From: Providencia alcalifaciens
GTDB taxonomy: Bacteria > Pseudomonadota > Gammaproteobacteria > Enterobacterales > Enterobacteriaceae
Length of the DNA stretch: 64,000 nt
Assembly (NCBI GenBank): GCA_025961275.1
Contig: JAOQNJ010000001.1
Coordinates: 4,547,353-4,611,352, forward strand
Direction of reading: 5' to 3'
Under the pieces are notes generated by a model that did not search any database, was not told the origin of the DNA, and saw only the letters and a program-made list of their open reading frames with translations. A program made the translations under genes and the position numbers. This document shows, piece by piece, positions 1 to 64,000 of the stretch. How positions within the stretch are numbered: the first letter of the stretch is position 1; each line of letters starts with the position of its first letter.

Positions 1-746
1 TTCACCATAATCAATGCAGCTTGCAGAGGGGGTAAACTTGGGTTGAATGCAGCATTTTCAGCATAACGGCCAGTAAACAAAGAACCATCTTTCAATTGTA
101 GTGCAATACCTGAGTGTGACAGGCTATAAGGGGCATGCGATTGATTAGCAGCTTCAATTGCAGCGCATAGCAATCTATTACGGCTAGGCATAGTATAACC
201 ATGATCTACCGTATCCATCAGCAACGTAGTGATATCTAAATCAATAGGACCAAATGAATCAGGCAAATAATCATGTAGAGTTGCTGGCTGGCGTTCAGGT
301 AAGTGGATAGCAATTTCTCCACCACCACGTAATTCGTTCATAAACTGGCGGCAATGGCCGCATGGCGTATAGTTTACAGTAATTGAGGTCAGTTGCTTTT
401 CGCCTTTTAACCATGCATGGGTAACCGCACACTGTTCAGCATGGATAGTTTGGCCAATTGCAACGTAGCTGAATTCCATGTTGGCTCCGAAATAGATATT
501 ACCGCTAATACCACGAGCAATTGCACCAACATTAAAGTGCGAAATTGGTGTGACGGCATAGGCAGCTGCGAATGGCAGTAATAAAAATGCAAGTTCGCTA
601 TCACTGTAATGACAGTTGGTTTTAATCTGGTCAACTTGTTCAGCACTCAGCATCGCTGGAAAGTCTGGCTTATCAATAATGGGTTTGAGTGCGATTTGCA
701 ATTTTTCTGGAAGTTTAGACCAGGCGGACTTAAATCTTGAATGCAT
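1..746 (-). CDS. cdd: Cytidine deaminase, C-terminus beyond window
   Basis: Deaminates cytidine and deoxycytidine to uridine and deoxyuridine in cytoplasmic pyrimidine salvage. The frame is open from ATG at 746 to base 1, giving about 248 residues of a roughly 295-residue family, so only the last ~45 residues are outside. The N-terminus MHSRFKSAW matches enterobacterial Cdd. The zinc and catalytic motif HAEQ (about residue 102) and PCGHC (about 128-132) are intact, and the C-terminal half-domain motif YAENAAFNP is present near base 60. A CRP-like site and promoter candidate lie about 240-270 bp upstream, beyond two ERIC-like repeats. No frameshift seen. Very confident in identity. Confidence 0.96.
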
Positions 747-771
747 GAGTTACTCTCCCTAATGACTGATT

Positions 772-981
772 TATACCCGTCATACTTCAAGTTGTAGCTT
801 TGTTGACGACACTCATTCCCTTGTCGCCTAGCTGCAACTCAAATTATTTAGGGTATTACCCGTTATACCTCAAGCTGCAGTACAGTTGACTAAGCTGATT
901 CGCACTAGTCACATAGTTATCTATGCTCCTAGCAATTCATTCCCATGTCGCCTAGCTGCAATTCGAATTATTTAGAGTATA
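772..981. repeat. Two tandem ERIC/IRU-like elements
   Basis: The first element (about 772-856) is a short form with the centre missing; the second (about 857-981) is full length. Both begin with an acccgt-tatac type end and finish with the conserved end ttatttagrgtat. The full element carries the ERIC-type core agtcacatagttatctatg. Related copies occur elsewhere in the window. They occupy the 5' leader of cdd. The rest of the 525-bp gap holds a promoter candidate near 981-1066 and the yohK terminator. Confidence 0.8.
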
Positions 982-1005
982 TTCTATGCAATAAACCACG
1001 CATTG

Positions 1006-1027
1006 AAATGTGATTAATGTCACTTAT
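1006..1027 (-). promoter_or_regulatory. Candidate CRP site for cdd
   Basis: The sequence reads TGTGA, six bases, TCACT (1009-1024), one mismatch from the CRP consensus. A weaker half site TGTGA sits at 1051-1055, 42 bp away centre to centre. On the minus strand a TAGAAT -10 candidate (986-981) would place the start about 42 bp from the CRP centre, a class II arrangement. E. coli cdd is CRP/CytR controlled, which fits. Unproven. Confidence 0.6.
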
Positions 1028-1238
1028 TTAATGAAAGACTATGAAACAAATGTGATAAATGAGAGATGTATCTCAAGTTTTTAGCCCGTGATTATTATTC
1101 AATATGCTTCAACTTAATGTTTACACTAGATTCGAGTGAAGTCATGCATCCGAATGATAGCGCTATTTTGGTTTTAGGAGCTTTGGCTGTAAATAATATA
1201 AAAAGGTCATCAGGAATATAATTTGGACAGCTAAATCA

Positions 1239-1266
1239 AGAGAGGCGAATAAGCCTCTCTATTTAT
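1239..1266 (-). terminator. Hairpin after yohK
   Basis: AGAGAGGC and GCCTCTCT form a perfect 8-bp stem with a 6-nt loop, just 3' of the yohK stop codon. The U tract is weak on the minus strand. Confidence 0.5.
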
Positions 1267-1271
1267 TAATT

Positions 1272-1967
1272 CTAGCCGAAAAGATGAAGTATGACGGGAA
1301 AGATAAATGGGGCGAGTAGAGAAGTGATGATCCCACAGGTCATTAATGCTAAAGAACTGTAAGCACCTTCAATATAGTTAATTTCTGCACAACGCGCAGT
1401 ACCGAGTGCATGGGAAGCAGTTCCCATTGCAAGTCCACGTGAAGCATGGGTGCGGATGCGCAGAATATCGAATAATGAATGGCCAAACATAGCGCCTAAC
1501 ATTCCAACAAAAATCACACAGGCAGCACTAATCGCTGGTATGCCACCAATTGAATCTGCAACGGCCATTGCAATAGGTGTAGTCACGGATTTTGGCAATA
1601 TCGAGGCAGCAATATCCGGTGTTGCACCTAACCATAAGGCGATGGACGTTCCCGTAAACATTGCGACTAAGCTACCAGCCAAGCAGATACTTAACAATGA
1701 TTTCCATTGTGCTCGGATCTGGTGCATTTGCTCGTAAAGTGGGAATGCTAAAGCAACAACTGCGGGCTGAAGAAGGTCATTAAGAATTTTACTCCCCGCA
1801 AAATAGTGCTCATAAGGGGTGTTGGTAAAAATCAACAATGGCACAATGATGGCAATAGCGACCAATAATGGATTTAAAAGTGGCAGTTTTAATTTAACTG
1901 ATAATAGTCTTGCGATATAAAACACAACAATAGTTAACGGTAAGGACCACCAAATATGTTCTAACAT
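1272..1967 (-). CDS. yohK: LrgB/CidB-family inner membrane protein YohK
   Basis: 231 residues, the full family length, with about seven hydrophobic segments and the conserved run KSVTTPIAMAV in the middle. LrgB/CidB proteins pair with LrgA/CidA partners and are linked to murein hydrolase export or pyruvate-related transport; the E. coli role is not settled. The start overlaps the end of yohJ by 7 bp, so the two are translationally coupled. Location downstream of metG on the same strand is unlike a free-standing insert and resembles the enterobacterial cdd-yohK-yohJ order. Identity certain at family level, function inferred. Confidence 0.92.
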   Translation of the reverse strand: MLEHIWWSLPLTIVVFYIARLLSVKLKLPLLNPLLVAIAIIVPLLIFTNTPYEHYFAGSKILNDLLQPAVVALAFPLYEQMHQIRAQWKSLLSICLAGSLVAMFTGTSIALWLGATPDIAASILPKSVTTPIAMAVADSIGGIPAISAACVIFVGMLGAMFGHSLFDILRIRTHASRGLAMGTASHALGTARCAEINYIEGAYSSLALMTCGIITSLLAPFIFPVILHLFG

Positions 1968-2440
1968 TTGCCATTCCCCTCATTCTTGTCGTTATTAATA
2001 TCAGTGGCTACATCGATATTTTCTTCGGGGGGAAGGGAAACCTCATCAGGCTTTACACCCACTATCTGACGTTCTTTATGAATATAGTTAGAGCTGAAAG
2101 CAACAACTAACATTATAACTAACGTACTGATAAAACAAGAAACTAGAATGGGAACGAGTTGCTGACTTAATTGGCCGTAATAATTCATGATACCAATACC
2201 AATTGGTACAAAAAGCAGTGTCATATTTTTTAAAAGTAAAGAACAACCGGGTTTCGCCCAATCAGCAGGGACGATTTGTAAGGCGAGTAATGTAAACAGT
2301 ATTAGCATGCCGATGATGCTGCCGGGAACGGCAAATGGAAGTATTGCTGATAGCAGGTTACCAATAATAAGGCAGAGATAAAGTAACGCAAATGCGCGCA
2401 AATACTGCCATCCGGTTATCAGCACATGTTTTAATGACAT
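1961..2440 (-). CDS. yohJ: LrgA/CidA-family membrane protein YohJ
   Basis: 159 residues with four predicted membrane segments in the first ~120, including the family motif LPFAVPGSIIGMLILF (about 35-50). Partner of YohK in a holin-like or transport pair. The hydrophilic C-terminal tail (about 120-159, with acidic residues and VKPDEVSLPPEENIDV) makes it longer than the ~132-residue E. coli protein. Promoter expected in 2441-2520, just after the metG terminator. Confidence 0.92.
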   Translation of the reverse strand: MSLKHVLITGWQYLRAFALLYLCLIIGNLLSAILPFAVPGSIIGMLILFTLLALQIVPADWAKPGCSLLLKNMTLLFVPIGIGIMNYYGQLSQQLVPILVSCFISTLVIMLVVAFSSNYIHKERQIVGVKPDEVSLPPEENIDVATDINNDKNEGNGKC

Positions 2441-2521
2441 GAGGCTTGTCCTATTACGCTAAGTGTATTCATCATACAATTAACTTGATTATTGTGCTAC
2501 AGCTCACAGTTAAAAGAGAAT

Positions 2522-2555
2522 AAAAAAAGCGGAGAATGATAGATTCTCCGCTTTT
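2522..2555 (-). terminator. metG rho-independent terminator
   Basis: AAAAGCGGAGAAT and ATTCTCCGCTTTT form a 13-bp perfect stem with a 5-nt loop. On the minus strand it ends in a run of T, as expected for metG. Confidence 0.85.
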
Positions 2556-2595
2556 CGCTTAATAATTAACTCTTTCCATTGTGGGTTTCGTTATT

Positions 2596-4623
2596 TTATT
2601 TTACTTGCATGCCTGGTTGAGCACCATTATCAGGGCTGAGTAGGTAAATATCTTTACCACCAGGGCCTGCGGCCATCACCATACCTTCTGATAAACCAAA
2701 ACGCATTTTACGTGGTGCTAGGTTTGCAACCATAACAGTCAAGCGACCTTCCAATGCTTTTGGATCAGGATACGCGCTGCGAATTCCTGAGAAGACTTGG
2801 CGGGTTTCCCCTCCGATATCTAAGAGAAGTTTTAGCAGTTTGTCAGAGCCTTCAACAAAATCGGCTTGTTTGATAAGTGCGATACGTAAATCTATTTTCG
2901 CAAAATCATCAAAGCTGATAGTGTCCTGAATCGGATCATCTGCAAGCGGTCCTGTTAATAATTTCGTCGGTTTAATACTTTCTTTAGATGCTTCAACCAT
3001 CGCTTCCACTTTTGCCATTTCAATACGGGCAAATAGCGCTTTGAATGGCGCAACTTCATGATTAGTTAATGGAGTGGTGATTGAATCCCACGTTAACTCA
3101 ACATTGAGGAATGCTTCGGTACGTTTTGTCAGGCTCGGTAGAACGGGTTTTAAATAGGTCATCAATACGCGGAATAAATTGATACCCATTGAGCAGATAT
3201 CTTGCAGTTCGTGATCTTTGCCTTCTTGCTTAGCCACAACCCATGGTGCTTTCTCATCGACATAGCGGTTAGCAATATCTGCCAGCGCCATAATTTCACG
3301 GATTGCCTTACCATATTCGCGATTGGTATAAGCATCCCCAATGGACTGAGCTGCATCAGTAAATTGCTGATATAGCGCTGGATCAGCGAGTTTACCTGAT
3401 AATTTACCACCAAAGCGTTTTGCGATAAAACCTGCATTACGTGATGCCAAGTTAACCACTTTGTTAACTATATCGCTGTTTACACGCTGAACGAAGTCTT
3501 CTAAGTTCAGGTCGATATCATCGATACGTGACGAAAGCTTAGCCGCATAATAGTAACGCAGGCAATCTGCATCAAGATGGTCAAGGTAAGAACGTGCAGT
3601 GATAAATGTGCCACGTGATTTGGACATTTTTGCACCATTCACAGTGACATAGCCATGCACAAACAGGTTAGTAGGTTTACGGAATTCACTACCTTCAAGC
3701 ATTGCAGGCCAGAACAGGCTGTGGAAATAAACGATATCTTTACCGATAAAATGATAAAGATCGGTTTTTGAATCTTTACTCCAGAACTCATCAAAGCTTA
3801 AGTTATCACGCTTGTCGCATAGATTTTTGAATGAACTCATATAGCCAATGGGGGCATCTAGCCAAACATAGAAGTATTTACCCGGCGCATCTGGAATTTC
3901 AAAACCAAAATAAGGCGCATCACGGGTGATATCCCACTGTTGTAAACCGGAGTCGAACCACTCCTGCATTTTATTGGCGACTTGTTCTTGCAGTGCACCT
4001 GAGCGTATCCATGCTTGTAACATGTTACTAAATGCGGGTAAATCGAAGAAGAAGTGTTCAGTTTCACGTAACTCAGGTGTTGCACCAGATACAACAGAAC
4101 GTGGGTTAATCAACTCAGTCGGGCTATAGGTAGCGCCACAAACTTCGCAGTTATCACCATATTGATCTTCAGCTTTACAGGTTGGGCAAGTACCTTTAAC
4201 AAAACGGTCAGGTAGAAACATGCCTTTTTCAGGATCATACAGCTGTGAAATAGTGCGGTTTTTGATAAAACCGTTTTTCTTCAGCGCGCCATAAATATGT
4301 TCTGACAGCTGTTTGCTTTCTTCACTGTGTGTGGAGTGATAATTATCGTAACTAATAGCAAAGCCAGCAAAATCATCCTGATGCTCTTGGTTCATTGAGG
4401 CAATCATATCTTCAGGTGAAACACCTAATTGCTGAGCTTTCAGCATGATCGGAGTACCGTGTGCATCATCTGCACAGATAAAATGAACCTCTTTGCCGCG
4501 CATTCGCTGATAACGGACCCAAATATCAGCCTGAATATGCTCCAGAATATGACCGAGATGGATTGAACCGTTAGCATAGGGTAACGCACAAGTTACCAGT
4601 AATTTATTCGCGACTTGAGACAT
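2596..4623 (-). CDS. metG: Methionyl-tRNA synthetase
   Basis: Charges tRNA-Met with methionine; essential cytoplasmic class I synthetase. 675 residues, matching the family. The N-terminal fold shows the HIGH-type motif HLGH (about 22-25). A zinc knuckle with CPTC and CEVC pairs lies around 145-162. The KMSKS loop is intact (about 333). The C-terminal domain (about 575-675) is the tRNA-binding/dimerisation EMAPII-like module, with [12 protein letters not shown]. Divergent from mrp across a 362-bp gap, the usual enterobacterial arrangement. Confidence 0.98.
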
Positions 4624-4714
4624 AGTAATGATCTTACTTCCATTATTTGAATAGGGACTTTGATGTTAACCGATCAAATCTTTCGCTGCTAGGGTAATAA
4701 CGGATTATTTAGGA

Positions 4715-4856
4715 TTTACCCGTCGTACTTTAAATTGTTTCATGTGACTAATGAATATACGACTCCCTCGATTATCCAAATCAGATACTTATATATGTTT
4801 ATCGAGATAGCTTCGCCAATCATTTTACAATGACTCGATTTATAAGGCTTAGGGAT
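4715..4856. repeat. Degenerate ERIC-like element in metG-mrp gap
   Basis: Begins acccgtcgtacttta and keeps a central agatacttatatatgtttatc hairpin, but the right end is poorly conserved. The remaining bases of this 362-bp gap carry the divergent metG and mrp promoters, which I cannot pinpoint. Confidence 0.45.
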
Positions 4857-4985
4857 TTATAAGTGAAAAAATTTTTACTGTTCGTGGTATTTCGTTTGTA
4901 AGGCGGTCACTATTTTTTATCATCTCTGCTATGATGAGTAGCAGTCAAAGTATCATAGTTAAAAATATAAAATAAAGGAGCTGGG

Positions 4986-6098
4986 ATGAGCGATAAATCT
5001 CCCGAGCAGAACAATCCAGAACTGCTGACTGAAAAAGTCTCCACTGTTTTGGCTTCATTTACACACCCAACACTGAAACGTAATTTGATATCTATCAAAG
5101 CATTACATCACTGCGCAGTATTGGACAATGTGTTACATGTCGAATTAGTGATGCCATTTGTCTGGAAAGGGCCTTTTAAGGTTCTGATCAGCGAAAAAAC
5201 CGCAGAATTGAAAAAACTGACGGGGACACATGCGGTTGAATGGAAACTGCGTCATGACGTCACGACCTTAAAACGTGCGAATGATTTACCTGGAATTAAC
5301 GGCGTTCGTAATATTTTAGCCGTAAGTTCAGGCAAAGGTGGTGTGGGTAAATCCAGTACCTCTGTAAACTTAGCATTGGCATTGGCACAGGAAGGTGCAA
5401 AAGTCGGTATTCTTGATGCTGATATTTACGGACCATCAATCCCAAATATGTTAGGCACGACTCTTGAACGACCAACTTCACCTGATGGTCAGCACATGGC
5501 ACCAATTATGGCCTATGGACTATCAACCAACTCAATTGGTTACTTAGTCACTGATGATAATGCCATGGTTTGGCGAGGCCCAATGGCCAGTAAGGCATTA
5601 ATGCAGATGTTACAAGACACCTTATGGCCTGATATTGATTACTTGGTGATTGATATGCCACCGGGAACGGGTGATATTCAGCTGACATTGTCACAAAACA
5701 TTCCTGTCACTGGAGCTATCGTTGTAACGACCCCGCAAGATATTGCGCTGGTGGATGCGATGAAGGGGATTGTTATGTTCAAGAAAGTAAATGTACCTGT
5801 TCTTGGTGTTGTAGAAAACATGAGTGCACATATCTGTAGTAATTGTGGTCATGTAGAGCCTATTTTTGGTACTGGCGGCGCTGAGAAGCTAGCTGAAAAA
5901 TACAATACTAAATTATTAGGTCAGGTTCCTCTGCATATCTCTTTACGTGAAGACCTCGACCGTGGTCAGCCTACCGTAATGCGTGATCCAGAAGGTGAGT
6001 TTGCTGATATTTATCGCGAAATTGCTTCAACTATCTCATCATTAATGTATTGGGAAGGCGATAAAATCCCAACTGAGATTTCTTTCCGAGCAGTATAA
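4986..6098 (+). CDS. apbC: Iron-sulfur cluster carrier ATPase Mrp/ApbC
   Basis: Cytoplasmic P-loop NTPase of the Mrp/Nbp35 class that binds and transfers Fe-S clusters. 370 residues. An N-terminal MIP18-like segment (about 15-95) precedes the deviant Walker A GKGGVGKSS (about 116-124). The cluster-binding CxxC, CSNC, is near residue 283. The Walker B-like stretch DYLVIDMPPGTGD is present. A strong RBS (aaaggag) precedes ATG 4986. Divergent from metG and followed by its own terminator, so likely monocistronic. Confidence 0.97.
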   Translation: MSDKSPEQNNPELLTEKVSTVLASFTHPTLKRNLISIKALHHCAVLDNVLHVELVMPFVWKGPFKVLISEKTAELKKLTGTHAVEWKLRHDVTTLKRANDLPGINGVRNILAVSSGKGGVGKSSTSVNLALALAQEGAKVGILDADIYGPSIPNMLGTTLERPTSPDGQHMAPIMAYGLSTNSIGYLVTDDNAMVWRGPMASKALMQMLQDTLWPDIDYLVIDMPPGTGDIQLTLSQNIPVTGAIVVTTPQDIALVDAMKGIVMFKKVNVPVLGVVENMSAHICSNCGHVEPIFGTGGAEKLAEKYNTKLLGQVPLHISLREDLDRGQPTVMRDPEGEFADIYREIASTISSLMYWEGDKIPTEISFRAV

Positions 6099-6111
6099 AA
6101 ATTAGTTTTAA

Positions 6112-6152
6112 AAGGGTCTATTCCATTTAGATAAAATAGACCCTTATTTTTC
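6112..6152 (+). terminator. mrp terminator
   Basis: AAGGGTCTATT and AATAGACCCTT form an 11-bp perfect stem, followed by attttt. Confidence 0.85.
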
Positions 6153-6381
6153 AATATGTTAATCAGAATCTAAGTTAATAAATCATTTCGTTAATAAAAT
6201 ACTTCATCAATAAAATACTTATTTATTGGAGCCCCTTCCATTTTTCTGATTTATTCTTTGGTTGTTTCTTTATTTCATTACACTAGCGTAGAATATGATA
6301 ATAAGTTCACTAATAAATACCTGCTGTCTTAGGGTATTAATATTACATTTTTTTCCTATGGCAGATGCCTAAAAGGTGATT

Positions 6382-6942
6382 ATGAAATTTTTAATTTTTA
6401 TTGTCGTATTGGTAGTGATTTTTATTTACTTCTATAACCGAATCGTGGCAATGCGAGAGGCTGTTATATCGAGTGAAACTGAAATTTCAGTGCAATTAGA
6501 TCGCCGTGGAAAAGTATTTGATAGCTTACTTGCAACGGTCAAAAAGTATTTAAGTCACGAGAGTGAGGTTTTTAGCAAAATTACCGAACTGAGAACTCAA
6601 GCTCAAACAGCAACGGGTTCACAGGCACGAGAAGCGGAAGATGCGCTATCAAAAATGGTTAGTAGTGGCGCAATCAATGTCGCTGTAGAGGCTTATCCAG
6701 AGCTTAAATCTGATTCCATCATGGCTAATTTACAAGAAGAAATAGTCTCTTCTGAAAACAAGCTATCATTTGCTAAACGTGGTTATAACCGCGCACTTGA
6801 AGCGTATAAAGCGTATATCGCCTCAATGCCTGCTGTATTTATTGTTGGTATTATTCCGAGTCTTAAAATTGATAAAGACTACTGGCGTCTTGATGAAGAA
6901 ACAATCAAGAACGAAGAAGCTCGCCGTATTAACTTTGATTAG
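6382..6942 (+). CDS. LemA family protein
   Basis: 186 residues: one N-terminal membrane anchor (about 1-20, very rich in V, I and F) and a long helical body typical of LemA, containing QLDRRGKVFDSLLATVKKY and SFAKRGYNRALEAY. The exact role of LemA proteins is unclear; they are often encoded beside M48/HtpX-type proteases, as here. An upstream in-frame GTG at 6376 exists, but AAGG at 6373-6376 spaces better to ATG 6382. Likely an envelope stress or quality-control pair with the next gene. Confidence 0.88.
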   Translation: MKFLIFIVVLVVIFIYFYNRIVAMREAVISSETEISVQLDRRGKVFDSLLATVKKYLSHESEVFSKITELRTQAQTATGSQAREAEDALSKMVSSGAINVAVEAYPELKSDSIMANLQEEIVSSENKLSFAKRGYNRALEAYKAYIASMPAVFIVGIIPSLKIDKDYWRLDEETIKNEEARRINFD

Positions 6943-6958
6943 AAGCCATCAATGATAC

Positions 6959-6993
6959 TGTTTATTAGGGCAAGATTTATGCCCTAATAAACA
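6959..6993 (+). promoter_or_regulatory. Strong intercistronic hairpin between lemA and M48 gene
   Basis: TGTTTATTAGGGCA and TGCCCTAATAAACA form a perfect 14-bp stem with a 7-nt loop. There is no T run after it, so it looks like an mRNA-stability or differential-expression element rather than a full terminator. Confidence 0.6.
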
Positions 6994-7019
6994 ATGCGAA
7001 GGCATGTGCAGGTTATTTT

Positions 7020-7976
7020 ATGGATTTTAGAAACGTTATACGCAAAAACAACATCCGTACACGTTTAGTGATAGCGAGTTATGTTTTCATTATGTTGATT
7101 ATTGGATTGTTGGCCGATACGGCAACTCATCCGGATGTTCGAATTAATTTTTTTGCAAATATCATTGCATTTATAACTTTTGAGCAATTACCTATCGCAA
7201 CATTAATTGTCTTAAGTTTAACTTTTCTGGGCTTGGTTTACATTCATTTTCGCGGTCATAAAATGATGTTAGCAGGCATGAATGCAAAAGAAATTACGGC
7301 TGAAAATGCCAGTACGCCAGAAGAAAGACAGCTCTACAATATTTTAGAAGAATTAAGCTTAAGTGCTACATTACGCTATGTTCCACGCTTATATATCTTA
7401 GATAGTGATGAACCGAATGCTTTTGCTGCAGGATGGACCTCAAAAAATGCATTAGTTGGAGTCACTCGTGGATTGTTGCAAATGCTTAACCGCCAAGAGA
7501 TACAAGCTGTTTTAGCTCATGAAGTAGGGCATATTATTCATGGTGATTCAAAGCTGACTCTTTATGTGGGAATTTTGGCAAATGTAATTTTAACGATTAC
7601 TAATATATTTAGTCAGATATTTATTCGTACTTCTAACCGCAGTCGCAATAATGCCGCGAATAAAGCGCAAGTTATTTTATTAGTTCTGAATTTTGTTTTA
7701 CCTTGGATAACGCAAATTCTCTATTTTTATTTGTCGCGTACAAGGGAATATATGGCCGATGCAGCAGCGGTTGATCTAACGACTGATAACCAAGCTATGA
7801 TCAGCGCATTAAAAAAAATCTCTGGTAAGCACGAAACGAACCAATATGACCATTCGAGTACAGGTGATGCCTATCGACGAGCTGCCTATATCTTTAATAA
7901 AGGTGATTCGGTGTTTTCAACACACCCATCTATTGAGAATCGCATCGCTACTTTGGAAGGACGTAAAGAGTTTTAA
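7020..7976 (+). CDS. M48-family zinc metalloprotease, HtpX-like
   Basis: 318 residues. Two N-terminal membrane segments (about 15-35 and 55-78), then the catalytic HEVGH (about 167-171) within VLAHEVGHIIHGDSK. A membrane pair follows (about 180-200 and 218-240), then the third zinc ligand region REYMADAAAVDL (about 242). This is the HtpX/Ste24-like layout of an integral inner-membrane protease that degrades damaged membrane proteins. It follows lemA by 77 bp on the same strand and probably shares its transcript. Not the htpX orthologue itself, whose N-terminus differs. Confidence 0.9.
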   Translation: MDFRNVIRKNNIRTRLVIASYVFIMLIIGLLADTATHPDVRINFFANIIAFITFEQLPIATLIVLSLTFLGLVYIHFRGHKMMLAGMNAKEITAENASTPEERQLYNILEELSLSATLRYVPRLYILDSDEPNAFAAGWTSKNALVGVTRGLLQMLNRQEIQAVLAHEVGHIIHGDSKLTLYVGILANVILTITNIFSQIFIRTSNRSRNNAANKAQVILLVLNFVLPWITQILYFYLSRTREYMADAAAVDLTTDNQAMISALKKISGKHETNQYDHSSTGDAYRRAAYIFNKGDSVFSTHPSIENRIATLEGRKEF

Positions 7977-8682
7977 TTAACGTTTTATTTTGCATGCGCA
8001 TACGAACCTCATAAAACTTGAAATAAAACAGGTATATTGGGATCGCGACCTTAGGGGCTGTTTATATTTTCTGGTTATTTCAGCATCATTAATTGATTGA
8101 AATAATATCAATTCAATCATATTGCGGTACTAAAGTGGTTAAAAGAACATCATTATAACCGCTAGAGGTATATAAAAAGTGCCCTTCGGGTTCGATTAAA
8201 AGAGGGAGTTGGCTGTATTGAGCGGATCTTGCCGAGTCCACTAAGTGGCGAAGTACTTACCTTGCTTCTTTTTAGCTTAAGAAAGAGATTTAATTCGAAT
8301 AAAAATTGAACTTCAAAGGTAAGTAGCCCCTAGGTATCTACTCGTAATATAAATTGTTTGAGTAATCAAAATAGGTGTTTTGCGATAATTCTTATTAATT
8401 TTTAATATCTTTTTTAGTGACTTTGCTTTGTGATGCTGGAACCTCACGTCATTACCTTCTATAATTCCCGCCAACCATAATAATATGGATGTCTATCTGA
8501 CATATTTCAATTCGCATTGGTATTGACGGCACTCAGTTACCCTAGTCATCCAGAGTCACATAGTTATCTATGCACTTTGGGCTTTATTCAAAGGAATAGC
8601 TTTACTTGTCCACTATATGCATTTTGAATTATTTAGGTTGCAAGTACTCCATTTCGGATTTATTTAACCAGGTTATCATTTT
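7977..8682. other. 706-bp gene-free region with inverted repeats
   Basis: No convincing ORF. Complementary ends occur at about 8049 (TAGGGGCT) and 8328 (AGCCCCTA), bracketing a ~290-bp segment. Inside it ACTTACCTT (8250) is complementary to AAGGTAAGT (8317), and CCACTAAGTGG is a short palindrome. From about 8500 to 8642 there is a degenerate ERIC-like element with core agtcacatagttatctatgc and end tgaattatttaggt. The first part may be a worn-out MITE-like element or a structured RNA; neither is shown. Confidence 0.5.
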
Positions 8683-9327
8683 ATGACTGACATAGCGCAT
8701 CACTGTACCATTGTAGGTATCGCAGGAGCATCTGCATCAGGTAAAAGCCTTATTGCAAGTACCTTATATCGTGAATTAAGGGAAAAGGTTGGTGATCATA
8801 ATATCGGTGTTATACCAGAAGATTGTTACTATAAAGACCAAGCAGATATACCGATGGAAGAACGGTTTAAAGTCAATTATGACCATCCCAACTCCATGGA
8901 CCATAGCCTCCTTTACCAACATCTCAAAATGCTAAAAAGCGGTCAATCTGTAGAAATTCCTCAGTACGATTATGTTGCTCATACCCGCAAAGATAAAGCC
9001 ATTCATTTCAACCCTAAAAAAGTGATTATTATCGAAGGTATTTTATTACTGACAGATAAACGTTTGCGTGAAGAGATGGATTTCTCTATCTTTGTTGATA
9101 CTCCTCTTGATATTTGCTTGATGCGACGCATAAAACGTGATGTAAATGAGAGAGGTAGAACACTGGACTCGGTTATTGAACAATATAATAAAACCGTTCG
9201 ACCTATGTTCTTACAGTTTATTGAGCCGTCGAAGCAGTATGCCGATATTATTGTTCCTCGCGGGGGTAAAAACCGCGTTGCCATTGATGTCTTAAAAGCA
9301 AAAATCGGCGAGTTTTGCCAAGAATAA
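8683..9327 (+). CDS. udk: Uridine kinase
   Basis: Phosphorylates uridine and cytidine to UMP and CMP. 214 residues. Walker A GASASGKS (about 14-21); the substrate segment EDCYYKD (about 46-52); YDHPNSMDH (about 66-74); and [15 protein letters not shown] (about 145-160) are family hallmarks. Followed 50 bp later by dcd on the same strand, the conserved udk-dcd-asmA order. With cdd in the same window it forms part of pyrimidine salvage. Confidence 0.97.
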
Positions 9328-9377
9328 CTAAAATTAGGTTCTTTAGTGATAAAAAATTAATGAAAGAGGATACAATC

Positions 9378-9959
9378 ATGCGTCTTTGTGACCGCGATAT
9401 CATTCAATGGATGGATGACGGTAAATTAGTGATTAGCCCACGCCCACCGGTTGAACGAATCAATGGAGCAACTGCTGATGTTCGTCTGGGAAATCAATTT
9501 CGAGTTTTTCGTGGGCATACAGCGGCATTTATTGATCTAAGTGGCCCAAAAGATGAAGTCAACGCAGCATTAGAACGTGTAATGAGTGACGAAATTGTTC
9601 TCAAAGATGATGAGCCTTTTTTTCTCCACCCTGGGGAATTGGCCCTTGCGGTCACTCTTGAGTCAGTTACATTGCCAGATAACCTTGTGGGTTGGTTAGA
9701 TGGGCGTTCATCATTAGCGCGATTGGGGTTAATGGTGCATGTGACGGCTCACCGAATTGATCCCGGTTGGTGCGGGCAAATTGTACTAGAGTTTTATAAC
9801 TCAGGTAAATTACCGTTAGCTCTGCGTCCAGGAATGGTCATCGGCGCGTTAAGTTTTGAACCTTTATCTGGCAGTGCAGATCGCCCATATAACAGTCGGC
9901 AAGATGCAAAATATAGAAATCAACACGGTGCAGTAGGTAGCCGTATCAGTGAAGATTGA
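9378..9959 (+). CDS. dcd: dCTP deaminase
   Basis: Converts dCTP to dUTP, the main route towards dTMP in enterobacteria. 193 residues from ATG 9378 (MRLCDRDI), exactly the E. coli length. An upstream in-frame start at 9315 adds 21 residues not found in the family and is rejected. The active-site segment [10 protein letters not shown] (about 110-119, with Arg-Ser-Ser) and the catalytic Glu in [12 protein letters not shown] are present. The N-terminal motif [18 protein letters not shown] matches the trimeric dUTPase-like fold. Confidence 0.97.
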
Positions 9960-9990
9960 TATGTTAGATTTAAAATAATTTAAGGTATCG

Positions 9991-10228
9991 TTATCCTCTA
10001 AATAATGTCGATTTGCATGTAGGTGACAAGGGGGAAAAGGCGGAGAACACAGAGAAATTTTGTGACTCGACTTGCTGGGCCCGATCAATCATCCTGCAAC
10101 TATAGGTATGACGGGGATAGGTGAAAATAATGTTATTCCGAATTACATCAAAAACATTGTCATTCAGGTAACAAGCTTAGCGTTTATGTGATGACAGCGG
10201 GCAACTTAAATTATGACGGATAGGTAAG
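9991..10228. repeat. Reverse-oriented ERIC-like element plus partial copy
   Basis: The segment 9991-10118 reads as a reverse ERIC-like element: a ctctaaataatgtcg end, aggtgacaaggggg, and a closing gcaactataggtatgacgggg. A more degenerate partial copy follows to about 10228, ending gcaacttaaattatgacgg. Together they fill most of the 389-bp dcd-asmA gap. Confidence 0.55.
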
Positions 10229-10348
10229 TATTGCGGAGGTTATCCCTAAGTCTTAAGTTATTAATATGGGGAAATCCGCTAGTTACAGGGATAGGTATAG
10301 TGTGAGCCTTTAGTGTGGCGTAGCAGACATAATACAAGTGAGGGAAGA

Positions 10349-12196
10349 ATGAAACGGTTTCTGACGACACTGGTCATTTTGCTGGTCGTAATAGTGGTTG
10401 GTTTAACAGCTTTGGTGATGTTAGTTAACCCTAATGATTTTAGACAATATCTTGTGGAAAAAGTAGAGAAAAAGAGCGGTTATCAGCTTGAATTTAAAGG
10501 TGATATGCGTTGGCATGTATTGCCTAGGCTGAGTATTATTACTGGCCCTGTTTCTATTACGGCTCCCAATGCAAATCAACCCGTCTTGAGTGCTGAAAAT
10601 ATGCGCCTTGATGTAGAATTATGGCCTTTAATATCTCACCGTTTATCTATTCAACAAATTGTTTTAGATGGTGCTGTGATCCGCCATACTCCGGAAAGTG
10701 AACCTCAAATTAGCGGTAACTCACCGATTGCACCAGCAGGAAACCAACCTGTTTCAGAGACGACAGAAAAAAGTAAATGGCTGTTGGATATTGAGAAAAT
10801 TGAAGTATCCAATAGCTTAGTCATCTGGAAAACGAAAAACGATGAATATAATTTACGCAATATCGATCTTTCATTAAAAAAGAGCGACGACCAAAAAATT
10901 GCAGCTAAATTTAGTGGTAACTTAAATAAAAATCAGCAAGAGCTTAACTTTAATGCTCGTGCAGACATTGACCTTTCTCAACTATCGCGGCAGGTAAGTG
11001 GGCAACTAACCCAGTTTGATTATACCTTTACCGGTGTCGATTTACCTGAAGGTGGCATCTCTGGCCAAGTCACTACTGATTTTATTTATAATAAAGATGA
11101 TATCGCATCGGCGAGTTTAAATAATATTGCTATTAACGCGAATGACAGTGAATTAACAGGAAAAATTACTGCAATACTGGGAAATATTCCTGATATCAAC
11201 GTCAGGCTATCTTCTAGTACGCTAAACCTCGATAAATTATTAGGTGCAGCCAATTCTAGTGATGAGACAGAAACAGTCATCGAAACAGAGAACCCTGCAC
11301 GTGTTGGCGTTAAGCCTGTTATTTCAGGAAAACAAGGTCAAAAATATGATCTGTCTAGCCTAAAATCGTTTACGGCAGAGATGAATGTAGGTATCGAAAA
11401 CCTAGTTTATCGAGGTATGCCGATTAGTGGTGTGAAATTTAGTGCGCAAAACCAAGCGCCATTACTCACTGTTTCTCAATTAGAAGGGAAGGCATTTGGT
11501 GGTCAATTCTCTTTACCGTTAACCATAAATTATAGTGATATCCCCGCTAAAGTAACGGCTAAGCCAGATTTTAAAAATATTAACTTAACGCCATTATTGA
11601 AAGCATTTAATATGCCAGAAAAACTAAGTGGGATTGTCTCGATTAATGCCACTTTGTCAGGTCCAGGTTATGATGACAATGCGGTCAAAAATTTATGGCA
11701 AGGGCCCATTAATTTCAGCCTGCAAAATGCGCGTTTGGCAGGGCTAAATATTCCTCTCCTAATTCAGCAATCGATCTCTCGTGTTACTGATAAAATAAAT
11801 GCTCCAGTGAGTTCAGGTAATTACACCACTGTCGAGTTATTTACAGTGAATGGTCGTTTGAATAAAGGCACCATGAATATTATGTCAATGAACGCGACTT
11901 CAGAACTGATTTCGATAACAGGGCAAGGTTGGGCGAATATTCCTGAAGAAACTTTAGATGTTAATTTAGGTGTACAAGTTACTAAAGGTTGGGCGGGTGA
12001 TTCTCGCTTTATTCAGCAGTTGCAATCCATGACGATACCACTGCGTATTTATGGTGGTTGGGACAGTTTGCAATATCAGCTGAATGTTGAAAAACTTATT
12101 CGTAATGAATTAAGAACCCAGGCTAAAGAAGCATTAGGTAACTTTTTGAAAAAAGAAGAGAAAAAAGGACTTAATGATCTATTGAATGCGTTTTAA
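10349..12196 (+). CDS. asmA: AsmA, outer-membrane biogenesis protein
   Basis: 615 residues from ATG 10349 (E. coli about 617). One N-terminal membrane anchor (about 5-27) is followed by a long periplasmic domain. N-terminal AsmA motifs are NPNDFRQYLVEKVEKKSGY and the C-terminal AsmA_2 region carries GWAGDSRFIQQLQSMTIPLR. AsmA-like proteins are thought to bridge inner and outer membranes for phospholipid transport and affect outer-membrane assembly. The start was chosen for RBS gagggaag; the GTG at 10313 lacks one. Sits in the conserved udk-dcd-asmA-yegH order, here broken before yegH by the dppA remnant. Confidence 0.95.
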   Translation: MKRFLTTLVILLVVIVVGLTALVMLVNPNDFRQYLVEKVEKKSGYQLEFKGDMRWHVLPRLSIITGPVSITAPNANQPVLSAENMRLDVELWPLISHRLSIQQIVLDGAVIRHTPESEPQISGNSPIAPAGNQPVSETTEKSKWLLDIEKIEVSNSLVIWKTKNDEYNLRNIDLSLKKSDDQKIAAKFSGNLNKNQQELNFNARADIDLSQLSRQVSGQLTQFDYTFTGVDLPEGGISGQVTTDFIYNKDDIASASLNNIAINANDSELTGKITAILGNIPDINVRLSSSTLNLDKLLGAANSSDETETVIETENPARVGVKPVISGKQGQKYDLSSLKSFTAEMNVGIENLVYRGMPISGVKFSAQNQAPLLTVSQLEGKAFGGQFSLPLTINYSDIPAKVTAKPDFKNINLTPLLKAFNMPEKLSGIVSINATLSGPGYDDNAVKNLWQGPINFSLQNARLAGLNIPLLIQQSISRVTDKINAPVSSGNYTTVELFTVNGRLNKGTMNIMSMNATSELISITGQGWANIPEETLDVNLGVQVTKGWAGDSRFIQQLQSMTIPLRIYGGWDSLQYQLNVEKLIRNELRTQAKEALGNFLKKEEKKGLNDLLNAF

Positions 12197-12717
12197 TAGG
12201 ATCTAACTGGCATACTCAACGATCGGTGAGCATCGGTAAAACCTGAAGAATTAATAAAGCCCGATGAGCATAGGTAAACTATGTGATTCGGGTGACTAAG
12301 TGAAGTACTCTGTCTATTCCCCATTGAGTCTGATATATCTGATTAGAGTTTTATTCATGGCTTTCAATTTCAAATCTCTGGTAATGATGGTCATCGGCTA
12401 AATATTTATATTTTAAATAATTAGATGTCGTGCAAGTTCACGAAGAAATGAATCATGTCAATTTCCATCAAGTTGCCATCTATTGAAGTCAATCCTACCA
12501 TCTTAATGTAGCTAAATTATTTAAATTCAGATACGTTATAAACATTATAAATTAGTTAACAATTTGTTTTTAAATTGTTATTTTTGCGTTAACTGAGTTA
12601 AGAGTTGGTGATTAATTACACTGTGAGTAGTTAAATATACTGATGCCTAAATAGTCATTTTCTATGATGAGTTAGTACATCAAGCAAATAACACATAAAT
12701 CTCACAGGAGCATATAG
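12197..12717. other. 521-bp gap with ERIC-like remnant
   Basis: About 12205-12340 contains a degenerate ERIC-like core, gagcataggtaaactatgtg, in reverse orientation. The rest is AT-rich and should hold the promoter of the dppA-like gene, whose RBS (caggag) precedes ATG 12718. Nothing else seen. Confidence 0.45.
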
Positions 12718-13248
12718 ATGACGCTATCTATCAAAAAGCCAAGTTTATTAATAATTGCATTTACATTAGCAGCTCTCACAGCGTCAAATTCTGTGAAAGC
12801 GAAAACATTGGTTTACTGTTCGGAGGCTTCTCCAGATAGCTTTAATCCTCAGTTATCTGTTTCAAGTACAACATTCGATGCTAGTTCAGCTCAGATATAC
12901 GATCGTTTAGTTGAATTTACATTGGGTACTACAGTCATTGAGCCGGGGTTAGCGGAACGCTGGGAAGTGAGCAAAGATAACAAGATTTATACCTTCCACT
13001 TACGTAAAGGTGTTAAATGGCATTCAAACAAAGATTTCAAGCCAACTCGTGATTTTAATGCTGATGATGTAATTTATAGCTTTATGCGCCAAAAAGATGC
13101 TAATCATCCATATCATAAAGTCTCTGGGGGCAACTATGAGTTCTTTATGGGAATGGATATGGATAAACTCATCGATAAAATTGAAAAAATTGATGACAAT
13201 ACCATTCGTATTACTCTGATTCGTCCCGAATCTCCATTCTTATCAAAT
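12718..13248 (+). pseudogene. dppA: Dipeptide-binding protein DppA-like, 5' fragment
   Basis: The first ~177 codons of a periplasmic dipeptide/heme-binding protein. It has a signal peptide (about 1-28, ending SVKAKT) and the mature start [18 protein letters not shown], very close to E. coli Dpp[20 protein letters not shown] and the segment to RPESPFLS are intact. An IS3-family element begins at 13249; translation would read into it and stop at 13332. Only the first third of the binding domain remains, so the protein should not bind peptide. The 3' end survives beyond the IS. Confidence 0.9.
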
Positions 13249-13265
13249 TGTTCTGCGCAACTAAA

Positions 13266-14090
13266 TCAGGACACTTTTCTTAAGGAATTTTGTTCATACT
13301 CAATTGGGGACAGATCACCGTTGGCAGTATGAAACCTTTCTAGGTTGTAATAGCGCATATACGCGATAACATCTTCTTTCATCTGTTTCCGAGTCGGCTG
13401 AGGGATTTTCAGTACCCAATCGTGTTTTAAACTGCCAAAAAATCGTTCTACAACGGCGTTATCCCAACAGGCTCCAACATCACCCATGCTTGCCCTAATA
13501 CCATAGCTTGTTAGCAAGCGGCGATATCGCTTACTCGTATATTGAGAGCCTCTATCACTATGAAAGACTAAGCCTTTTTCGGGCTGGCGTAAGTTATACG
13601 CTTTCATCAAGGCTTTACTGACTAAATCTGCCGTCATTCGTTTATCGATATGCCAACCCACAATACGGCGTGAGTATAAGTCCATCACGATGGCTAAATA
13701 CATCCAGCCTTCCCCTGTTTTTAAATAGGTCACATCACCCGCCCACACTTCGTTAGGTGCGTGAGGATTAAAATTTTGATTGAGCAAATTATCGGCTACG
13801 GCATCACTGTGTTTGCGTTTTGTGGTGACTTTGTAAGCAACGCGCTGAGTGACGACTAGGCCAAGCTGAGCCATTAGCTTTTGAACGCCATAAGCACTCA
13901 CGCTAAAGCCCTCTTTGCATAACCGTTTACGTAACGTTCTATAACCTAAGCTATTTCGACTCTGTTCAAAGATAGCTTTGGCTCTGCGGTACAGGCTAAG
14001 TTGTTCTGCGGTGATCAATTTTGCTGGGCGTTTAAGCCAAGCATAGTAGGCAGAACGACTTATTTTCATTAACTTGCAGAGCTTCAGCAC
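13266..14090 (-). CDS. IS3-family transposase OrfB (DDE integrase domain), copy 1
   Basis: 274 residues from the internal ATG; the true product is probably an OrfAB fusion. The rve/DDE core shows D in [15 protein letters not shown] in [12 protein letters not shown] and E in [18 protein letters not shown], ending [14 protein letters not shown]. The reading phase is open upstream to the OrfA slippery site, encoding SQRPPAKGNQVAFKTIK before the ATG, so -1 frameshifting can join it to OrfA. Catalytic residues are intact, suggesting active or recently active transposase. Confidence 0.93.
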
Positions 14091-14128
14091 GGGAAACTGT
14101 GAAGATAATTGCTTAATCGTTTTAAACG

Positions 14129-14416
14129 CTACTTGGTTTCCTTTAGCAGGAGGGCGCTGGCTTTTTTTAGGATCTCTTTCTCCATCCTAAGTTCTTTATT
14201 TTCTTTTCGAAGCCTTAATAGCTCAGCTCTCTCATCGGCATTCAAGCTGCTACCGGATTGTTCAGCATCGAATTTTGCTTTCCAGTTATAAAGTAATTTA
14301 TCGGTGATCCCTAATGAAGCTGCCGCTTTTGGGACGCTATAACCTTGTTCGGTGACTAATGCGACCGCTTCTTGCTTAAACTCAGTAGTATAAAACCTGT
14401 TTGTTCGTTTTTTCAT
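14129..14416 (-). CDS. IS3-family transposase OrfA, copy 1
   Basis: 95 residues: an N-terminal helix-turn-helix (about 5-50, FKQEAVALVTEQGYSVPKAA) for end binding, and a C-terminal leucine-zipper-like helix (about 60-92). An A7 run on the minus strand (complement of 14162-14168, read A AAA AAA G) lies near its end. It would allow a -1 shift into OrfB, the standard IS3-family mechanism. Confidence 0.92.
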   Translation of the reverse strand: MKKRTNRFYTTEFKQEAVALVTEQGYSVPKAAASLGITDKLLYNWKAKFDAEQSGSSLNADERAELLRLRKENKELRMEKEILKKASALLLKETK

Positions 14417-14480
14417 TTAACACCTCAATAATTGGATTATATTCCATTATTAAAGTGTCCTGTTTGATTAAAGCAGATCA

Positions 14481-14681
14481 ATCCAACCAGCACGTATGAC
14501 GACGGATCATGGCAAACGGATTGAGCTTTATAAGCAAGCGCAAATTGTGATGCATGAACAAGCTCCCGCATTAATCATCGCTCACTCAACAATATTTGAA
14601 CCAATACGTAAAGAAGTGAAAGGCTATATTATCGATCCACTTGGCAAACATCACTTTAGCAACGTCGATATTGAGAAATAA
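14481..14681 (+). pseudogene. dppA: DppA-like, 3' fragment
   Basis: Codons for the last ~66 residues of DppA, open from the IS edge (IQPARMTTDHGKRIELY) to the stop. It includes AHSTIFEPIRKEVKGY and ends DPLGKHHFSNVDIEK, closely matching the E. coli C-terminus. There is no start signal for independent expression. Comparison with the ~535-residue family implies that about 290 residues between the two fragments are gone. Confidence 0.9.
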
Positions 14682-14713
14682 TAGAGTTTGATTATTGACA
14701 ATAAGGCCTTAAA

Positions 14714-14743
14714 AATTCGAGTTGCCGGTAGACAACTCGAATT
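14714..14743. terminator. Palindrome between dppA remnant and yegH
   Basis: AATTCGAGTTG and CAACTCGAATT form an 11-bp perfect stem with an 8-nt loop, between convergent ends. It resembles an ERIC end folded on itself and could act as a bidirectional terminator, though T tracts are poor. Confidence 0.5.
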
Positions 14744-14764
14744 ATTTATAGATTTAAAAACAGG

Positions 14765-16339
14765 TTATACTTCTTCGTACTCATGTGAGGTTTTTGGCGG
14801 AATAATTAATACCTTACTGATACGATGACTATTTATTTCAAGTGGTTGGAAGATGCAGCCATTGACTTCGACTTGTTCACCTACTTGAGGAACGCGTTGA
14901 AGGTCTTCCATTAATAGACCAGCAATGGTTTCGTACTCACGTTTGTCATCAAGTTCCATTGGAATAAATAGAATTAAATCTTCTAAAGGCATAAAGCCAT
15001 TAGCAACCCAGCTGCCATCTTCTAACTTTTGGATATCATGGCGTGAATCATTCTCTTCTTCACCAACAGGTAAGTTACCCGCGATAGTTTCCATAACATC
15101 CGTTAATGTTACGATACCTTCGATAGAACCAAATTCATCCACAACAAACGCAAAATGAGTATGTGCCTTACGGAATTGCTCGAGTGCTTTTAACAGTGAA
15201 AGCCCTTCTGGGAAGATAAGCGGCTGCGTAATTAGTGCACGTAAATCCAACGGAGCACCACTTAATTGCTGCTTAACTAAGTCTAGAATATGAACAACGC
15301 CAACAGGTTCATCACTGATGGTTTCATCAATGACAACAAAACGTGAATGCGGATTTTTTTCCATTAATTGCAATAATTCACTTGCTGATTTATTGATATC
15401 CAAATAATCCACATCATGGCGTGATGTCATAATACTTTCGACGTTACGTTGCGCCATTCCAAGAACACGGGCAATCATTTGACGCTCTTGTGGATCAAAA
15501 ACAGATTGGTTATCTGCAATTAAATTCGAGGTATGAGCATCCAGTTCTGCACGTTCATGTTTACCACTTAAGATACGTAAAACAGCTTCAGCAGTCCGCT
15601 CACGTAACGGGCGGGTGCCTTTAAGGTACTTGCGACGGTTAAACTGTGCAAACTGGTTCAACATCTCAATCATAATCGAGAAGCCGATCGCAGCGTACAG
15701 ATAACCTTTTGGTATTGCATAACCAAAACCTTCAGCGACTAAGCTAAAGCCTATCATTAGCAAGAAGCTAAGACACAAGATAACAATAGTTGGATGGTTA
15801 TTGACGAAGCCTGTCAGTGGCTTACTTGCCCATATCATTAAGATCATGGCAATAGTAACCGCCGCTACCATCACGCCTATATGGTCAACCATCCCCACTG
15901 CCGTGATGACTGAGTCAAGAGAGAATACGGCGTCAAGGACAATAATTTGTGCAACAACTGCCCAGAAATTCGATGTTTTTCTTTGAGTATTGCTATGCTC
16001 ATCACCCCCTTCTAATCGCTCATTTAGCTCCATTGTTGCTTTAAATAGCAAGAATATTCCCCCGATTAACATAATGAGATCTCGGGCGCTAAATGGATGA
16101 TCGAATAACGTAATAATTGGCTTGGTGAGCGTTATTAGCCAAGACAGACTAAACAGCAGAATAATACGCATAATCAGTGCGAACATAAGGCCCGTAATAC
16201 GAGCTCGGTCACGCAATTTTTGCGGAAGTTTATCTGCCAAAATGGCTATAAAGACGAGGTTATCAATACCAAGAACGATTTCTAGAACGATGAGGGTGGC
16301 AAGCCCCGCCCAAATCGAAGGATCTGCGATCCATTCCAT
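14765..16339 (-). CDS. yegH: TerC-domain and CBS-domain membrane protein YegH
   Basis: 524 residues. The N-terminal TerC domain (about 1-240) has seven or so membrane segments, with the acidic motifs [13 protein letters not shown] and [16 protein letters not shown] pair of CBS domains follows (about 300-425, containing SRFVVIDE and [19 protein letters not shown]). A CorC/HlyC-type C-terminal domain (about 435-515) completes it. TerC proteins are linked to metal-ion (manganese) export or protein metalation; YegH itself is poorly studied. Next to asmA in E. coli, here separated by the dppA remnant. Confidence 0.93.
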
Positions 16340-16724
16340 ACAGTTTGTTTTACCTTCTGAGATAACGGCTTATGCCGACAGGTGAATAATGCGGTTTGTT
16401 TTCTCAAATTTCAATCAAAATTCGCGAATATTAGGCGATAAACTGCAAATAACATTTCGTTTATGCCGAGAATTGTTCATCTTTCTGGGGCAATTTTTAT
16501 TCAAATTAAAAAAAGTGAAGCATCATTTAATTCAAGATGCATGGCCATGCACGGCTGTTTTTTAATCTCCACTTGTTGTAAAAATAAGCAGCAAAGTTCA
16601 ACAGTCCTTAGCGATGAAATCAATAGCTACCCAGCAGAACAAACCTGAGTTAACATGTGATCCTGTTAACAGAATTGTCAGCAAATAAATCGCTGACGTG
16701 GTCCTAATCAGACAGGAGTTTTTC
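16340..16724. other. 385-bp divergent yegH/gnd promoter region
   Basis: No convincing gene. GTCAGC and GCTGAC (16678-16696) form a small hairpin in the gnd leader just upstream of its RBS (caggag). Both divergent promoters must lie here. Confidence 0.4.
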
Positions 16725-18131
16725 ATGTCAAAGCAACAGATTGGCGTTGTCGGTATGGCTGTCATGGGGCGTAACCTTGCGCTGAATATTGAAAGTCGTG
16801 GTTATTCCGTCTCTATTTTCAACCGTTCACAAGATAAAACGGATGAAGTTATTGCTGAAAATCCAGGGAAAAAATTAGTTCCCAACTACACAATTGAAGA
16901 GTTTGTCGACTCTCTGGAAAAACCACGCCGCATCCTGTTGATGGTTAAAGCGGGTGAAGCTACAGATAAAACTATCGCTGCATTGACTCCGCATCTGGAC
17001 AAAGGTGATATCTTAATTGATGGCGGTAATACGCTCTACAAAGATACTATTCGCCGTAATCGTGAACTGTCAGAGCAAGGCTTCAACTTCATCGGTACAG
17101 GTGTTTCTGGTGGTGAAGATGGTGCATTGAAAGGTCCTTCTATTATGCCGGGCGGCCAAAAAGAAGCTTACGAGCTGGTTGCGCCAATTTTGAAAGAAAT
17201 CGCAGCTAAAGTAGACGGTGAACCTTGTGTGACTTATATCGGTCCAGATGGTGCAGGCCACTATGTTAAAATGGTTCACAATGGTATTGAATATGGCGAT
17301 ATGCAATTAATCGCAGAAGCGTATTCACTACTGAAAGGTTCTTTAAACCTGAATAACGAAGAGTTAGCAGAGATTTTCGCTGATTGGAACCAAGGCGAGC
17401 TGAGTAGCTATCTCATCGAAATTACCGCGGATATCTTTAAGAAGAAAGATGACGAAGGTAAATACCTTGTTGATGTGATCCTTGATGAAGCTGCTAACAA
17501 AGGTACAGGTAAGTGGACTAGCCAAAGTTCTTTGGACTTAGGTATTCCTGTCACACTGATTACTGAATCTGTGTTCGCACGTTATATCTCTTTCTTAAAA
17601 GATCAACGTGTTGCTGCCTCTAAAGTCTTAACTGGTCCTGTTTTGAAAGCGGTTGATGGTGATAAAAAAGAGTTTATTGAGAAAGTACGTCGTGCACTGT
17701 ACCTCGGTAAAATCGTTTCTTATGCTCAAGGCTTCCAGCAATTAAAAGCGGCTTCAGACGAATACAGCTGGGATCTTAACTATGGCGAGATAGCGAAGAT
17801 CTTCCGTGCTGGTTGTATCATTCGTGCGCAATTCCTACAAAAAATCACTGATGCCTATAATGAAAATGCACAAATTGCCAACTTATTGTTAGCGCCATAC
17901 TTCAAGAACATTGCTGATGAATATCAGCAATCGCTGCGTGATGTTGTTTGCTATGGCATACAAAATGGTATTCCAACACCAACATTCTCTGCTGCTATTT
18001 CTTACTATGATAGCTATCGTGCGGCGGTATTGCCTGCAAACTTAATTCAAGCACAGCGTGATTACTTCGGTGCTCACACTTATAAGCGTACGGATAAAGA
18101 AGGCGTATTTCATACCGAGTGGATGGAATAA
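16725..18131 (+). CDS. gnd: 6-phosphogluconate dehydrogenase, decarboxylating
   Basis: Oxidises 6-phosphogluconate to ribulose 5-phosphate, producing NADPH in the pentose phosphate pathway. 468 residues from ATG 16725, identical to E. coli length; the upstream start at 16698 would add an unsupported extension. Rossmann motif [15 protein letters not shown] (about 6-20) and the active-site segment [17 protein letters not shown] (about 180-196) are intact. In E. coli the O-antigen locus lies between yegH and gnd/his; no such genes are found here. Confidence 0.98.
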
Positions 18132-18467
18132 TTTCTAAAATAGAAATAGTATTTGCAAATGAAATAATAAAGGTGCTGATTATTCAGCACCTTTTTTAAT
18201 CAACACTTTGCTATAAATCCGCGGGCACTTATAATCTATTATGCCGATAAACGTAGAAAATTAAATAATTCTATCGTTGAGGGGGTGTTCCCTATGGCAA
18301 ATCAAGCCAAATAATCTGAATTATGTCGAGTATAAAATCTACTATGGCTTTGATTTAGCATACTGATAGAATCGTCTGCTACTTTTTTGATTTGGTATGG
18401 CAAAAAACGTTTATTGTTATAAACCTAAATTCATTCATTTTGTACTCTCAACCTTAGATCCCTGTTT
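18132..18467. other. gnd downstream region
   Basis: Apart from the gnd terminator, this 336-bp gap shows no gene; it should contain the promoter of the MFS gene that starts at 18468. Confidence 0.4.
18170..18197 (+). terminator. gnd terminator
   Basis: AAGGTGCTGA and TCAGCACCTT form a perfect 10-bp stem with a 4-nt loop followed by T6. Confidence 0.9.
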
Positions 18468-19655
18468 ATGCGAAAGTTTCTTATCCTGTTATTACTACTC
18501 GTTTTGCTGAGTCCATTGGCAATTGATCTCTATCTTCCTGTGATACCGGCTATTGCCATCGCATTAGGGACTCAGGAGTCGATTATTCAATCGACGATTG
18601 CTTTATTTATATTGATATTTGGTATTGGGCAATTAATTTCAGGCCCTCTAATCGATCGATACGGGCGTAAACCTATCGCGATTATTGGTATTTTGATTTA
18701 TATCGTTGGTTCAATTGTTGCAGCTGTATCGACAACTGCTGAGATATTTATAGCAGCTCGAGTACTACAAGGAATTGCCGTCTGTTGTACTGGTGTCGTG
18801 GCTTTTAGCGGTGTTCGTGATCGTATGAATGGTACTGAGGCAGCAAGGGCATTTGGTTTTCTCAATGGTACTCTGAATATTGTACCTGCATTGGCGCCAT
18901 TATTAGGTGGGCTTCTCGCCGAAGTTTGGGGATGGCGTGCACCTTTTTGGTTTTTAGCATTATATGCAGTTCTACTTTTAGTATTGATTGTGGTGTATTT
19001 GCCCGAAACACGACCAGAAAGCTTGAAAAATGTTAAAAAAATCAACTTCAATCACTATCTGCATATATTGCGTAATAAAAACTTTATCATTTTTGCGTTA
19101 GTTAATGCTGGAAGCATGGGAATGGTACTGACCTATGTTTCATTTACTCCCACTGTTCTAATGGGAGAATCGGGATTAACTCCTCTCGAATTCTCCATTG
19201 TATTTGGTTTAAATGGCTTTTGGATTATGTTTGCCAGCTACGTTGCAAACTATTTTATTCCAAGAATAGGGCGTCCAAATTGCTTAATGGTGGGAAGTAT
19301 ATTTATGGGAGTGGGTTGCTTAGGGCTTATATTTGGGCTCACTATCTTACCAAATACAATTCAAACTCATTGGTTAGTCTATATGCTACCAGTCGCTTGT
19401 GCCTGTACCGGGTTGGCTTTTATGATGGGTACAGCAACCAGCTTTGCACTAGAGCCTTTTGAAAAAGAAGCAGGGACTGCATCGGCATTAGTCGGATTTG
19501 TACAAATGGCGGGTGGTGCAACACTTGGATTGCTAGCAATTAATTCTTTTCTGCCTGCAAAACTCGCGTTAGCTATAATGATGTTGTTAGGTTGCATTAT
19601 CGGATTAGTTGCAAGAAAAGCCAGCTTAAAGCTTGTCGCGCAGACAGGAAAATAA
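18468..19655 (+). CDS. Bcr/CflA-type MFS drug efflux transporter
   Basis: 395 residues with 12 predicted membrane segments. The MFS motif A GPLIDRYGRKP lies between segments 2 and 3. LSPLAIDLYLPVIPAIA at the N-terminus is the Bcr/CflA hallmark, found in bicyclomycin and chloramphenicol exporters. The drug range cannot be read from sequence. It sits 137 bp upstream of a CatB/Vat-type acetyltransferase, so efflux and enzymatic inactivation may be a functional pair, possibly co-transcribed. Confidence 0.88.
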   Translation: MRKFLILLLLLVLLSPLAIDLYLPVIPAIAIALGTQESIIQSTIALFILIFGIGQLISGPLIDRYGRKPIAIIGILIYIVGSIVAAVSTTAEIFIAARVLQGIAVCCTGVVAFSGVRDRMNGTEAARAFGFLNGTLNIVPALAPLLGGLLAEVWGWRAPFWFLALYAVLLLVLIVVYLPETRPESLKNVKKINFNHYLHILRNKNFIIFALVNAGSMGMVLTYVSFTPTVLMGESGLTPLEFSIVFGLNGFWIMFASYVANYFIPRIGRPNCLMVGSIFMGVGCLGLIFGLTILPNTIQTHWLVYMLPVACACTGLAFMMGTATSFALEPFEKEAGTASALVGFVQMAGGATLGLLAINSFLPAKLALAIMMLLGCIIGLVARKASLKLVAQTGK

Positions 19656-19672
19656 GCAATAAGGAAGGTATC

Positions 19673-19747
19673 ATGGTTAATCCATTATTAAAACAGCCCA
19701 GAGTGGCTAAGTGTGATGTATTTTTGAACGCAAATACATCACCATAG
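19673..19747 (+). CDS. Candidate 24-residue leader peptide before acetyltransferase
   Basis: A very good RBS (aaggaaggtatc) precedes ATG 19673; the ORF runs 24 codons to TAG at 19745, starting MVNPLLKQPRVAK. Its 3' half lies inside the strong hairpin 19713-19742 and its stop codon lies in a second hairpin. The layout resembles leader peptides of inducible chloramphenicol and macrolide resistance genes, but the peptide itself is not one I recognise. Confidence 0.5.
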   Translation: MVNPLLKQPRVAKCDVFLNANTSP

Positions 19748-19762
19748 ACTGCGTTCTATGGT
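19713..19762 (+). promoter_or_regulatory. Mutually exclusive hairpins upstream of acetyltransferase
   Basis: Stem 1 is GTGATGTATTT with AAATACATCAC (19713-19742). Stem 2 is ACCATAGA with TCTATGGT (19741-19762). The alternative pairing AACGCA (19727-19732) with TGCGTT (19750-19755) would disrupt both. No T run follows stem 2, so translational control or anti-termination is more likely than simple termination. Confidence 0.55.
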
Positions 19763-19792
19763 AATAATAATTTTATTATCAGGACTATTATC

Positions 19793-20494
19793 ATGAATCA
19801 AAAACATTGGTCAAAATATCAATTACTTCATGAAGTTGTAAAAAATACCAATATTCATATTAAAGGTTGCCATAGCTACTACAGCCATTGTTGGGATGAC
19901 GGATTTAAACAATCGGTTGTCCGTTATCTGCAAGGGGATGCAGGCAGCTGTGATTGGCAACTCGCTTGGAAAGTTGACCAGCTTTATATTGGTGATTATG
20001 TCTGTATTGGTAGTGAAGCTGTCATCTTGATGGGCGGAAATCACACCCATAGAATGGATTGGTTTTGTCTATACCCTTTTATTGAGCATATTAATGAAGC
20101 ATACATCGGTAAAGGGGACACCATAATTAGCGATGGGGTTTGGATTGGCATGCGCGCATTTATTATGCCGGGTATCAAAATAGGTGAAGGTGCGGTCATC
20201 GCCGCTAACAGTGTGGTTGTCAAAGATGTAGAACCTTATAGCATTGTCGGTGGTAACCCAGCTAAGCGGATTAATTACCGTTTTTCCCCCGATATTATTG
20301 CTGAGCTTTTGGCATTAAAAATCTATGATTGGCCCGAAGTGAAATTTAAGGCTTTAAGACCTTATTTATGTGATTCGGATTTGACGGCATTAAAAAAAGC
20401 ACTGGCTGATTGTTCTGCGCAACTAAATCAGGACACTTTTCTTAAGGAATTTTGTTCATACTCAATTGGGGACAGATCACCGTTGGCAGTATGA
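19793..20494 (+). CDS. CatB/Vat-family O-acetyltransferase, C-terminus replaced by IS
   Basis: Hexapeptide-repeat xenobiotic acetyltransferase that uses acetyl-CoA to modify chloramphenicol or streptogramin-type drugs. Host-encoded residues run to about 206. They include YYSHCWDDGF, the left-handed helix strands around SDGVWIGMRAFIMPGIKIGEGAV, the catalytic His region MGGNHTHRMDW (about 82-92), and IVGGNPAKRINYRF. The last 27 residues come from the IS copy that begins at 20411. Family members are about 209-215 long, so only a few native residues are lost and activity may survive. RBS agga precedes ATG 19793. The drug target is not certain. Confidence 0.85.
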   Translation: MNQKHWSKYQLLHEVVKNTNIHIKGCHSYYSHCWDDGFKQSVVRYLQGDAGSCDWQLAWKVDQLYIGDYVCIGSEAVILMGGNHTHRMDWFCLYPFIEHINEAYIGKGDTIISDGVWIGMRAFIMPGIKIGEGAVIAANSVVVKDVEPYSIVGGNPAKRINYRFSPDIIAELLALKIYDWPEVKFKALRPYLCDSDLTALKKALADCSAQLNQDTFLKEFCSYSIGDRSPLAV

Positions 20495-21252
20495 AACCTT
20501 TCTAGGTTGTAATAGCGCATATACGCGATAACATCTTCTTTCATCTGTTTCCGAGTCGGCTGAGGGATTTTCAGTACCCAATCGTGTTTTAAACTGCCAA
20601 AAAATCGTTCTACAACGGCGTTATCCCAACAGGCTCCAACATCACCCATGCTTGCCCTAATACCATAGCTTGTTAGCAAGCGGCGATATCGCTTACTCGT
20701 ATATTGAGAGCCTCTATCACTATGAAAGACTAAGCCTTTTTCGGGCTGGCGTAAGTTATACGCTTTCATCAAGGCTTTACTGACTAAATCTGCCGTCATT
20801 CGTTTATCGATATGCCAACCCACAATACGGCGTGAGTATAAGTCCATCACGATGGCTAAATACATCCAGCCTTCCCCTGTTTTTAAATAGGTCACATCAC
20901 CCGCCCACACTTCGTTAGGTGCGTGAGGATTAAAATTTTGATTGAGCAAATTATCGGCTACGGCATCACTGTGTTTGCGTTTTGTGGTGACTTTGTAAGC
21001 AACGCGCTGAGTGACGACTAGGCCAAGCTGAGCCATTAGCTTTTGAACGCCATAAGCACTCACGCTAAAGCCCTCTTTGCATAACCGTTTACGTAACGTT
21101 CTATAACCTAAGCTATTTCGACTCTGTTCAAAGATAGCTTTGGCTCTGCGGTACAGGCTAAGTTGTTCTGCGGTGATCAATTTTGCTGGGCGTTTAAGCC
21201 AAGCATAGTAGGCAGAACGACTTATTTTCATTAACTTGCAGAGCTTCAGCAC
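20428..21252 (-). CDS. IS3-family transposase OrfB, copy 2
   Basis: 274 residues, the same translated sequence as copy 1, with intact DDE motifs ([26 protein letters not shown]). Probably made as an OrfAB fusion by -1 frameshifting. Confidence 0.93.
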   Translation of the reverse strand: MLKLCKLMKISRSAYYAWLKRPAKLITAEQLSLYRRAKAIFEQSRNSLGYRTLRKRLCKEGFSVSAYGVQKLMAQLGLVVTQRVAYKVTTKRKHSDAVADNLLNQNFNPHAPNEVWAGDVTYLKTGEGWMYLAIVMDLYSRRIVGWHIDKRMTADLVSKALMKAYNLRQPEKGLVFHSDRGSQYTSKRYRRLLTSYGIRASMGDVGACWDNAVVERFFGSLKHDWVLKIPQPTRKQMKEDVIAYMRYYNLERFHTANGDLSPIEYEQNSLRKVS

Positions 21253-21290
21253 GGGAAACTGTGAAGATAATTGCTTAATCGTTTTAAACG

Positions 21291-21578
21291 CTACTTGGTT
21301 TCCTTTAGCAGGAGGGCGCTGGCTTTTTTTAGGATCTCTTTCTCCATCCTAAGTTCTTTATTTTCTTTTCGAAGCCTTAATAGCTCAGCTCTCTCATCGG
21401 CATTCAAGCTGCTACCGGATTGTTCAGCATCGAATTTTGCTTTCCAGTTATAAAGTAATTTATCGGTGATCCCTAATGAAGCTGCCGCTTTTGGGACGCT
21501 ATAACCTTGTTCGGTGACTAATGCGACCGCTTCTTGCTTAAACTCAGTAGTATAAAACCTGTTTGTTCGTTTTTTCAT
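21291..21578 (-). CDS. IS3-family transposase OrfA, copy 2
   Basis: 95 residues, same translated sequence as copy 1: N-terminal helix-turn-helix and C-terminal zipper, with an A-rich slippery run near the 3' end. Confidence 0.92.
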   Translation of the reverse strand: MKKRTNRFYTTEFKQEAVALVTEQGYSVPKAAASLGITDKLLYNWKAKFDAEQSGSSLNADERAELLRLRKENKELRMEKEILKKASALLLKETK

Positions 21579-21824
21579 TTAACACCTCAATAATTGGATT
21601 ATATTCCATTATTAAAGTGTCCTGTTTGATTAAAGCAGATCATTAATCTATTATTCAATATGCAGGTCACTGACTTCATCTATTTGGAGTAAAAGCCATC
21701 GTTCCTAATTATTTAAAAGATGTCTGTCGGTAGGTAGGGATTCAGCGGCTCTAGCCACTATTTTTACGTTGCTTATCAGGGGGGCTTATTATCTGCAGAT
21801 ATTTTGAATATTTGGCGGCCAAAC

Positions 21825-21860
21825 AAAAAGCGAGAAAAATGAATATATTTCTCGCTTTTT
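21825..21860 (-). terminator. Bidirectional terminator after DUF883-like gene
   Basis: AAAAAGCGAGAAA and TTTCTCGCTTTTT form a 13-bp perfect stem with a 10-nt loop and T runs on both strands. The stretch between the IS and this hairpin (21643-21824) shows no gene. Confidence 0.85.
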
Positions 21861-21907
21861 CTAATGTCAGGGGAATTGATAAATAATCATTCCGTTAACA
21901 TTAAAAC

Positions 21908-22150
21908 TTACTTTTTACCGATTAGGTAACCAAATACGAAACCTATACCGGCTGCAACCGTTGCAGCGGCTAATGGGTTGCTTTTAACTGTATCCACTGC
22001 TGTATTTAAGGTATCACAACCTTGAGCAGCACATTTTTTTACTGCCCCCTTGAGTTGATGCTCATGGGAATCAGTGGCTTCACCATAGGCTTGCTGTGCA
22101 GCACCAGCGGCTTCTTTTGTTTTGTTTTCTGCTTTTTCGAATAAACTCAT
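21908..22150 (-). CDS. Small ElaB/YqjD-like (DUF883) membrane-anchored protein
   Basis: 80 residues. The amphipathic N-terminal part (about 1-45, Ala/Lys/Glu-rich, KTKEAAGAAQQAYGEATDS) resembles CsbD or DUF883 stress proteins. The C-terminal segment (about 57-78, NPLAAATVAAGIGFVFGYL) is a glycine-zipper membrane helix ending in IGKK. ElaB/YqjD proteins are stationary-phase, inner-membrane, ribosome-binding proteins. Two cysteines (KKCAAQGCDT) around 39-45 are unusual for the family. RBS aaggag lies just before ATG. Function inferred from composition. Confidence 0.7.
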   Translation of the reverse strand: MSLFEKAENKTKEAAGAAQQAYGEATDSHEHQLKGAVKKCAAQGCDTLNTAVDTVKSNPLAAATVAAGIGFVFGYLIGKK

Positions 22151-22245
22151 TATATTCTCCTTAATAGTGAACGACAGTCATTTTTAAGCATAGCAGACTT
22201 TCAATATTCGACCTGCTATCTACTAAAATTAAGATAATTCCATCT

Positions 22246-22740
22246 TTATTCGACAGTACGAATAAAATCCACCAAGGTTGGATTAGCGATTTTTCGATAA
22301 TCTTCTGTATTGAGAATAATTGATCGCTCAAGAGTGCCTGCATTAAAGGCAAGCTCCTCAAAACGTGTAAATAAATGAGGATCAGCAATCAATTTTAATG
22401 ACGGATGAAAACTAAAAGGAGGAATAGCTCCAAATACACATTGAGTTAATTCATCAACTTCTTTTGGGCTCGCCAGTGAGGCGCGAGTTCCTCCAAGTGC
22501 GTTAGCAATTTTACTCAAATCAGCTTGTTTGTCAGCGGGGAGAATAGCAAGAACATGTTGACGGATACCATTTCCCTTTACATGACAGACGAGGCCTTTA
22601 GCGCCTTGACCTAATTCTGTACCACGAACTTTTGCTACTTCTTCAGACTTACCTGCGGTTGAATGCTCCATCACGTGGTATTTGGCATTATGTTGACCAA
22701 GTAACTGGATTAATTGGATAAAAATAGAATTTTCTGACAC
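22246..22740 (-). CDS. yeaK: YeaK-type mischarged aminoacyl-tRNA deacylase
   Basis: YbaK/ProX-domain protein; YeaK-type members clear mischarged Ser/Thr-tRNA or related species. From GTG at 22740 it is 164 residues, matching the ~167-residue E. coli YeaK. An open upstream extension to 22860 would give 204 residues, but only the GTG has a good RBS (aagga, 7-8 nt). The diagnostic run is GQGAKGLVCHVKGNG, followed by GGTRASLASPKEVDELT and FGAIPPFSFHPSL. The Lys of GAKGLVC is the presumed catalytic residue by family analogy. Confidence 0.9.
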   Translation of the reverse strand: MSENSIFIQLIQLLGQHNAKYHVMEHSTAGKSEEVAKVRGTELGQGAKGLVCHVKGNGIRQHVLAILPADKQADLSKIANALGGTRASLASPKEVDELTQCVFGAIPPFSFHPSLKLIADPHLFTRFEELAFNAGTLERSIILNTEDYRKIANPTLVDFIRTVE

Positions 22741-22979
22741 AGCTATTTCCTTTTGTGTAAGCCAAACGTTTGAAATGATAACAAGTTCAGTCGGATATAC
22801 AACAATAACCCCGCTCATATTTGAATACGTATTGGCTACGATCAGCTGCAGGCGTTTCATTGTTTAATTATTTTCATCGGGTTTTATTCGGAAGAGAAAA
22901 TTTATAGATATAAATTATATTTAACGTGGTTGTCCTTGGCGTAAATTTAAGGGTAAATAAATAATGGAAAAAACAGGTT

Positions 22980-23270
22980 TTGAAAATTAGAAATTATCAA
23001 CGCGTGCTCTTCATTCTGGCTATAAAGCTAACAAGCATATTCGTAGTGCCTCAGTATCCATCTATCAAACGCCATTTAGCTTTTGTTGCAGTAGTACCTG
23101 AAATTGTTGGACAGGAAAAAATTATTGCGGGCAGAACATATCAGTTCTTCGAGGTATATATCGTTGCTGCTTTAATGTACTAGGCTATTTGTTTAATTGT
23201 CGAGAGAATGTTAATTAAATTGGAGCTTAGAGCAGCGCTGCATAATCGCGAAAAAGTAAATTATCTATGA
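22980..23270 (+). pseudogene. Remnant of amino-acid ABC transporter permease
   Basis: C-terminal end of a GlnP/ArtQ-like permease. The readable part contains SIKRHLAFVAVVPEIVGQ, then IIAGRTYQFFEVYIVAALMY, matching the conserved end of polar amino-acid permeases. An in-frame TAG (23181-23183) interrupts it, then AICLIVERMLIKLELRA continues in the same frame to TGA at 23268. That stop overlaps the ATG of the next remnant as in an intact operon. The first two thirds of the gene are gone. Confidence 0.75.
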
Positions 23271-23620
23271 TTAAAATAACTGGCTTAAATAAAAATTTTG
23301 ATGGATTAGCTGTTTTAATAGATATCAACCTTCATGTAGATGAAGGTTGATATCTATTGCAATTATAGGGCCTTCAGGCTCGGGTAATTCGACGTTGCTT
23401 CGTTGTTTTAACCTGCTTAAAAGACCGAATAAAGGTCAAATTTGTATAGATGATATTACGATCACTGTGCCATATTTTTTGAAAAAAAATATTCACAATT
23501 ATGTTTGAATGTGGGGATGGTATTTCAATCCTTTAATTTATTCCCACATCTCAGCGTTCTGAGTAATGTTGCTCAAGGATTAATCACCGTGCAAAAAATC
23601 CAAAGAAATTCGCTTGCTAT
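23267..23620 (+). pseudogene. Remnant of amino-acid ABC transporter ATPase (GlnQ-like)
   Basis: Starts MIKITGLNKNFDG and runs to HVDEG, where a stop codon arises from an inverted repeat (23318-23357). Another frame then gives IAIIGPSGSGNSTLLRCFNL, a Walker A whose Lys is replaced by Asn. A further frame gives VGMVFQSFNLFPHLSVLSNV (from about 23508), the Q-loop region. Signature, Walker B and the rest are missing. Multiple frame changes and loss of the P-loop lysine show a dead gene. It paralleled a polar amino-acid importer such as artPIQM elsewhere in the window. Confidence 0.82.
23318..23357. repeat. Perfect 18-bp inverted repeat inside dead ATPase gene
   Basis: ATAGATATCAACCTTCAT is followed by 4 nt and its exact complement ATGAAGGTTGATATCTAT. 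The right arm replaces the codons expected after GEV in an ABC ATPase and creates the stop codon, so it looks like a copied (template-switched) arm. Confidence 0.8.
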
Positions 23621-23818
23621 AAATTTATCTATTCAGCGTTCGCCTCAATTTACTGGAATTGAAATTCAATTAAATACTTTTATATCAATATCTTATATTT
23701 GTTTTGGGTGATTACTTATAAAGTATGACGAATAGCACAATTTTATCACTTATTTAGAGCTGACTCACAGATAGTGAAAACGCATTTTGACATAAATTTA
23801 ACCTATCACTAACATTCT

Positions 23819-23832
23819 TCTTGCATACAAGA
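23819..23832. promoter_or_regulatory. Candidate GntR operator upstream of MFS gene
   Basis: TCTTGCATACAAGA is a near-perfect palindrome 60 bp before the MFS start. A closely similar site, ACTTGTATACCAGT (27051-27064), lies before the GntR gene at the other end of the cluster. Confidence 0.5.
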
Positions 23833-23891
23833 TGTGTTCAATAAAAATACAAGACAAATAAACCTCTTTATTACCTAAAAAGGGCATAGCT

Positions 23892-25217
23892 ATGTCAATA
23901 AAAGAAACAACCATGGCTACAGTAAAAGAAAAAGCACCGCCAGGGCATTTAAGGTGGGGATTAGCAATTATTTTCTTTGTTATTGGACTAATTGCCTATA
24001 TGGATCGGGCCAATTTATCGATTGTTGCCGAACATATGATGACAGATTTAGGGCTAAGTAAAGTTCAGTTTGGATTTTTAGGTGCTTTGTTTTCACTGGG
24101 TTACGCATTAGCACAAATCCCAAGTGGTATTTTGGCGGAGCGCTTTGGCAGCCGAAGGGTTGTAACTATCAGTTTATATATATGGTCGGCATTTACCATA
24201 CTCACTGTTGTTGCACCAACCTATATATGGCTTTGTATTGTCAGGTTTTTATTTGGTGTAGGGGAAGCGCCACTTTATCCATCAAACGCTGTTTTTAATA
24301 GCTGGTGGTTTAGACAGAACGAAAAAGCCAGAGCAGCCAGTTTTCTACTTGCTGGATCCTATTTTGGCCCCGTGATCGCACCGACATTAACGGTTTTTAT
24401 CATGATTACGCTAGGATGGCATGCCGTTTTTTGGATTTTTGGTGTTGTCGGGATTGTCATCGGTGCACTTTGGTACCTTGTTGCACGTAATAAACCCGAA
24501 GATCATCCTAATATTTCACAGTCGGAAATCGCACATATTCAAGAAGGGCGTTCATTTCAAGAAAGTAGCGTTGAATCAGTCAAAGCACCATGGCGAATTT
24601 TTATGCAAGACCGTGCTTTTTGGGCGATTGGAATTCAGTACTTCTTTGTTGGTTATATGACCACATTATTTATGATTTGGTTACCAACTTACTTACAAGA
24701 AGCACAAGGTTTCTCATTAACCCACATGGGTATTGCAGCCAGTTTTCCATGGCTAGCTATTTGTATCGCGGTACTTACTGCTGGAACGGTATCTGACTGG
24801 TTACTTAATAAAGGCTATTCTCAGCTGGTTGCCCGTGGATATGTTGCAATCATTGGTTTCATTTTATTCATTATTGGAATTTGCGGTGCAGCGACAACGA
24901 CAAGCGCCATTATGAGCGTTGCGTGGCTAACATTAGCACTTGGATCGCTAGGCCTACCTGTCGTGACTTCTTGGGCGATAGCGGCTGATAAAGGCAAGCA
25001 ATATGCGGGTTCTGTCAGTAGCTGGATGAATTTATGGGGTAATTTGGGCGGCGTTATTTCTCCCATATTATGTGGTTGGTTAGCCCAAAATTTTGGCTGG
25101 AACGTCGCATTACTATTCAATATTGTTCCTGTCTGCTTAGCTATTATCTGTTGGTTCTTTATTCAGCCTGATAAACCTTTATCTGATGTAAACCCTTCTA
25201 TACTCAATTCTCATTAA
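23892..25217 (+). CDS. MFS transporter, anion:cation symporter family
   Basis: 441 residues, 12 predicted membrane segments. The N-terminal run IAYMDRANLSIVAEHM and the motif GILAERFGSRRVV place it in the ACS family (GudP/GarP/phthalate-type carriers for organic anions). The substrate is unknown. RBS aaaaaggg precedes ATG 23892; ATG 23913 is an alternative. First gene of a likely operon with the RraA-like gene (12 bp later) and the nitrilase-family gene (9 bp after that), so it probably imports their carboxylate or amide substrate. Confidence 0.9.
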   Translation: MSIKETTMATVKEKAPPGHLRWGLAIIFFVIGLIAYMDRANLSIVAEHMMTDLGLSKVQFGFLGALFSLGYALAQIPSGILAERFGSRRVVTISLYIWSAFTILTVVAPTYIWLCIVRFLFGVGEAPLYPSNAVFNSWWFRQNEKARAASFLLAGSYFGPVIAPTLTVFIMITLGWHAVFWIFGVVGIVIGALWYLVARNKPEDHPNISQSEIAHIQEGRSFQESSVESVKAPWRIFMQDRAFWAIGIQYFFVGYMTTLFMIWLPTYLQEAQGFSLTHMGIAASFPWLAICIAVLTAGTVSDWLLNKGYSQLVARGYVAIIGFILFIIGICGAATTTSAIMSVAWLTLALGSLGLPVVTSWAIAADKGKQYAGSVSSWMNLWGNLGGVISPILCGWLAQNFGWNVALLFNIVPVCLAIICWFFIQPDKPLSDVNPSILNSH

Positions 25218-25229
25218 AAGGATTAATCC

Positions 25230-25877
25230 ATGTTTATATTAAATCACCGTATTGAAAATTATACACAAAATGATATTGAGCAATATCGTCAAATTTGTCC
25301 ATCTACCATAGGTCATATGACTGATTTCGGTTTTATCAAAAATTTACGTCCACAAATTGATAACTGTCAGTTTATTGGAAATGCAGTGACAGTTCGAATA
25401 CCTCATATGGATTCTAGTGCTGTCCATAAAGTATTTGATATCGTTAAAGAAGGTGATGTAATTTGCATTGACATGTCAGGTGATATAGACAGAGCATGCT
25501 GGGGCGAAATGGTTTCATACATGGCCCGTGAGAAAAAAATTGCGGGTGCGGTTATTGATGGCTGTGTGACTGATATCAAAGCATTACGTGAAATTGGTGT
25601 GCCAGTTTTTGCTCGCAGAGTTAGCCCATTAACGACTCGTATTTTAGGCATTGAAGGGGCTATTAATACTGCTGTTAATCTCGATGGCGTAACTGTTTTT
25701 CCGGGTGACTTAATTATTGCTGATAATGACGGCGTTTTTGTCGCAAATGAACAAACATTAAATGAATATGCTAAACGAGCTTTAAACGCGCAACACAGTG
25801 AAATTGCAATGAAACAACGTATTGATGCAGGGGAAACGTTAGCTGCAATCTCTGGTGCCGCAAAATATTTCGAATAG
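25230..25877 (+). CDS. RraA-like / HMG-aldolase-fold protein
   Basis: 215 residues of the RraA-like superfamily (RNase E regulator fold, also 4-hydroxy-4-methyl-2-oxoglutarate aldolases). Core motifs are GDVICIDMSGDIDRACWGEM (about 74-93) and GAVIDGCVTDIKALREIG (about 102-119). FPGDLIIADNDGV carries the second conserved acidic patch. The usual catalytic Arg after the GAVIDG motif (VRD in aldolases) reads VTD here, so classic aldolase activity is uncertain. Gene context with a transporter and an amidase favours a catabolic enzyme over an RNase E regulator. Confidence 0.82.
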   Translation: MFILNHRIENYTQNDIEQYRQICPSTIGHMTDFGFIKNLRPQIDNCQFIGNAVTVRIPHMDSSAVHKVFDIVKEGDVICIDMSGDIDRACWGEMVSYMAREKKIAGAVIDGCVTDIKALREIGVPVFARRVSPLTTRILGIEGAINTAVNLDGVTVFPGDLIIADNDGVFVANEQTLNEYAKRALNAQHSEIAMKQRIDAGETLAAISGAAKYFE

Positions 25878-25886
25878 GAAACCAAT

Positions 25887-26678
25887 ATGAAAATTGCAAT
25901 TGCACAACTTGTGAGTCATCACGATAAAAAGCTGACATTAAATAAAGCGTGTTCTGCGATAGAACAAGCCGCAGAAGGCGGCGCAGATCTAATTTTATTA
26001 CCTGAGATGTATATGGCTTTCGTTTCACCAGACAGCGGGATCAGATATGCCGATATTGCTGAATCACTCGATGGCCCGTTTGTTAGTAGATTAGCAGCAA
26101 AAGCAAAAGAAATGGGCATTTATGTTGTTTGTGGAATGTATCAAAAAGCAGAAAATGATCCCAAAAGAGCATTTAATACAACGATTATGTTAAACCGACA
26201 AGGTGAGTTAGTGTTCCATTACCAAAAAACTCATCTTTATGACGCATTTTCTTATCAGGAATCACTGAACATTATTCAGAGTAATAATCCTTTAGTACCC
26301 GTGGAAACTGAGTTTGGTAAAATAGGTATTTTGGTTTGTTATGAATTACGTTTTCCTGAAGTAGCGAGAAAACTGACACTTGCGGGTGCTGATGTATTGT
26401 TAGTGCCAACAGCGTGGGTGAGTGGTCCATTAAAAGAAGAACATTATCAATCATTAGTTAAAGCGCGAGCACTCGAAAATACTATTCCAGTTTGCGCTTG
26501 TGACCAAACAGGTAATCTCTTTATTGGTCGAAGCCTTGTTTGTGATGCTCTTGGTGTCACGGTAGCATCAGCGGGTTACGACGAAACCGTATTCTTTGCC
26601 GATATTTCAATTGAGCACACACATGAAACTCGACAAAAGTTACCTTGTATTCAAAATAGGCGTCCAGAGCTTTATTAA
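25887..26678 (+). CDS. Carbon-nitrogen hydrolase (nitrilase superfamily)
   Basis: 263 residues with the complete Glu-Lys-Cys triad: Glu in LILLPEMYMAF (about 42), Lys in FHYQKTHLYD (about 114), Cys in GILVCYELRFPEVAR (about 150). RALENTIPVCACDQTGNLF is the usual downstream motif. Members hydrolyse amides, nitriles or carbamoyl compounds such as omega-amidase or N-carbamoyl substrates; the substrate here is not readable. Nine bases after the RraA-like gene, so co-expressed. Confidence 0.9.
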   Translation: MKIAIAQLVSHHDKKLTLNKACSAIEQAAEGGADLILLPEMYMAFVSPDSGIRYADIAESLDGPFVSRLAAKAKEMGIYVVCGMYQKAENDPKRAFNTTIMLNRQGELVFHYQKTHLYDAFSYQESLNIIQSNNPLVPVETEFGKIGILVCYELRFPEVARKLTLAGADVLLVPTAWVSGPLKEEHYQSLVKARALENTIPVCACDQTGNLFIGRSLVCDALGVTVASAGYDETVFFADISIEHTHETRQKLPCIQNRRPELY

Positions 26679-27050
26679 AAATTACTGATAAAATAGTGAT
26701 ATTATTTCTTTAATGATCTCAATTATTATATATCTCAAATAATTCGAGTTGCATGCAAGTATCGGGTAACGCTATTTTTATGAAAAAAACTTGATGAACA
26801 CAGGTAAATACGAGGCCAATCCTCATCACATTTAAAGGTGATGAGGATATGAATATAAAAACGCTAACAAGCCTCATGTTTTTACGTGGGGTTTTATTAT
26901 TACCATAACTAATCGACGTGATATTTTTACAAGGTAATTTATATACTCGTAAATAATGTTAAGTACCTTATATCAATGATAATCAACTCCCTCAGAGCTC
27001 TCTAACTCGTAATAGTCATCGAATACTGTTATGTATTGTTTGGGTTTATT

Positions 27051-27064
27051 ACTTGTATACCAGT
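27051..27064. promoter_or_regulatory. Candidate GntR autoregulatory operator
   Basis: ACTTGTATACCAGT is a near-palindrome sharing TTGNATAC with the site at 23819-23832, in the style of FadR-group operators (GTATAC core). Confidence 0.45.
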
Positions 27065-27076
27065 ATTTTCATCTCT

Positions 27077-27207
27077 ATACTCGTGATACTTTAAGTTGCA
27101 TGATTGTTGACTGCATTCAGCTAGTTGAGTTACATAGTTTATCTATGCTTCCCCCACTACCTTCTCTTGTTGCCTACATGCAAAGCAAATTATTTAGAGT
27201 ATATACT
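27077..27207. repeat. ERIC-like element
   Basis: Runs from atactcgtgatactttaagt to aaattatttagagtatatac, with the core gttacatagtttatctatg. It sits between the operator candidate and the GntR start codon, so it would lie in the mRNA leader. Confidence 0.75.
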
Positions 27208-27238
27208 CAATAAGAATTGAATAAATGGCGTAACCTAA

Positions 27239-27862
27239 ATGAAAGATAAAACACTAAGCCAGCAAGCCTACGAAGCTATCAAAGCAAAGATTTTGGCAAA
27301 ACAATTTGAAGAAGAAAGTTACACTTCTGAAAATATTCTTGTCAAAGAATTGGGGATGAGTCGTACTCCTATCCGTGAAGCTTTATATCAATTGCAAAAT
27401 GAAGGATTAGTTAAAATAATTCCTCGAAAAGGCGTATTTATTCAACGCTTATCTCTGAAAGAGACGCGGGATTATTACGATTTAAGATTAGCTATTGAAA
27501 ATCATACATTGAAATTATTACGTGGGTATCTTACAGAAAACGATTTTGTATTTTTACAAAAAATTATTGATTTCCAATTTGAATTATTGAAAAAATCAAA
27601 TTATCGCGAATGGGTTAAAGAGGATGAGCGTTTTCATCGTTATTTTCTATCACTACTCGATAACGCAGTTTTCTTAGATTTATCAACTAATATACGTCAA
27701 CGTGCTTATTTTGAACCCGATCCGTTATATCGCAGTGATTACTATTTAGAATCCACCCGACAACATCAACAATTAATCGACCACCTAAAGGCAAAGCGGT
27801 ACGCTGAAGCAGAAGAAACATTGAATGAACATATTCTTCGTGGAAAACGTAATTTTGTTTAA
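27239..27862 (+). CDS. GntR-family regulator, FCD (FadR/VanR) type
   Basis: 207 residues. The N-terminal winged helix (about 5-70) has MSRTPIREALYQLQNEGLVK, the GntR signature. The C-terminal all-helical FCD ligand domain (about 75-205) has DYYDLRLAIENHTL and the metal-ligand-like residues Asp and His in DERFHRYFL and RQHQQLIDHL. Adjacent to, and in line with, the MFS-RraA-amidase operon, so it is the likely local regulator, usually a repressor relieved by a small acid. Confidence 0.92.
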   Translation: MKDKTLSQQAYEAIKAKILAKQFEEESYTSENILVKELGMSRTPIREALYQLQNEGLVKIIPRKGVFIQRLSLKETRDYYDLRLAIENHTLKLLRGYLTENDFVFLQKIIDFQFELLKKSNYREWVKEDERFHRYFLSLLDNAVFLDLSTNIRQRAYFEPDPLYRSDYYLESTRQHQQLIDHLKAKRYAEAEETLNEHILRGKRNFV

Positions 27863-27925
27863 TTGGAGGGCTCAATAAAAATTGGCTACTTTATCGTGAA
27901 ACTCAATTGGTAATATAAAAATCAG

Positions 27926-27947
27926 CGTGATATATCACGTTTTTTTA
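27926..27947 (+). terminator. GntR gene terminator
   Basis: The palindrome CGTGATATATCACG is followed by T8; it lies 64 bp after the stop. Confidence 0.8.
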
Positions 27948-28046
27948 TTTCAAATAGTTAATTAAGATGATTGCATTGTTGAACTAAATTTTAGAGCGTA
28001 ATCATCGAGTGATTAGGTGCATTTTTGTATCCAATCAGTGGGTTAA

Positions 28047-28072
28047 CACTGCCTGTAGTGAAACAGGCAGTG
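28047..28072 (-). terminator. Hairpin after hisI
   Basis: CACTGCCTGT and ACAGGCAGTG form a perfect 10-bp stem with a 6-nt loop, directly downstream of the his operon. The T tract is weak. Confidence 0.6.
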
Positions 28073-28078
28073 AAATTA

Positions 28079-28683
28079 TTATTGATGGCGATCTTTAAGG
28101 CGTCGAATAATGGTACTTAGATCTAAGTCTTGATCTTGCAATAACACCAACAAGTGATAAACCAAGTCAGCAGCTTCGTTAGTGAGTTCTGCTCGGTCAT
28201 TGACGGTAGCAGCCAGTGCCGTTTCAACACCTTCTTCACCCACTTTTTGCGCAATACGCTTGGTGCCACTCGCATAAAGACGTGCTGTATAAGAGCTTTC
28301 CGGATCTGCAGTTTTACGCGACTTGAGTAATGTTTCTAGCTCGAATAAGAAACCCCAGTCACTTTGTGCAGGTGCGAAACAGCTTTCAGTTCCATTATGG
28401 CAAGTTGGTCCGACTGGCTGTACGAGTGCCAATAAGGTGTCACTGTCGCAATCAGGGTAGATATCAACTAAGTTGAGGAAATTACCGGACGTTTCCCCTT
28501 TGGTCCATAAACGCTGTTTGGTCCTAGAAAAAAAAGTCACCTTGCGACTTTCTATGGTTGCTTGTAATGCTTCGCGGTTCATATAGCCAAGCATTAGCAC
28601 ATCACCTGAGGTAGCATGCTGGACAACGACGGGCATTAGTTCATCCACTTTTTGCCAAGCGAGTTGGTTACATTGTTCTGTCG

Positions 28684-28690
<7 letters not shown>
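28079..28690 (-). CDS. hisI: Phosphoribosyl-AMP cyclohydrolase / phosphoribosyl-ATP diphosphatase
   Basis: Bifunctional enzyme for the second and third steps of histidine synthesis. 203 residues. The N-terminal cyclohydrolase domain (about 1-115) includes [28 protein letters not shown] and metal ligands in DCDSDTLL and CHNGTESCF. The C-terminal pyrophosphohydrolase domain (about 115-203) has [12 protein letters not shown] and [14 protein letters not shown]. Overlaps hisF by 7 bp; last gene of the operon. Confidence 0.97.
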
Positions 28691-30777
<2,087 letters not shown>

Positions 30778-30778
<1 letters not shown>

Positions 30779-31845
30779 TAGAGAACCCCTTTTGAGCTAG
30801 GCAAAGTATCCCCTTCGACACGGATAGCTTGGCGTAGTGTGCGGCCAAAGACTTTGAATAGGCTTTCTGCTTTGTGATGATCGTTTTTACCTTTGGTTTT
30901 GAGGTGTAGTGTGCAGCCCATCGCATAAGAGAGTGAACTGAAAAAGTGTTCAATCATTTCAGTGCTTAAATCGCCAACGCGCTGATATTTAAATTCTGCT
31001 TTATATTCAAGGTGTGGACGACCTGAAATATCTAATGCACAGCGAGCTTGGCACTCATCCATTGGAAGCACAAAACCAAAGCGTGCGATACCGCGTTTAT
31101 CGCCTAGCGCGATCCGCAATGCTTCGCCAAGCGCTAGGCCTGTGTCTTCAACAGAATGGTGATCATCAATAAACAAGTCGCCTTTGACATCGACATTTAA
31201 ACGAAAACCACCGTGGGTCGCAATTTGATCAAGCATATGATCAAAGAAGCCAACACCTGTGTTGATCACGCTACCACCTTCGCGGTCTAACCAAACTTCT
31301 ACTTGGATATGGGTTTCTTTGGTGACTCGCTCAACCAATGCGTGGCGATCGCGTTTGGTTAATTTATCGGTAATCGCAACCCAATCGAACGACTCAGGGC
31401 AATAGCGTAAGCCTTGAATACCCATATTTTTGGCCAGCTGCAGGTCGGTTTCACGATCACCAATTACATAGCTGTTGGCTAGGTCTAATTTACCTTCTGC
31501 AAGATAGGTTTCAACCAGCCCTAATTTAGGCTTACGGCAAGTGCAGTTATCCGCAGGCTTATGAGGGCAGATTAATACCTCATCAAAATTGATGCCTTGT
31601 GATTCAAATAGTTGCATCATTAAATTATGAGGCGGCTCAAAGTCAGCAGTAGGAAAACTGTCGGTCCCTAAGCCATCTTGGTTTGTTACCATAACTAAAC
31701 GATAATTCGCTTTTTGTAATGCCAGTAAGCTTGGAATAACGGCTTTTTCAAAGGCTAACTTGGTGAGGCTATCGACCTGAAAATCAGTTGGTGGCTCAGT
31801 AATTAACGTACCATCACGGTCAATAAAAAGTATTTTTTGGCTCAT
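30778..31845 (-). CDS. hisB: Histidinol-phosphatase / imidazoleglycerol-phosphate dehydratase
   Basis: 355-residue bifunctional enzyme, as in other enterobacteria. The N-terminal HAD phosphatase (about 1-165) has the nucleophile motif FIDRDGTLI and the zinc loop [17 protein letters not shown]. The C-terminal dehydratase (about 166-355) carries the metal-binding repeats [15 protein letters not shown] and [17 protein letters not shown] plus [15 protein letters not shown]. It catalyses steps seven and nine of the pathway. Confidence 0.98.
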
Positions 31846-31866
31846 GAATATTTCCTATTTTCAGGG

Positions 31867-32940
<1,074 letters not shown>

Positions 32941-34260
32941 TTACTCCTGATTTTGTTTTTTTAGTTCGTTTACACGTAAAGTAACGGCATTTTTATGAGC
33001 AGTAAGCCTTTCTGCTTGCGCTAATGTCTCAATGGTGGCAGCGAGTCCTAATAAACCTTGTTCTGAAAGCTTTTGAACGGTCATCCGTTTCATAAAATCA
33101 GCAAGGCCAAGGCTTGAATAGGTTGAAGTATAACCATAAGTGGGCAGTACATGGTTGGTGCCGGAGGCATAATCGCCCGCAGATTCAGGGGACCAATCCC
33201 CAACGAAAATTGATCCGGCATTGATTATTTTATCTACTAATTCATCTGCATTACGTGTTTGCAGAATCAGATGCTCAGGGCCATAGCGGTTACTGATTTC
33301 AACGCATTGGTCTATCGAATCAGCAATAATCACTCGACTTGAATTAAGCGCTTCTCTTGCGATATCTGCACGAGAAAGTTTAGCAAGCTGTTTTTCCGTT
33401 TCGTTGATAACACGCTGAGCAAAATCTTGATTATCAGTTAGTAAAATAACTTGCGAATCAGGACCATGCTCAGCCTGAGAAAGTAAATCAGCGGCTGTAA
33501 ATGCAGGGTTAGCTAAGCTGTCGGCGATAACCAAAACTTCTGATGGACCTGCAGGCATATCAATCGCAGCACCGTCGTGGCTTTGGCTTACTTGGCGTTT
33601 AGCTTCTGTTACATATGCATTGCCCGGCCCAAAAATCTTATCTACCGCAGGGATGCTTTCAGTACCGAATGCCATTGCAGCAATGGCTTGTGCTCCACCC
33701 ACTTGGAAAATTTCACTAATACCGCACAATTTTGCGGCATATAAAATTTCATCTGCAATCGGTGGCGGTGAACATAAAATGATTTTACGGCAACCTGCGA
33801 TATTTGCGGGTGTTCCTAGCATCATTACGGTTGATAATAATGGCGCAGAACCGCCCGGTATATACAGACCGACAGCATCAATCGGACGAGTCACTTGCTG
33901 GCAAACCACGCCCGATTGAGTCTCAACGCTGATTAGTGTTGGTTTTTGTGCTTCATGAAAACGACGAATATTACCAATTGCCGTATTCATTGCGGTCTTA
34001 ATTTCATTACCAAGACGTAACTCAGCTTGTTCAACGGTGTCTTGAGCAATACGGATGGTGGAAATGGTCGTTTTGTCAAAGCGTTGACTAAACTCAATCA
34101 GCGCACTGTCACCCAGTGCTTGTACCTGCTCAATAACCTGCTTTACAGTAGCACCGATGCTCGTTGATGCAGCGATAGCAGGGCGCGTTAATAATGCTTT
34201 TTGTTCAGCAGCACTGCATGTTGACCAGCGAATAAATTGGTTGAATCCCATTTCCATCAT
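32941..34260 (-). CDS. hisD: Histidinol dehydrogenase
   Basis: 439 residues; zinc- and NAD-dependent, catalysing the last two oxidations to histidine. Family runs [18 protein letters not shown] and [17 protein letters not shown] are intact, as are the zinc and catalytic residues in [16 protein letters not shown] and [11 protein letters not shown] 34260 follows ggagtaagc and overlaps nothing; it lies 2 bp after hisG. Confidence 0.98.
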
Positions 34261-34262
34261 GC

Positions 34263-35162
34263 TTACTCCATCATTTTTTCAATTGGTAGAACTAAAATGG
34301 AGCTTGCACCCAATGCTTTGAGTTTTTCCATTGTTTCCCAGAACAGTGTTTCACTACTGACCATATGCATTGCAACGCGATTTTGGTCACCCGCTAATGG
34401 TAGAAGTGTGGGTCTTTCAGCGCCCGGTAGTAAAGCAATGATCTCTTCTAAGCGTTCGCTTGGTGCGTGTAGCATGATGTATTTGGATTCACGCGCTTGG
34501 ATAACACCTTGAATACGCGTCATCATGCGGTCGATAAGCTGCTGTTTATCAGCAGACATTTCACCATCACGTTGAATTAAACAAGCTTTTGAACGATAGA
34601 TAACTTCAACTTCTTTTAAGCCGTTAGCTTCTAGTGTTGCACCTGTTGAAACAAGGTCACAAATGGCATCGGCAAGGCCTGCTCGTGGTGCAACTTCAAC
34701 TGAACCATTTAACAAGCAAGATTTGAATTGAATACCTTTCTCATCGAAGTAGCGCTTTAGCAAGTGTGGATAGGATGTGGCAATGCGAGAACCATTTAAA
34801 CACTCTGCACCCGTATAGTTAAAGTCGAGAGGAGCGGCGAGAGAGAGGCGACAGCCACCAAAATCGAGGCGACGTAGTGTTTTATAGGTTGCATTGTCAC
34901 CTTGTGCTTGGCGGTTTAATAACTCTTCTTCAAGCACATTTTCACCAATAATACCTAAGTCAACAACGCCATCCATTACCAACCCTGGGATATCGTCATC
35001 ACGCACACGAAGTAAATCAATAGGCATGTTTTCTGCATAAGCAATCAGTCGCTGTTGTTGTAAATTGATTTTAATTCCGCAACGCGCTAGCAGCTCTCTT
35101 GATTCATCGCTTAGGCGACCAGACTTTTGAATTGCAATTCTTAAACGTGATTTGTCTAACAT
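34263..35162 (-). CDS. hisG: ATP phosphoribosyltransferase
   Basis: 299 residues, the long, feedback-regulated form. It starts histidine synthesis by joining ATP and [22 protein letters not shown] opens the protein; the PRPP-binding loop [14 protein letters not shown] (about 165-178) is intact. The C-terminal ~75 residues are the ACT-like histidine-binding domain. First structural gene after the attenuator. Confidence 0.98.
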
Positions 35163-35205
35163 AATTTTACCCTGTTTATTCTGTTATATCTTTTTGATTA
35201 ATCAT

Positions 35206-35242
35206 AAAAAAACCCTCGGAAGATTATCTTCCGAGGGTTTTC
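35206..35242 (-). terminator. his operon attenuator terminator
   Basis: AACCCTCGGAAGA and TCTTCCGAGGGTT pair with a tiny loop; on the minus strand T7 follows. It lies between hisL and hisG, so it is the attenuator that forms when the leader is translated without stalling. Confidence 0.93.
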
Positions 35243-35307
35243 TATATTTCGCATTTCTGCCACCGGAAGAGTCGTTAATCGTCTTCCAGCACACATCGCC
35301 CAAAAGA

Positions 35308-35355
35308 CTAATCAGGATGATGATGATGATGATGGTTGCGAGAAATACGAGTCAT
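35308..35355 (-). CDS. hisL: his operon leader peptide
   Basis: 15 codons from ATG at 35355: MTRISRN, then six consecutive His codons, then PD and TAG. E. coli HisL begins MTR, has seven His and also ends PD. Ribosome stalling at the His run when charged His-tRNA is low prevents formation of the attenuator at 35206-35242. Too short for routine gene finding but unmistakable. Confidence 0.96.
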   Translation of the reverse strand: MTRISRNHHHHHHPD

Positions 35356-35735
35356 AGTAGCTTCCGTTTTAGTTATTTAGTGATGTTATTAGTTGCTTAA
35401 ACATTCATTACTCAACAAGCTATCCGATCTCGCCCCCTTAATGCAACTGTTTTTTTTAAATTAACGATAATAATTATATATACCCGTCATACTTCATGTT
35501 GTTTGATATAGATTTTAAATGGCGAGAATTACTCTGCTAACTATGCGGGTCGAAAATTTTTATTTGTTAGACAATAGACAACTTAAACCATTTCATGTTG
35601 TCATTTAGTTGATAGCGTTACATTAAAATTGCTGTAAACATCCGCCCAACAGAATCTAATATGCTCGGAAGTTAAACTGTTTTCAGTTAATCTAATGAGT
35701 AATTAAGATTGTTGCTTGATATGAAGAGATGATAA
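35356..35735. other. 380-bp divergent his/yeeZ promoter region
   Basis: Contains the his promoter (minus strand, somewhere about 35370-35480) and the yeeZ promoter. A truncated ERIC-like end, tacccgtcatacttcatgtt, is at about 35481-35500. No ORF. Confidence 0.45.
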
Positions 35736-36563
35736 ATGAAAAAAGTTGCGATTGTTGGATTAGGTTGGTTGGGTTTGCCATTAGCCAGAGCATTGTTGTC
35801 TGATGGTATGGAAGTAACAGGAACCAAAACCACACAAGATGGTATTACCGCTGCTCGTGCTATGGGGATTGATTGTTACACTTTACAACTTACCCCTGAG
35901 TTAGTCTGCGAGGTGGATGATTTGCAGCAATTGCTAGGTGGTACTGATGCTTTAATCATTTTGCTTCCTCCCTCAAAGATTAATGTTGCTGCTTATGTTG
36001 AAGCTATTCAACAACTTGTTGATACAGCGCTGGTATTTAATGTACCACGGGTGATCTTCACTTCATCAACATCAGTTTATGGCAATGCAAGTGGTGAAAT
36101 TGATGAAAAAAGCGATTTACAGGCTGCAACGGCTTCCTCTCAGGCATTAATCAACGTTGAAAATTGGTTGCATGATTTGCCGAATATTTCTGTCGACATT
36201 TTACGGTTAGCTGGATTAGTGGGTGAAAATCGTCACGCTGGACGTTTTCTTGCAGGTAAAAAATCACTGAAAGGTGCTGCTCAGCCTGTGAATATTGTCC
36301 ATCAAGATGATGTCATTGAAGCGATCAGATTATTACTTAAACAACCTCAAGGTGGACATGTTTACAATCTTTGTGCCCCAGAACACCCAAAACGTGCCAA
36401 TTTTTATCACCAAGCGGCACAATCATTAAACCTTGAACCGCCTGAATTTGATGATGAAGTCGAAGAATTTGCAGGAAAAGAAGTAAAAGGCAATCGTATT
36501 TGTGAAGATCTCGGGTTTGAATATCAATATCCAAACCCGATAGAGATGCCAATGAGTCTATAA
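35736..36563 (+). CDS. yeeZ: NAD(P)-binding SDR-like protein YeeZ
   Basis: 275 residues. Rossmann motif VGLGWLGLPLARALL (about 6-20) and an extended-SDR-like YGNASGEIDEKSDL region. It is the same gene found upstream of hisL in E. coli. Precise activity is unknown. It ends at 36563 and the next gene on the opposite strand ends at 36564, so the stops abut with no terminator. Confidence 0.9.
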   Translation: MKKVAIVGLGWLGLPLARALLSDGMEVTGTKTTQDGITAARAMGIDCYTLQLTPELVCEVDDLQQLLGGTDALIILLPPSKINVAAYVEAIQQLVDTALVFNVPRVIFTSSTSVYGNASGEIDEKSDLQAATASSQALINVENWLHDLPNISVDILRLAGLVGENRHAGRFLAGKKSLKGAAQPVNIVHQDDVIEAIRLLLKQPQGGHVYNLCAPEHPKRANFYHQAAQSLNLEPPEFDDEVEEFAGKEVKGNRICEDLGFEYQYPNPIEMPMSL

Positions 36564-37187
36564 TTATTTAATTGGGATCATGACAATCTTTTTAAATGCT
36601 GGGCGTGTTTTGAGTTGTTCGTACCAGCGCTCTAAATTGTTAAATGCGGGGCGTTCGGTAACGATTTCACGCCAAGGGTAGAACAGTGGCGCAATAGCAA
36701 TGTCAGCAATACCAAATTTTCGACCGCTAAAATAAGCTTGTTCTGCAAGCGCGTCATCCGCGATTTTAAGTAGTTTCTCAATATTCTGACAAATCGAGTT
36801 AACAACCTCAGGATCACGTTCGCTAACAGGAACGCGTACAATTTTATTCATCATTTGTTTAATATTGCCGAATAAATTGCTGCCTCCCCAGTCCATCCAT
36901 TTGTCCGCTGCGGCTCTTTCTTGGACATCTTGGGGCAATAATAAGTGAGAATGATCAAACTTTTCCGTAAGGTAACGTAAAATGGTATTTGATTCCCACA
37001 GGGTAAAGTGATCATCCTGTAAAGTTGGGATCGTGCTGTTTGGGTTCATTTTTTTGTATTCAGGTGTATCAAGCCCACCAAAAGGGCCACCAACATCTTT
37101 TTGCGCATATGCCGCGTTTAGTTCTTCGAGGCACCAAAGGACTTTTTTGACATTTGATGAATTTTTACGGCCCCATACAGTTAACAT
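36564..37187 (-). CDS. Glutathione S-transferase family protein
   Basis: 207 residues from ATG 37187 (RBS gagga). The N-terminal thioredoxin-like domain (about 1-80) has WGRKNSSNVKKVLWCLEEL, with Ser near the usual catalytic position, then NPNSTIPTLQDD and ESNTILRYL. The latter bind glutathione. The C-terminal helical domain (about 90-207) has FGIADIAIAPLFYPW. Detoxification or stress role is inferred; the substrate is unknown. In-frame starts further upstream (37199, 37259) have weaker support. Confidence 0.88.
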   Translation of the reverse strand: MLTVWGRKNSSNVKKVLWCLEELNAAYAQKDVGGPFGGLDTPEYKKMNPNSTIPTLQDDHFTLWESNTILRYLTEKFDHSHLLLPQDVQERAAADKWMDWGGSNLFGNIKQMMNKIVRVPVSERDPEVVNSICQNIEKLLKIADDALAEQAYFSGRKFGIADIAIAPLFYPWREIVTERPAFNNLERWYEQLKTRPAFKKIVMIPIK

Positions 37188-37347
37188 AATATTCCTCATA
37201 ATTTCATTTTCACGTAATTTAGCGAGATAAAGATAGATGAAATTGTATGATAGGAACAATCTTTATTTGTTGTTGATAGTCTCTTAGGGTAAAAAGTCCT
37301 ATATTAATAATGAATTAACCGTTTGAGTATTTGTAAAGGAGTAACCG

Positions 37348-38553
37348 ATGAACAGAAAAATTTTAACTTTAAAGGCTCGATATCTTGGAACTGGATTGGG
37401 CCTTTTAGTGGCTGTGAGTAGTTGCGTTTATGCAGCAGAGACACCGGTTGCCCCACAAATTGACGCAAAAGCCTTCGTCCTGATGGATTATGATAGTGGC
37501 AAAATTTTAGCGTCTAGTAATCCTGACGAGCGTTTAGATCCGGCAAGTTTAACCAAAATTATGACGAGTTATGTGATAGGCCAAGCGATTAAGGCGGGTA
37601 AAATTACGCCTCAGGATATGGTCACCGTTGGTGTTGACGCATGGGCAACCGGTAACCCTGTACTGAAAGGCTCATCCTTGATGTTTTTGAAGCCTAAAGA
37701 CCGTGTTTCAGTTTTAGATTTAAATAAAGGAATTGTCATTCAATCTGGTAATGATGCGAGTATCGCATTGGCAGATTATGTTGCAGGAAGCCAAGATTCT
37801 TTCGTTAGTTTGATGAATCAATATGTCCAACAGATTGGCTTGAAAAATACCCATTTTAAAACCGTGCATGGCCTAGACTCTGATGGTCAATACAGTACCG
37901 CACGTGATATGGCGATTTTAACACAAGCGATGATCCACGATGTTCCTGACGAGTATATCCTGCACAAAGAAAAAGAGTTTACCTTTAATAAAATTCGCCA
38001 GCCTAACCGTAACCGCTTATTGTGGAATGAAAATCTAAAAGTAGATGGTGTAAAAACTGGGCATACAAGTGGAGCCGGCCATAACTTAGTTGCCTCTGCC
38101 ACTGATGGCCCAATGCGCTTAATTTCGGTTGTTTTAGGTGCGCCAAGTGACCGCGTACGTTTTTCTGAAAGTGAAAAGCTATTAACTTGGGGATTTCGTT
38201 TCTTTGAAACAATCACGCCAATCAAAGCAGATCAAACTTTGCAAACACAGAGGGTATGGTTTGGGGATAAATCAGAGGTAGCATTAGGCGTTGAAAAAGA
38301 TGCGTCTGTTACCATACCAAAAGGTCAATTACAGAATTTGAAAGTCAGCTATGAATTGACTAATCCATCTATTGAAGCTCCATTAGCGAAAAACCAAGTG
38401 GTCGGTACTGTAAACTTTATCTTAAATGATGAGGTTGTTGAACAACGTCCACTTGTAGTGAAAGACGAAGTCGCAGAAGCTGGATTCTTTGGTCGTATTT
38501 GGGATTATATTGCTAAAACGGTAAGTGGTTGGTGGAGTGCTATTTTTGGTTAA
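37348..38553 (+). CDS. dacC: D-alanyl-D-alanine carboxypeptidase (PBP6-like)
   Basis: 401 residues. Trims the terminal D-Ala from peptidoglycan pentapeptides. Signal peptide about 1-29 (ending VYAAE). Active-site motifs: SLTK (about 67), SGN (about 133), KTG (about 236). The run [20 protein letters not shown] is almost identical to E. coli PBP6, and the length fits DacC better than DacD. The C-terminal amphipathic helix (about 380-401, [16 protein letters not shown]) anchors it to the inner membrane. RBS aaggag. Confidence 0.95.
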
Positions 38554-38581
38554 CAAAAAATAGATATCTAATTTAATTATC

Positions 38582-38607
38582 AAAGGCGCATAAAAAGCGC
38601 CTTTTTA
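38582..38607 (+). terminator. dacC terminator
   Basis: AAAGGCGC and GCGCCTTT stem with loop ATAAAAA, then T run. Confidence 0.85.
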
Positions 38608-38818
38608 TTAAAAAATAAAATTATTCTTAAAAATTAATTATATTTTACAGATAAACTTCAATTGCAATATTTTCATTTTACTTTAATAATAAAATATATC
38701 ATTTGGTGTTTAATTATTTCAAAGTAATCATCTATTGAAATAAGAACATATAATTGATACTGAGCATTTAATTAATAAATGGATTTAACATGTGTATTTA
38801 ATACGGAGAATGATATTT

Positions 38819-40249
38819 ATGGCTATAACATTAGAACAAAGAAAAGCAGAGTTAGCAGCAAGAGAAAAAACGCAAGGTATTGGTGAAAATAAAGTTCTAG
38901 GGGGAAATGCGCTCAATCGTGGATATAATAAGGGTATTATTGAAGGCGGGATTGCCTATGATGGTGGAATGGGTAACGGTAATACTCAAGGAGGGAGCGC
39001 AACAAATAATAACATAAATGAAGACACCGTTGCAGGGGGCGCAGCATTTAACCGCGGCGTTAATAATGGTGATGTTGGCGGAGGTGATGGCATTAACGAT
39101 GGAATAAACAAAAATACACTTTTAGGTGGTATGGCTGATAATAATTTTGGTTCTATAAATCAATCAGGTTCTTTTATTAAAGGTGGTGACGCAATTAGGG
39201 AGCTTCAGCGTTGTGTAGAGAGTTATGATGGTCATCTAATTCAATTAAAAGCAATGCAAGATGATTACGCAAAGATAAAAGGACAAATTGAAATTGGCCA
39301 AACTCAAAGCAATAAAATATCGCATGCTGAACAAGAAAAATTAGAAAATTTATTAATAGAAAAAAATGATGAAATTAATAAATTGAATGATAATATCAAA
39401 AATAATCTTAACGAAATTCAAAAGTTAACTTCTCAATCAACAGGTAAAGATGAGATTGTTAAAGCTGTAACAACAGAGCTTGAAGAAGCTATTAAGCAAA
39501 AAAATGAACTAATAGCACATTTGGCTGATGTTGAAAATAAAAAACTAAATGCTTTTAAACGTATTGAAACATTAAAAGAATCTATTGAACAAAAAAACAA
39601 GGAAGTATCAGAGTATCAAAAAAAATTAGAAGAGCATGGTGCTGACAAGGATGATCTAAATAAAAAGATTTCAACATTACAAAGTGAATTGAAAAATAAA
39701 GAAACTGAATTAAATAATAATCAAAAGTTAGTTGCAAGAAGAGAAAAAACAATTTCTAAACTCAATACTAGAATTTTGACAGTAGAAGTCGAATATAATC
39801 AAAAGCAAGATGAATTAAAAAAACAATTAGAAGAAGTTATGAATCAAATATCAGCTTTAGCTAAAGAAGGTAAAAATAAATTATCTGATTCTGTTACTGT
39901 TACAGCAGGTAGTAAAATAACCGCTTCAACAGTAGAAACAACCACTACAATAGATGATGAGTCATCAACTGCTCCATCTATTAATGGTGGCAACGTTCGA
40001 AATACAGGTACGAATACAGGTCTGATAAAAGCGGGAGATAGCAACAGTCACTCTATTGTTGTCAATACTGAAATTAATATTGATAAAGGCAATACTAGTG
40101 ATCTCGTTGTAAGTAACCTAGTTGAATCAATGAGTGGAATGACAAGTAAGGCCGAAGGTATTATCACTGATGTTATTGGTTCAGTGGATAAAAATACTAA
40201 AGGTGTTGTTGTATTTGCACAAAATAGCTCAAACCAAGTAGTTTGTTAA
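38819..40249 (+). CDS. Unrecognised protein: 15-residue Gly-Gly repeats plus long coiled coil
   Basis: 476 residues from ATG 38819 (GGAG 10 nt upstream; in-frame GTG 38792 and ATG 38810 are poorer). I do not recognise a family. There is no signal peptide and no membrane segment. Residues 28-125 hold GG pairs at 28, 43, 58, 73, 88 and 103, an exact 15-residue period with Asn/Gly-rich turns (GGNALNRG, GGIAYDGG, GGAAFNRG), then one more at 122. This suggests a beta-solenoid. Residues about 130-355 are Lys/Glu/Asn-rich heptad-like coiled coil. A Thr/Ser-rich linker follows, then another turn-like copy, INGGNVRNTGTNTG, and a final VVC. AT-rich compared with neighbours, which suggests acquisition. 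Own terminator; probably monocistronic. Confidence 0.85.
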   Translation: MAITLEQRKAELAAREKTQGIGENKVLGGNALNRGYNKGIIEGGIAYDGGMGNGNTQGGSATNNNINEDTVAGGAAFNRGVNNGDVGGGDGINDGINKNTLLGGMADNNFGSINQSGSFIKGGDAIRELQRCVESYDGHLIQLKAMQDDYAKIKGQIEIGQTQSNKISHAEQEKLENLLIEKNDEINKLNDNIKNNLNEIQKLTSQSTGKDEIVKAVTTELEEAIKQKNELIAHLADVENKKLNAFKRIETLKESIEQKNKEVSEYQKKLEEHGADKDDLNKKISTLQSELKNKETELNNNQKLVARREKTISKLNTRILTVEVEYNQKQDELKKQLEEVMNQISALAKEGKNKLSDSVTVTAGSKITASTVETTTTIDDESSTAPSINGGNVRNTGTNTGLIKAGDSNSHSIVVNTEINIDKGNTSDLVVSNLVESMSGMTSKAEGIITDVIGSVDKNTKGVVVFAQNSSNQVVC

Positions 40250-40269
40250 TAATACTCTATTAGATAAAT

Positions 40270-40300
40270 AGAGGCCTACAGTTTGTAGGCCTCTTTGTTT
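40270..40300. terminator. Terminator between repeat protein gene and sdaA
   Basis: AGAGGCCTAC and GTAGGCCTCT form a perfect 10-bp stem, then ttgttt. Serves the plus-strand gene and possibly the convergent sdaA. Confidence 0.85.
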
Positions 40301-40328
40301 AATACAATATGTGGTAAAAGAACCTAAA

Positions 40329-41696
40329 TTAATCGCAGTGCGCGAGCTTGATTGCTAAGCCACCTAGTGACGTTTCTCGATATTTTGAATTAATATCTTT
40401 ACCTGTTTCGTACATTGTTTCGATAACTTTATCGAGACAAACACGAGGATCGCTAACGCGACGCAATGCCATTCGAGCAGCATTGACAGCTTTAACGGAA
40501 GCGATGGCATTACGTTCGATACAAGGTACTTGAACTTGTCCACCCACTGGGTCACACGTTAAACCAAGGTTATGCTCCATGGCAATTTCAGCTGCAATAC
40601 AGACCTGTTCGGGACTTCCACCCATCAATTCTGCTAGTCCAGCAGCAGCCATAGAACAAGCAACACCAACCTCACCTTGGCAGCCAACTTCTGCGCCAGA
40701 GATGGAAGCATTCATCTTATATAGTGTGCCTATCACACCTGAGACTAAAAAGTAGCGAGTATAAGAGTTTTCATTAACAGGGCGGATGAATTTGTCATAG
40801 TAGGCTAAAACCGCCGGTATAATGCCGCAAGCCCCATTAGTCGGTGCTGTAACAACACGACCACCTGCTGCATTTTCTTCATTCACGGCCAATGCGTACA
40901 TATTAATCCAATCAATCACGACCATTGGATCGGTATTAGTATTATCACTGGTCACGAGTTGGCGGCGTAAAGCAGCGGCACGGCGAGGAACACGTAATGG
41001 TCCTGGCAATAAGCCTTCAGTTGTGACACCGCGTTCAATACCCGCTTTCATTACATCCCATACGCTAGACAAATATTGGTGGATTTCTTGTTTGCTGTGT
41101 AAGGCAAGTTCATTTTGCATCACTAGAGCAGAAAGAGATAAACCTGTTTCTTTACAGTGTCGTTGCAGATCAGAGGCATATTGATAGGGATAAGGAACTT
41201 GTACTGATTGATCATTTGATTGACCAAAATGTTCTTCGTCAACAATAAATCCACCACCAATCGAGTAATATGTTTTTGTATAGATAGTTTCATCTGCATG
41301 AAATGCAGTAATGGTCATACCATTTTCGTGCAGAGGCAAATTAGTTGAATGAAAGTTCATTCCACCTTTAATCGGGAAATCAACTTGATGTTGCCCATTG
41401 GCAAGTAATAATTTACCAGTTTGTTCAACTTGGCGAATAAAGGCTGGAATTGCATCAATATCGACAGTGTCAGGTAAATTACCGGCAAGGCCCATAATAA
41501 TAGCAATGTCAGTTGCATGCCCTTTACCTGTTAGTGATAAAGATCCATAAACATCAACAGAGATACGGGTGGTTGATAAGAGTAAATTTTGTTGAATTAA
41601 ATCTTCGACAAATTGCTTACCTGCTTTCATCGGGCCAACGGTGTGGGAGCTAGAGGGGCCGATACCAATTTTGAAGATATCAAATACGCTAATCAT
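40329..41696 (-). CDS. sdaA: L-serine ammonia-lyase (Fe-S)
   Basis: 455 residues; deaminates L-serine to pyruvate using a 4Fe-4S cluster. N-terminal motif FKIGIGPSSSHTVGPMKAG (about 7-25). Cluster and catalytic region: APTNGACGIIPAVLAYY, GCQGEVGVACSMAAAGL and HNLGLTCDPVGGQVQVPC. Downstream of sdaC in the same orientation with a 124-bp hairpin-containing gap, forming a serine uptake/deamination operon. Could equally be called sdaB by context; the paralogues are similar. Confidence 0.95.
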   Translation of the reverse strand: MISVFDIFKIGIGPSSSHTVGPMKAGKQFVEDLIQQNLLLSTTRISVDVYGSLSLTGKGHATDIAIIMGLAGNLPDTVDIDAIPAFIRQVEQTGKLLLANGQHQVDFPIKGGMNFHSTNLPLHENGMTITAFHADETIYTKTYYSIGGGFIVDEEHFGQSNDQSVQVPYPYQYASDLQRHCKETGLSLSALVMQNELALHSKQEIHQYLSSVWDVMKAGIERGVTTEGLLPGPLRVPRRAAALRRQLVTSDNTNTDPMVVIDWINMYALAVNEENAAGGRVVTAPTNGACGIIPAVLAYYDKFIRPVNENSYTRYFLVSGVIGTLYKMNASISGAEVGCQGEVGVACSMAAAGLAELMGGSPEQVCIAAEIAMEHNLGLTCDPVGGQVQVPCIERNAIASVKAVNAARMALRRVSDPRVCLDKVIETMYETGKDINSKYRETSLGGLAIKLAHCD

Positions 41697-41778
41697 ATTC
41701 AGCGCTTCCTATATTAGGTAGGTCTTTAATTTTATAGGCGTGTTATGCCGTGTGCTCCGGCATTTTAGTGAGGGAGGT

Positions 41779-41810
41779 GAATGATCCGCCGGAGTGGATC
41801 ACTCACCCGA
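41779..41810 (-). promoter_or_regulatory. Hairpin between sdaC and sdaA
   Basis: GGTGAATGATCC and GGATCACTCACC form an almost perfect 12-bp stem around an 8-nt loop. There is no T tract, so it probably tunes sdaC versus sdaA message levels. Confidence 0.5.
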
Positions 41811-41820
41811 TAAAGGTCAA

Positions 41821-43137
41821 TTAAAAGAACAATTTATAAACTGCCGCAGAGATTGCGACTAGACCCATAATCACGATAAAACCATTGCTTAATTTATGAG
41901 CGTATTTACGCATTGCTGGTACTTTGCTAATAGCATAGACCGGCATTAAGAACAGAATAATAGCGATAACTGGACCACCGAGACTTTCAATGATATCCAA
42001 CACACCAGGGTTAAGCGTCGCAACCAACCAAGTAGTGACTAACATGAAGATTGCAGTACCACGATTTAATTTACGAACATCTATGGTTTTACCTTTTGAA
42101 CGGTATGCACGCTCCACTAAGCCGTTAAAACCTTCTCGTGCACCTAAATAGTGACCAAGGAATGATTTAATTATAGCTACGAAAGCAATAATTGCCGCAG
42201 CAAACTTGATGAAAGGTTGGTCAAAGTAGCCTGACAGATAGTCAAGAATACTGATATTGTCATGTTTTGCTTGAGCCAGATCAGCTGATGAAAGTGTAAA
42301 TACGCAGCTAATCACAAAGAACATCACTGTCAGTACCATCAGAATATGTGCGGATGCTAAGATACGCGAACATTTTTTCTCAGCTTGATCGCCATATTCT
42401 TCACGTTTGGCAACTGAGAATGCAGAGATGATTGGTGAATGGTTAAAAGCAAATACCATGACTGGGATGGTTAACCAGATAGTTACCCAAATGCTTTGTC
42501 CACCAGAATATTTTGCTGCTTCAGCAATACCGTCTAGGGTTAATGTATCTAGTACAGCACCATTCCAATACGGGATCATATATAAAGAGAATGCAACTAA
42601 AACGGCAATGAATGGAAATACCAGCATGCTCATGACTTTGACAATATATTTTTCGCCAAATGAGACAATCGCCATGATCCCACCGACTAGAATCAGTGCC
42701 AGCAACCAGCGCGGTGGCGCAGTAAAGCCCATCAATTCTGTTAGAAATTTATTTACGTTATTGGTGATAGAGACACCATAAACTAGCAGGATTGGATAGA
42801 TAGCAAAGAAATAGAGCAGCGTGATCCAGTTTCCTGCAGTACGGCCAAAGTGTTCTTCAACCACTTCGGTAATATCACCATCAGGTTTTGAGCCAGATAA
42901 TACAAAGCGTGTCAATCCACGGTGTGCAAAAAATGTCATTGGGAAGGCTAGTACCAACATCAGTAGAACAGGAACTAGTCCACTTAAGCCCGCATTTATC
43001 GGTAAAAACAGAACACCAGCACCGATAGCTGTACCATATAAACCGAGCATCCATACTGTGTCAGTTTTACGCCAAGCGCGAGAATCTGCAGTTTGTGAGG
43101 CTGTTTTACTGATGGAATCAACTTTTGTTGTATCCAT
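41821..43137 (-). CDS. sdaC: Serine transporter SdaC
   Basis: 438 residues from ATG 43137 (MDTTKVDS), close to the 429-residue E. coli protein; the longer frame to 43266 is not supported. Hydroxy/aromatic amino acid permease family, 11 membrane segments, proton-coupled serine uptake. AWRKTDTVWMLGLYGTAIG and AFNHSPIISAFSVAKREEYG are near identical to E. coli SdaC. Pairs with sdaA downstream. Confidence 0.95.
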   Translation of the reverse strand: MDTTKVDSISKTASQTADSRAWRKTDTVWMLGLYGTAIGAGVLFLPINAGLSGLVPVLLMLVLAFPMTFFAHRGLTRFVLSGSKPDGDITEVVEEHFGRTAGNWITLLYFFAIYPILLVYGVSITNNVNKFLTELMGFTAPPRWLLALILVGGIMAIVSFGEKYIVKVMSMLVFPFIAVLVAFSLYMIPYWNGAVLDTLTLDGIAEAAKYSGGQSIWVTIWLTIPVMVFAFNHSPIISAFSVAKREEYGDQAEKKCSRILASAHILMVLTVMFFVISCVFTLSSADLAQAKHDNISILDYLSGYFDQPFIKFAAAIIAFVAIIKSFLGHYLGAREGFNGLVERAYRSKGKTIDVRKLNRGTAIFMLVTTWLVATLNPGVLDIIESLGGPVIAIILFLMPVYAISKVPAMRKYAHKLSNGFIVIMGLVAISAAVYKLFF

Positions 43138-44108
43138 AATAGTCTCCGAAATAAAAGTCAAAAATAAGCATTCTGTATGAGAAATAAACCTCACACATGT
43201 TTTAATCTTTTGTACGAACAAATTATCGCCAAATATAAAGTGCAGTTTTTTGTTTCTACGTAACAATCTGATTGAAAATAAAAATAGAATCTAAAGTAAA
43301 ATTATTTTCAATCAGTTTTATTATTTTTATATATAAATTTGATAACCCGTTTTTGAAGGGGCAAATGTACAGATTTACAGTAGAAATCACTGTGATCATA
43401 CTCTCAAAAGCGAAAAATGTCCTAATTATTGCTATTTGTCGATTTTTATAAAAATGTTAACAAATTTGCCTTAAAGTTAATTAAAATGAGGGTGTTGTCT
43501 GTGGGGTAAAATAATTAAATCGATATGGTTATAAATGAATTTATATTAAGAGAGAAAATTATTATTATATTAATAAATTATTTGATTTTAATTTAATATT
43601 ATTAAAGCAATTCAATTTTAGGGGAAAATAATTTAGCTAATATTATTTTATCTCTATATTTTAACTTTAAGGTATTGATATTTAATGAAATAAATGACGC
43701 GCATTAAATGGTTTCGTACGAAACTAGTCTTGGCTGATATCATTATTTTCTTTTCAATACATTAATGATCTATAGGGTTAGTAAAAAGAAATACAATTAG
43801 TTATTTTTCGTCGCGAAAAATAATGAATAAACGTAACAAATTATTTGTTAGTTATTTGTTATTTAATCTTGCTTTTAACCCGAATTTTTTTAGTTTGAAG
43901 AATAAAAAAATAAAACAAAATATTGATTCAACGCAAAATTTAAATGAGCAAAACATTGGCGAAAATAACGTCTGTACCGATAAATTTGCTATATCTAGCC
44001 TACGCCATATTGTTGAGTATACACGAAGGTGAAGTCAGTGACTTGAGTTGCATAATTATCTATGATTTTCAGGCTATCTTTGCTCATGATAATATGCAAC
44101 TCGATAGA
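43138..44108. other. 971-bp AT-rich region upstream of sdaC
   Basis: No supported gene; the 69-codon frame at 43823 is low-complexity Asn/Lys/Phe and lacks an RBS. Palindromes at 43209-43222 (TTTGTACGAACAAA), 43711-43724 (GTTTCGTACGAAAC) and about 43803-43824 (TTTTTCGTCGCGAAAAA core) are candidate regulator sites. A degenerate ERIC-like element occupies about 44020-44108. Confidence 0.45.
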
Positions 44109-44717
44109 TTAGGCTTGGAGCCAACCTTTACGAATTAAAACAGCAAAAACTCGGTGGTAAAAATGAGTTAAAGGTGCTTGTATTTTATACCCAGCAATCG
44201 CCCAAACTATTTGAGCTAAACCACAGGCGATTATGCCCAAAATAAAAGCACCGACCATATCTAGTGGCCAGTGAACACCTAGATAGATACGTGACCAAGC
44301 AATCATAATTGCAGGAACTAGCATCAATACACCAACCCAAGTTCTTAACCAGAACAAGAATGCAAATACAAAGGTAAAGACAATAGTACCGTGGTTACTT
44401 GGAAATGATGAGGTAGGGCTATGGTCGAGGAAATTGGTGCCAACTCCTACCATGAAAGGGCGATCATGTGGTGCAACTATGCCAATTAGCCATGAAATAG
44501 CTAATCCAATGACTAACGCAGAGGCTGTTTTACAAACAAATGCTCTTTGGCGAGTCATATCGGGTTTTGATCCCCAAAACCAGCATGCGGCAGTAAATAA
44601 GGGGAAAAGTAATATTAAGCGCTTAGCTATCACGGTGGCGACTGCGATAGTACCGCTAGCAGACTCTGGAGTTGCGTTGATGAGATTGAAAAGATCAAGA
44701 TTAAGTTGTTCCAACAC
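44109..44717 (-). CDS. ybjG: Undecaprenyl-diphosphate phosphatase, PAP2 family
   Basis: 202 residues. Recycles undecaprenyl pyrophosphate for cell-wall lipid carriers at the inner membrane. PAP2 motifs: APHDRPF (part of KX6RP), SSFPSNHGT, and SRIYLGVHWPLDMVGA. About five membrane segments. Start is GTG at 44717, with gaggt 9 nt upstream. Close in layout and length to E. coli YbjG (198). Confidence 0.92.
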   Translation of the reverse strand: MLEQLNLDLFNLINATPESASGTIAVATVIAKRLILLFPLFTAACWFWGSKPDMTRQRAFVCKTASALVIGLAISWLIGIVAPHDRPFMVGVGTNFLDHSPTSSFPSNHGTIVFTFVFAFLFWLRTWVGVLMLVPAIMIAWSRIYLGVHWPLDMVGAFILGIIACGLAQIVWAIAGYKIQAPLTHFYHRVFAVLIRKGWLQA

Positions 44718-45937
44718 AGCAAAGTACCTCGGGAAATAGTAATTATGAAGACTCTGGTGCGAAAGATTAAAGGCTCTTACCTGACAGGTAAAGCACCTTT
44801 GTCTTAATATTTATAAATTAAGCAGCGAATTTTACATTTTAACGCCATTTACTCAACAGAGTGATAAGAAAACGTCAATGATAAAGACTGATTTTATGCA
44901 TTTTAAATCTTTTTGGTCACAAAGAAGCTGTGCAATTGGTTAGTGTTCAAGGTGTAGAGTCATAGGCTACTTTTTATAAGTGAAATAATCATTGTTCATT
45001 AATATAGGTTGGTTTGTAATCTTGAAAAAATTTGAGTTGCTCATTAAATAAGCATCTGAAGTATCAATGAGGTTATGTAAATAAGTTAGAATACTGAATG
45101 TGAATCTAGTTAGTATCCTAGATATAAGATATTTAACAGTTAGCGATAGGGTTTATTGTACACTAATGTGTTTTTTTATTTAAATTTTATTATTCAACTT
45201 GAATATTAACCATGATATTTAACTTGCAATCATTATTTCTCCATGCTTTTGCATCCATAAGCTATACCAGTGATTCCTATATTATTTTTAGTTGCAACTA
45301 TACATCCTGTAGATGTAGTTCCATGGTTGCAATCCTCTGTTTCCGGACGACTAGGAACTACTGTTATAGTCGCGTTTTTAGATCTTCATGGTTTCTATAA
45401 ATGCCAAAATCCATATGCCTTACAATCACATTTGAACCATCGATATTTTCATTTCATTAATTACGTCATTTTTATTTTTAATGTAAGTGATTTAATAACC
45501 ATGAAAATACAGATTAAATTATTTTCATTTGTATACATTTTTTATTATTTGATATGGAGATCTTTATTTTGATAAGGTACGTTCTAATTTATAAATATTT
45601 TTAATTTCTTGGTATTAGTTTTGTTTTTTTAATGGTAATTGAGGTTAAATCTAATTAATACTTATTTAAGTAAGTGATTTATATTAAAACCCATATTAAA
45701 GTTACATGAATTTAATATATTTATGTGGGTTATGCTTATTTAAATATTAATGTGATAGTAAAAAATCTTTAAAGTAAATTATATACTATTCTCATTTACG
45801 ATTTAGGTTAGCCTACAATTTTTACTATATGGTCACAAAGTAAGGGGTGATCAATAATTGGCTTGTAAAGGTATTCACGATTGAGTTTTTGAGGTAGTAA
45901 CAAAGGTAATGCAGTTGTAATAGAAGGTAGTAACTTT
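44718..45937. other. 1.2-kb AT-rich region with subtilase remnant
   Basis: Only the broken subtilase-like fragment at 45233-45453 could be recognised. A short palindrome TTACCTGACAGGTAA lies at about 44778-44792 upstream of ybjG. The 100-codon plus-strand frame at 45270 is antisense to the fragment and is not supported. Confidence 0.45.
45233..45453 (-). pseudogene. Frameshifted remnant of subtilase (S8) protease
   Basis: Two minus-strand frames join into a subtilase pattern. The first (45453-45364) reads DGSNVIVRHMDFGIYRNHED, resembling the Asp box of S8 peptidases, then LKTRL and a stop. The second (45382-45233) reads VVPSRPETEDCNHGTTSTG, then CIVATKNNIGITGIAYGCK, matching the His box HGT followed by GI.GIA.GC. 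A frame change lies near 45370-45380. The Ser box and everything after are missing. Short and decayed, so identification rests on two motifs. Confidence 0.55.
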
Positions 45938-46066
45938 ATGATAGAAAACAAAAAACCCGATAGCGATAAACGTAAAGTTGGCTATCGGGCTCCTCAATAT
46001 GGGGACATCAAAGAAAAGCAGTGGCATAAATTAAGACATGAGGTGAATATGAAAGTTCACCGATAA
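45938..46066 (+). CDS. Possible 42-residue small protein
   Basis: ATG 45938 has aagg 10 nt upstream; the product is basic and hydrophilic, MIENKKPDSDKRKVGYRAPQ at the start and KLRHEVNMKVHR at the end. I know no family. Its first codons overlap a hairpin (45956-45989) that on the other strand reads as a terminator, so the ORF may be accidental. Confidence 0.4.
   Translation: MIENKKPDSDKRKVGYRAPQYGDIKEKQWHKLRHEVNMKVHR
45945..45990 (-). terminator. Minus-strand terminator-like hairpin
   Basis: CCCGATAGC and GCTATCGGG pair; read on the minus strand the stem is followed by a T-rich tract. It lies about 200 bp past grxA and could end its transcript. Confidence 0.6.
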
Positions 46067-46119
46067 AAAAAATAATTCGTTTATTTTCTGTTGAGGGTGA
46101 GGAAATAGCACAAATAGAA

Positions 46120-46168
46120 CAAGCGAAGCCATTAAATATTCATAGATTGAATAAAAATGCTTCGCTTG
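46120..46168 (-). terminator. Hairpin just after grxA
   Basis: CAAGCGAAGC and GCTTCGCTTG form a perfect 10-bp stem with a long AT loop, 20 bp after the grxA stop. Confidence 0.55.
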
Positions 46169-46188
46169 GGTAGGTTTAGTGCTATTTT

Positions 46189-46452
46189 TTACTTATAAAG
46201 ATTCAAATTTTCTTTAGCGTAAGCTTCAAAATCAGTGCAACCACCGATGTGTTTTTCATCGATAAAAATTTGCGGTACAGTGAGAACTTCTTTACCCACT
46301 GTTTTTGAAAGGTCTTCTTTTGTTAGGCCTTCAGCATGAATGTCCACATAACGATAGTCGAAATCATCACGCTCATTCTTGAGTTTTTCAGCTAGCTCTT
46401 TAGCGCGAACACAATATGGGCAGCCAGGGCGACCAAAAATAACAGTGTACAT
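46189..46452 (-). CDS. grxA: Glutaredoxin 1
   Basis: 87 residues; glutathione-dependent disulfide reductase for ribonucleotide reductase and other targets. Active-site CPYC in GRPGCPYCVRAKELAEKL (about 11-14), TVPQIFIDEKHIGGCTDF with the cis-Pro loop. Nearly collinear with E. coli GrxA (85 residues). Divergent from ybjC, as in E. coli. Confidence 0.96.
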   Translation of the reverse strand: MYTVIFGRPGCPYCVRAKELAEKLKNERDDFDYRYVDIHAEGLTKEDLSKTVGKEVLTVPQIFIDEKHIGGCTDFEAYAKENLNLYK

Positions 46453-46755
46453 AGTATCTCCTTTATGAATAACTCAGTTTTTTAATCAGAATACTCCATA
46501 CTATGCCAATAACAATTAGGAAATAAAAGTTGATTTTGCCTTTTGTTTGTATAGGCCTTGATTATAATCCGCTAATATAGATAAAAATATTACTTCAACT
46601 TAGGCTGTAGGTTGATATCGAGAAGAGGGTATCCCAAGTGTGTTCACATTATATATCTCCCCTCAGATTAAAGAATAATGACACAGAATTAACAATATAC
46701 TCCATGAGGCTTGAAATTAGGTCACTATAGAGATAAAGCGACTAAAGGATATTTG
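46453..46755. other. 303-bp grxA/ybjC divergent region
   Basis: Promoters for both divergent genes are expected; I see no clear operator. An OxyR site would be expected for grxA but I cannot identify one confidently. Confidence 0.35.
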
Positions 46756-47085
46756 ATGAATAAAAAACCACAAAGAGAGATGCGATCACTCTCTGATTTA
46801 CCTAAACCTGTTTTAATCTTAGAGGTTGTGGGAATAGTATTACTGATAATTGTATTGCTTTCAATGAATGGCTATCTGGCACTTCCAGAACCGCTTATGC
46901 AACAGGGAGCTCTTGTCACGATGGTTTTGATAGGAATGGGATGTTTAATCCCCGCGACAATCAATATTGTGTGGCGTGCTATCCATGGATTAACTTTCTT
47001 AGGCATTGATAATCAAAAACCATCAAGACCAGGTGCGCAAAAAAGCAAAACCATAGATAATAAAAAGGATGAAAAGGACGAGTAA
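46756..47085 (+). CDS. ybjC: DUF1418 membrane protein YbjC
   Basis: 109 residues from ATG 46756 (RBS aaagga); the start at 46711 is less likely. LPKPVLILEVVGIVLLI matches E. coli YbjC LPKGVLILE. Two membrane segments (about 18-38 and 50-75) and a charged C-terminal tail. Function unknown. In E. coli nfsA and rimK follow; here the next gene is ybjN, so those two are absent from this place. Confidence 0.88.
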   Translation: MNKKPQREMRSLSDLPKPVLILEVVGIVLLIIVLLSMNGYLALPEPLMQQGALVTMVLIGMGCLIPATINIVWRAIHGLTFLGIDNQKPSRPGAQKSKTIDNKKDEKDE

Positions 47086-47214
47086 GCACGGTTTTACTGG
47101 TCTTTTCATACCTGATGTGTGAAAATTGTCCGCTTTTCCTCATTGCGGTTATGTAATGTGAAGTAATGGGGAAATTTCATAAGTTATCATTTGAGTTGAA
47201 GAAGGTTATTATCC

Positions 47215-47712
47215 ATGGATTCTATTTGTTACCCTGACATCTCACTGCTTCGTGAATGGTTAGACCAACTCAAAACGTCCTATTTCGAGTGCGATTCTTG
47301 TGCGGCAATTCATTTACCGCACATGCAAAATATCGAAGGCATTTTTGATGCCAAACTTGATATTATTAATAATGTACTCGTTCTATCCGCGCTAGCAGAG
47401 CTCAAACCAACAGCGATAGTGACATTGGTGGCAAATATTAGTCAAATTAATGCCAGTTCATTGACTGCAAAAATTTTTCTTGAAATTAATAATGAAAACT
47501 TACCTAAGTTAATTGTAAGTCAATCATTCTCTCTTGAAGCTGGGATGACTTATCGCCAGTTTTGCCATTTTTTACAGCAGACTGAAGACCAAATTTCGTC
47601 AATTGTCTTTGAAATATATAGCAATAATTTGCTTTATGGAAATCAAGATGAACTTGATGAAGAAACTGTCGATCTTGATGTTGAAGATAAACCTTCTGTA
47701 ATCATTCATTAG
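47215..47712 (+). CDS. ybjN: YbjN domain protein
   Basis: 165 residues. LREWLDQLKTSYFECDSC and AIHLPHMQNIEGIFDAKLD closely follow E. coli YbjN (158). A type III chaperone-like fold; in E. coli its level affects motility, biofilm and stress traits, mechanism unclear. Twelve bases before rlmC, probably co-transcribed. Confidence 0.92.
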   Translation: MDSICYPDISLLREWLDQLKTSYFECDSCAAIHLPHMQNIEGIFDAKLDIINNVLVLSALAELKPTAIVTLVANISQINASSLTAKIFLEINNENLPKLIVSQSFSLEAGMTYRQFCHFLQQTEDQISSIVFEIYSNNLLYGNQDELDEETVDLDVEDKPSVIIH

Positions 47713-47724
47713 TCATTTTTTATT

Positions 47725-48858
47725 ATGCATTGTCAAAAATATGAGGCGGGAGATTGTCGCTCCTGCCAATGGCTTGAATTGCCAGCTGAGCAACAGCTCA
47801 AACTAAAACAAGAAAACTTGTCTTTCTTACTGCCTTCGTTAACAAAATCAGTTTTTCAAATACCGATTGCGAGCCCTCAAAAGAAATTTCGAAATAAAGC
47901 AAAAATGGTCGTTAGTGGTAGTGTAGAAAAACCGATATTTGGAATTGTGAATCCACAAGGGCAAGCAGTTAGCTTAACAAACTGTCCACTTTATACAGAC
48001 GGTTTTTTAGCTGTATTTGATATCCTTAAACCCTTTATTGCTCGGGCAGGATTAACGCCATATAACATTGAGCGTAAACGTGGTGAATTAAAATATCTGC
48101 TATTAACACAGAGCCAGCATAGCGGACAGTTTATGCTACGATTTGTTTTGCGTTCAGAGAAAAAAGTAGAGCAGCTAAAGAATGCATTACCATGGCTAAG
48201 AGAAAAACTTCCTCAATTAACCGTTATTACCGTTAACCTACAACCCGTCCATATGGCAATATTGGAAGGTGAGCAAGAAATTGTATTAACAGAACAGCAG
48301 GTTTTACGAGAAGAATTTAACCAAGTCCCTCTGTTTATTCGCCCGAATAGTTTTTTTCAAACCAATCCAGTCGTCGCAGCAAGTTTATATCGAACGGCTC
48401 GCGAATGGGTGAAAGATCTTAATATCACAAGTATGTGGGATCTGTTTTGTGGTGTTGGCGGTTTTGGTCTTCATTGTGCGGATAAGCAGACTAAATTAAC
48501 GGGAATTGAAATTAGCGAGCCAGCCATTGCGAGTGCTACGCAGTCTGCCCAAGAACTCGGTTTATTACATATTGAATTTCAAGCATTGGATTCAACACAA
48601 TTTGCAATAAATAAAGATGATATTCCTCAGCTTGTTTTGGTTAATCCACCAAGGCGAGGCATTGGTAACGTATTGTGTGAATATCTGTCCTCTATGCAAC
48701 CTGAATTCATTTTATATTCCAGTTGCAATGCACAAACGATGGCAACGGATATTGAACGGCTAGTGGGTTATCAAGTTTCTAAAGTTCAGCTCTTTGATAT
48801 GTTTCCACATACCGCACATTATGAAGTATTGGCTCTATTAGTGAAAAACGCAGCATAA
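47725..48858 (+). CDS. rlmC: 23S rRNA (uracil-747-C5)-methyltransferase
   Basis: 377 residues. Fe-S cluster cysteines at the N-terminus ([17 protein letters not shown], about 3, 11, 14) with a fourth in LTNCPLY. SAM-binding [12 protein letters not shown] (about 238-249), VNPPRRGIG, and the catalytic Cys in [10 protein letters not shown] (about 333). Matches RlmC length (375) rather than RlmD. Confidence 0.95.
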
Positions 48859-48897
48859 TAATCTAAACCTATCGTTTATAATATTTTATCTATAGAT

Positions 48898-48929
48898 AAA
48901 AAAGGCTTGTCTATTAGCAAGCCTTTTTT
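48898..48929. terminator. Bidirectional terminator rlmC/artM
   Basis: AAAAAAGGCTTG and CAAGCCTTTTTT, a near-perfect stem with 8-nt loop between convergent genes. Confidence 0.9.
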
Positions 48930-48960
48930 AATGTCACCATTAACGTAATAAGTTCAATTA

Positions 48961-49629
48961 TTAATTTCTGTGTTCGAAGGCGAGTGCTTTACGTTCAATT
49001 AAGCGCATAATAATGGTTAATATTGCATTCACAACTAGATAGATAATCCCTGCTGCGACAAAAGCCATCACATCCCAAGTTTGTCCAAATACTTGACTGC
49101 TATATCCCATGATATCCATCATCGTTATGGTACTTGCGAGCGAGGTACTCTTAAAGATTAAGACGACTTCATTGGAGTAGGATGATAAGGAACGTTTAAA
49201 CGCATATGGCAGGATAATACGCATTGTTTGTGCTTTAGACATCCCTAATGCTTCGCAAGATTGCCACTGCCCAGATGGAATTGCTTTCACCGCACCGTGG
49301 AATAATAAGGTCGAATAAGCAGCGCTATTGAGTGCAAGAGCGACCATTGCGCAAACCCAAGGTGTTGAAATAAAGCCCCAGAGGGCAGGGTAGTTCTGTA
49401 ATGATTTAAATTGGCTGGGGCCATTATAAATTAAGAAGAACTGAACCAGCAGCGGTGTGCCTGTAAACAGCGTGATATAGACCTTAATAGCTTGAGAAAC
49501 GAAAGGTGTTTTAAGGGATAGAATTAATGTGAATAAAACTGCCAGAATAAATGCAACAAATAGCGCACTGAATGTCAGAGATAAACTTGTTGGTAGGCCT
49601 GGTAGGATATCGAGAATTAAATCGATCAT
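48961..49629 (-). CDS. artM: Arginine ABC transporter permease ArtM
   Basis: 222 residues, five membrane segments. Inner-membrane permease; with ArtQ it forms the channel. The EAA-loop signature is [20 protein letters not shown] (about 135-154). Start overlaps the artQ stop by 4 bp. Confidence 0.95.
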
Positions 49630-50369
49630 TTCGATTCACCTCGTTCAAAGCGCGTGGTGCGTAATTCAATTCGTTTCAAAACTAACTGACTTAATAAGGT
49701 AATAACAAGATAAATAAGTCCGACAATCGCATACCAAGTAAAAGGTTCATGTGTCCGGTTAACAATAGTCTTAGTTTGTAACATCAAATCATTAACACTA
49801 ATTAAAGAAACTAATGCTGTATCCTTGAGTAAAACTAACCATTGGTTACCTAGACCCGGTAGGGCATGTCGCCACATTTGTGGCATGATATAGCGAAAGA
49901 AAATCGTACGTTTGTGCAGACCTAGAGCAAAACCAGCTTCCCATTGACCATAAGGTACAGCTCTTAATGCACCTCTCAGTGTTTGTGAAGCATAAGACGC
50001 ATACAGAAGAGCCAAGGCTATTACACCACATACAAATGGCGTAAAGTCAAATTGACCACTATCTGCAAAGAAAATGCTCGGATCAACCTGCAACGTGGTT
50101 TGCCAGAAACCGAGATTGATGCTTATCCCATCCCCCAAGATATTGATCAGCTGCAGCGTACCGAAGTAAACAAACAACACAACAAGAAGCTCAGGTAAGC
50201 CACGGATCAATGTTACACAGCACGTTCCTAAGAAGGCGACTGGCTTAAAGCGAACAGATTCCCATGCTGTGAATAGCATAGCTAAGATCAGGCCCAGTAT
50301 CAGGGCAGAAACAGCAAGGCCGACGGTTATACCGGCGGCACTTGTTAAAAAAAGAAAATTGTTCATCAA
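49626..50369 (-). CDS. artQ: Arginine ABC transporter permease ArtQ
   Basis: 247 residues (E. coli 238), five membrane segments. EAA loop [20 protein letters not shown]. Permease partner of ArtM; nine bases after artI. Slightly longer because of a segment around [20 protein letters not shown]. Confidence 0.95.
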
Positions 50370-50378
50370 TTGTATCGA

Positions 50379-51122
50379 TTATTGTTCAAACCATTTTTTG
50401 TAGATAACGTCATAAGTACCATCAGCTTTAACTTCAGCTAATGCTTTATTCATTTTATCTAACAATTCTTTATTGCCTTTACGAACAGCGATACCTAAGC
50501 CAATACCAAAGTATTGCGGGTCTGTGACTTTGTCACCGACAGCAGCTAAGTTTTCGTTACCTTTAGCTTTAAGCCATTCCTCAGCAACTGCAGTGTCACC
50601 AAAGACGGCATCAATACGACCATTTTGTAGGTCAAGAACAGCAGATTGGTAGTTATCATAAGGAACAACGGTCATACCTTTATGTTGTTCCATAATGTAT
50701 TTTTGGTGGGTCGTTCCATTTTGTACGCCAATCTTTTTATTTTTTAATTGATCGACAGAAGAGATTTTTTCTTTAACTGAAACAAACTCAGCAGAGTTAG
50801 GATAGTAAGTATCAGTGAAATCAACTTGTTGTTGACGCTCTGGAGTAATATCGATACCTGCCATCAAGGCTTCAAAGCGACGAAATTTTAAACTCGGGAT
50901 TAAACTATCAAAAGATTGGTGCGTGAATGTACAGGTCGCATTCATTTTTTCGCACACGGCATTTGCAAGGTCAACATCAAAGCCCACGATTTGGTTGTTT
51001 TTGTCAAACATTTCGAATGGGGCATACGTTGCTTCTGTTGCAAAACGGATGGTTTCTTTTTCTGCTGCAGTTGCAGATAAGGTTACAGCGCCAAGTAGTG
51101 CAGCTAGTATAATTTTTTTCAT
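50379..51122 (-). CDS. artI: Periplasmic arginine-binding protein
   Basis: 247 residues. Signal peptide 1-19 (ending LSATAA). ETIRFATEATYAPFE, VGFDVDLANAVCEKMNATC, IGVQNGTTHQKYIM and DGTYDVIYKKWF match the ArtI/ArtJ group; local identity leans to ArtI (RRFEALMAGIDITPER). Delivers arginine or related amino acids to ArtQM. A second binding-protein gene (artJ) is not in this window. Confidence 0.93.
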   Translation of the reverse strand: MKKIILAALLGAVTLSATAAEKETIRFATEATYAPFEMFDKNNQIVGFDVDLANAVCEKMNATCTFTHQSFDSLIPSLKFRRFEALMAGIDITPERQQQVDFTDTYYPNSAEFVSVKEKISSVDQLKNKKIGVQNGTTHQKYIMEQHKGMTVVPYDNYQSAVLDLQNGRIDAVFGDTAVAEEWLKAKGNENLAAVGDKVTDPQYFGIGLGIAVRKGNKELLDKMNKALAEVKADGTYDVIYKKWFEQ

Positions 51123-51384
51123 TGCTTAATCCTATATCTAGGGTCTGTGGACCTTTCGTGGTCAAATTTTGTTCGAGATAAACGCATTTTCATCAAAGTG
51201 AGAGGTTTTCCGTGTAACTTAACTGTCTAGACAAATATCTCTCAACACAGAGTAAAATTATTTTTAGCCGAACCCGAAGGACAGCTTTTCTAATCACTAA
51301 TATCTCAATATCTTCAGCTTTGTTTTATCGCTGAAGCGTCACAAATTGCTACAAAAATAAGTCCCAAAGATCAACAGACCAGAC

Positions 51385-52113
51385 TTAATGTGACAGATAA
51401 TTTGCAAATGCTTCAGTCTGAGGGGCTGAAAAATGGCTAGCATCCCCTTGTTCAACAATATGGCCGTTTTCCATATACACCACACGGCTAGCGGCTTTAC
51501 GGGCTATCTCAACTTCGTGAGTGACGATAACCTGTGTAATTCCAGTTGCTGACAATTCGCGAATAATATCGACAACTTGCGCAGTAATTTCAGGATCGAG
51601 AGCAGCGGTTGGCTCATCAAATAGTAGAACTTGTGGTTCCATCATCAGTGCTCTAGCAATCGCAACACGCTGTTGCTGGCCACCAGATAAATGCAAAGGA
51701 AAGCGTGTTGCAAACTGGGTTAAACGTAAACGCTCCAGTAATTTTTCAGCTTTTATTTTTGCTTCTTGGCGTGACAGCTTTAATACTCGGCAAGGTGCTT
51801 CAATCAAGTTATCCAAGACACTCAAATGCGGCCATAGGTTGTACTGCTGGAAAACCATTCCCACATTTTGGCGCAATATGCGGATTGCTTTCGCATCAGG
51901 AGATGCAGCAAAATCAAATTGCTGACCTGCAATATTAAGCAAACCCGATCGTGGCATTTCTAACAGATTTAAAACACGTAGCAAAGAGCTCTTACCTGCG
52001 CCGCTTGGCCCAAGTAATACCATTGTTTCCCCTACTGGGCACTCTAAGTTAATATCGAAAAGTGCCTGATGAGAGCCGTAGAAACAGTTTATATTTTTTA
52101 ATTGAATGCTCAT
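51385..52113 (-). CDS. artP: Arginine ABC transporter ATPase ArtP
   Basis: 242 residues from ATG 52113 ([13 protein letters not shown]). Walker [15 protein letters not shown]-loop [14 protein letters not shown], signature [15 protein letters not shown], Walker [15 protein letters not shown]. First gene of artPIQM; a 262-bp gap to artI leaves room for an internal promoter. Candidate ArgR site upstream. Confidence 0.96.
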
Positions 52114-52158
52114 GCTTACCAATAATACCTCGCTTAACTGATAGTGATATTAATCTTG

Positions 52159-52194
52159 TAAGCATATTTATGCAATAATGCATGCATAAAAATT
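52159..52194 (-). promoter_or_regulatory. Candidate ArgR operator (ARG boxes) upstream of artP
   Basis: TAAGCATATTTATGCAAT (52159-52176) fits the ARG box pattern TNTGNATWWWWATNCANA with two mismatches. It is directly followed by a weaker second box (52177-52194). Located about 46 bp before the artP start. E. coli art genes are ArgR-regulated. Confidence 0.55.
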
Positions 52195-52217
52195 TGTTTT
52201 TTCTGTTTAGACGATAA

Positions 52218-53693
52218 TTACTCTGAGGATTGCTGCTCAATTTTCGGATTGTTAGAGAGCAGCTTATCGCGCTCAAACGCTAGTTCACTAATTTTTTTTG
52301 CCATGCCTTTAAAAATAAATAAATGTGCGGGCATCATGGCAAACCAGTAGAGTAAACCACTGAATCCCGCAGGGTGCCACCATGCACGGACATCAATAGA
52401 ACGTCTGCTACCACTATCATGAATAGTGAATGTTAATCTACCTAGTCCAGGAGCTTTCATTCCAAATAGAAGGGTAAGTTGTTTTTCGGGTTCAATATTA
52501 ATCACTCGCCATCCATCTATCTCATCACCTAGTTGGAGTTCTTCACGATCGGGCCTACCATATTTCACTTTGTTGAACATCATGTCATCCATAATGGCGC
52601 GTGTCTTCCAAAGCGAATTAGCATAAAAATAGCCATCTTTACCTCCAATTTGCTGCACTACATGCCACAAGGATTCTGTCGTTGCAGAGCTCCCTAGTGT
52701 AGCGCCAGCTTGCTTGGGATAGAAACCATAACCTGGGCGCCAGCGTTTTCTAACTTCGGGATCATATCCCCAGTCGGCGTTATCGACAGCATCAGCTTCT
52801 TGAGCCAATGTTGTTCTTACCGCATCATCGAATGAGATTAATGTTTGAGGGATCAATTCACGCAATGCTTTGTCATCAGCAGGGAGATCATGCTGTAGAC
52901 CTTGGATAAGTTCTTTTGCAATTGAGGGAGGTACTGAGGTAATTAAACTGATGAAATGTACAGAGATCATACTGATGGGGATCGGGATTGGGAGTAATAA
53001 TCGACGTTTACCACTGACCTTGATAAAGCGTTTAAACAACTCTTGATAGCTCATATATTCAGGGCCACCTGCATCAAAAATTTGATTTTCAGTGACGGGA
53101 ATTCTCATCAGTTCGGTTAAGTAGAACAAGATATTGCTCAATGCAATGGGGGATGATTTAGAGCGAACCCAACGAGGTGGTGTCAAGATAGCTAAGTTAT
53201 AAACCATGTCACGCATGATTTCAAAAGCAGCGGAACCTGATCCGACGATGATAGCTGAGCGAATTTCAGTAATAGGCACTTTGCTTTCGCGTAATATTTC
53301 TCCCGTTAATCGACGAGAGATTAAATGTTGCGAATAACTATGTCCATGTTGTAGTGAACTGAGATAAACAACATGTTTAACATCGGAATCATTTAGCGCT
53401 TGCTGAACATGACGAGCTGCAGCACGCTCGCGTTCTATTAGGTTTGCTTGATCAGCCATGCTATGGACGAGGAAATAGACAATGTCTATGTCTTTCATTG
53501 TGCCTGCGAGTGTGTCAGGGTCTTGTAGGTCAACATAAATGCATTTGGCATCTTGCCAACCTTGTGAGAGCATCCAATCGACACGTCTTGCTGCTGCTGT
53601 AACTTGGTGGCCTTGTTTAATTAACTCTGGGATCAGATTTTGTCCGATATAACCACTGGCACCCAAGACTAAAACACGTTGTTTTTCGTTCAT
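52218..53693 (-). CDS. ybjT: NAD(P)-binding SDR / DUF2867 protein YbjT
   Basis: 491 residues from ATG 53693 (RBS aggaaatc); the longer 53717 start is unlikely. The N-terminal Rossmann domain has VLGASGYIGQNLIPELI (about 8-24); YFLVHSMADQANLIERERAA follows. The C-terminal DUF2867 domain (about 320-460) ends with a hydrophobic stretch (SGLLYWFAMMPAHLFIF). Quinone or lipid-related oxidoreductase role is suggested but not established. Confidence 0.9.
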   Translation of the reverse strand: MNEKQRVLVLGASGYIGQNLIPELIKQGHQVTAAARRVDWMLSQGWQDAKCIYVDLQDPDTLAGTMKDIDIVYFLVHSMADQANLIERERAAARHVQQALNDSDVKHVVYLSSLQHGHSYSQHLISRRLTGEILRESKVPITEIRSAIIVGSGSAAFEIMRDMVYNLAILTPPRWVRSKSSPIALSNILFYLTELMRIPVTENQIFDAGGPEYMSYQELFKRFIKVSGKRRLLLPIPIPISMISVHFISLITSVPPSIAKELIQGLQHDLPADDKALRELIPQTLISFDDAVRTTLAQEADAVDNADWGYDPEVRKRWRPGYGFYPKQAGATLGSSATTESLWHVVQQIGGKDGYFYANSLWKTRAIMDDMMFNKVKYGRPDREELQLGDEIDGWRVINIEPEKQLTLLFGMKAPGLGRLTFTIHDSGSRRSIDVRAWWHPAGFSGLLYWFAMMPAHLFIFKGMAKKISELAFERDKLLSNNPKIEQQSSE

Positions 53694-53781
53694 GTTGATT
53701 TCCTGTTTTACTCTCATATGTCGCTATTGTGACTGATATTCTACTTATGTAAAGCATGTTAAATGTTGTCATTTTGCGATT

Positions 53782-53815
53782 TACCGCTTATCTAAAAATT
53801 TTTAAATAAGCGGTA
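53782..53815 (-). terminator. Terminator after lysO
   Basis: TACCGCTTAT and ATAAGCGGTA form a perfect 10-bp stem with a T/A-rich loop, 20 bp past the lysO stop. Confidence 0.65.
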
Positions 53816-53835
53816 GTTTATGAGAAAACAGAAGT

Positions 53836-54735
53836 TTACGAAAAGAATGCCATTAGGATCGGTGTCATCAGACTAAGAACAAACCCATGCACAATAGCGG
53901 CTGGTACGATTGAAACTCCACCACTTCGTTGCAGAACGGGAAGGGTGAAATCCATTGATGTGGAACCACAAATACCTAATGCAGTTGAGCGATAGCGGTT
54001 AATGATCATTGGAATTAGCATAATTGCGGCAAGTTCTCGAGCTAAGTCATTAAAGAAGGCTGCACTACCCATTACTGGGCCATAAGCATCCGTTAGAACA
54101 ATACCGGTTAATGAATACCACCCAAATCCAGAGGCTAATGCCAGCCCCATCTTAACGGGTAAGCCTAATAATAAAGCTGCAATGGCTCCCCCTATTAAAG
54201 CACTAACCGCCATGACAAGCGCAATAATAGTACCGCGGCGATTAACGAATATTTGTTTAATACTCATGCCGCTATTGCGTAATTGTAGGCCGACAAGTAA
54301 TAACAATATCATCAATGCAATTTGGCTGCCTTTTTCGGCATAATGAAGAAATTCAAAACCGATTAAGCCAACTAAAAAACCAATGGTTAATACAGCGCAT
54401 AATTGCAGTGATTCAAAGACCATTTTCAGCCTAGAAGGTGGTTTTTCTTGTTTATGCTTAGGTATCTTCCAAGGATCGATTTTATCCAATAAAAGTAAAG
54501 CAATAAGGTTAAGAGAAAATATACAAGCAAAGAAAGTAAGTGCATAAATTAAAATTGAAACTAGGTGAACACTTAAATTTTCAAGTAATGCGAGTGTGAT
54601 CCCCATTAAAAATAAAATGATATACACCATTGAGTTTAGTGAACGATGTATAGCACTCAGTATAACCCTGTTCTTTATGTGGATAAGATAGCCGAGTATT
54701 AATGGTAGTAAAATAATGAGTAGCCCTGAATACAT
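53836..54735 (-). CDS. lysO: L-lysine exporter LysO
   Basis: 299 residues, about eight membrane segments. Exports lysine and its toxic analogue. The diagnostic runs are ASGFGWYSLTGIVLTDAYGP and FFNDLARELAAIMLIP (about 200-245), then GICGSTSMDFTLPVLQ. Formerly ybjE; E. coli has it near aqpZ and ybjD. Confidence 0.93.
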   Translation of the reverse strand: MYSGLLIILLPLILGYLIHIKNRVILSAIHRSLNSMVYIILFLMGITLALLENLSVHLVSILIYALTFFACIFSLNLIALLLLDKIDPWKIPKHKQEKPPSRLKMVFESLQLCAVLTIGFLVGLIGFEFLHYAEKGSQIALMILLLLVGLQLRNSGMSIKQIFVNRRGTIIALVMAVSALIGGAIAALLLGLPVKMGLALASGFGWYSLTGIVLTDAYGPVMGSAAFFNDLARELAAIMLIPMIINRYRSTALGICGSTSMDFTLPVLQRSGGVSIVPAAIVHGFVLSLMTPILMAFFS

Positions 54736-55184
54736 TTTGCATCCTTAAAATTTATCCCATTTACAATGGGTTAGACCCAAAATAATTCGAGTTGCATGAG
54801 CGTGACAAGCTAAGCTATTAGATAAACACAGCAAAGACTGTGATCGGGTGGCGGCCTTGCCTATATGGCCTACCAACGGCAACTTAAGTTATCACGGTTA
54901 GAATGTTTAGTTGTTGCCGTTCATATTATTTTAGCGAGTCTTTAGTTTTGACATGCACGACGAATAGCATTTATTGCCATATCGCTTTTTTCTCCAGTTA
55001 TCGATAAAAAATAGGATAAAAAGACTAAAAAATAAAGTTTAACTATTTTATAACACTATAAATGGATGCTCAATACAGTGTGCTCTATTGTTGTAAATAT
55101 ATTTAACTATAGCGCTGTATTGTAGTCATGCTATCCGTGAATGAGTTAAGCTCGGAGAACAAATTATCAGCATGGAGAGAGTAT
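54736..55184. other. 449-bp divergent lysO/ybjD region with ERIC-like element
   Basis: A reverse-oriented ERIC-like element spans about 54778-54901: ataattcgagttgcatgagc at one end and ggcaacttaagttatcacgg at the other. The rest is AT-rich and must hold both promoters. E. coli lysO is ArgR- and lysine-riboswitch-related in regulation; I could not recognise either element here. Confidence 0.6.
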
Positions 55185-56849
55185 ATGTATCTGGAACGTG
55201 TCGAAATATACGGTTTTAGAGGGATCAACCGACTCTCATTAGCTTTGAATAAAAATACGGTATTAATTGGAGAAAACTCATGGGGTAAATCAAGTCTTTT
55301 AGATGCATTAACCCTTTTACTTTCCCCTGAACAAGAAAATTACCAATTTAATCAGCATGATTTCCACCAATCGGTAGGTGATGATGCAACACGATTTCGT
55401 TCATTACAGATAGTTCTTAAATTCTGCGAAAATCGAAAAGGTAGGTATCGCTCATTTCGTTTTAGAAACCTTACCTCTGTGTGGGTCGATAATGATGATG
55501 ATCTAAAGCACATCTATTACCGTGTCAGCGCTGAATTAAAAGGTGATGGTAGTATTAGTGTTGACCGTAGTTTTCTCAATGCGGGTGGTAATAAATTATC
55601 CCTAGATAATGTTAGTAAGTATATCAAAGAGATTATACGGTTATATCCTGTGGTGCGGTTACGAGATGCTCGTTTTTTGCGCACGTTAGATTTTGATTCG
55701 CAGGTTCCTGGAGAGCAAGAAACCGGCGATATTTTTAATTCTCGAATGAAAGGGCTAACCCAAGCATTAGTTAATAATCCACATCGCCTGAGCGACGAAG
55801 AGTTGACGGAAGGGGTGGATGCAATGCAGAAATTGCTTAGTCACTACTTTGCGGGGCAAAGTAGTCATATGTTCAAAGAGCATAATGTGGAGGGAGGGCG
55901 AGAACCACGTAAAAGGGGATGGCATGCATTAGATAACATCAGCCGAATTATTGCGAAGCCAAATCAGCGCAATATTCGATTGATTATATTAGGCATGTTT
56001 TCTTCAGTATTGCAGTCAAAAGGCAATGTACAACTGGATAAATACGCTCGTCCATTAGTGATTGTTGAAGACCCCGAAACACGTTTACATCCTATAATGT
56101 TATCGATCGCTTGGGGCTTGTTAAATTTGTTTTCTTTACAGAGACTAACGACTACGAATTCTGGGGAATTATTGTCACAAGTTCCGATTGAAAATCTTTG
56201 CCGTTTGGTGCGTGATTCAGGTAAGGTTTCTTCCTATCGTTTGCGTGAAAACGATTTATCACCAGAAGAAATCCGTAAAATTTCCTTTCATATTCGCTTT
56301 AATCGACCGTCAGCCATGTTTGCGAGATGTTGGTTACTCGTTGAAGGGGAAACTGAAATTTGGTTAATGAATGAATTAGCTCGTCAGTGTAATTTTCACT
56401 TTGAGACCGAAGGAATCAAAGTCATTGAATTCGCCCAAAGCGGTCTTAAACCATTATTAAAGTTTGCGAACCAAATGGGTATAGAATGGCACACACTTGT
56501 TGATGGCGATGAGGCAGGGAAAAAATATGCGGCAACAGCAATGCATTATGCTGAAAAAATGAATGACCCAGAAAGAGATAGGTTAACGCGATTACCCGCA
56601 CTCGATATCGAACATTTTTTATATCGTGAAGGTTTTGGGCATCTTTTTCATCAGATAGCGGGGATCCCCGATAATGGCAAGGTCGCTACTCGCCGAGTCA
56701 TTATTAAAGCAATATCAAAGACCTCTAAACCTGATTTAGCTATTGCGATTGCAAATCGTGCTGCTGAGTTAGGACCAAACTCTATTCCATTGCATTTGAA
56801 GAATATGTTTTCTCGAGTGGCTTGGTTAGCACGAGGCAAAGCCTATTAA
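55185..56849 (+). CDS. ybjD: OLD-family ATP-dependent endonuclease-like protein YbjD
   Basis: 554 residues from ATG 55185 (MYLERVEIYGFRGINRLSL; E. coli 552). The upstream frame to 55128 is not part of the family. The AAA/SMC-like ATPase domain has Walker A LIGENSWGKSSLLDAL (about 26-41) and LVIVEDPETRLHPIMLS as Walker B/D-loop (about 285-302). A C-terminal TOPRIM domain has LLVEGETEIWLMNEL (about 390) and LVDGDEAGKK (about 445). Overcoming-lysogenization-defect-like nucleases often act in phage defence; YbjD is chromosomal core, role unknown. Confidence 0.92.
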   Translation: MYLERVEIYGFRGINRLSLALNKNTVLIGENSWGKSSLLDALTLLLSPEQENYQFNQHDFHQSVGDDATRFRSLQIVLKFCENRKGRYRSFRFRNLTSVWVDNDDDLKHIYYRVSAELKGDGSISVDRSFLNAGGNKLSLDNVSKYIKEIIRLYPVVRLRDARFLRTLDFDSQVPGEQETGDIFNSRMKGLTQALVNNPHRLSDEELTEGVDAMQKLLSHYFAGQSSHMFKEHNVEGGREPRKRGWHALDNISRIIAKPNQRNIRLIILGMFSSVLQSKGNVQLDKYARPLVIVEDPETRLHPIMLSIAWGLLNLFSLQRLTTTNSGELLSQVPIENLCRLVRDSGKVSSYRLRENDLSPEEIRKISFHIRFNRPSAMFARCWLLVEGETEIWLMNELARQCNFHFETEGIKVIEFAQSGLKPLLKFANQMGIEWHTLVDGDEAGKKYAATAMHYAEKMNDPERDRLTRLPALDIEHFLYREGFGHLFHQIAGIPDNGKVATRRVIIKAISKTSKPDLAIAIANRAAELGPNSIPLHLKNMFSRVAWLARGKAY

Positions 56850-56863
56850 AGGCTAGAGAATGA

Positions 56864-56927
56864 AGATTCAGGTGGATAAATCTTCCTGAATCTTAAATTA
56901 TTTTTGAGAGGGCTTTGCCCTTTTTTT
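56864..56927 (+). terminator. Two hairpins between ybjD and macA
   Basis: AGATTCAGG with CCTGAATCT (56864-56893), then AGGGC-TTT-GCCCT followed by T7 (56909-56927). The second is a short but classical terminator, separating ybjD from macAB. Confidence 0.7.
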
Positions 56928-56945
56928 ATTATAGGTAGTAATTTA

Positions 56946-58052
56946 ATGAGCGCAAATTCACGGAAAAAATGGCTTATTTCCATACTGGTTATTCTCGTTG
57001 CGATTGGGACAGCAGTATTTTTTTGGGGTGAGGAAAATAAAGAAGAATTTCAAACTATTGCTGTCACTCGAGGCGATTTGAATAAACAAGTCCAAGCAAC
57101 AGGTAAGCTCAATGCTGTCCGACAGGTCGATGTAGGTGCTCAGGTTAGCGGGCAGTTACAGACACTTTATGTAAAAGAGGGCGATAAAGTTAGCAAAAGT
57201 GATTTATTAGCTGTAATCGACCCGCAAAAAGCACAAAATGATGTCACTGAATCTCAAGAAAGAAATCATGAACTAGAAGCAAATTTGGCCTTAGCAAAAG
57301 CTGAACTCAAATATGCACAGGCAACTTATCAACGGCAACTAAGTTTATCTAAATTACAAGCCGTGGCTAAACAAGATTTGGATAAAGCGCAAACAGATGT
57401 TGATGTCAAAAAAGCGCAAGTAGCCACCTTTGAAGCCCAAATTAAACGTAACCTAGCGACGTTAAATACAGCAAAAACTAATCTGACCTATACGCAAATT
57501 ACAGCGCCTATGGATGGCACTGTAACCTCTATTAAAACATTACAAGGTCAAACGGTTATCGCAGTGCAACAAGCACCAACGATTTTGACCTTAGCTGATC
57601 TTAATACCATGATGGTTAAAGCCGAAGTTTCAGAAGCTGATGTTATTTATCTAAAGCCAGGGCAGCCGGCTTCTTTCACCGTGTTAGGTGCACCTGATAA
57701 ACGTTTTTCAGGTGTTTTAAAGGATATTTTGCCCACACCTGAAAAAATTAATGATGCGATTTTTTATTATGCTCGCTTTGAAGTGCCAAATCCTGAACAT
57801 CTATTGAAATTGCAAATGACCGCACAAGTTAAAATTGAGCTAGAATCTCATAAAAATGTGCTGCTTTTACCTTTATCAGCATTAGGAAATGAAGTTTCTC
57901 AGTTCGTTTATGAAGTCGACGTTCTCAATAACGAAAATGTTGAGAAGCGACAAATTAAAATAGGCAGTCGAAATGATGTTTATATTGAAGTGATTGATGG
58001 TCTCAAAGAAGGTGAAAAGGTGATCATCAGCCGTAGTAATACGGGGAATTAA
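56946..58052 (+). CDS. macA: Macrolide efflux periplasmic adaptor MacA
   Basis: 368 residues from ATG 56946 (E. coli 371); the 56904 start adds an unlikely prefix. One N-terminal membrane anchor (about 8-28), lipoyl/barrel halves (VDVGAQVSGQLQTLYVKEGD), long alpha-hairpin (about 95-185), and DGTVTSIKTLQGQTV. Links MacB to TolC in the macrolide and enterotoxin/heme export pump. One base before macB. Confidence 0.95.
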   Translation: MSANSRKKWLISILVILVAIGTAVFFWGEENKEEFQTIAVTRGDLNKQVQATGKLNAVRQVDVGAQVSGQLQTLYVKEGDKVSKSDLLAVIDPQKAQNDVTESQERNHELEANLALAKAELKYAQATYQRQLSLSKLQAVAKQDLDKAQTDVDVKKAQVATFEAQIKRNLATLNTAKTNLTYTQITAPMDGTVTSIKTLQGQTVIAVQQAPTILTLADLNTMMVKAEVSEADVIYLKPGQPASFTVLGAPDKRFSGVLKDILPTPEKINDAIFYYARFEVPNPEHLLKLQMTAQVKIELESHKNVLLLPLSALGNEVSQFVYEVDVLNNENVEKRQIKIGSRNDVYIEVIDGLKEGEKVIISRSNTGN

Positions 58053-58053
58053 T

Positions 58054-59997
58054 ATGTCAGCCTTATTAGAGCTTAATCATATTACTAGACGCTATCCCGC
58101 AGGTGAAAATGAAATTACAGTACTCAAAGGCATTTCATTAAAGATTGATGCTGGGGAGATGGTAGCGATTATGGGGGCCTCTGGGTCGGGCAAATCGACC
58201 TTGATGAATATTATTGGTTGTTTAGATAAACCTACGACAGGCGAATATTTTGTTGCCCAACAAAACATTTCACTACTCGATGATAATCAGTTAGCAGAAC
58301 TACGCCGAGAACATTTTGGTTTTATTTTTCAGCGCTATCATTTATTAAGTCATCTTACTGCAGAACAAAATGTGGAAATGCCTGCTATTTATGCGGGGAT
58401 GGGTAAAGTCCAGCGTCGTGAAAGAGCGATTGAGCTACTGACGAAATTAGGTCTAAAAGAGCGAGTAGTCTATCGTCCAAGCCAGTTATCTGGTGGCCAG
58501 CAACAGCGGGTGAGTATTGCGCGAGCCTTGATGAATGGCGGACAAGTGATTCTAGCGGATGAACCAACTGGAGCACTTGATAGCCACTCTGGTGAAGAGG
58601 TGATGAAAATTCTCAAAGACCTCTGCGCACAGGGGCATACCGTAATCATTGTGACTCATGATCCAAAAATTGCACAACAAGCTGAACGAATTATAGAGAT
58701 CAATGATGGTGAAATTATCAGTGATTCAGGTACGGTTTCAGCACTCAAACTACCACCAGCACAAGAAAGGACGAGCCGAAGACTCACAATAGGCCAAATA
58801 TATGGCCGATTCAGTGAAGCACTTTTGATGGCTTGGCGAGCGATGGTGGTCAACAAAATGCGTACCTTACTCACTATGCTTGGGATAATTATTGGTATCG
58901 CATCTGTTGTGTCGATCATGGTAATTGGCGATGCAGCTCAGAAAATGGTACTCAACGATATTAAATCGATAGGAACGAATACTATATCCGTTTATCCAGG
59001 TGAAGATTATGGTAGCGATGATGCACTAAATCGGCAATCACTAAACGTTTCTGATGTTAATGCTCTTGCTCAGCAACCCTATGTGTATGCTGTGTCAGGC
59101 ACGGTATCAAAATCGACTCGATTACGTAAAGGGAATTTAAATGCCGTAGCACAATTCACGGGGGTCGGTAAGAATTATTTTCAGGTCTACGCCACGAAAT
59201 TTTCTGAAGGAATGAGTTTTACACCAGATATGGTCGAACGAAGTGCGCAAGTAGTCGTAATTGATGCTAATACTAAGCGTCGTTTTTTTCCTAATTATAA
59301 GCGAGTTGTAGGAGAAACTATACTGGTAGGTAATGTGCCTGTGACGATTATTGGTGTGACAGAGGAACAAAAATCGATTTTTGGTTCTAATAACTCTTTA
59401 TCTATTTGGCTGCCAGACACTACGGTAAAAAGCAAAATCGTGAATAGACCTTATTTAGACTCGATTGTGGTGAGAATCAAAGAAGGAGTCAATGCAAAAT
59501 CAGCCGAACAGCAAATCACACGACTATTGACGTTACGTCACGGAAAGAAAGATATCTTCACTTATAATATTGATACTTTGGTAAAAACTGCAGAAAAAAC
59601 GACTAGAACTATGCAGCTTTTTTTGACATTAGTTGCCGTTATCTCATTAGTGGTTGGGGGAATTGGAGTTATGAATATTATGCTTGTGTCGGTGACAGAA
59701 AGAACGCGAGAAATCGGTATTCGTATGGCGGTAGGCGCGAGGACTAGCGATGTAATGCAACAGTTTTTGATTGAAGCAGTGCTAGTTTGCTTGTTTGGTG
59801 GATTAATGGGAATTGGACTTGCTTATGGCATTAGCTTGATTGTACAGATGGCTTTACCCGGCTGGACGTTTGTTTTTGAACCTATAGCGCTTATTAGTGC
59901 GTTTGCCTGTTCGACGATAATTGGTGTCGTTTTTGGTTACCTACCTGCACGAAACGCAGCGAAGCTTAACCCAATTGACGCATTAGCAAGAGAATAA
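58054..59997 (+). CDS. macB: Macrolide export ABC transporter MacB
   Basis: 647 residues (E. coli 648). The N-terminal ABC domain (about 1-225) has IMGASGSGKSTLMNIIGCLD, signature [15 protein letters not shown], Walker B VILADEPTGALDS. First membrane segment at about 270-295, then a periplasmic domain (to about 520), then three C-terminal segments (FtsX-like, with VSVTERTREIGIRMAVGAR). Mechanotransmission-type transporter working with MacA and TolC. Confidence 0.96.
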   Translation: MSALLELNHITRRYPAGENEITVLKGISLKIDAGEMVAIMGASGSGKSTLMNIIGCLDKPTTGEYFVAQQNISLLDDNQLAELRREHFGFIFQRYHLLSHLTAEQNVEMPAIYAGMGKVQRRERAIELLTKLGLKERVVYRPSQLSGGQQQRVSIARALMNGGQVILADEPTGALDSHSGEEVMKILKDLCAQGHTVIIVTHDPKIAQQAERIIEINDGEIISDSGTVSALKLPPAQERTSRRLTIGQIYGRFSEALLMAWRAMVVNKMRTLLTMLGIIIGIASVVSIMVIGDAAQKMVLNDIKSIGTNTISVYPGEDYGSDDALNRQSLNVSDVNALAQQPYVYAVSGTVSKSTRLRKGNLNAVAQFTGVGKNYFQVYATKFSEGMSFTPDMVERSAQVVVIDANTKRRFFPNYKRVVGETILVGNVPVTIIGVTEEQKSIFGSNNSLSIWLPDTTVKSKIVNRPYLDSIVVRIKEGVNAKSAEQQITRLLTLRHGKKDIFTYNIDTLVKTAEKTTRTMQLFLTLVAVISLVVGGIGVMNIMLVSVTERTREIGIRMAVGARTSDVMQQFLIEAVLVCLFGGLMGIGLAYGISLIVQMALPGWTFVFEPIALISAFACSTIIGVVFGYLPARNAAKLNPIDALARE

Positions 59998-60020
59998 GAG
60001 CCAAATTATTGTTGTTTTGT

Positions 60021-60051
60021 GAAGCTCCTCTTATTATTTAAGAGGAACTTC
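60021..60051 (+). terminator. Hairpin after macB
   Basis: GAAGCTCCTCTTA and TAAGAGGAACTTC pair with one mismatch around a 5-nt loop. The T tract is discontinuous. Confidence 0.5.
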
Positions 60052-60208
60052 AACCTATTTATTTTTATACAAATTTTCCTCCTCGCATTCTTAAATTCCA
60101 GCTATAGTAGCAGTGGTTCACTCAAAAAAGTGTTCTAAAAGGTAAATTTTACTTGCGGTTTGGTATCGAACATAGATATCATTCATCTCGTAGAATAAAT
60201 GAAACCTG

Positions 60209-60225
60209 GTTCCATAAAATGGAAC
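60209..60225. promoter_or_regulatory. Perfect 17-bp palindrome, candidate IclR operator
   Basis: GTTCCATAAAATGGAAC is perfectly symmetrical around AAA and lies 61 bp before the permease start. IclR-family operators are typically short AT-centred palindromes of this type. The IclR gene is the third of the cluster. Confidence 0.6.
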
Positions 60226-60286
60226 TAAATAAACATTAAAGCCAAAATAAATTAAACAGCAAAGATTCACACAGCAGGAATACTAA

Positions 60287-61633
60287 ATGGCGAATAAAAC
60301 AGGTGAAGATTATTCATTGGCTAGAGTACCTTTAGGTGCTCGTCGGCCATTCTACGAAGTACTAATACTCCGAATTGGCTCACTAGCCTGTGTTTCTCAG
60401 GTGATGTTAGGCGCAGCTCTCGGATACGGACTTACTTTTTGGCAAGCGTTTTGGGCCACAATGTTAGGTTCAGTCATTTTACAAGTTGTCAGCTGGGCAC
60501 TAGGTGCGGCAGCGTGCCGCGAAGGAATGTCAATCAGTCTACTGTCACGGTGGGCTGGATTTGGTAAGTTGGGATCAGCGTTAATTGGTGGAGCAATTGC
60601 AATTTCACTAATGGGTTGGTTCGGCGTGCAAAATGGTTTCTTTGCGGATGGAATGTATAAAGCGACGAATGTGCTAACACCAGGGACTTGGTCGCTTATT
60701 ACAGGCATTACGGTCACGATTATTACGGTATATGGGTATCGCTTTTTATCTATTACCGCCAATATTTCAACGCCGCTATTTTTACTTGCATTAGCTTGGG
60801 CTACTTATAATTTGCTCTCTGGGCAGGATGTCGGTGCTCTCATTAGTAGTACAGAACCATCAGGGCCGCGTATGAGTATGCCTGCAGCCATTACAATGGT
60901 TGCTGGTGGATTTATCATCGCAGCAGTAACAACTCCCGATATTAGTCGTTTTATGAAAAGCCCAAAAGAGGTTTTCTGGATGACACTTATCGGGACTTTT
61001 TTTGGTGAATTGTTAGTCAATATGATTGCAGTATTGATGGCGCTCGCACTCCATACCTATCAAGTATTTGATCTGATGATGACACTAACTGGGTTGATTG
61101 GTGCATCAATTGTTATCTTCTCAACCATAAAAATGAATGATATCAATCTTTATTCATCATCATTAGGTTTCTCCACCTTACTGAATGCCATTTTCAACAA
61201 GCATTTTGATCGCCGTTATCTGACTTGGGTTATTGGTATTTTTGGTACCATTGCATCAATGTTAGGTATTTTAGATAACTTTATTGGCTTCCTCATTTAT
61301 TTGGGAATAGCAATTCCACCCGTCGCTGGCATCATGGTAGTTGATTACTACCTCTTAAAACGTGATCGCAAAGAGCTCGATACAACGAGAGCCCAAGGTG
61401 TACTCCCTTCGACATGCGAAGCTTTTAATCCTATAACACTAGTTGTTTGGGGGATTGCAGTTGTGGTTGGTTGGGTAAGTTCTGAGCTGGGGCCTTTCAA
61501 TGTAGACATTGGCGTACCAGCACTAAACTCACTGGTTATCGGTGCGGTTGCCTATTGGTTAGGCATGCGTTGGCAAGGGCGTGTGAAAGGTGTCGATACA
61601 GTTCACTTCCGTAAAGTCAATCACTCAGATTAA
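60287..61633 (+). CDS. NCS1-family nucleobase permease (CodB-like)
   Basis: 448 residues, 12 membrane segments. Family features: VPLGARRPFYEVLILRIGSL at the N-terminus, ISLLSRWAGFGKLGSALIGG, and GWFGVQNGFFADGM in the substrate-binding helices. NCS1 carriers import cytosine, purines, hydantoins or allantoin; which one cannot be told here. It is followed 10 bp later by a nitrilase-family hydrolase, so the imported compound is probably ring-opened to an N-carbamoyl or amide intermediate that this hydrolase attacks. Confidence 0.9.
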   Translation: MANKTGEDYSLARVPLGARRPFYEVLILRIGSLACVSQVMLGAALGYGLTFWQAFWATMLGSVILQVVSWALGAAACREGMSISLLSRWAGFGKLGSALIGGAIAISLMGWFGVQNGFFADGMYKATNVLTPGTWSLITGITVTIITVYGYRFLSITANISTPLFLLALAWATYNLLSGQDVGALISSTEPSGPRMSMPAAITMVAGGFIIAAVTTPDISRFMKSPKEVFWMTLIGTFFGELLVNMIAVLMALALHTYQVFDLMMTLTGLIGASIVIFSTIKMNDINLYSSSLGFSTLLNAIFNKHFDRRYLTWVIGIFGTIASMLGILDNFIGFLIYLGIAIPPVAGIMVVDYYLLKRDRKELDTTRAQGVLPSTCEAFNPITLVVWGIAVVVGWVSSELGPFNVDIGVPALNSLVIGAVAYWLGMRWQGRVKGVDTVHFRKVNHSD

Positions 61634-61643
61634 GGATGTGAGC

Positions 61644-62489
61644 ATGGATCAGAACATTGTTAAAGTTGCTCTGGCGCAATTTAATTCATCGCTTGGCGAC
61701 AAACAACATAATTTACAGAGGATGGCTGATTTCTGCTATCAAGCCGCTGAGCAGGAAGCTAAATTAATCTGTTTTCCTGAGTTGGCAACAACAGGATATC
61801 GTGGTGATTTACTGTCTACGAAACTATGGGATCTCAGTGATACCACAGGCAGCGAAACCTATCAGTTATTTAGTTCGCTAGCAACAAGTCTAAACCTCAC
61901 TATTGTGAGTGGCTTTGTTGAGCGAGGTCGTTATCTTGGTGAAATTTACAACTCTGTTGGTGTTTGGAATCCTAATTGCGATGAAATCAGCGGTGTTTTC
62001 CGTAAAGTTCACGCATTTGGTATTGAAAAACAGTGGTTTCGTAATGGAAATAATTATCCCGTATTTGATACGCCGATCGGTAAGATTGGCATCATGATTT
62101 GTTATGATATGGGTTTTCCTGAGGTTGCACGCATTCTAACTTTAAACGGTGCTGAATTATTACTCGCGCCTTCTGCGTGGTGTGTTCAAGATAGAGATAT
62201 GTGGGATATAAATACAGCCTGCAGAGCACTGGAAAATGGTAGTCATTTACTTGCGGTCAATCGCTGGGGGAATGAAGAAGAGTTACACCTGTTTGGTGGT
62301 AGTAAAATTTTAGGTCCTCGAGGTCAAGTTCTTAGCGAAGCTAATTGTGATGGTGAAGTACTACTGATTGGTGAAGTTAATTTTCTCGCTCAGGCACATA
62401 CCCGCCTAAGTATCCCTTATTTGAGAGACCGAAAGCCACAAAGCTATGACCTGCTGGTGCAAAATTCTCAGTTTACAGGTGAGTTATGA
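61644..62489 (+). CDS. Carbon-nitrogen hydrolase (nitrilase superfamily)
   Basis: 281 residues from ATG 61644 (RBS aaggatg); the 61590 frame overlaps the permease too much. Catalytic triad: Glu in LICFPELATTGYRGD (about 43), Lys in VFRKVHAFGIEKQ (about 118), Cys in GIMICYDMGFPEVARIL (about 152). Resembles beta-ureidopropionase or N-carbamoyl amidases. Different from the nitrilase at 25.9 kb (263 residues) in length and sequence. Overlaps the IclR start by 4 bp. Confidence 0.9.
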   Translation: MDQNIVKVALAQFNSSLGDKQHNLQRMADFCYQAAEQEAKLICFPELATTGYRGDLLSTKLWDLSDTTGSETYQLFSSLATSLNLTIVSGFVERGRYLGEIYNSVGVWNPNCDEISGVFRKVHAFGIEKQWFRNGNNYPVFDTPIGKIGIMICYDMGFPEVARILTLNGAELLLAPSAWCVQDRDMWDINTACRALENGSHLLAVNRWGNEEELHLFGGSKILGPRGQVLSEANCDGEVLLIGEVNFLAQAHTRLSIPYLRDRKPQSYDLLVQNSQFTGEL

Positions 62490-63235
62490 GTATTCTCTCA
62501 AGTGTTGTTGATGTCTATCGGTTATTTCTACGCTCTGGTGATGAGCTAACTGTGACGACATTAGTAAATGAATTGGGGATGCCAAAAAGCTCCGCATCAC
62601 GTGTACTGAAACAGATGACTGAGTATGGTTTGCTCGAAAAGAAAAAAGATGCGCCAATTTATCGACCAGGCTTAATCATTATGGAATTAGCCCATCGCGC
62701 TAGAGGAATGAACCCGCTGATCGATATGACCCTTGAGTCTCTTGATGAAATCACCAAAGAAACGGGGTTCACGAGCTATGTTTCTTTGCGTGACAAGGAC
62801 CAAGTGAGAGTGGTGCATGCTCGAATTGGTAATAGCATGCTCCAAGTGATTACTCAGCCTGGAACAAAATTGCCTATTGCAGGTACCTCAACGGGGAAGG
62901 CACTATTATCTCGTAATTCTTTGAGTGAAAGAGAAGTGATCATTTGCCAAGAGCCTAAAGAGAAACAAGACAAGTTACGTCAAGAACTAAATCAAATAGA
63001 AGAACGTGGTTGGGCCTATTCAATGAATGAGGCTGTACCTGGTGTTGCTTCAGTATCAAGTACGGTGTATGACCCTTCACAAGGGACATTATATGCACTT
63101 TGTTTGAGTCTGCCAGCATCACAAATTACACCCGAATTATTGGCGAAGTTAGCCACAAAAATGTGCCATAAAGCATCCTATCTAGGCAGTATGGTAGGTG
63201 ATCCTTATTGGCTAAAGCGCAGTACTGAATCATAA
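62486..63235 (+). CDS. IclR-family transcriptional regulator
   Basis: 249 residues. N-terminal winged helix (about 1-65, SSVVDVYRLFLRSGDELTV and LGMPKSSASRVLKQMTEYGL), then the ligand-binding GAF-like domain with LPIAGTSTGKALLSR (about 132-146) and RGWAYSMNEAVPGVASVSS (about 172-190). Encoded inside the catabolic operon by ATGA overlap, so likely autoregulated and sensing the substrate or a product. Confidence 0.93.
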   Translation: MSILSSVVDVYRLFLRSGDELTVTTLVNELGMPKSSASRVLKQMTEYGLLEKKKDAPIYRPGLIIMELAHRARGMNPLIDMTLESLDEITKETGFTSYVSLRDKDQVRVVHARIGNSMLQVITQPGTKLPIAGTSTGKALLSRNSLSEREVIICQEPKEKQDKLRQELNQIEERGWAYSMNEAVPGVASVSSTVYDPSQGTLYALCLSLPASQITPELLAKLATKMCHKASYLGSMVGDPYWLKRSTES

Positions 63236-63347
63236 AATAAAAAATATTTAGGATTGTTAAGGTTAACAGTTCTGCAGTGCGTGTTTACGCCTTCATCAGG
63301 AAATCAGGTCGATAGATCTGAAAGTAGTAAAATATCAAGGGAAATTT

Positions 63348-64000
63348 ATGAGTTTAAAACAGACCCTATACGTCTACGAGTTGATCGATAGCGCAGCTGT
63401 TAGTGGGGATGATATCGTTGCCTTATTTGCTAATTTTACGGTAATTGAAGCATCCTCAAAAACAGTACAAGATGAAAAAGGGCAGAGTGATTTTGTTCGT
63501 ATTGTTATTCCTGGAAGCGAAGGTAAATTACAAGGCAAAAATGCACCAAACTAGGGATCATTGGCCGCTTGGGTGGGATTGGCGCTAGACCATCTCGTAT
63601 TGGTGTGGTTTCTGATGCTGATGGTGCAATCGCCGCGATTGCTGCTGCTCTTAAACTAGCAGAAATGAGAGAAAAAGGTGATATGTTACTGGGGGATGTG
63701 ATCATTTCGACTCATATTTGCCCAACTGCACCAACTCGTCCGCATAGTCCAGTTGATTTTATGGACTCTCCGCTTAACGATGGGACAATGAATGAAAATG
63801 AATCAATCTCGGAAGCGGATGCTATATTGTCAGTGGATACTACCAAAGGTAATAGGCTGATCAATCATAAAGGTTACGCATTATCTCCGACAGTAAAAGA
63901 AGGTTATATATTACCTGTTTCTGAGGATTTATTACGTCTGATGGAGTGGAGTAGTGGGCAACATGCAGTAACTTTCCCATTAGCAGTTCAAGATATTACA
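63348..64000 (+). pseudogene. DUF1177-family gene, frameshifted, runs off window
   Basis: The first frame encodes about 68 residues (MSLKQTLYVYELIDSAAVSG) and stops at TAG 63552. From 63548 the +2-phase frame continues without a stop to the window end: KLGIIGRLGGIGARPSRIGV, DVIISTHICPTAPTRPH, LSVDTTKGNRLINHKGYAL and SPTVKEGYILPVSEDL. These match the DUF1177 family, whose function is unknown. Adding one A in the run 63548-63550 would restore a single frame. Either a genuine inactivating deletion or a sequencing slip. Downstream of the IclR gene, likely part of the same catabolic unit. Confidence 0.85.

Follow-up and report, generated by a model that had tools for sequence, protein, structure and literature searches.

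A mosaic Providencia gene between dacC and sdaA encodes a putative solenoid, coiled-coil and solenoid-turn protein

Trimeric autotransporter adhesins are built as a head followed by a coiled-coil stalk, RTX parallel beta-rolls repeat a unit of 9 residues, and phage tail fibres are typically cytosolic, Gly-rich proteins with a coil and beta-repeat layout and with mosaic exchange. Passages of a published account of the adhesins (PMC9543794) describe beta-roll heads whose layers span 14 residues, a core of hydrophilic Thr and Asn residues in the head of BpaC, and mostly 15-residue layers in UspA1, where an extra conserved glycine stands next to the invariant one. We analysed a 476-residue protein encoded within a stretch of 64,000 nucleotides from Providencia alcalifaciens (the window, taken at its full length). 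Its nearest nameable design appears to be the head and stalk of these adhesins, with which it shares repeats of 14–15 residues with invariant glycines and, in the predicted fold, hydrophilic core residues. Membership of the adhesin group nevertheless fails, because the protein has no signal peptide, no YadA anchor and no sequence similarity to the group; its N-terminal domain (N-domain) has no detectable similarity to any Pfam or PDB entry, the YadA-like head included, and a predicted extra solenoid turn follows the stalk. With phage tail fibres the protein has in common the lack of a signal peptide, a coil and beta-repeat in one chain, and mosaic alleles, but no phage relative was found and no phage neighbourhood recognised. 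RTX beta-rolls and the predicted Providencia solenoid are both glycine-rich parallel repeats, but the units are 9 and 15 residues, respectively, and no RTX model appeared in the Pfam scans. Coiled coils of the SMC/Rad50 and phage tape-measure types give weak profile scores over the Providencia coil, some of them over the linker, but the ATPase or tail context of such proteins is lacking here.

The gene and its immediate surroundings comprise the following features, given with their basis.

38644..38671, + strand: conserved, promoter-like upstream element (TTTACA, 16 nt, AATATT after TG), containing AACTTCAATTG; alignment
38805..38808, + strand: ribosome binding site GGAG, 10 nt 5′ of the ATG; sequence
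38819..40249, + strand: gene for the putative solenoid / coiled-coil / solenoid-turn protein, 476 aa; intact ORF
38819..38878, + strand: N-terminal polar segment, residues 1–20; alignment A1 and composition
38879..39208, + strand: predicted N-terminal solenoid, residues 21–130, six 15-residue turns and a cap; shuffles, profile and inner/outer dN/dS
39209..39859, + strand: predicted coiled coil, residues 131–347, 217 residues; hydrophobic period and length
39860..39979, + strand: Ser/Thr-rich linker, residues 348–387; 40% S+T
39980..40063, + strand: predicted C-terminal solenoid turn, residues 388–415; profile score and cross-matches in relatives
40064..40246, + strand: variable C-terminal tail, residues 416–476; alignment A4
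40270..40294, either strand: bidirectional terminator-like hairpin between the gene and convergent sdaA; terminator scan

The ORF starts with ATG and is enclosed by a 485-aa ORF started by GTG; the shorter, 476-aa reading is favoured because of the GGAG placed 10 nt before its ATG. Among the neighbours, which we take to be dacC, sdaA and his genes, sdaA lies 79 bp and dacC 265 bp away. A colicin-like bacteriocin was rejected, since these gaps leave no immunity gene. The terminator that a first-pass annotation of the window had assigned to the gene corresponds to the bidirectional hairpin, from a scan with 4 terminator-like sites as compared with 0.8 in shuffled sequence. The AT-rich codons that it had reported are likewise apparent, third-position GC being 0.17 in the gene as compared with 0.27–0.38 in 11 other genes of the window; for 14 other copies of the gene the value is 0.29–0.34 in nine, close to host genes, and 0.17–0.26 in five. 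Elsewhere in the window, positions 13266–14090 and 20428–21252 (− strand) hold two copies of one 274-aa ORF, presumably transposase-like. The ORFs at 12718–13332 (which we take to be substrate-binding-protein-like) and 19793–20494 (presumably acetyltransferase-like) run into these copies with a common, identical 27-residue end, and both seem to be interrupted or extended by the 274-aa-ORF element.

Upstream of the gene, the sequence AACTWCAATTG is present in 15 of 15 aligned regions, and the TTACAG part of the element is missing in one genome (G002). In the window, a sigma-70-like match with an extended −10 falls on the element; the promoter scan that gave it was no richer in matches than shuffles (8 against 10.6). 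The 20-mer TTACAGATAAACTTCAATTG has one exact copy in the genome, and no regulon emerged, as 4 further matches at 3 mismatches compare with 2 control matches. At up to 5 mismatches, the element is absent from all nine loci at which the gene is missing.

GG pairs occur at residues 28, 43, 49, 58, 73, 87, 88, 103, 122 and 390, and those at 28, 43, 58, 73, 88 and 103 form an exact 15-residue ladder, confirming the earlier description of a GG every 15 residues without slippage. Shuffling the whole protein 100,000 times, and the N-region another 100,000 times, never produced a six-step ladder, the largest having 4 steps; when any step from 5 to 30 was allowed, none of 20,000 shuffles reached six and the largest was 5. 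Across 16 N-domains (alignment A3) the 15-residue unit reads GGxAxNxGxNxGxVx, and six turns are followed by a cap, GGxAxRxLQ, at the transition to the coil. We defined positions 1, 2, 4, 6, 8, 10, 12 and 14 of the unit as inner and the other seven as outer. Mean within-column entropy is 0.45 bits at inner and 1.96 bits at outer positions, inner positions, which make up 48 of the 90 columns, account for 25 of the 26 that are invariant in the six turns (hypergeometric P 4.6e-8), the contrast is best at the assigned register when the pattern is slid over all 15 (1.51, next 1.03), and dN/dS is 0.05 inside and 0.57 outside over all pairs of 15 sequences, or 0.05 and 0.50 between the window protein and its P. 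burhodogranariea orthologue; the classes were chosen from the same alignment, which makes this inner/outer contrast partly circular and its numbers optimistic, and the one feature that does not depend on the choice is the every-second-residue pattern. Conservation of every second residue is forced only by a beta-strand with alternating side chains, and the pattern thus provides good indirect evidence that the N-domain is a solenoid or roll. Since just 1 outer column in 42 shows no variation, no fixed binding site is visible.

The predicted coil would be about 32 nm long if helical throughout. Its hydrophobic period is 3.51 in the window protein and 3.49–3.52 in 16 of 16 rows of the family alignment. 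A single heptad phase runs through the 28-residue frames that begin between residues 171 and 311; it is not kept in the three earlier frames, which are weaker and shifting, or in the two later ones. Coil length is 217 residues in three rows and 203, two heptads less, in L034; 278 in seven rows and 257, three heptads less, in L035; 279 in two rows and 258 in one, these lengths covering every row but the truncated L045. The difference of 61 between the 217- and 278-residue forms is not a whole number of heptads. The coil makes self-assembly plausible.

Beyond the linker, the turn starting at residue 390 is GGNVRNTGTNTGLIK, with a turn-profile score of 18.4 as compared with at most 15.3 in 500 shuffles. 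It recurs in the family: the best turn match beyond residue 170 is the C-terminal turn in 15 of 16 rows (L045 has none), and in 14 of these 15 it outscores all 500 shuffles, the exception being L034 (10.1 against 10.4). In 5 of the 15 genomes that it matches, the C-domain profile also picks out the N-solenoid (E 0.008–0.07), and the N-domain profile matches the C-terminal part in 12 of 15 family genomes (E 0.004–0.26), the window's own not among them. The related turn after a long coil that the annotation had pointed out is confirmed, beyond a heptad coil of 217 residues, and the solenoid–coil–solenoid layout draws support in the family from the every-second-residue conservation, the heptads and the recurring C-terminal turn.

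Hydropathy analysis gave no hydrophobic N-terminus or transmembrane segment in the window protein. When the 16 rows, including L038 and L039, were read from the family start codon, 19-residue hydropathy over the first 30 start positions was negative in every one, with a maximum of −0.17 in the window protein, in agreement with the earlier statement that there is no secretion signal; over the full length the maximum is 0.84 for the window protein, and no family member exceeds 1.18. The ORFs of L038 and L039 continue for 22 residues upstream of the family start and include hydrophobic residues there; since GGAG precedes the family start in both, a hydrophobic N-terminus is unlikely in either. 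The surface location, fibre and appendage also suggested by the annotation have no export signal behind them.

Assignment to a known family was rejected, because matches were weak, sub-threshold and mostly on the coil. Whole-protein matches in Pfam, PHROGs, NCBIfam, PADLOC and PDB are of coil type and below threshold, and they centre on the coil with few reaching into the linker; one weak NCBIfam match covers residues 338–430. All 10 matched Pfam families lie below their curated cut-offs, as do the 25 listed of 30 NCBIfam families, and the 25 listed of 29 PADLOC matches span residues 124–369. For the N-domain, no PDB chain was found at E 10, the 16 N-domains matched no Pfam family at E 1 and no PADLOC defence model, and PHROGs and NCBIfam gave one match each, by one member (E 0.13 and 0.15). 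The C-domain, scanned against Pfam, PHROGs and PDB, gave weak matches, by at most 3 of 15 members in the two scans made by member. Pfam scans of the whole protein and of 15 C-domains returned no YadA-type beta-barrel anchor model, and Rfam matches around the gene were all below gathering scores. The view that no known family is involved thus holds in these five protein libraries, in which clear homology to a phage fibre or adhesin family was looked for and not found. An anti-phage defence system was rejected in view of the lack of PADLOC matches outside the coil, among the 16 N-domains and the listed whole-protein matches. An N-profile match in G008 (E 0.23) was dismissed as chance, because it falls on a 155-aa ORF that begins like a signal peptide and lacks the repeat. 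No title or abstract opening among those listed from the literature searched, which covers few subscription journals, names the protein.

A gene-presence survey of the kind proposed in the annotation established that the family is real. Matches were obtained in 15 of 24 Providencia genomes, with an intact ORF in 14 and a rearranged one in 1, and one genome of a second genus (G150) has an intact copy; in the 9 other Providencia genomes dacC adjoins sdaA and there is no tblastn match. Among 392 genomes of the bacterial family (154 genera), 6 match by N-profile and C-profile, all from those two genera, and in surveys of the class (369 genomes) and phylum (398 genomes) the window's own genome is the sole match. 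Plasmids gave no match with the BLAST low-complexity filter on. These results describe a protein family of one genus and its neighbour that is apparently undescribed. In the rearranged genome, G011, three shorter ORFs of 421, 114 and 228 aa with family features form a duplicated, partly decayed arrangement (L045:5801-9896), and a transposase-like pair lies between dacC and the upstream element. In G016 (L034:8788-10154) sdaA is split over two ORFs and one stop lies inside the match. Intervals between dacC and sdaA are 75–496 bp in seven of the nine empty loci, and the empty site of G018 (L052:2869-3099) contains two copies of one 18-base hairpin sequence, perhaps left behind when the gene was lost.

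The genes dacC and sdaA flank the family gene in the window and in 15 of 15 other loci examined. Other genera supplied 28 sdaA loci, including that of G150; among the remaining 27, four have dacC within 1.5 kb and no family gene, and the rest have no dacC there. This pattern suggests that the empty state came first, with the gene arriving before the split between Providencia and the genus of G150. Because every copy lies between dacC and sdaA, we read the locus as an old one with gain or loss; presence and absence require at least 5 changes over 25 rows of a dacC+sdaA tree that carries a long-branch warning at G150 and the outgroups. The place given by the annotation, which had the gene acquired between dacC and sdaA, is correct; the gene's presence in 15 of 24 Providencia genomes and a second genus shows that it is not recent there, and recent acquisition was rejected on the synteny in the second genus.

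The gene is under purifying selection, with a whole-gene dN/dS of 0.23 against the P. burhodogranariea orthologue and 0.17–0.23 in four pairs; for dacC and sdaA the values are 0.01 and 0.04 in the one pair tested. It is also mosaic, and polymorphic by presence/absence and segment exchange. Genomes G022 and G023, from two species, share 99% identity over sdaA and over the first 1 kb of dacC; in the gene, identity is 75–92% over the first two thirds and 97–100% over the last, solenoid DNA differing by 22% and the C-domain by 0. Their pS is 0.02 in sdaA, 0.10 in dacC, 0.51 in the N-domain, 0.39 in the coil and 0.00 in the C-domain, while in G020 and G014 the relation is reversed (0.19 in the gene, 0.45–0.49 in the flanks). 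These patterns indicate that divergent alleles are imported by recombination and that the N-, coil and C-parts move separately from one another. When 200 kb around the locus was compared between G022 and G023 in 500-nt windows, 611 of 798 aligned (187 did not) with a median identity of 99.2%, and 6 of the 13 aligned windows below 92% lie on the gene and its upstream region. Five of the other seven are at one further place. In the other strongly divergent stretch of this comparison, L120:7251-9250, three windows have 70–74% identity and two are unaligned, and two short ORFs with signal-peptide-like starts are found there. Recombination is frequent throughout Providencia: according to passages of a study of four species (PMC3542290), 781 of 1937 core orthologues show it, with no hotspots. 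An outer dN/dS below 1 does not demonstrate positive selection, and relaxed surface constraint would also fit.

Our preferred explanation, a possible one that we hold tentatively, is that the protein is an oligomeric rod with an adhesin-style head and stalk, lacking signal peptide and anchor, whose variable face recognises a changing partner; we infer both the fold and the recognition function. The chain would fold into a thin parallel beta-solenoid or beta-roll head with Asn/Gly/Ala/Val ladders inside, a coiled-coil stalk of 30–40 nm would hold a parallel homo-oligomer, and each chain would end in one extra solenoid layer, probably an oligomerisation cap, and a short tail. The invariant ladders would keep the head folded while outward residues serve as a recognition surface, and the rod would bind a partner that differs between strains, such as a phage, competitor or host factor. 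Divergent forms of head, coil and tail would therefore persist, and homologous recombination through the flanks would reshuffle them. As the sequence shows neither a signal peptide nor a transmembrane segment or anchor, the rod would act in the cytoplasm or exit by a route without a Sec signal. The swapping of versions between species hints at binding to an ever-changing target, and independent exchange of N- and C-parts argues against a tight match between head and tail. We tentatively propose a role in conflict or recognition. The fuller proposal, in which a novel kind of intracellular or non-Sec-exported recognition rod is encoded by a polymorphic, segment-swapping locus and its head is matched against a changing opponent such as a phage, seems to us unlikely.

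The main rival of the recognition role is a cytoplasmic scaffold or filament with a loosely constrained surface, in which the single C-terminal layer would stack on the open end of the N-terminal solenoid of another molecule and rods would join head to tail; we judge it unlikely. The lone turn resembling the N-terminal turns needs a stacking partner, and the long coil, the lack of an export signal and the outer dN/dS below 1 would all suit such a structure, but its N- and C-parts recombine independently, absence from 9 of 24 species is hard to reconcile with a scaffold that is needed, and low constraint alone leaves divergent alleles in nearly identical flanks unexplained. An effector or adhesin exported without Sec, through a type III system or some other one-step route, say, and acting on host or competitor cells is a distinctly improbable reading: each Drosophila-associated Providencia isolate has at least one type III system, according to passages of PMC3542290, and the gene's low third-position GC in the window, its patchy distribution and its variability would suit accessory effectors, but the gaps on either side offer no space for a chaperone or immunity gene, no effector family was matched, and third-position GC is close to that of host genes in 9 of 14 other copies. 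We consider a domesticated phage tail-fibre or tailocin-fibre gene very improbable. A cytosolic, Gly-rich chain with coil, beta-repeat and mosaic exchange is fibre-typical, but no phage gene was recognised among the ORFs of the window, as first reported, and the gene occupies a fixed site in the core genome; 50,697 phage records yielded no tblastn match with the low-complexity filter on, the N-domain none even at E 10, no match was confirmed in viral contigs, and PHROG tape-measure matches are limited to residues 144–393, coil and linker.

Since no N-domain model was found in the domain libraries searched, the family is likely to escape annotation. If the recognition-rod reading is true, Providencia would possess an adhesin-like head-and-stalk design that lacks its usual defining features, the parts for export and anchoring. 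Its function would then be directly testable, because the locus is a single gene for which an empty site exists and closely related species have naturally swapped alleles.
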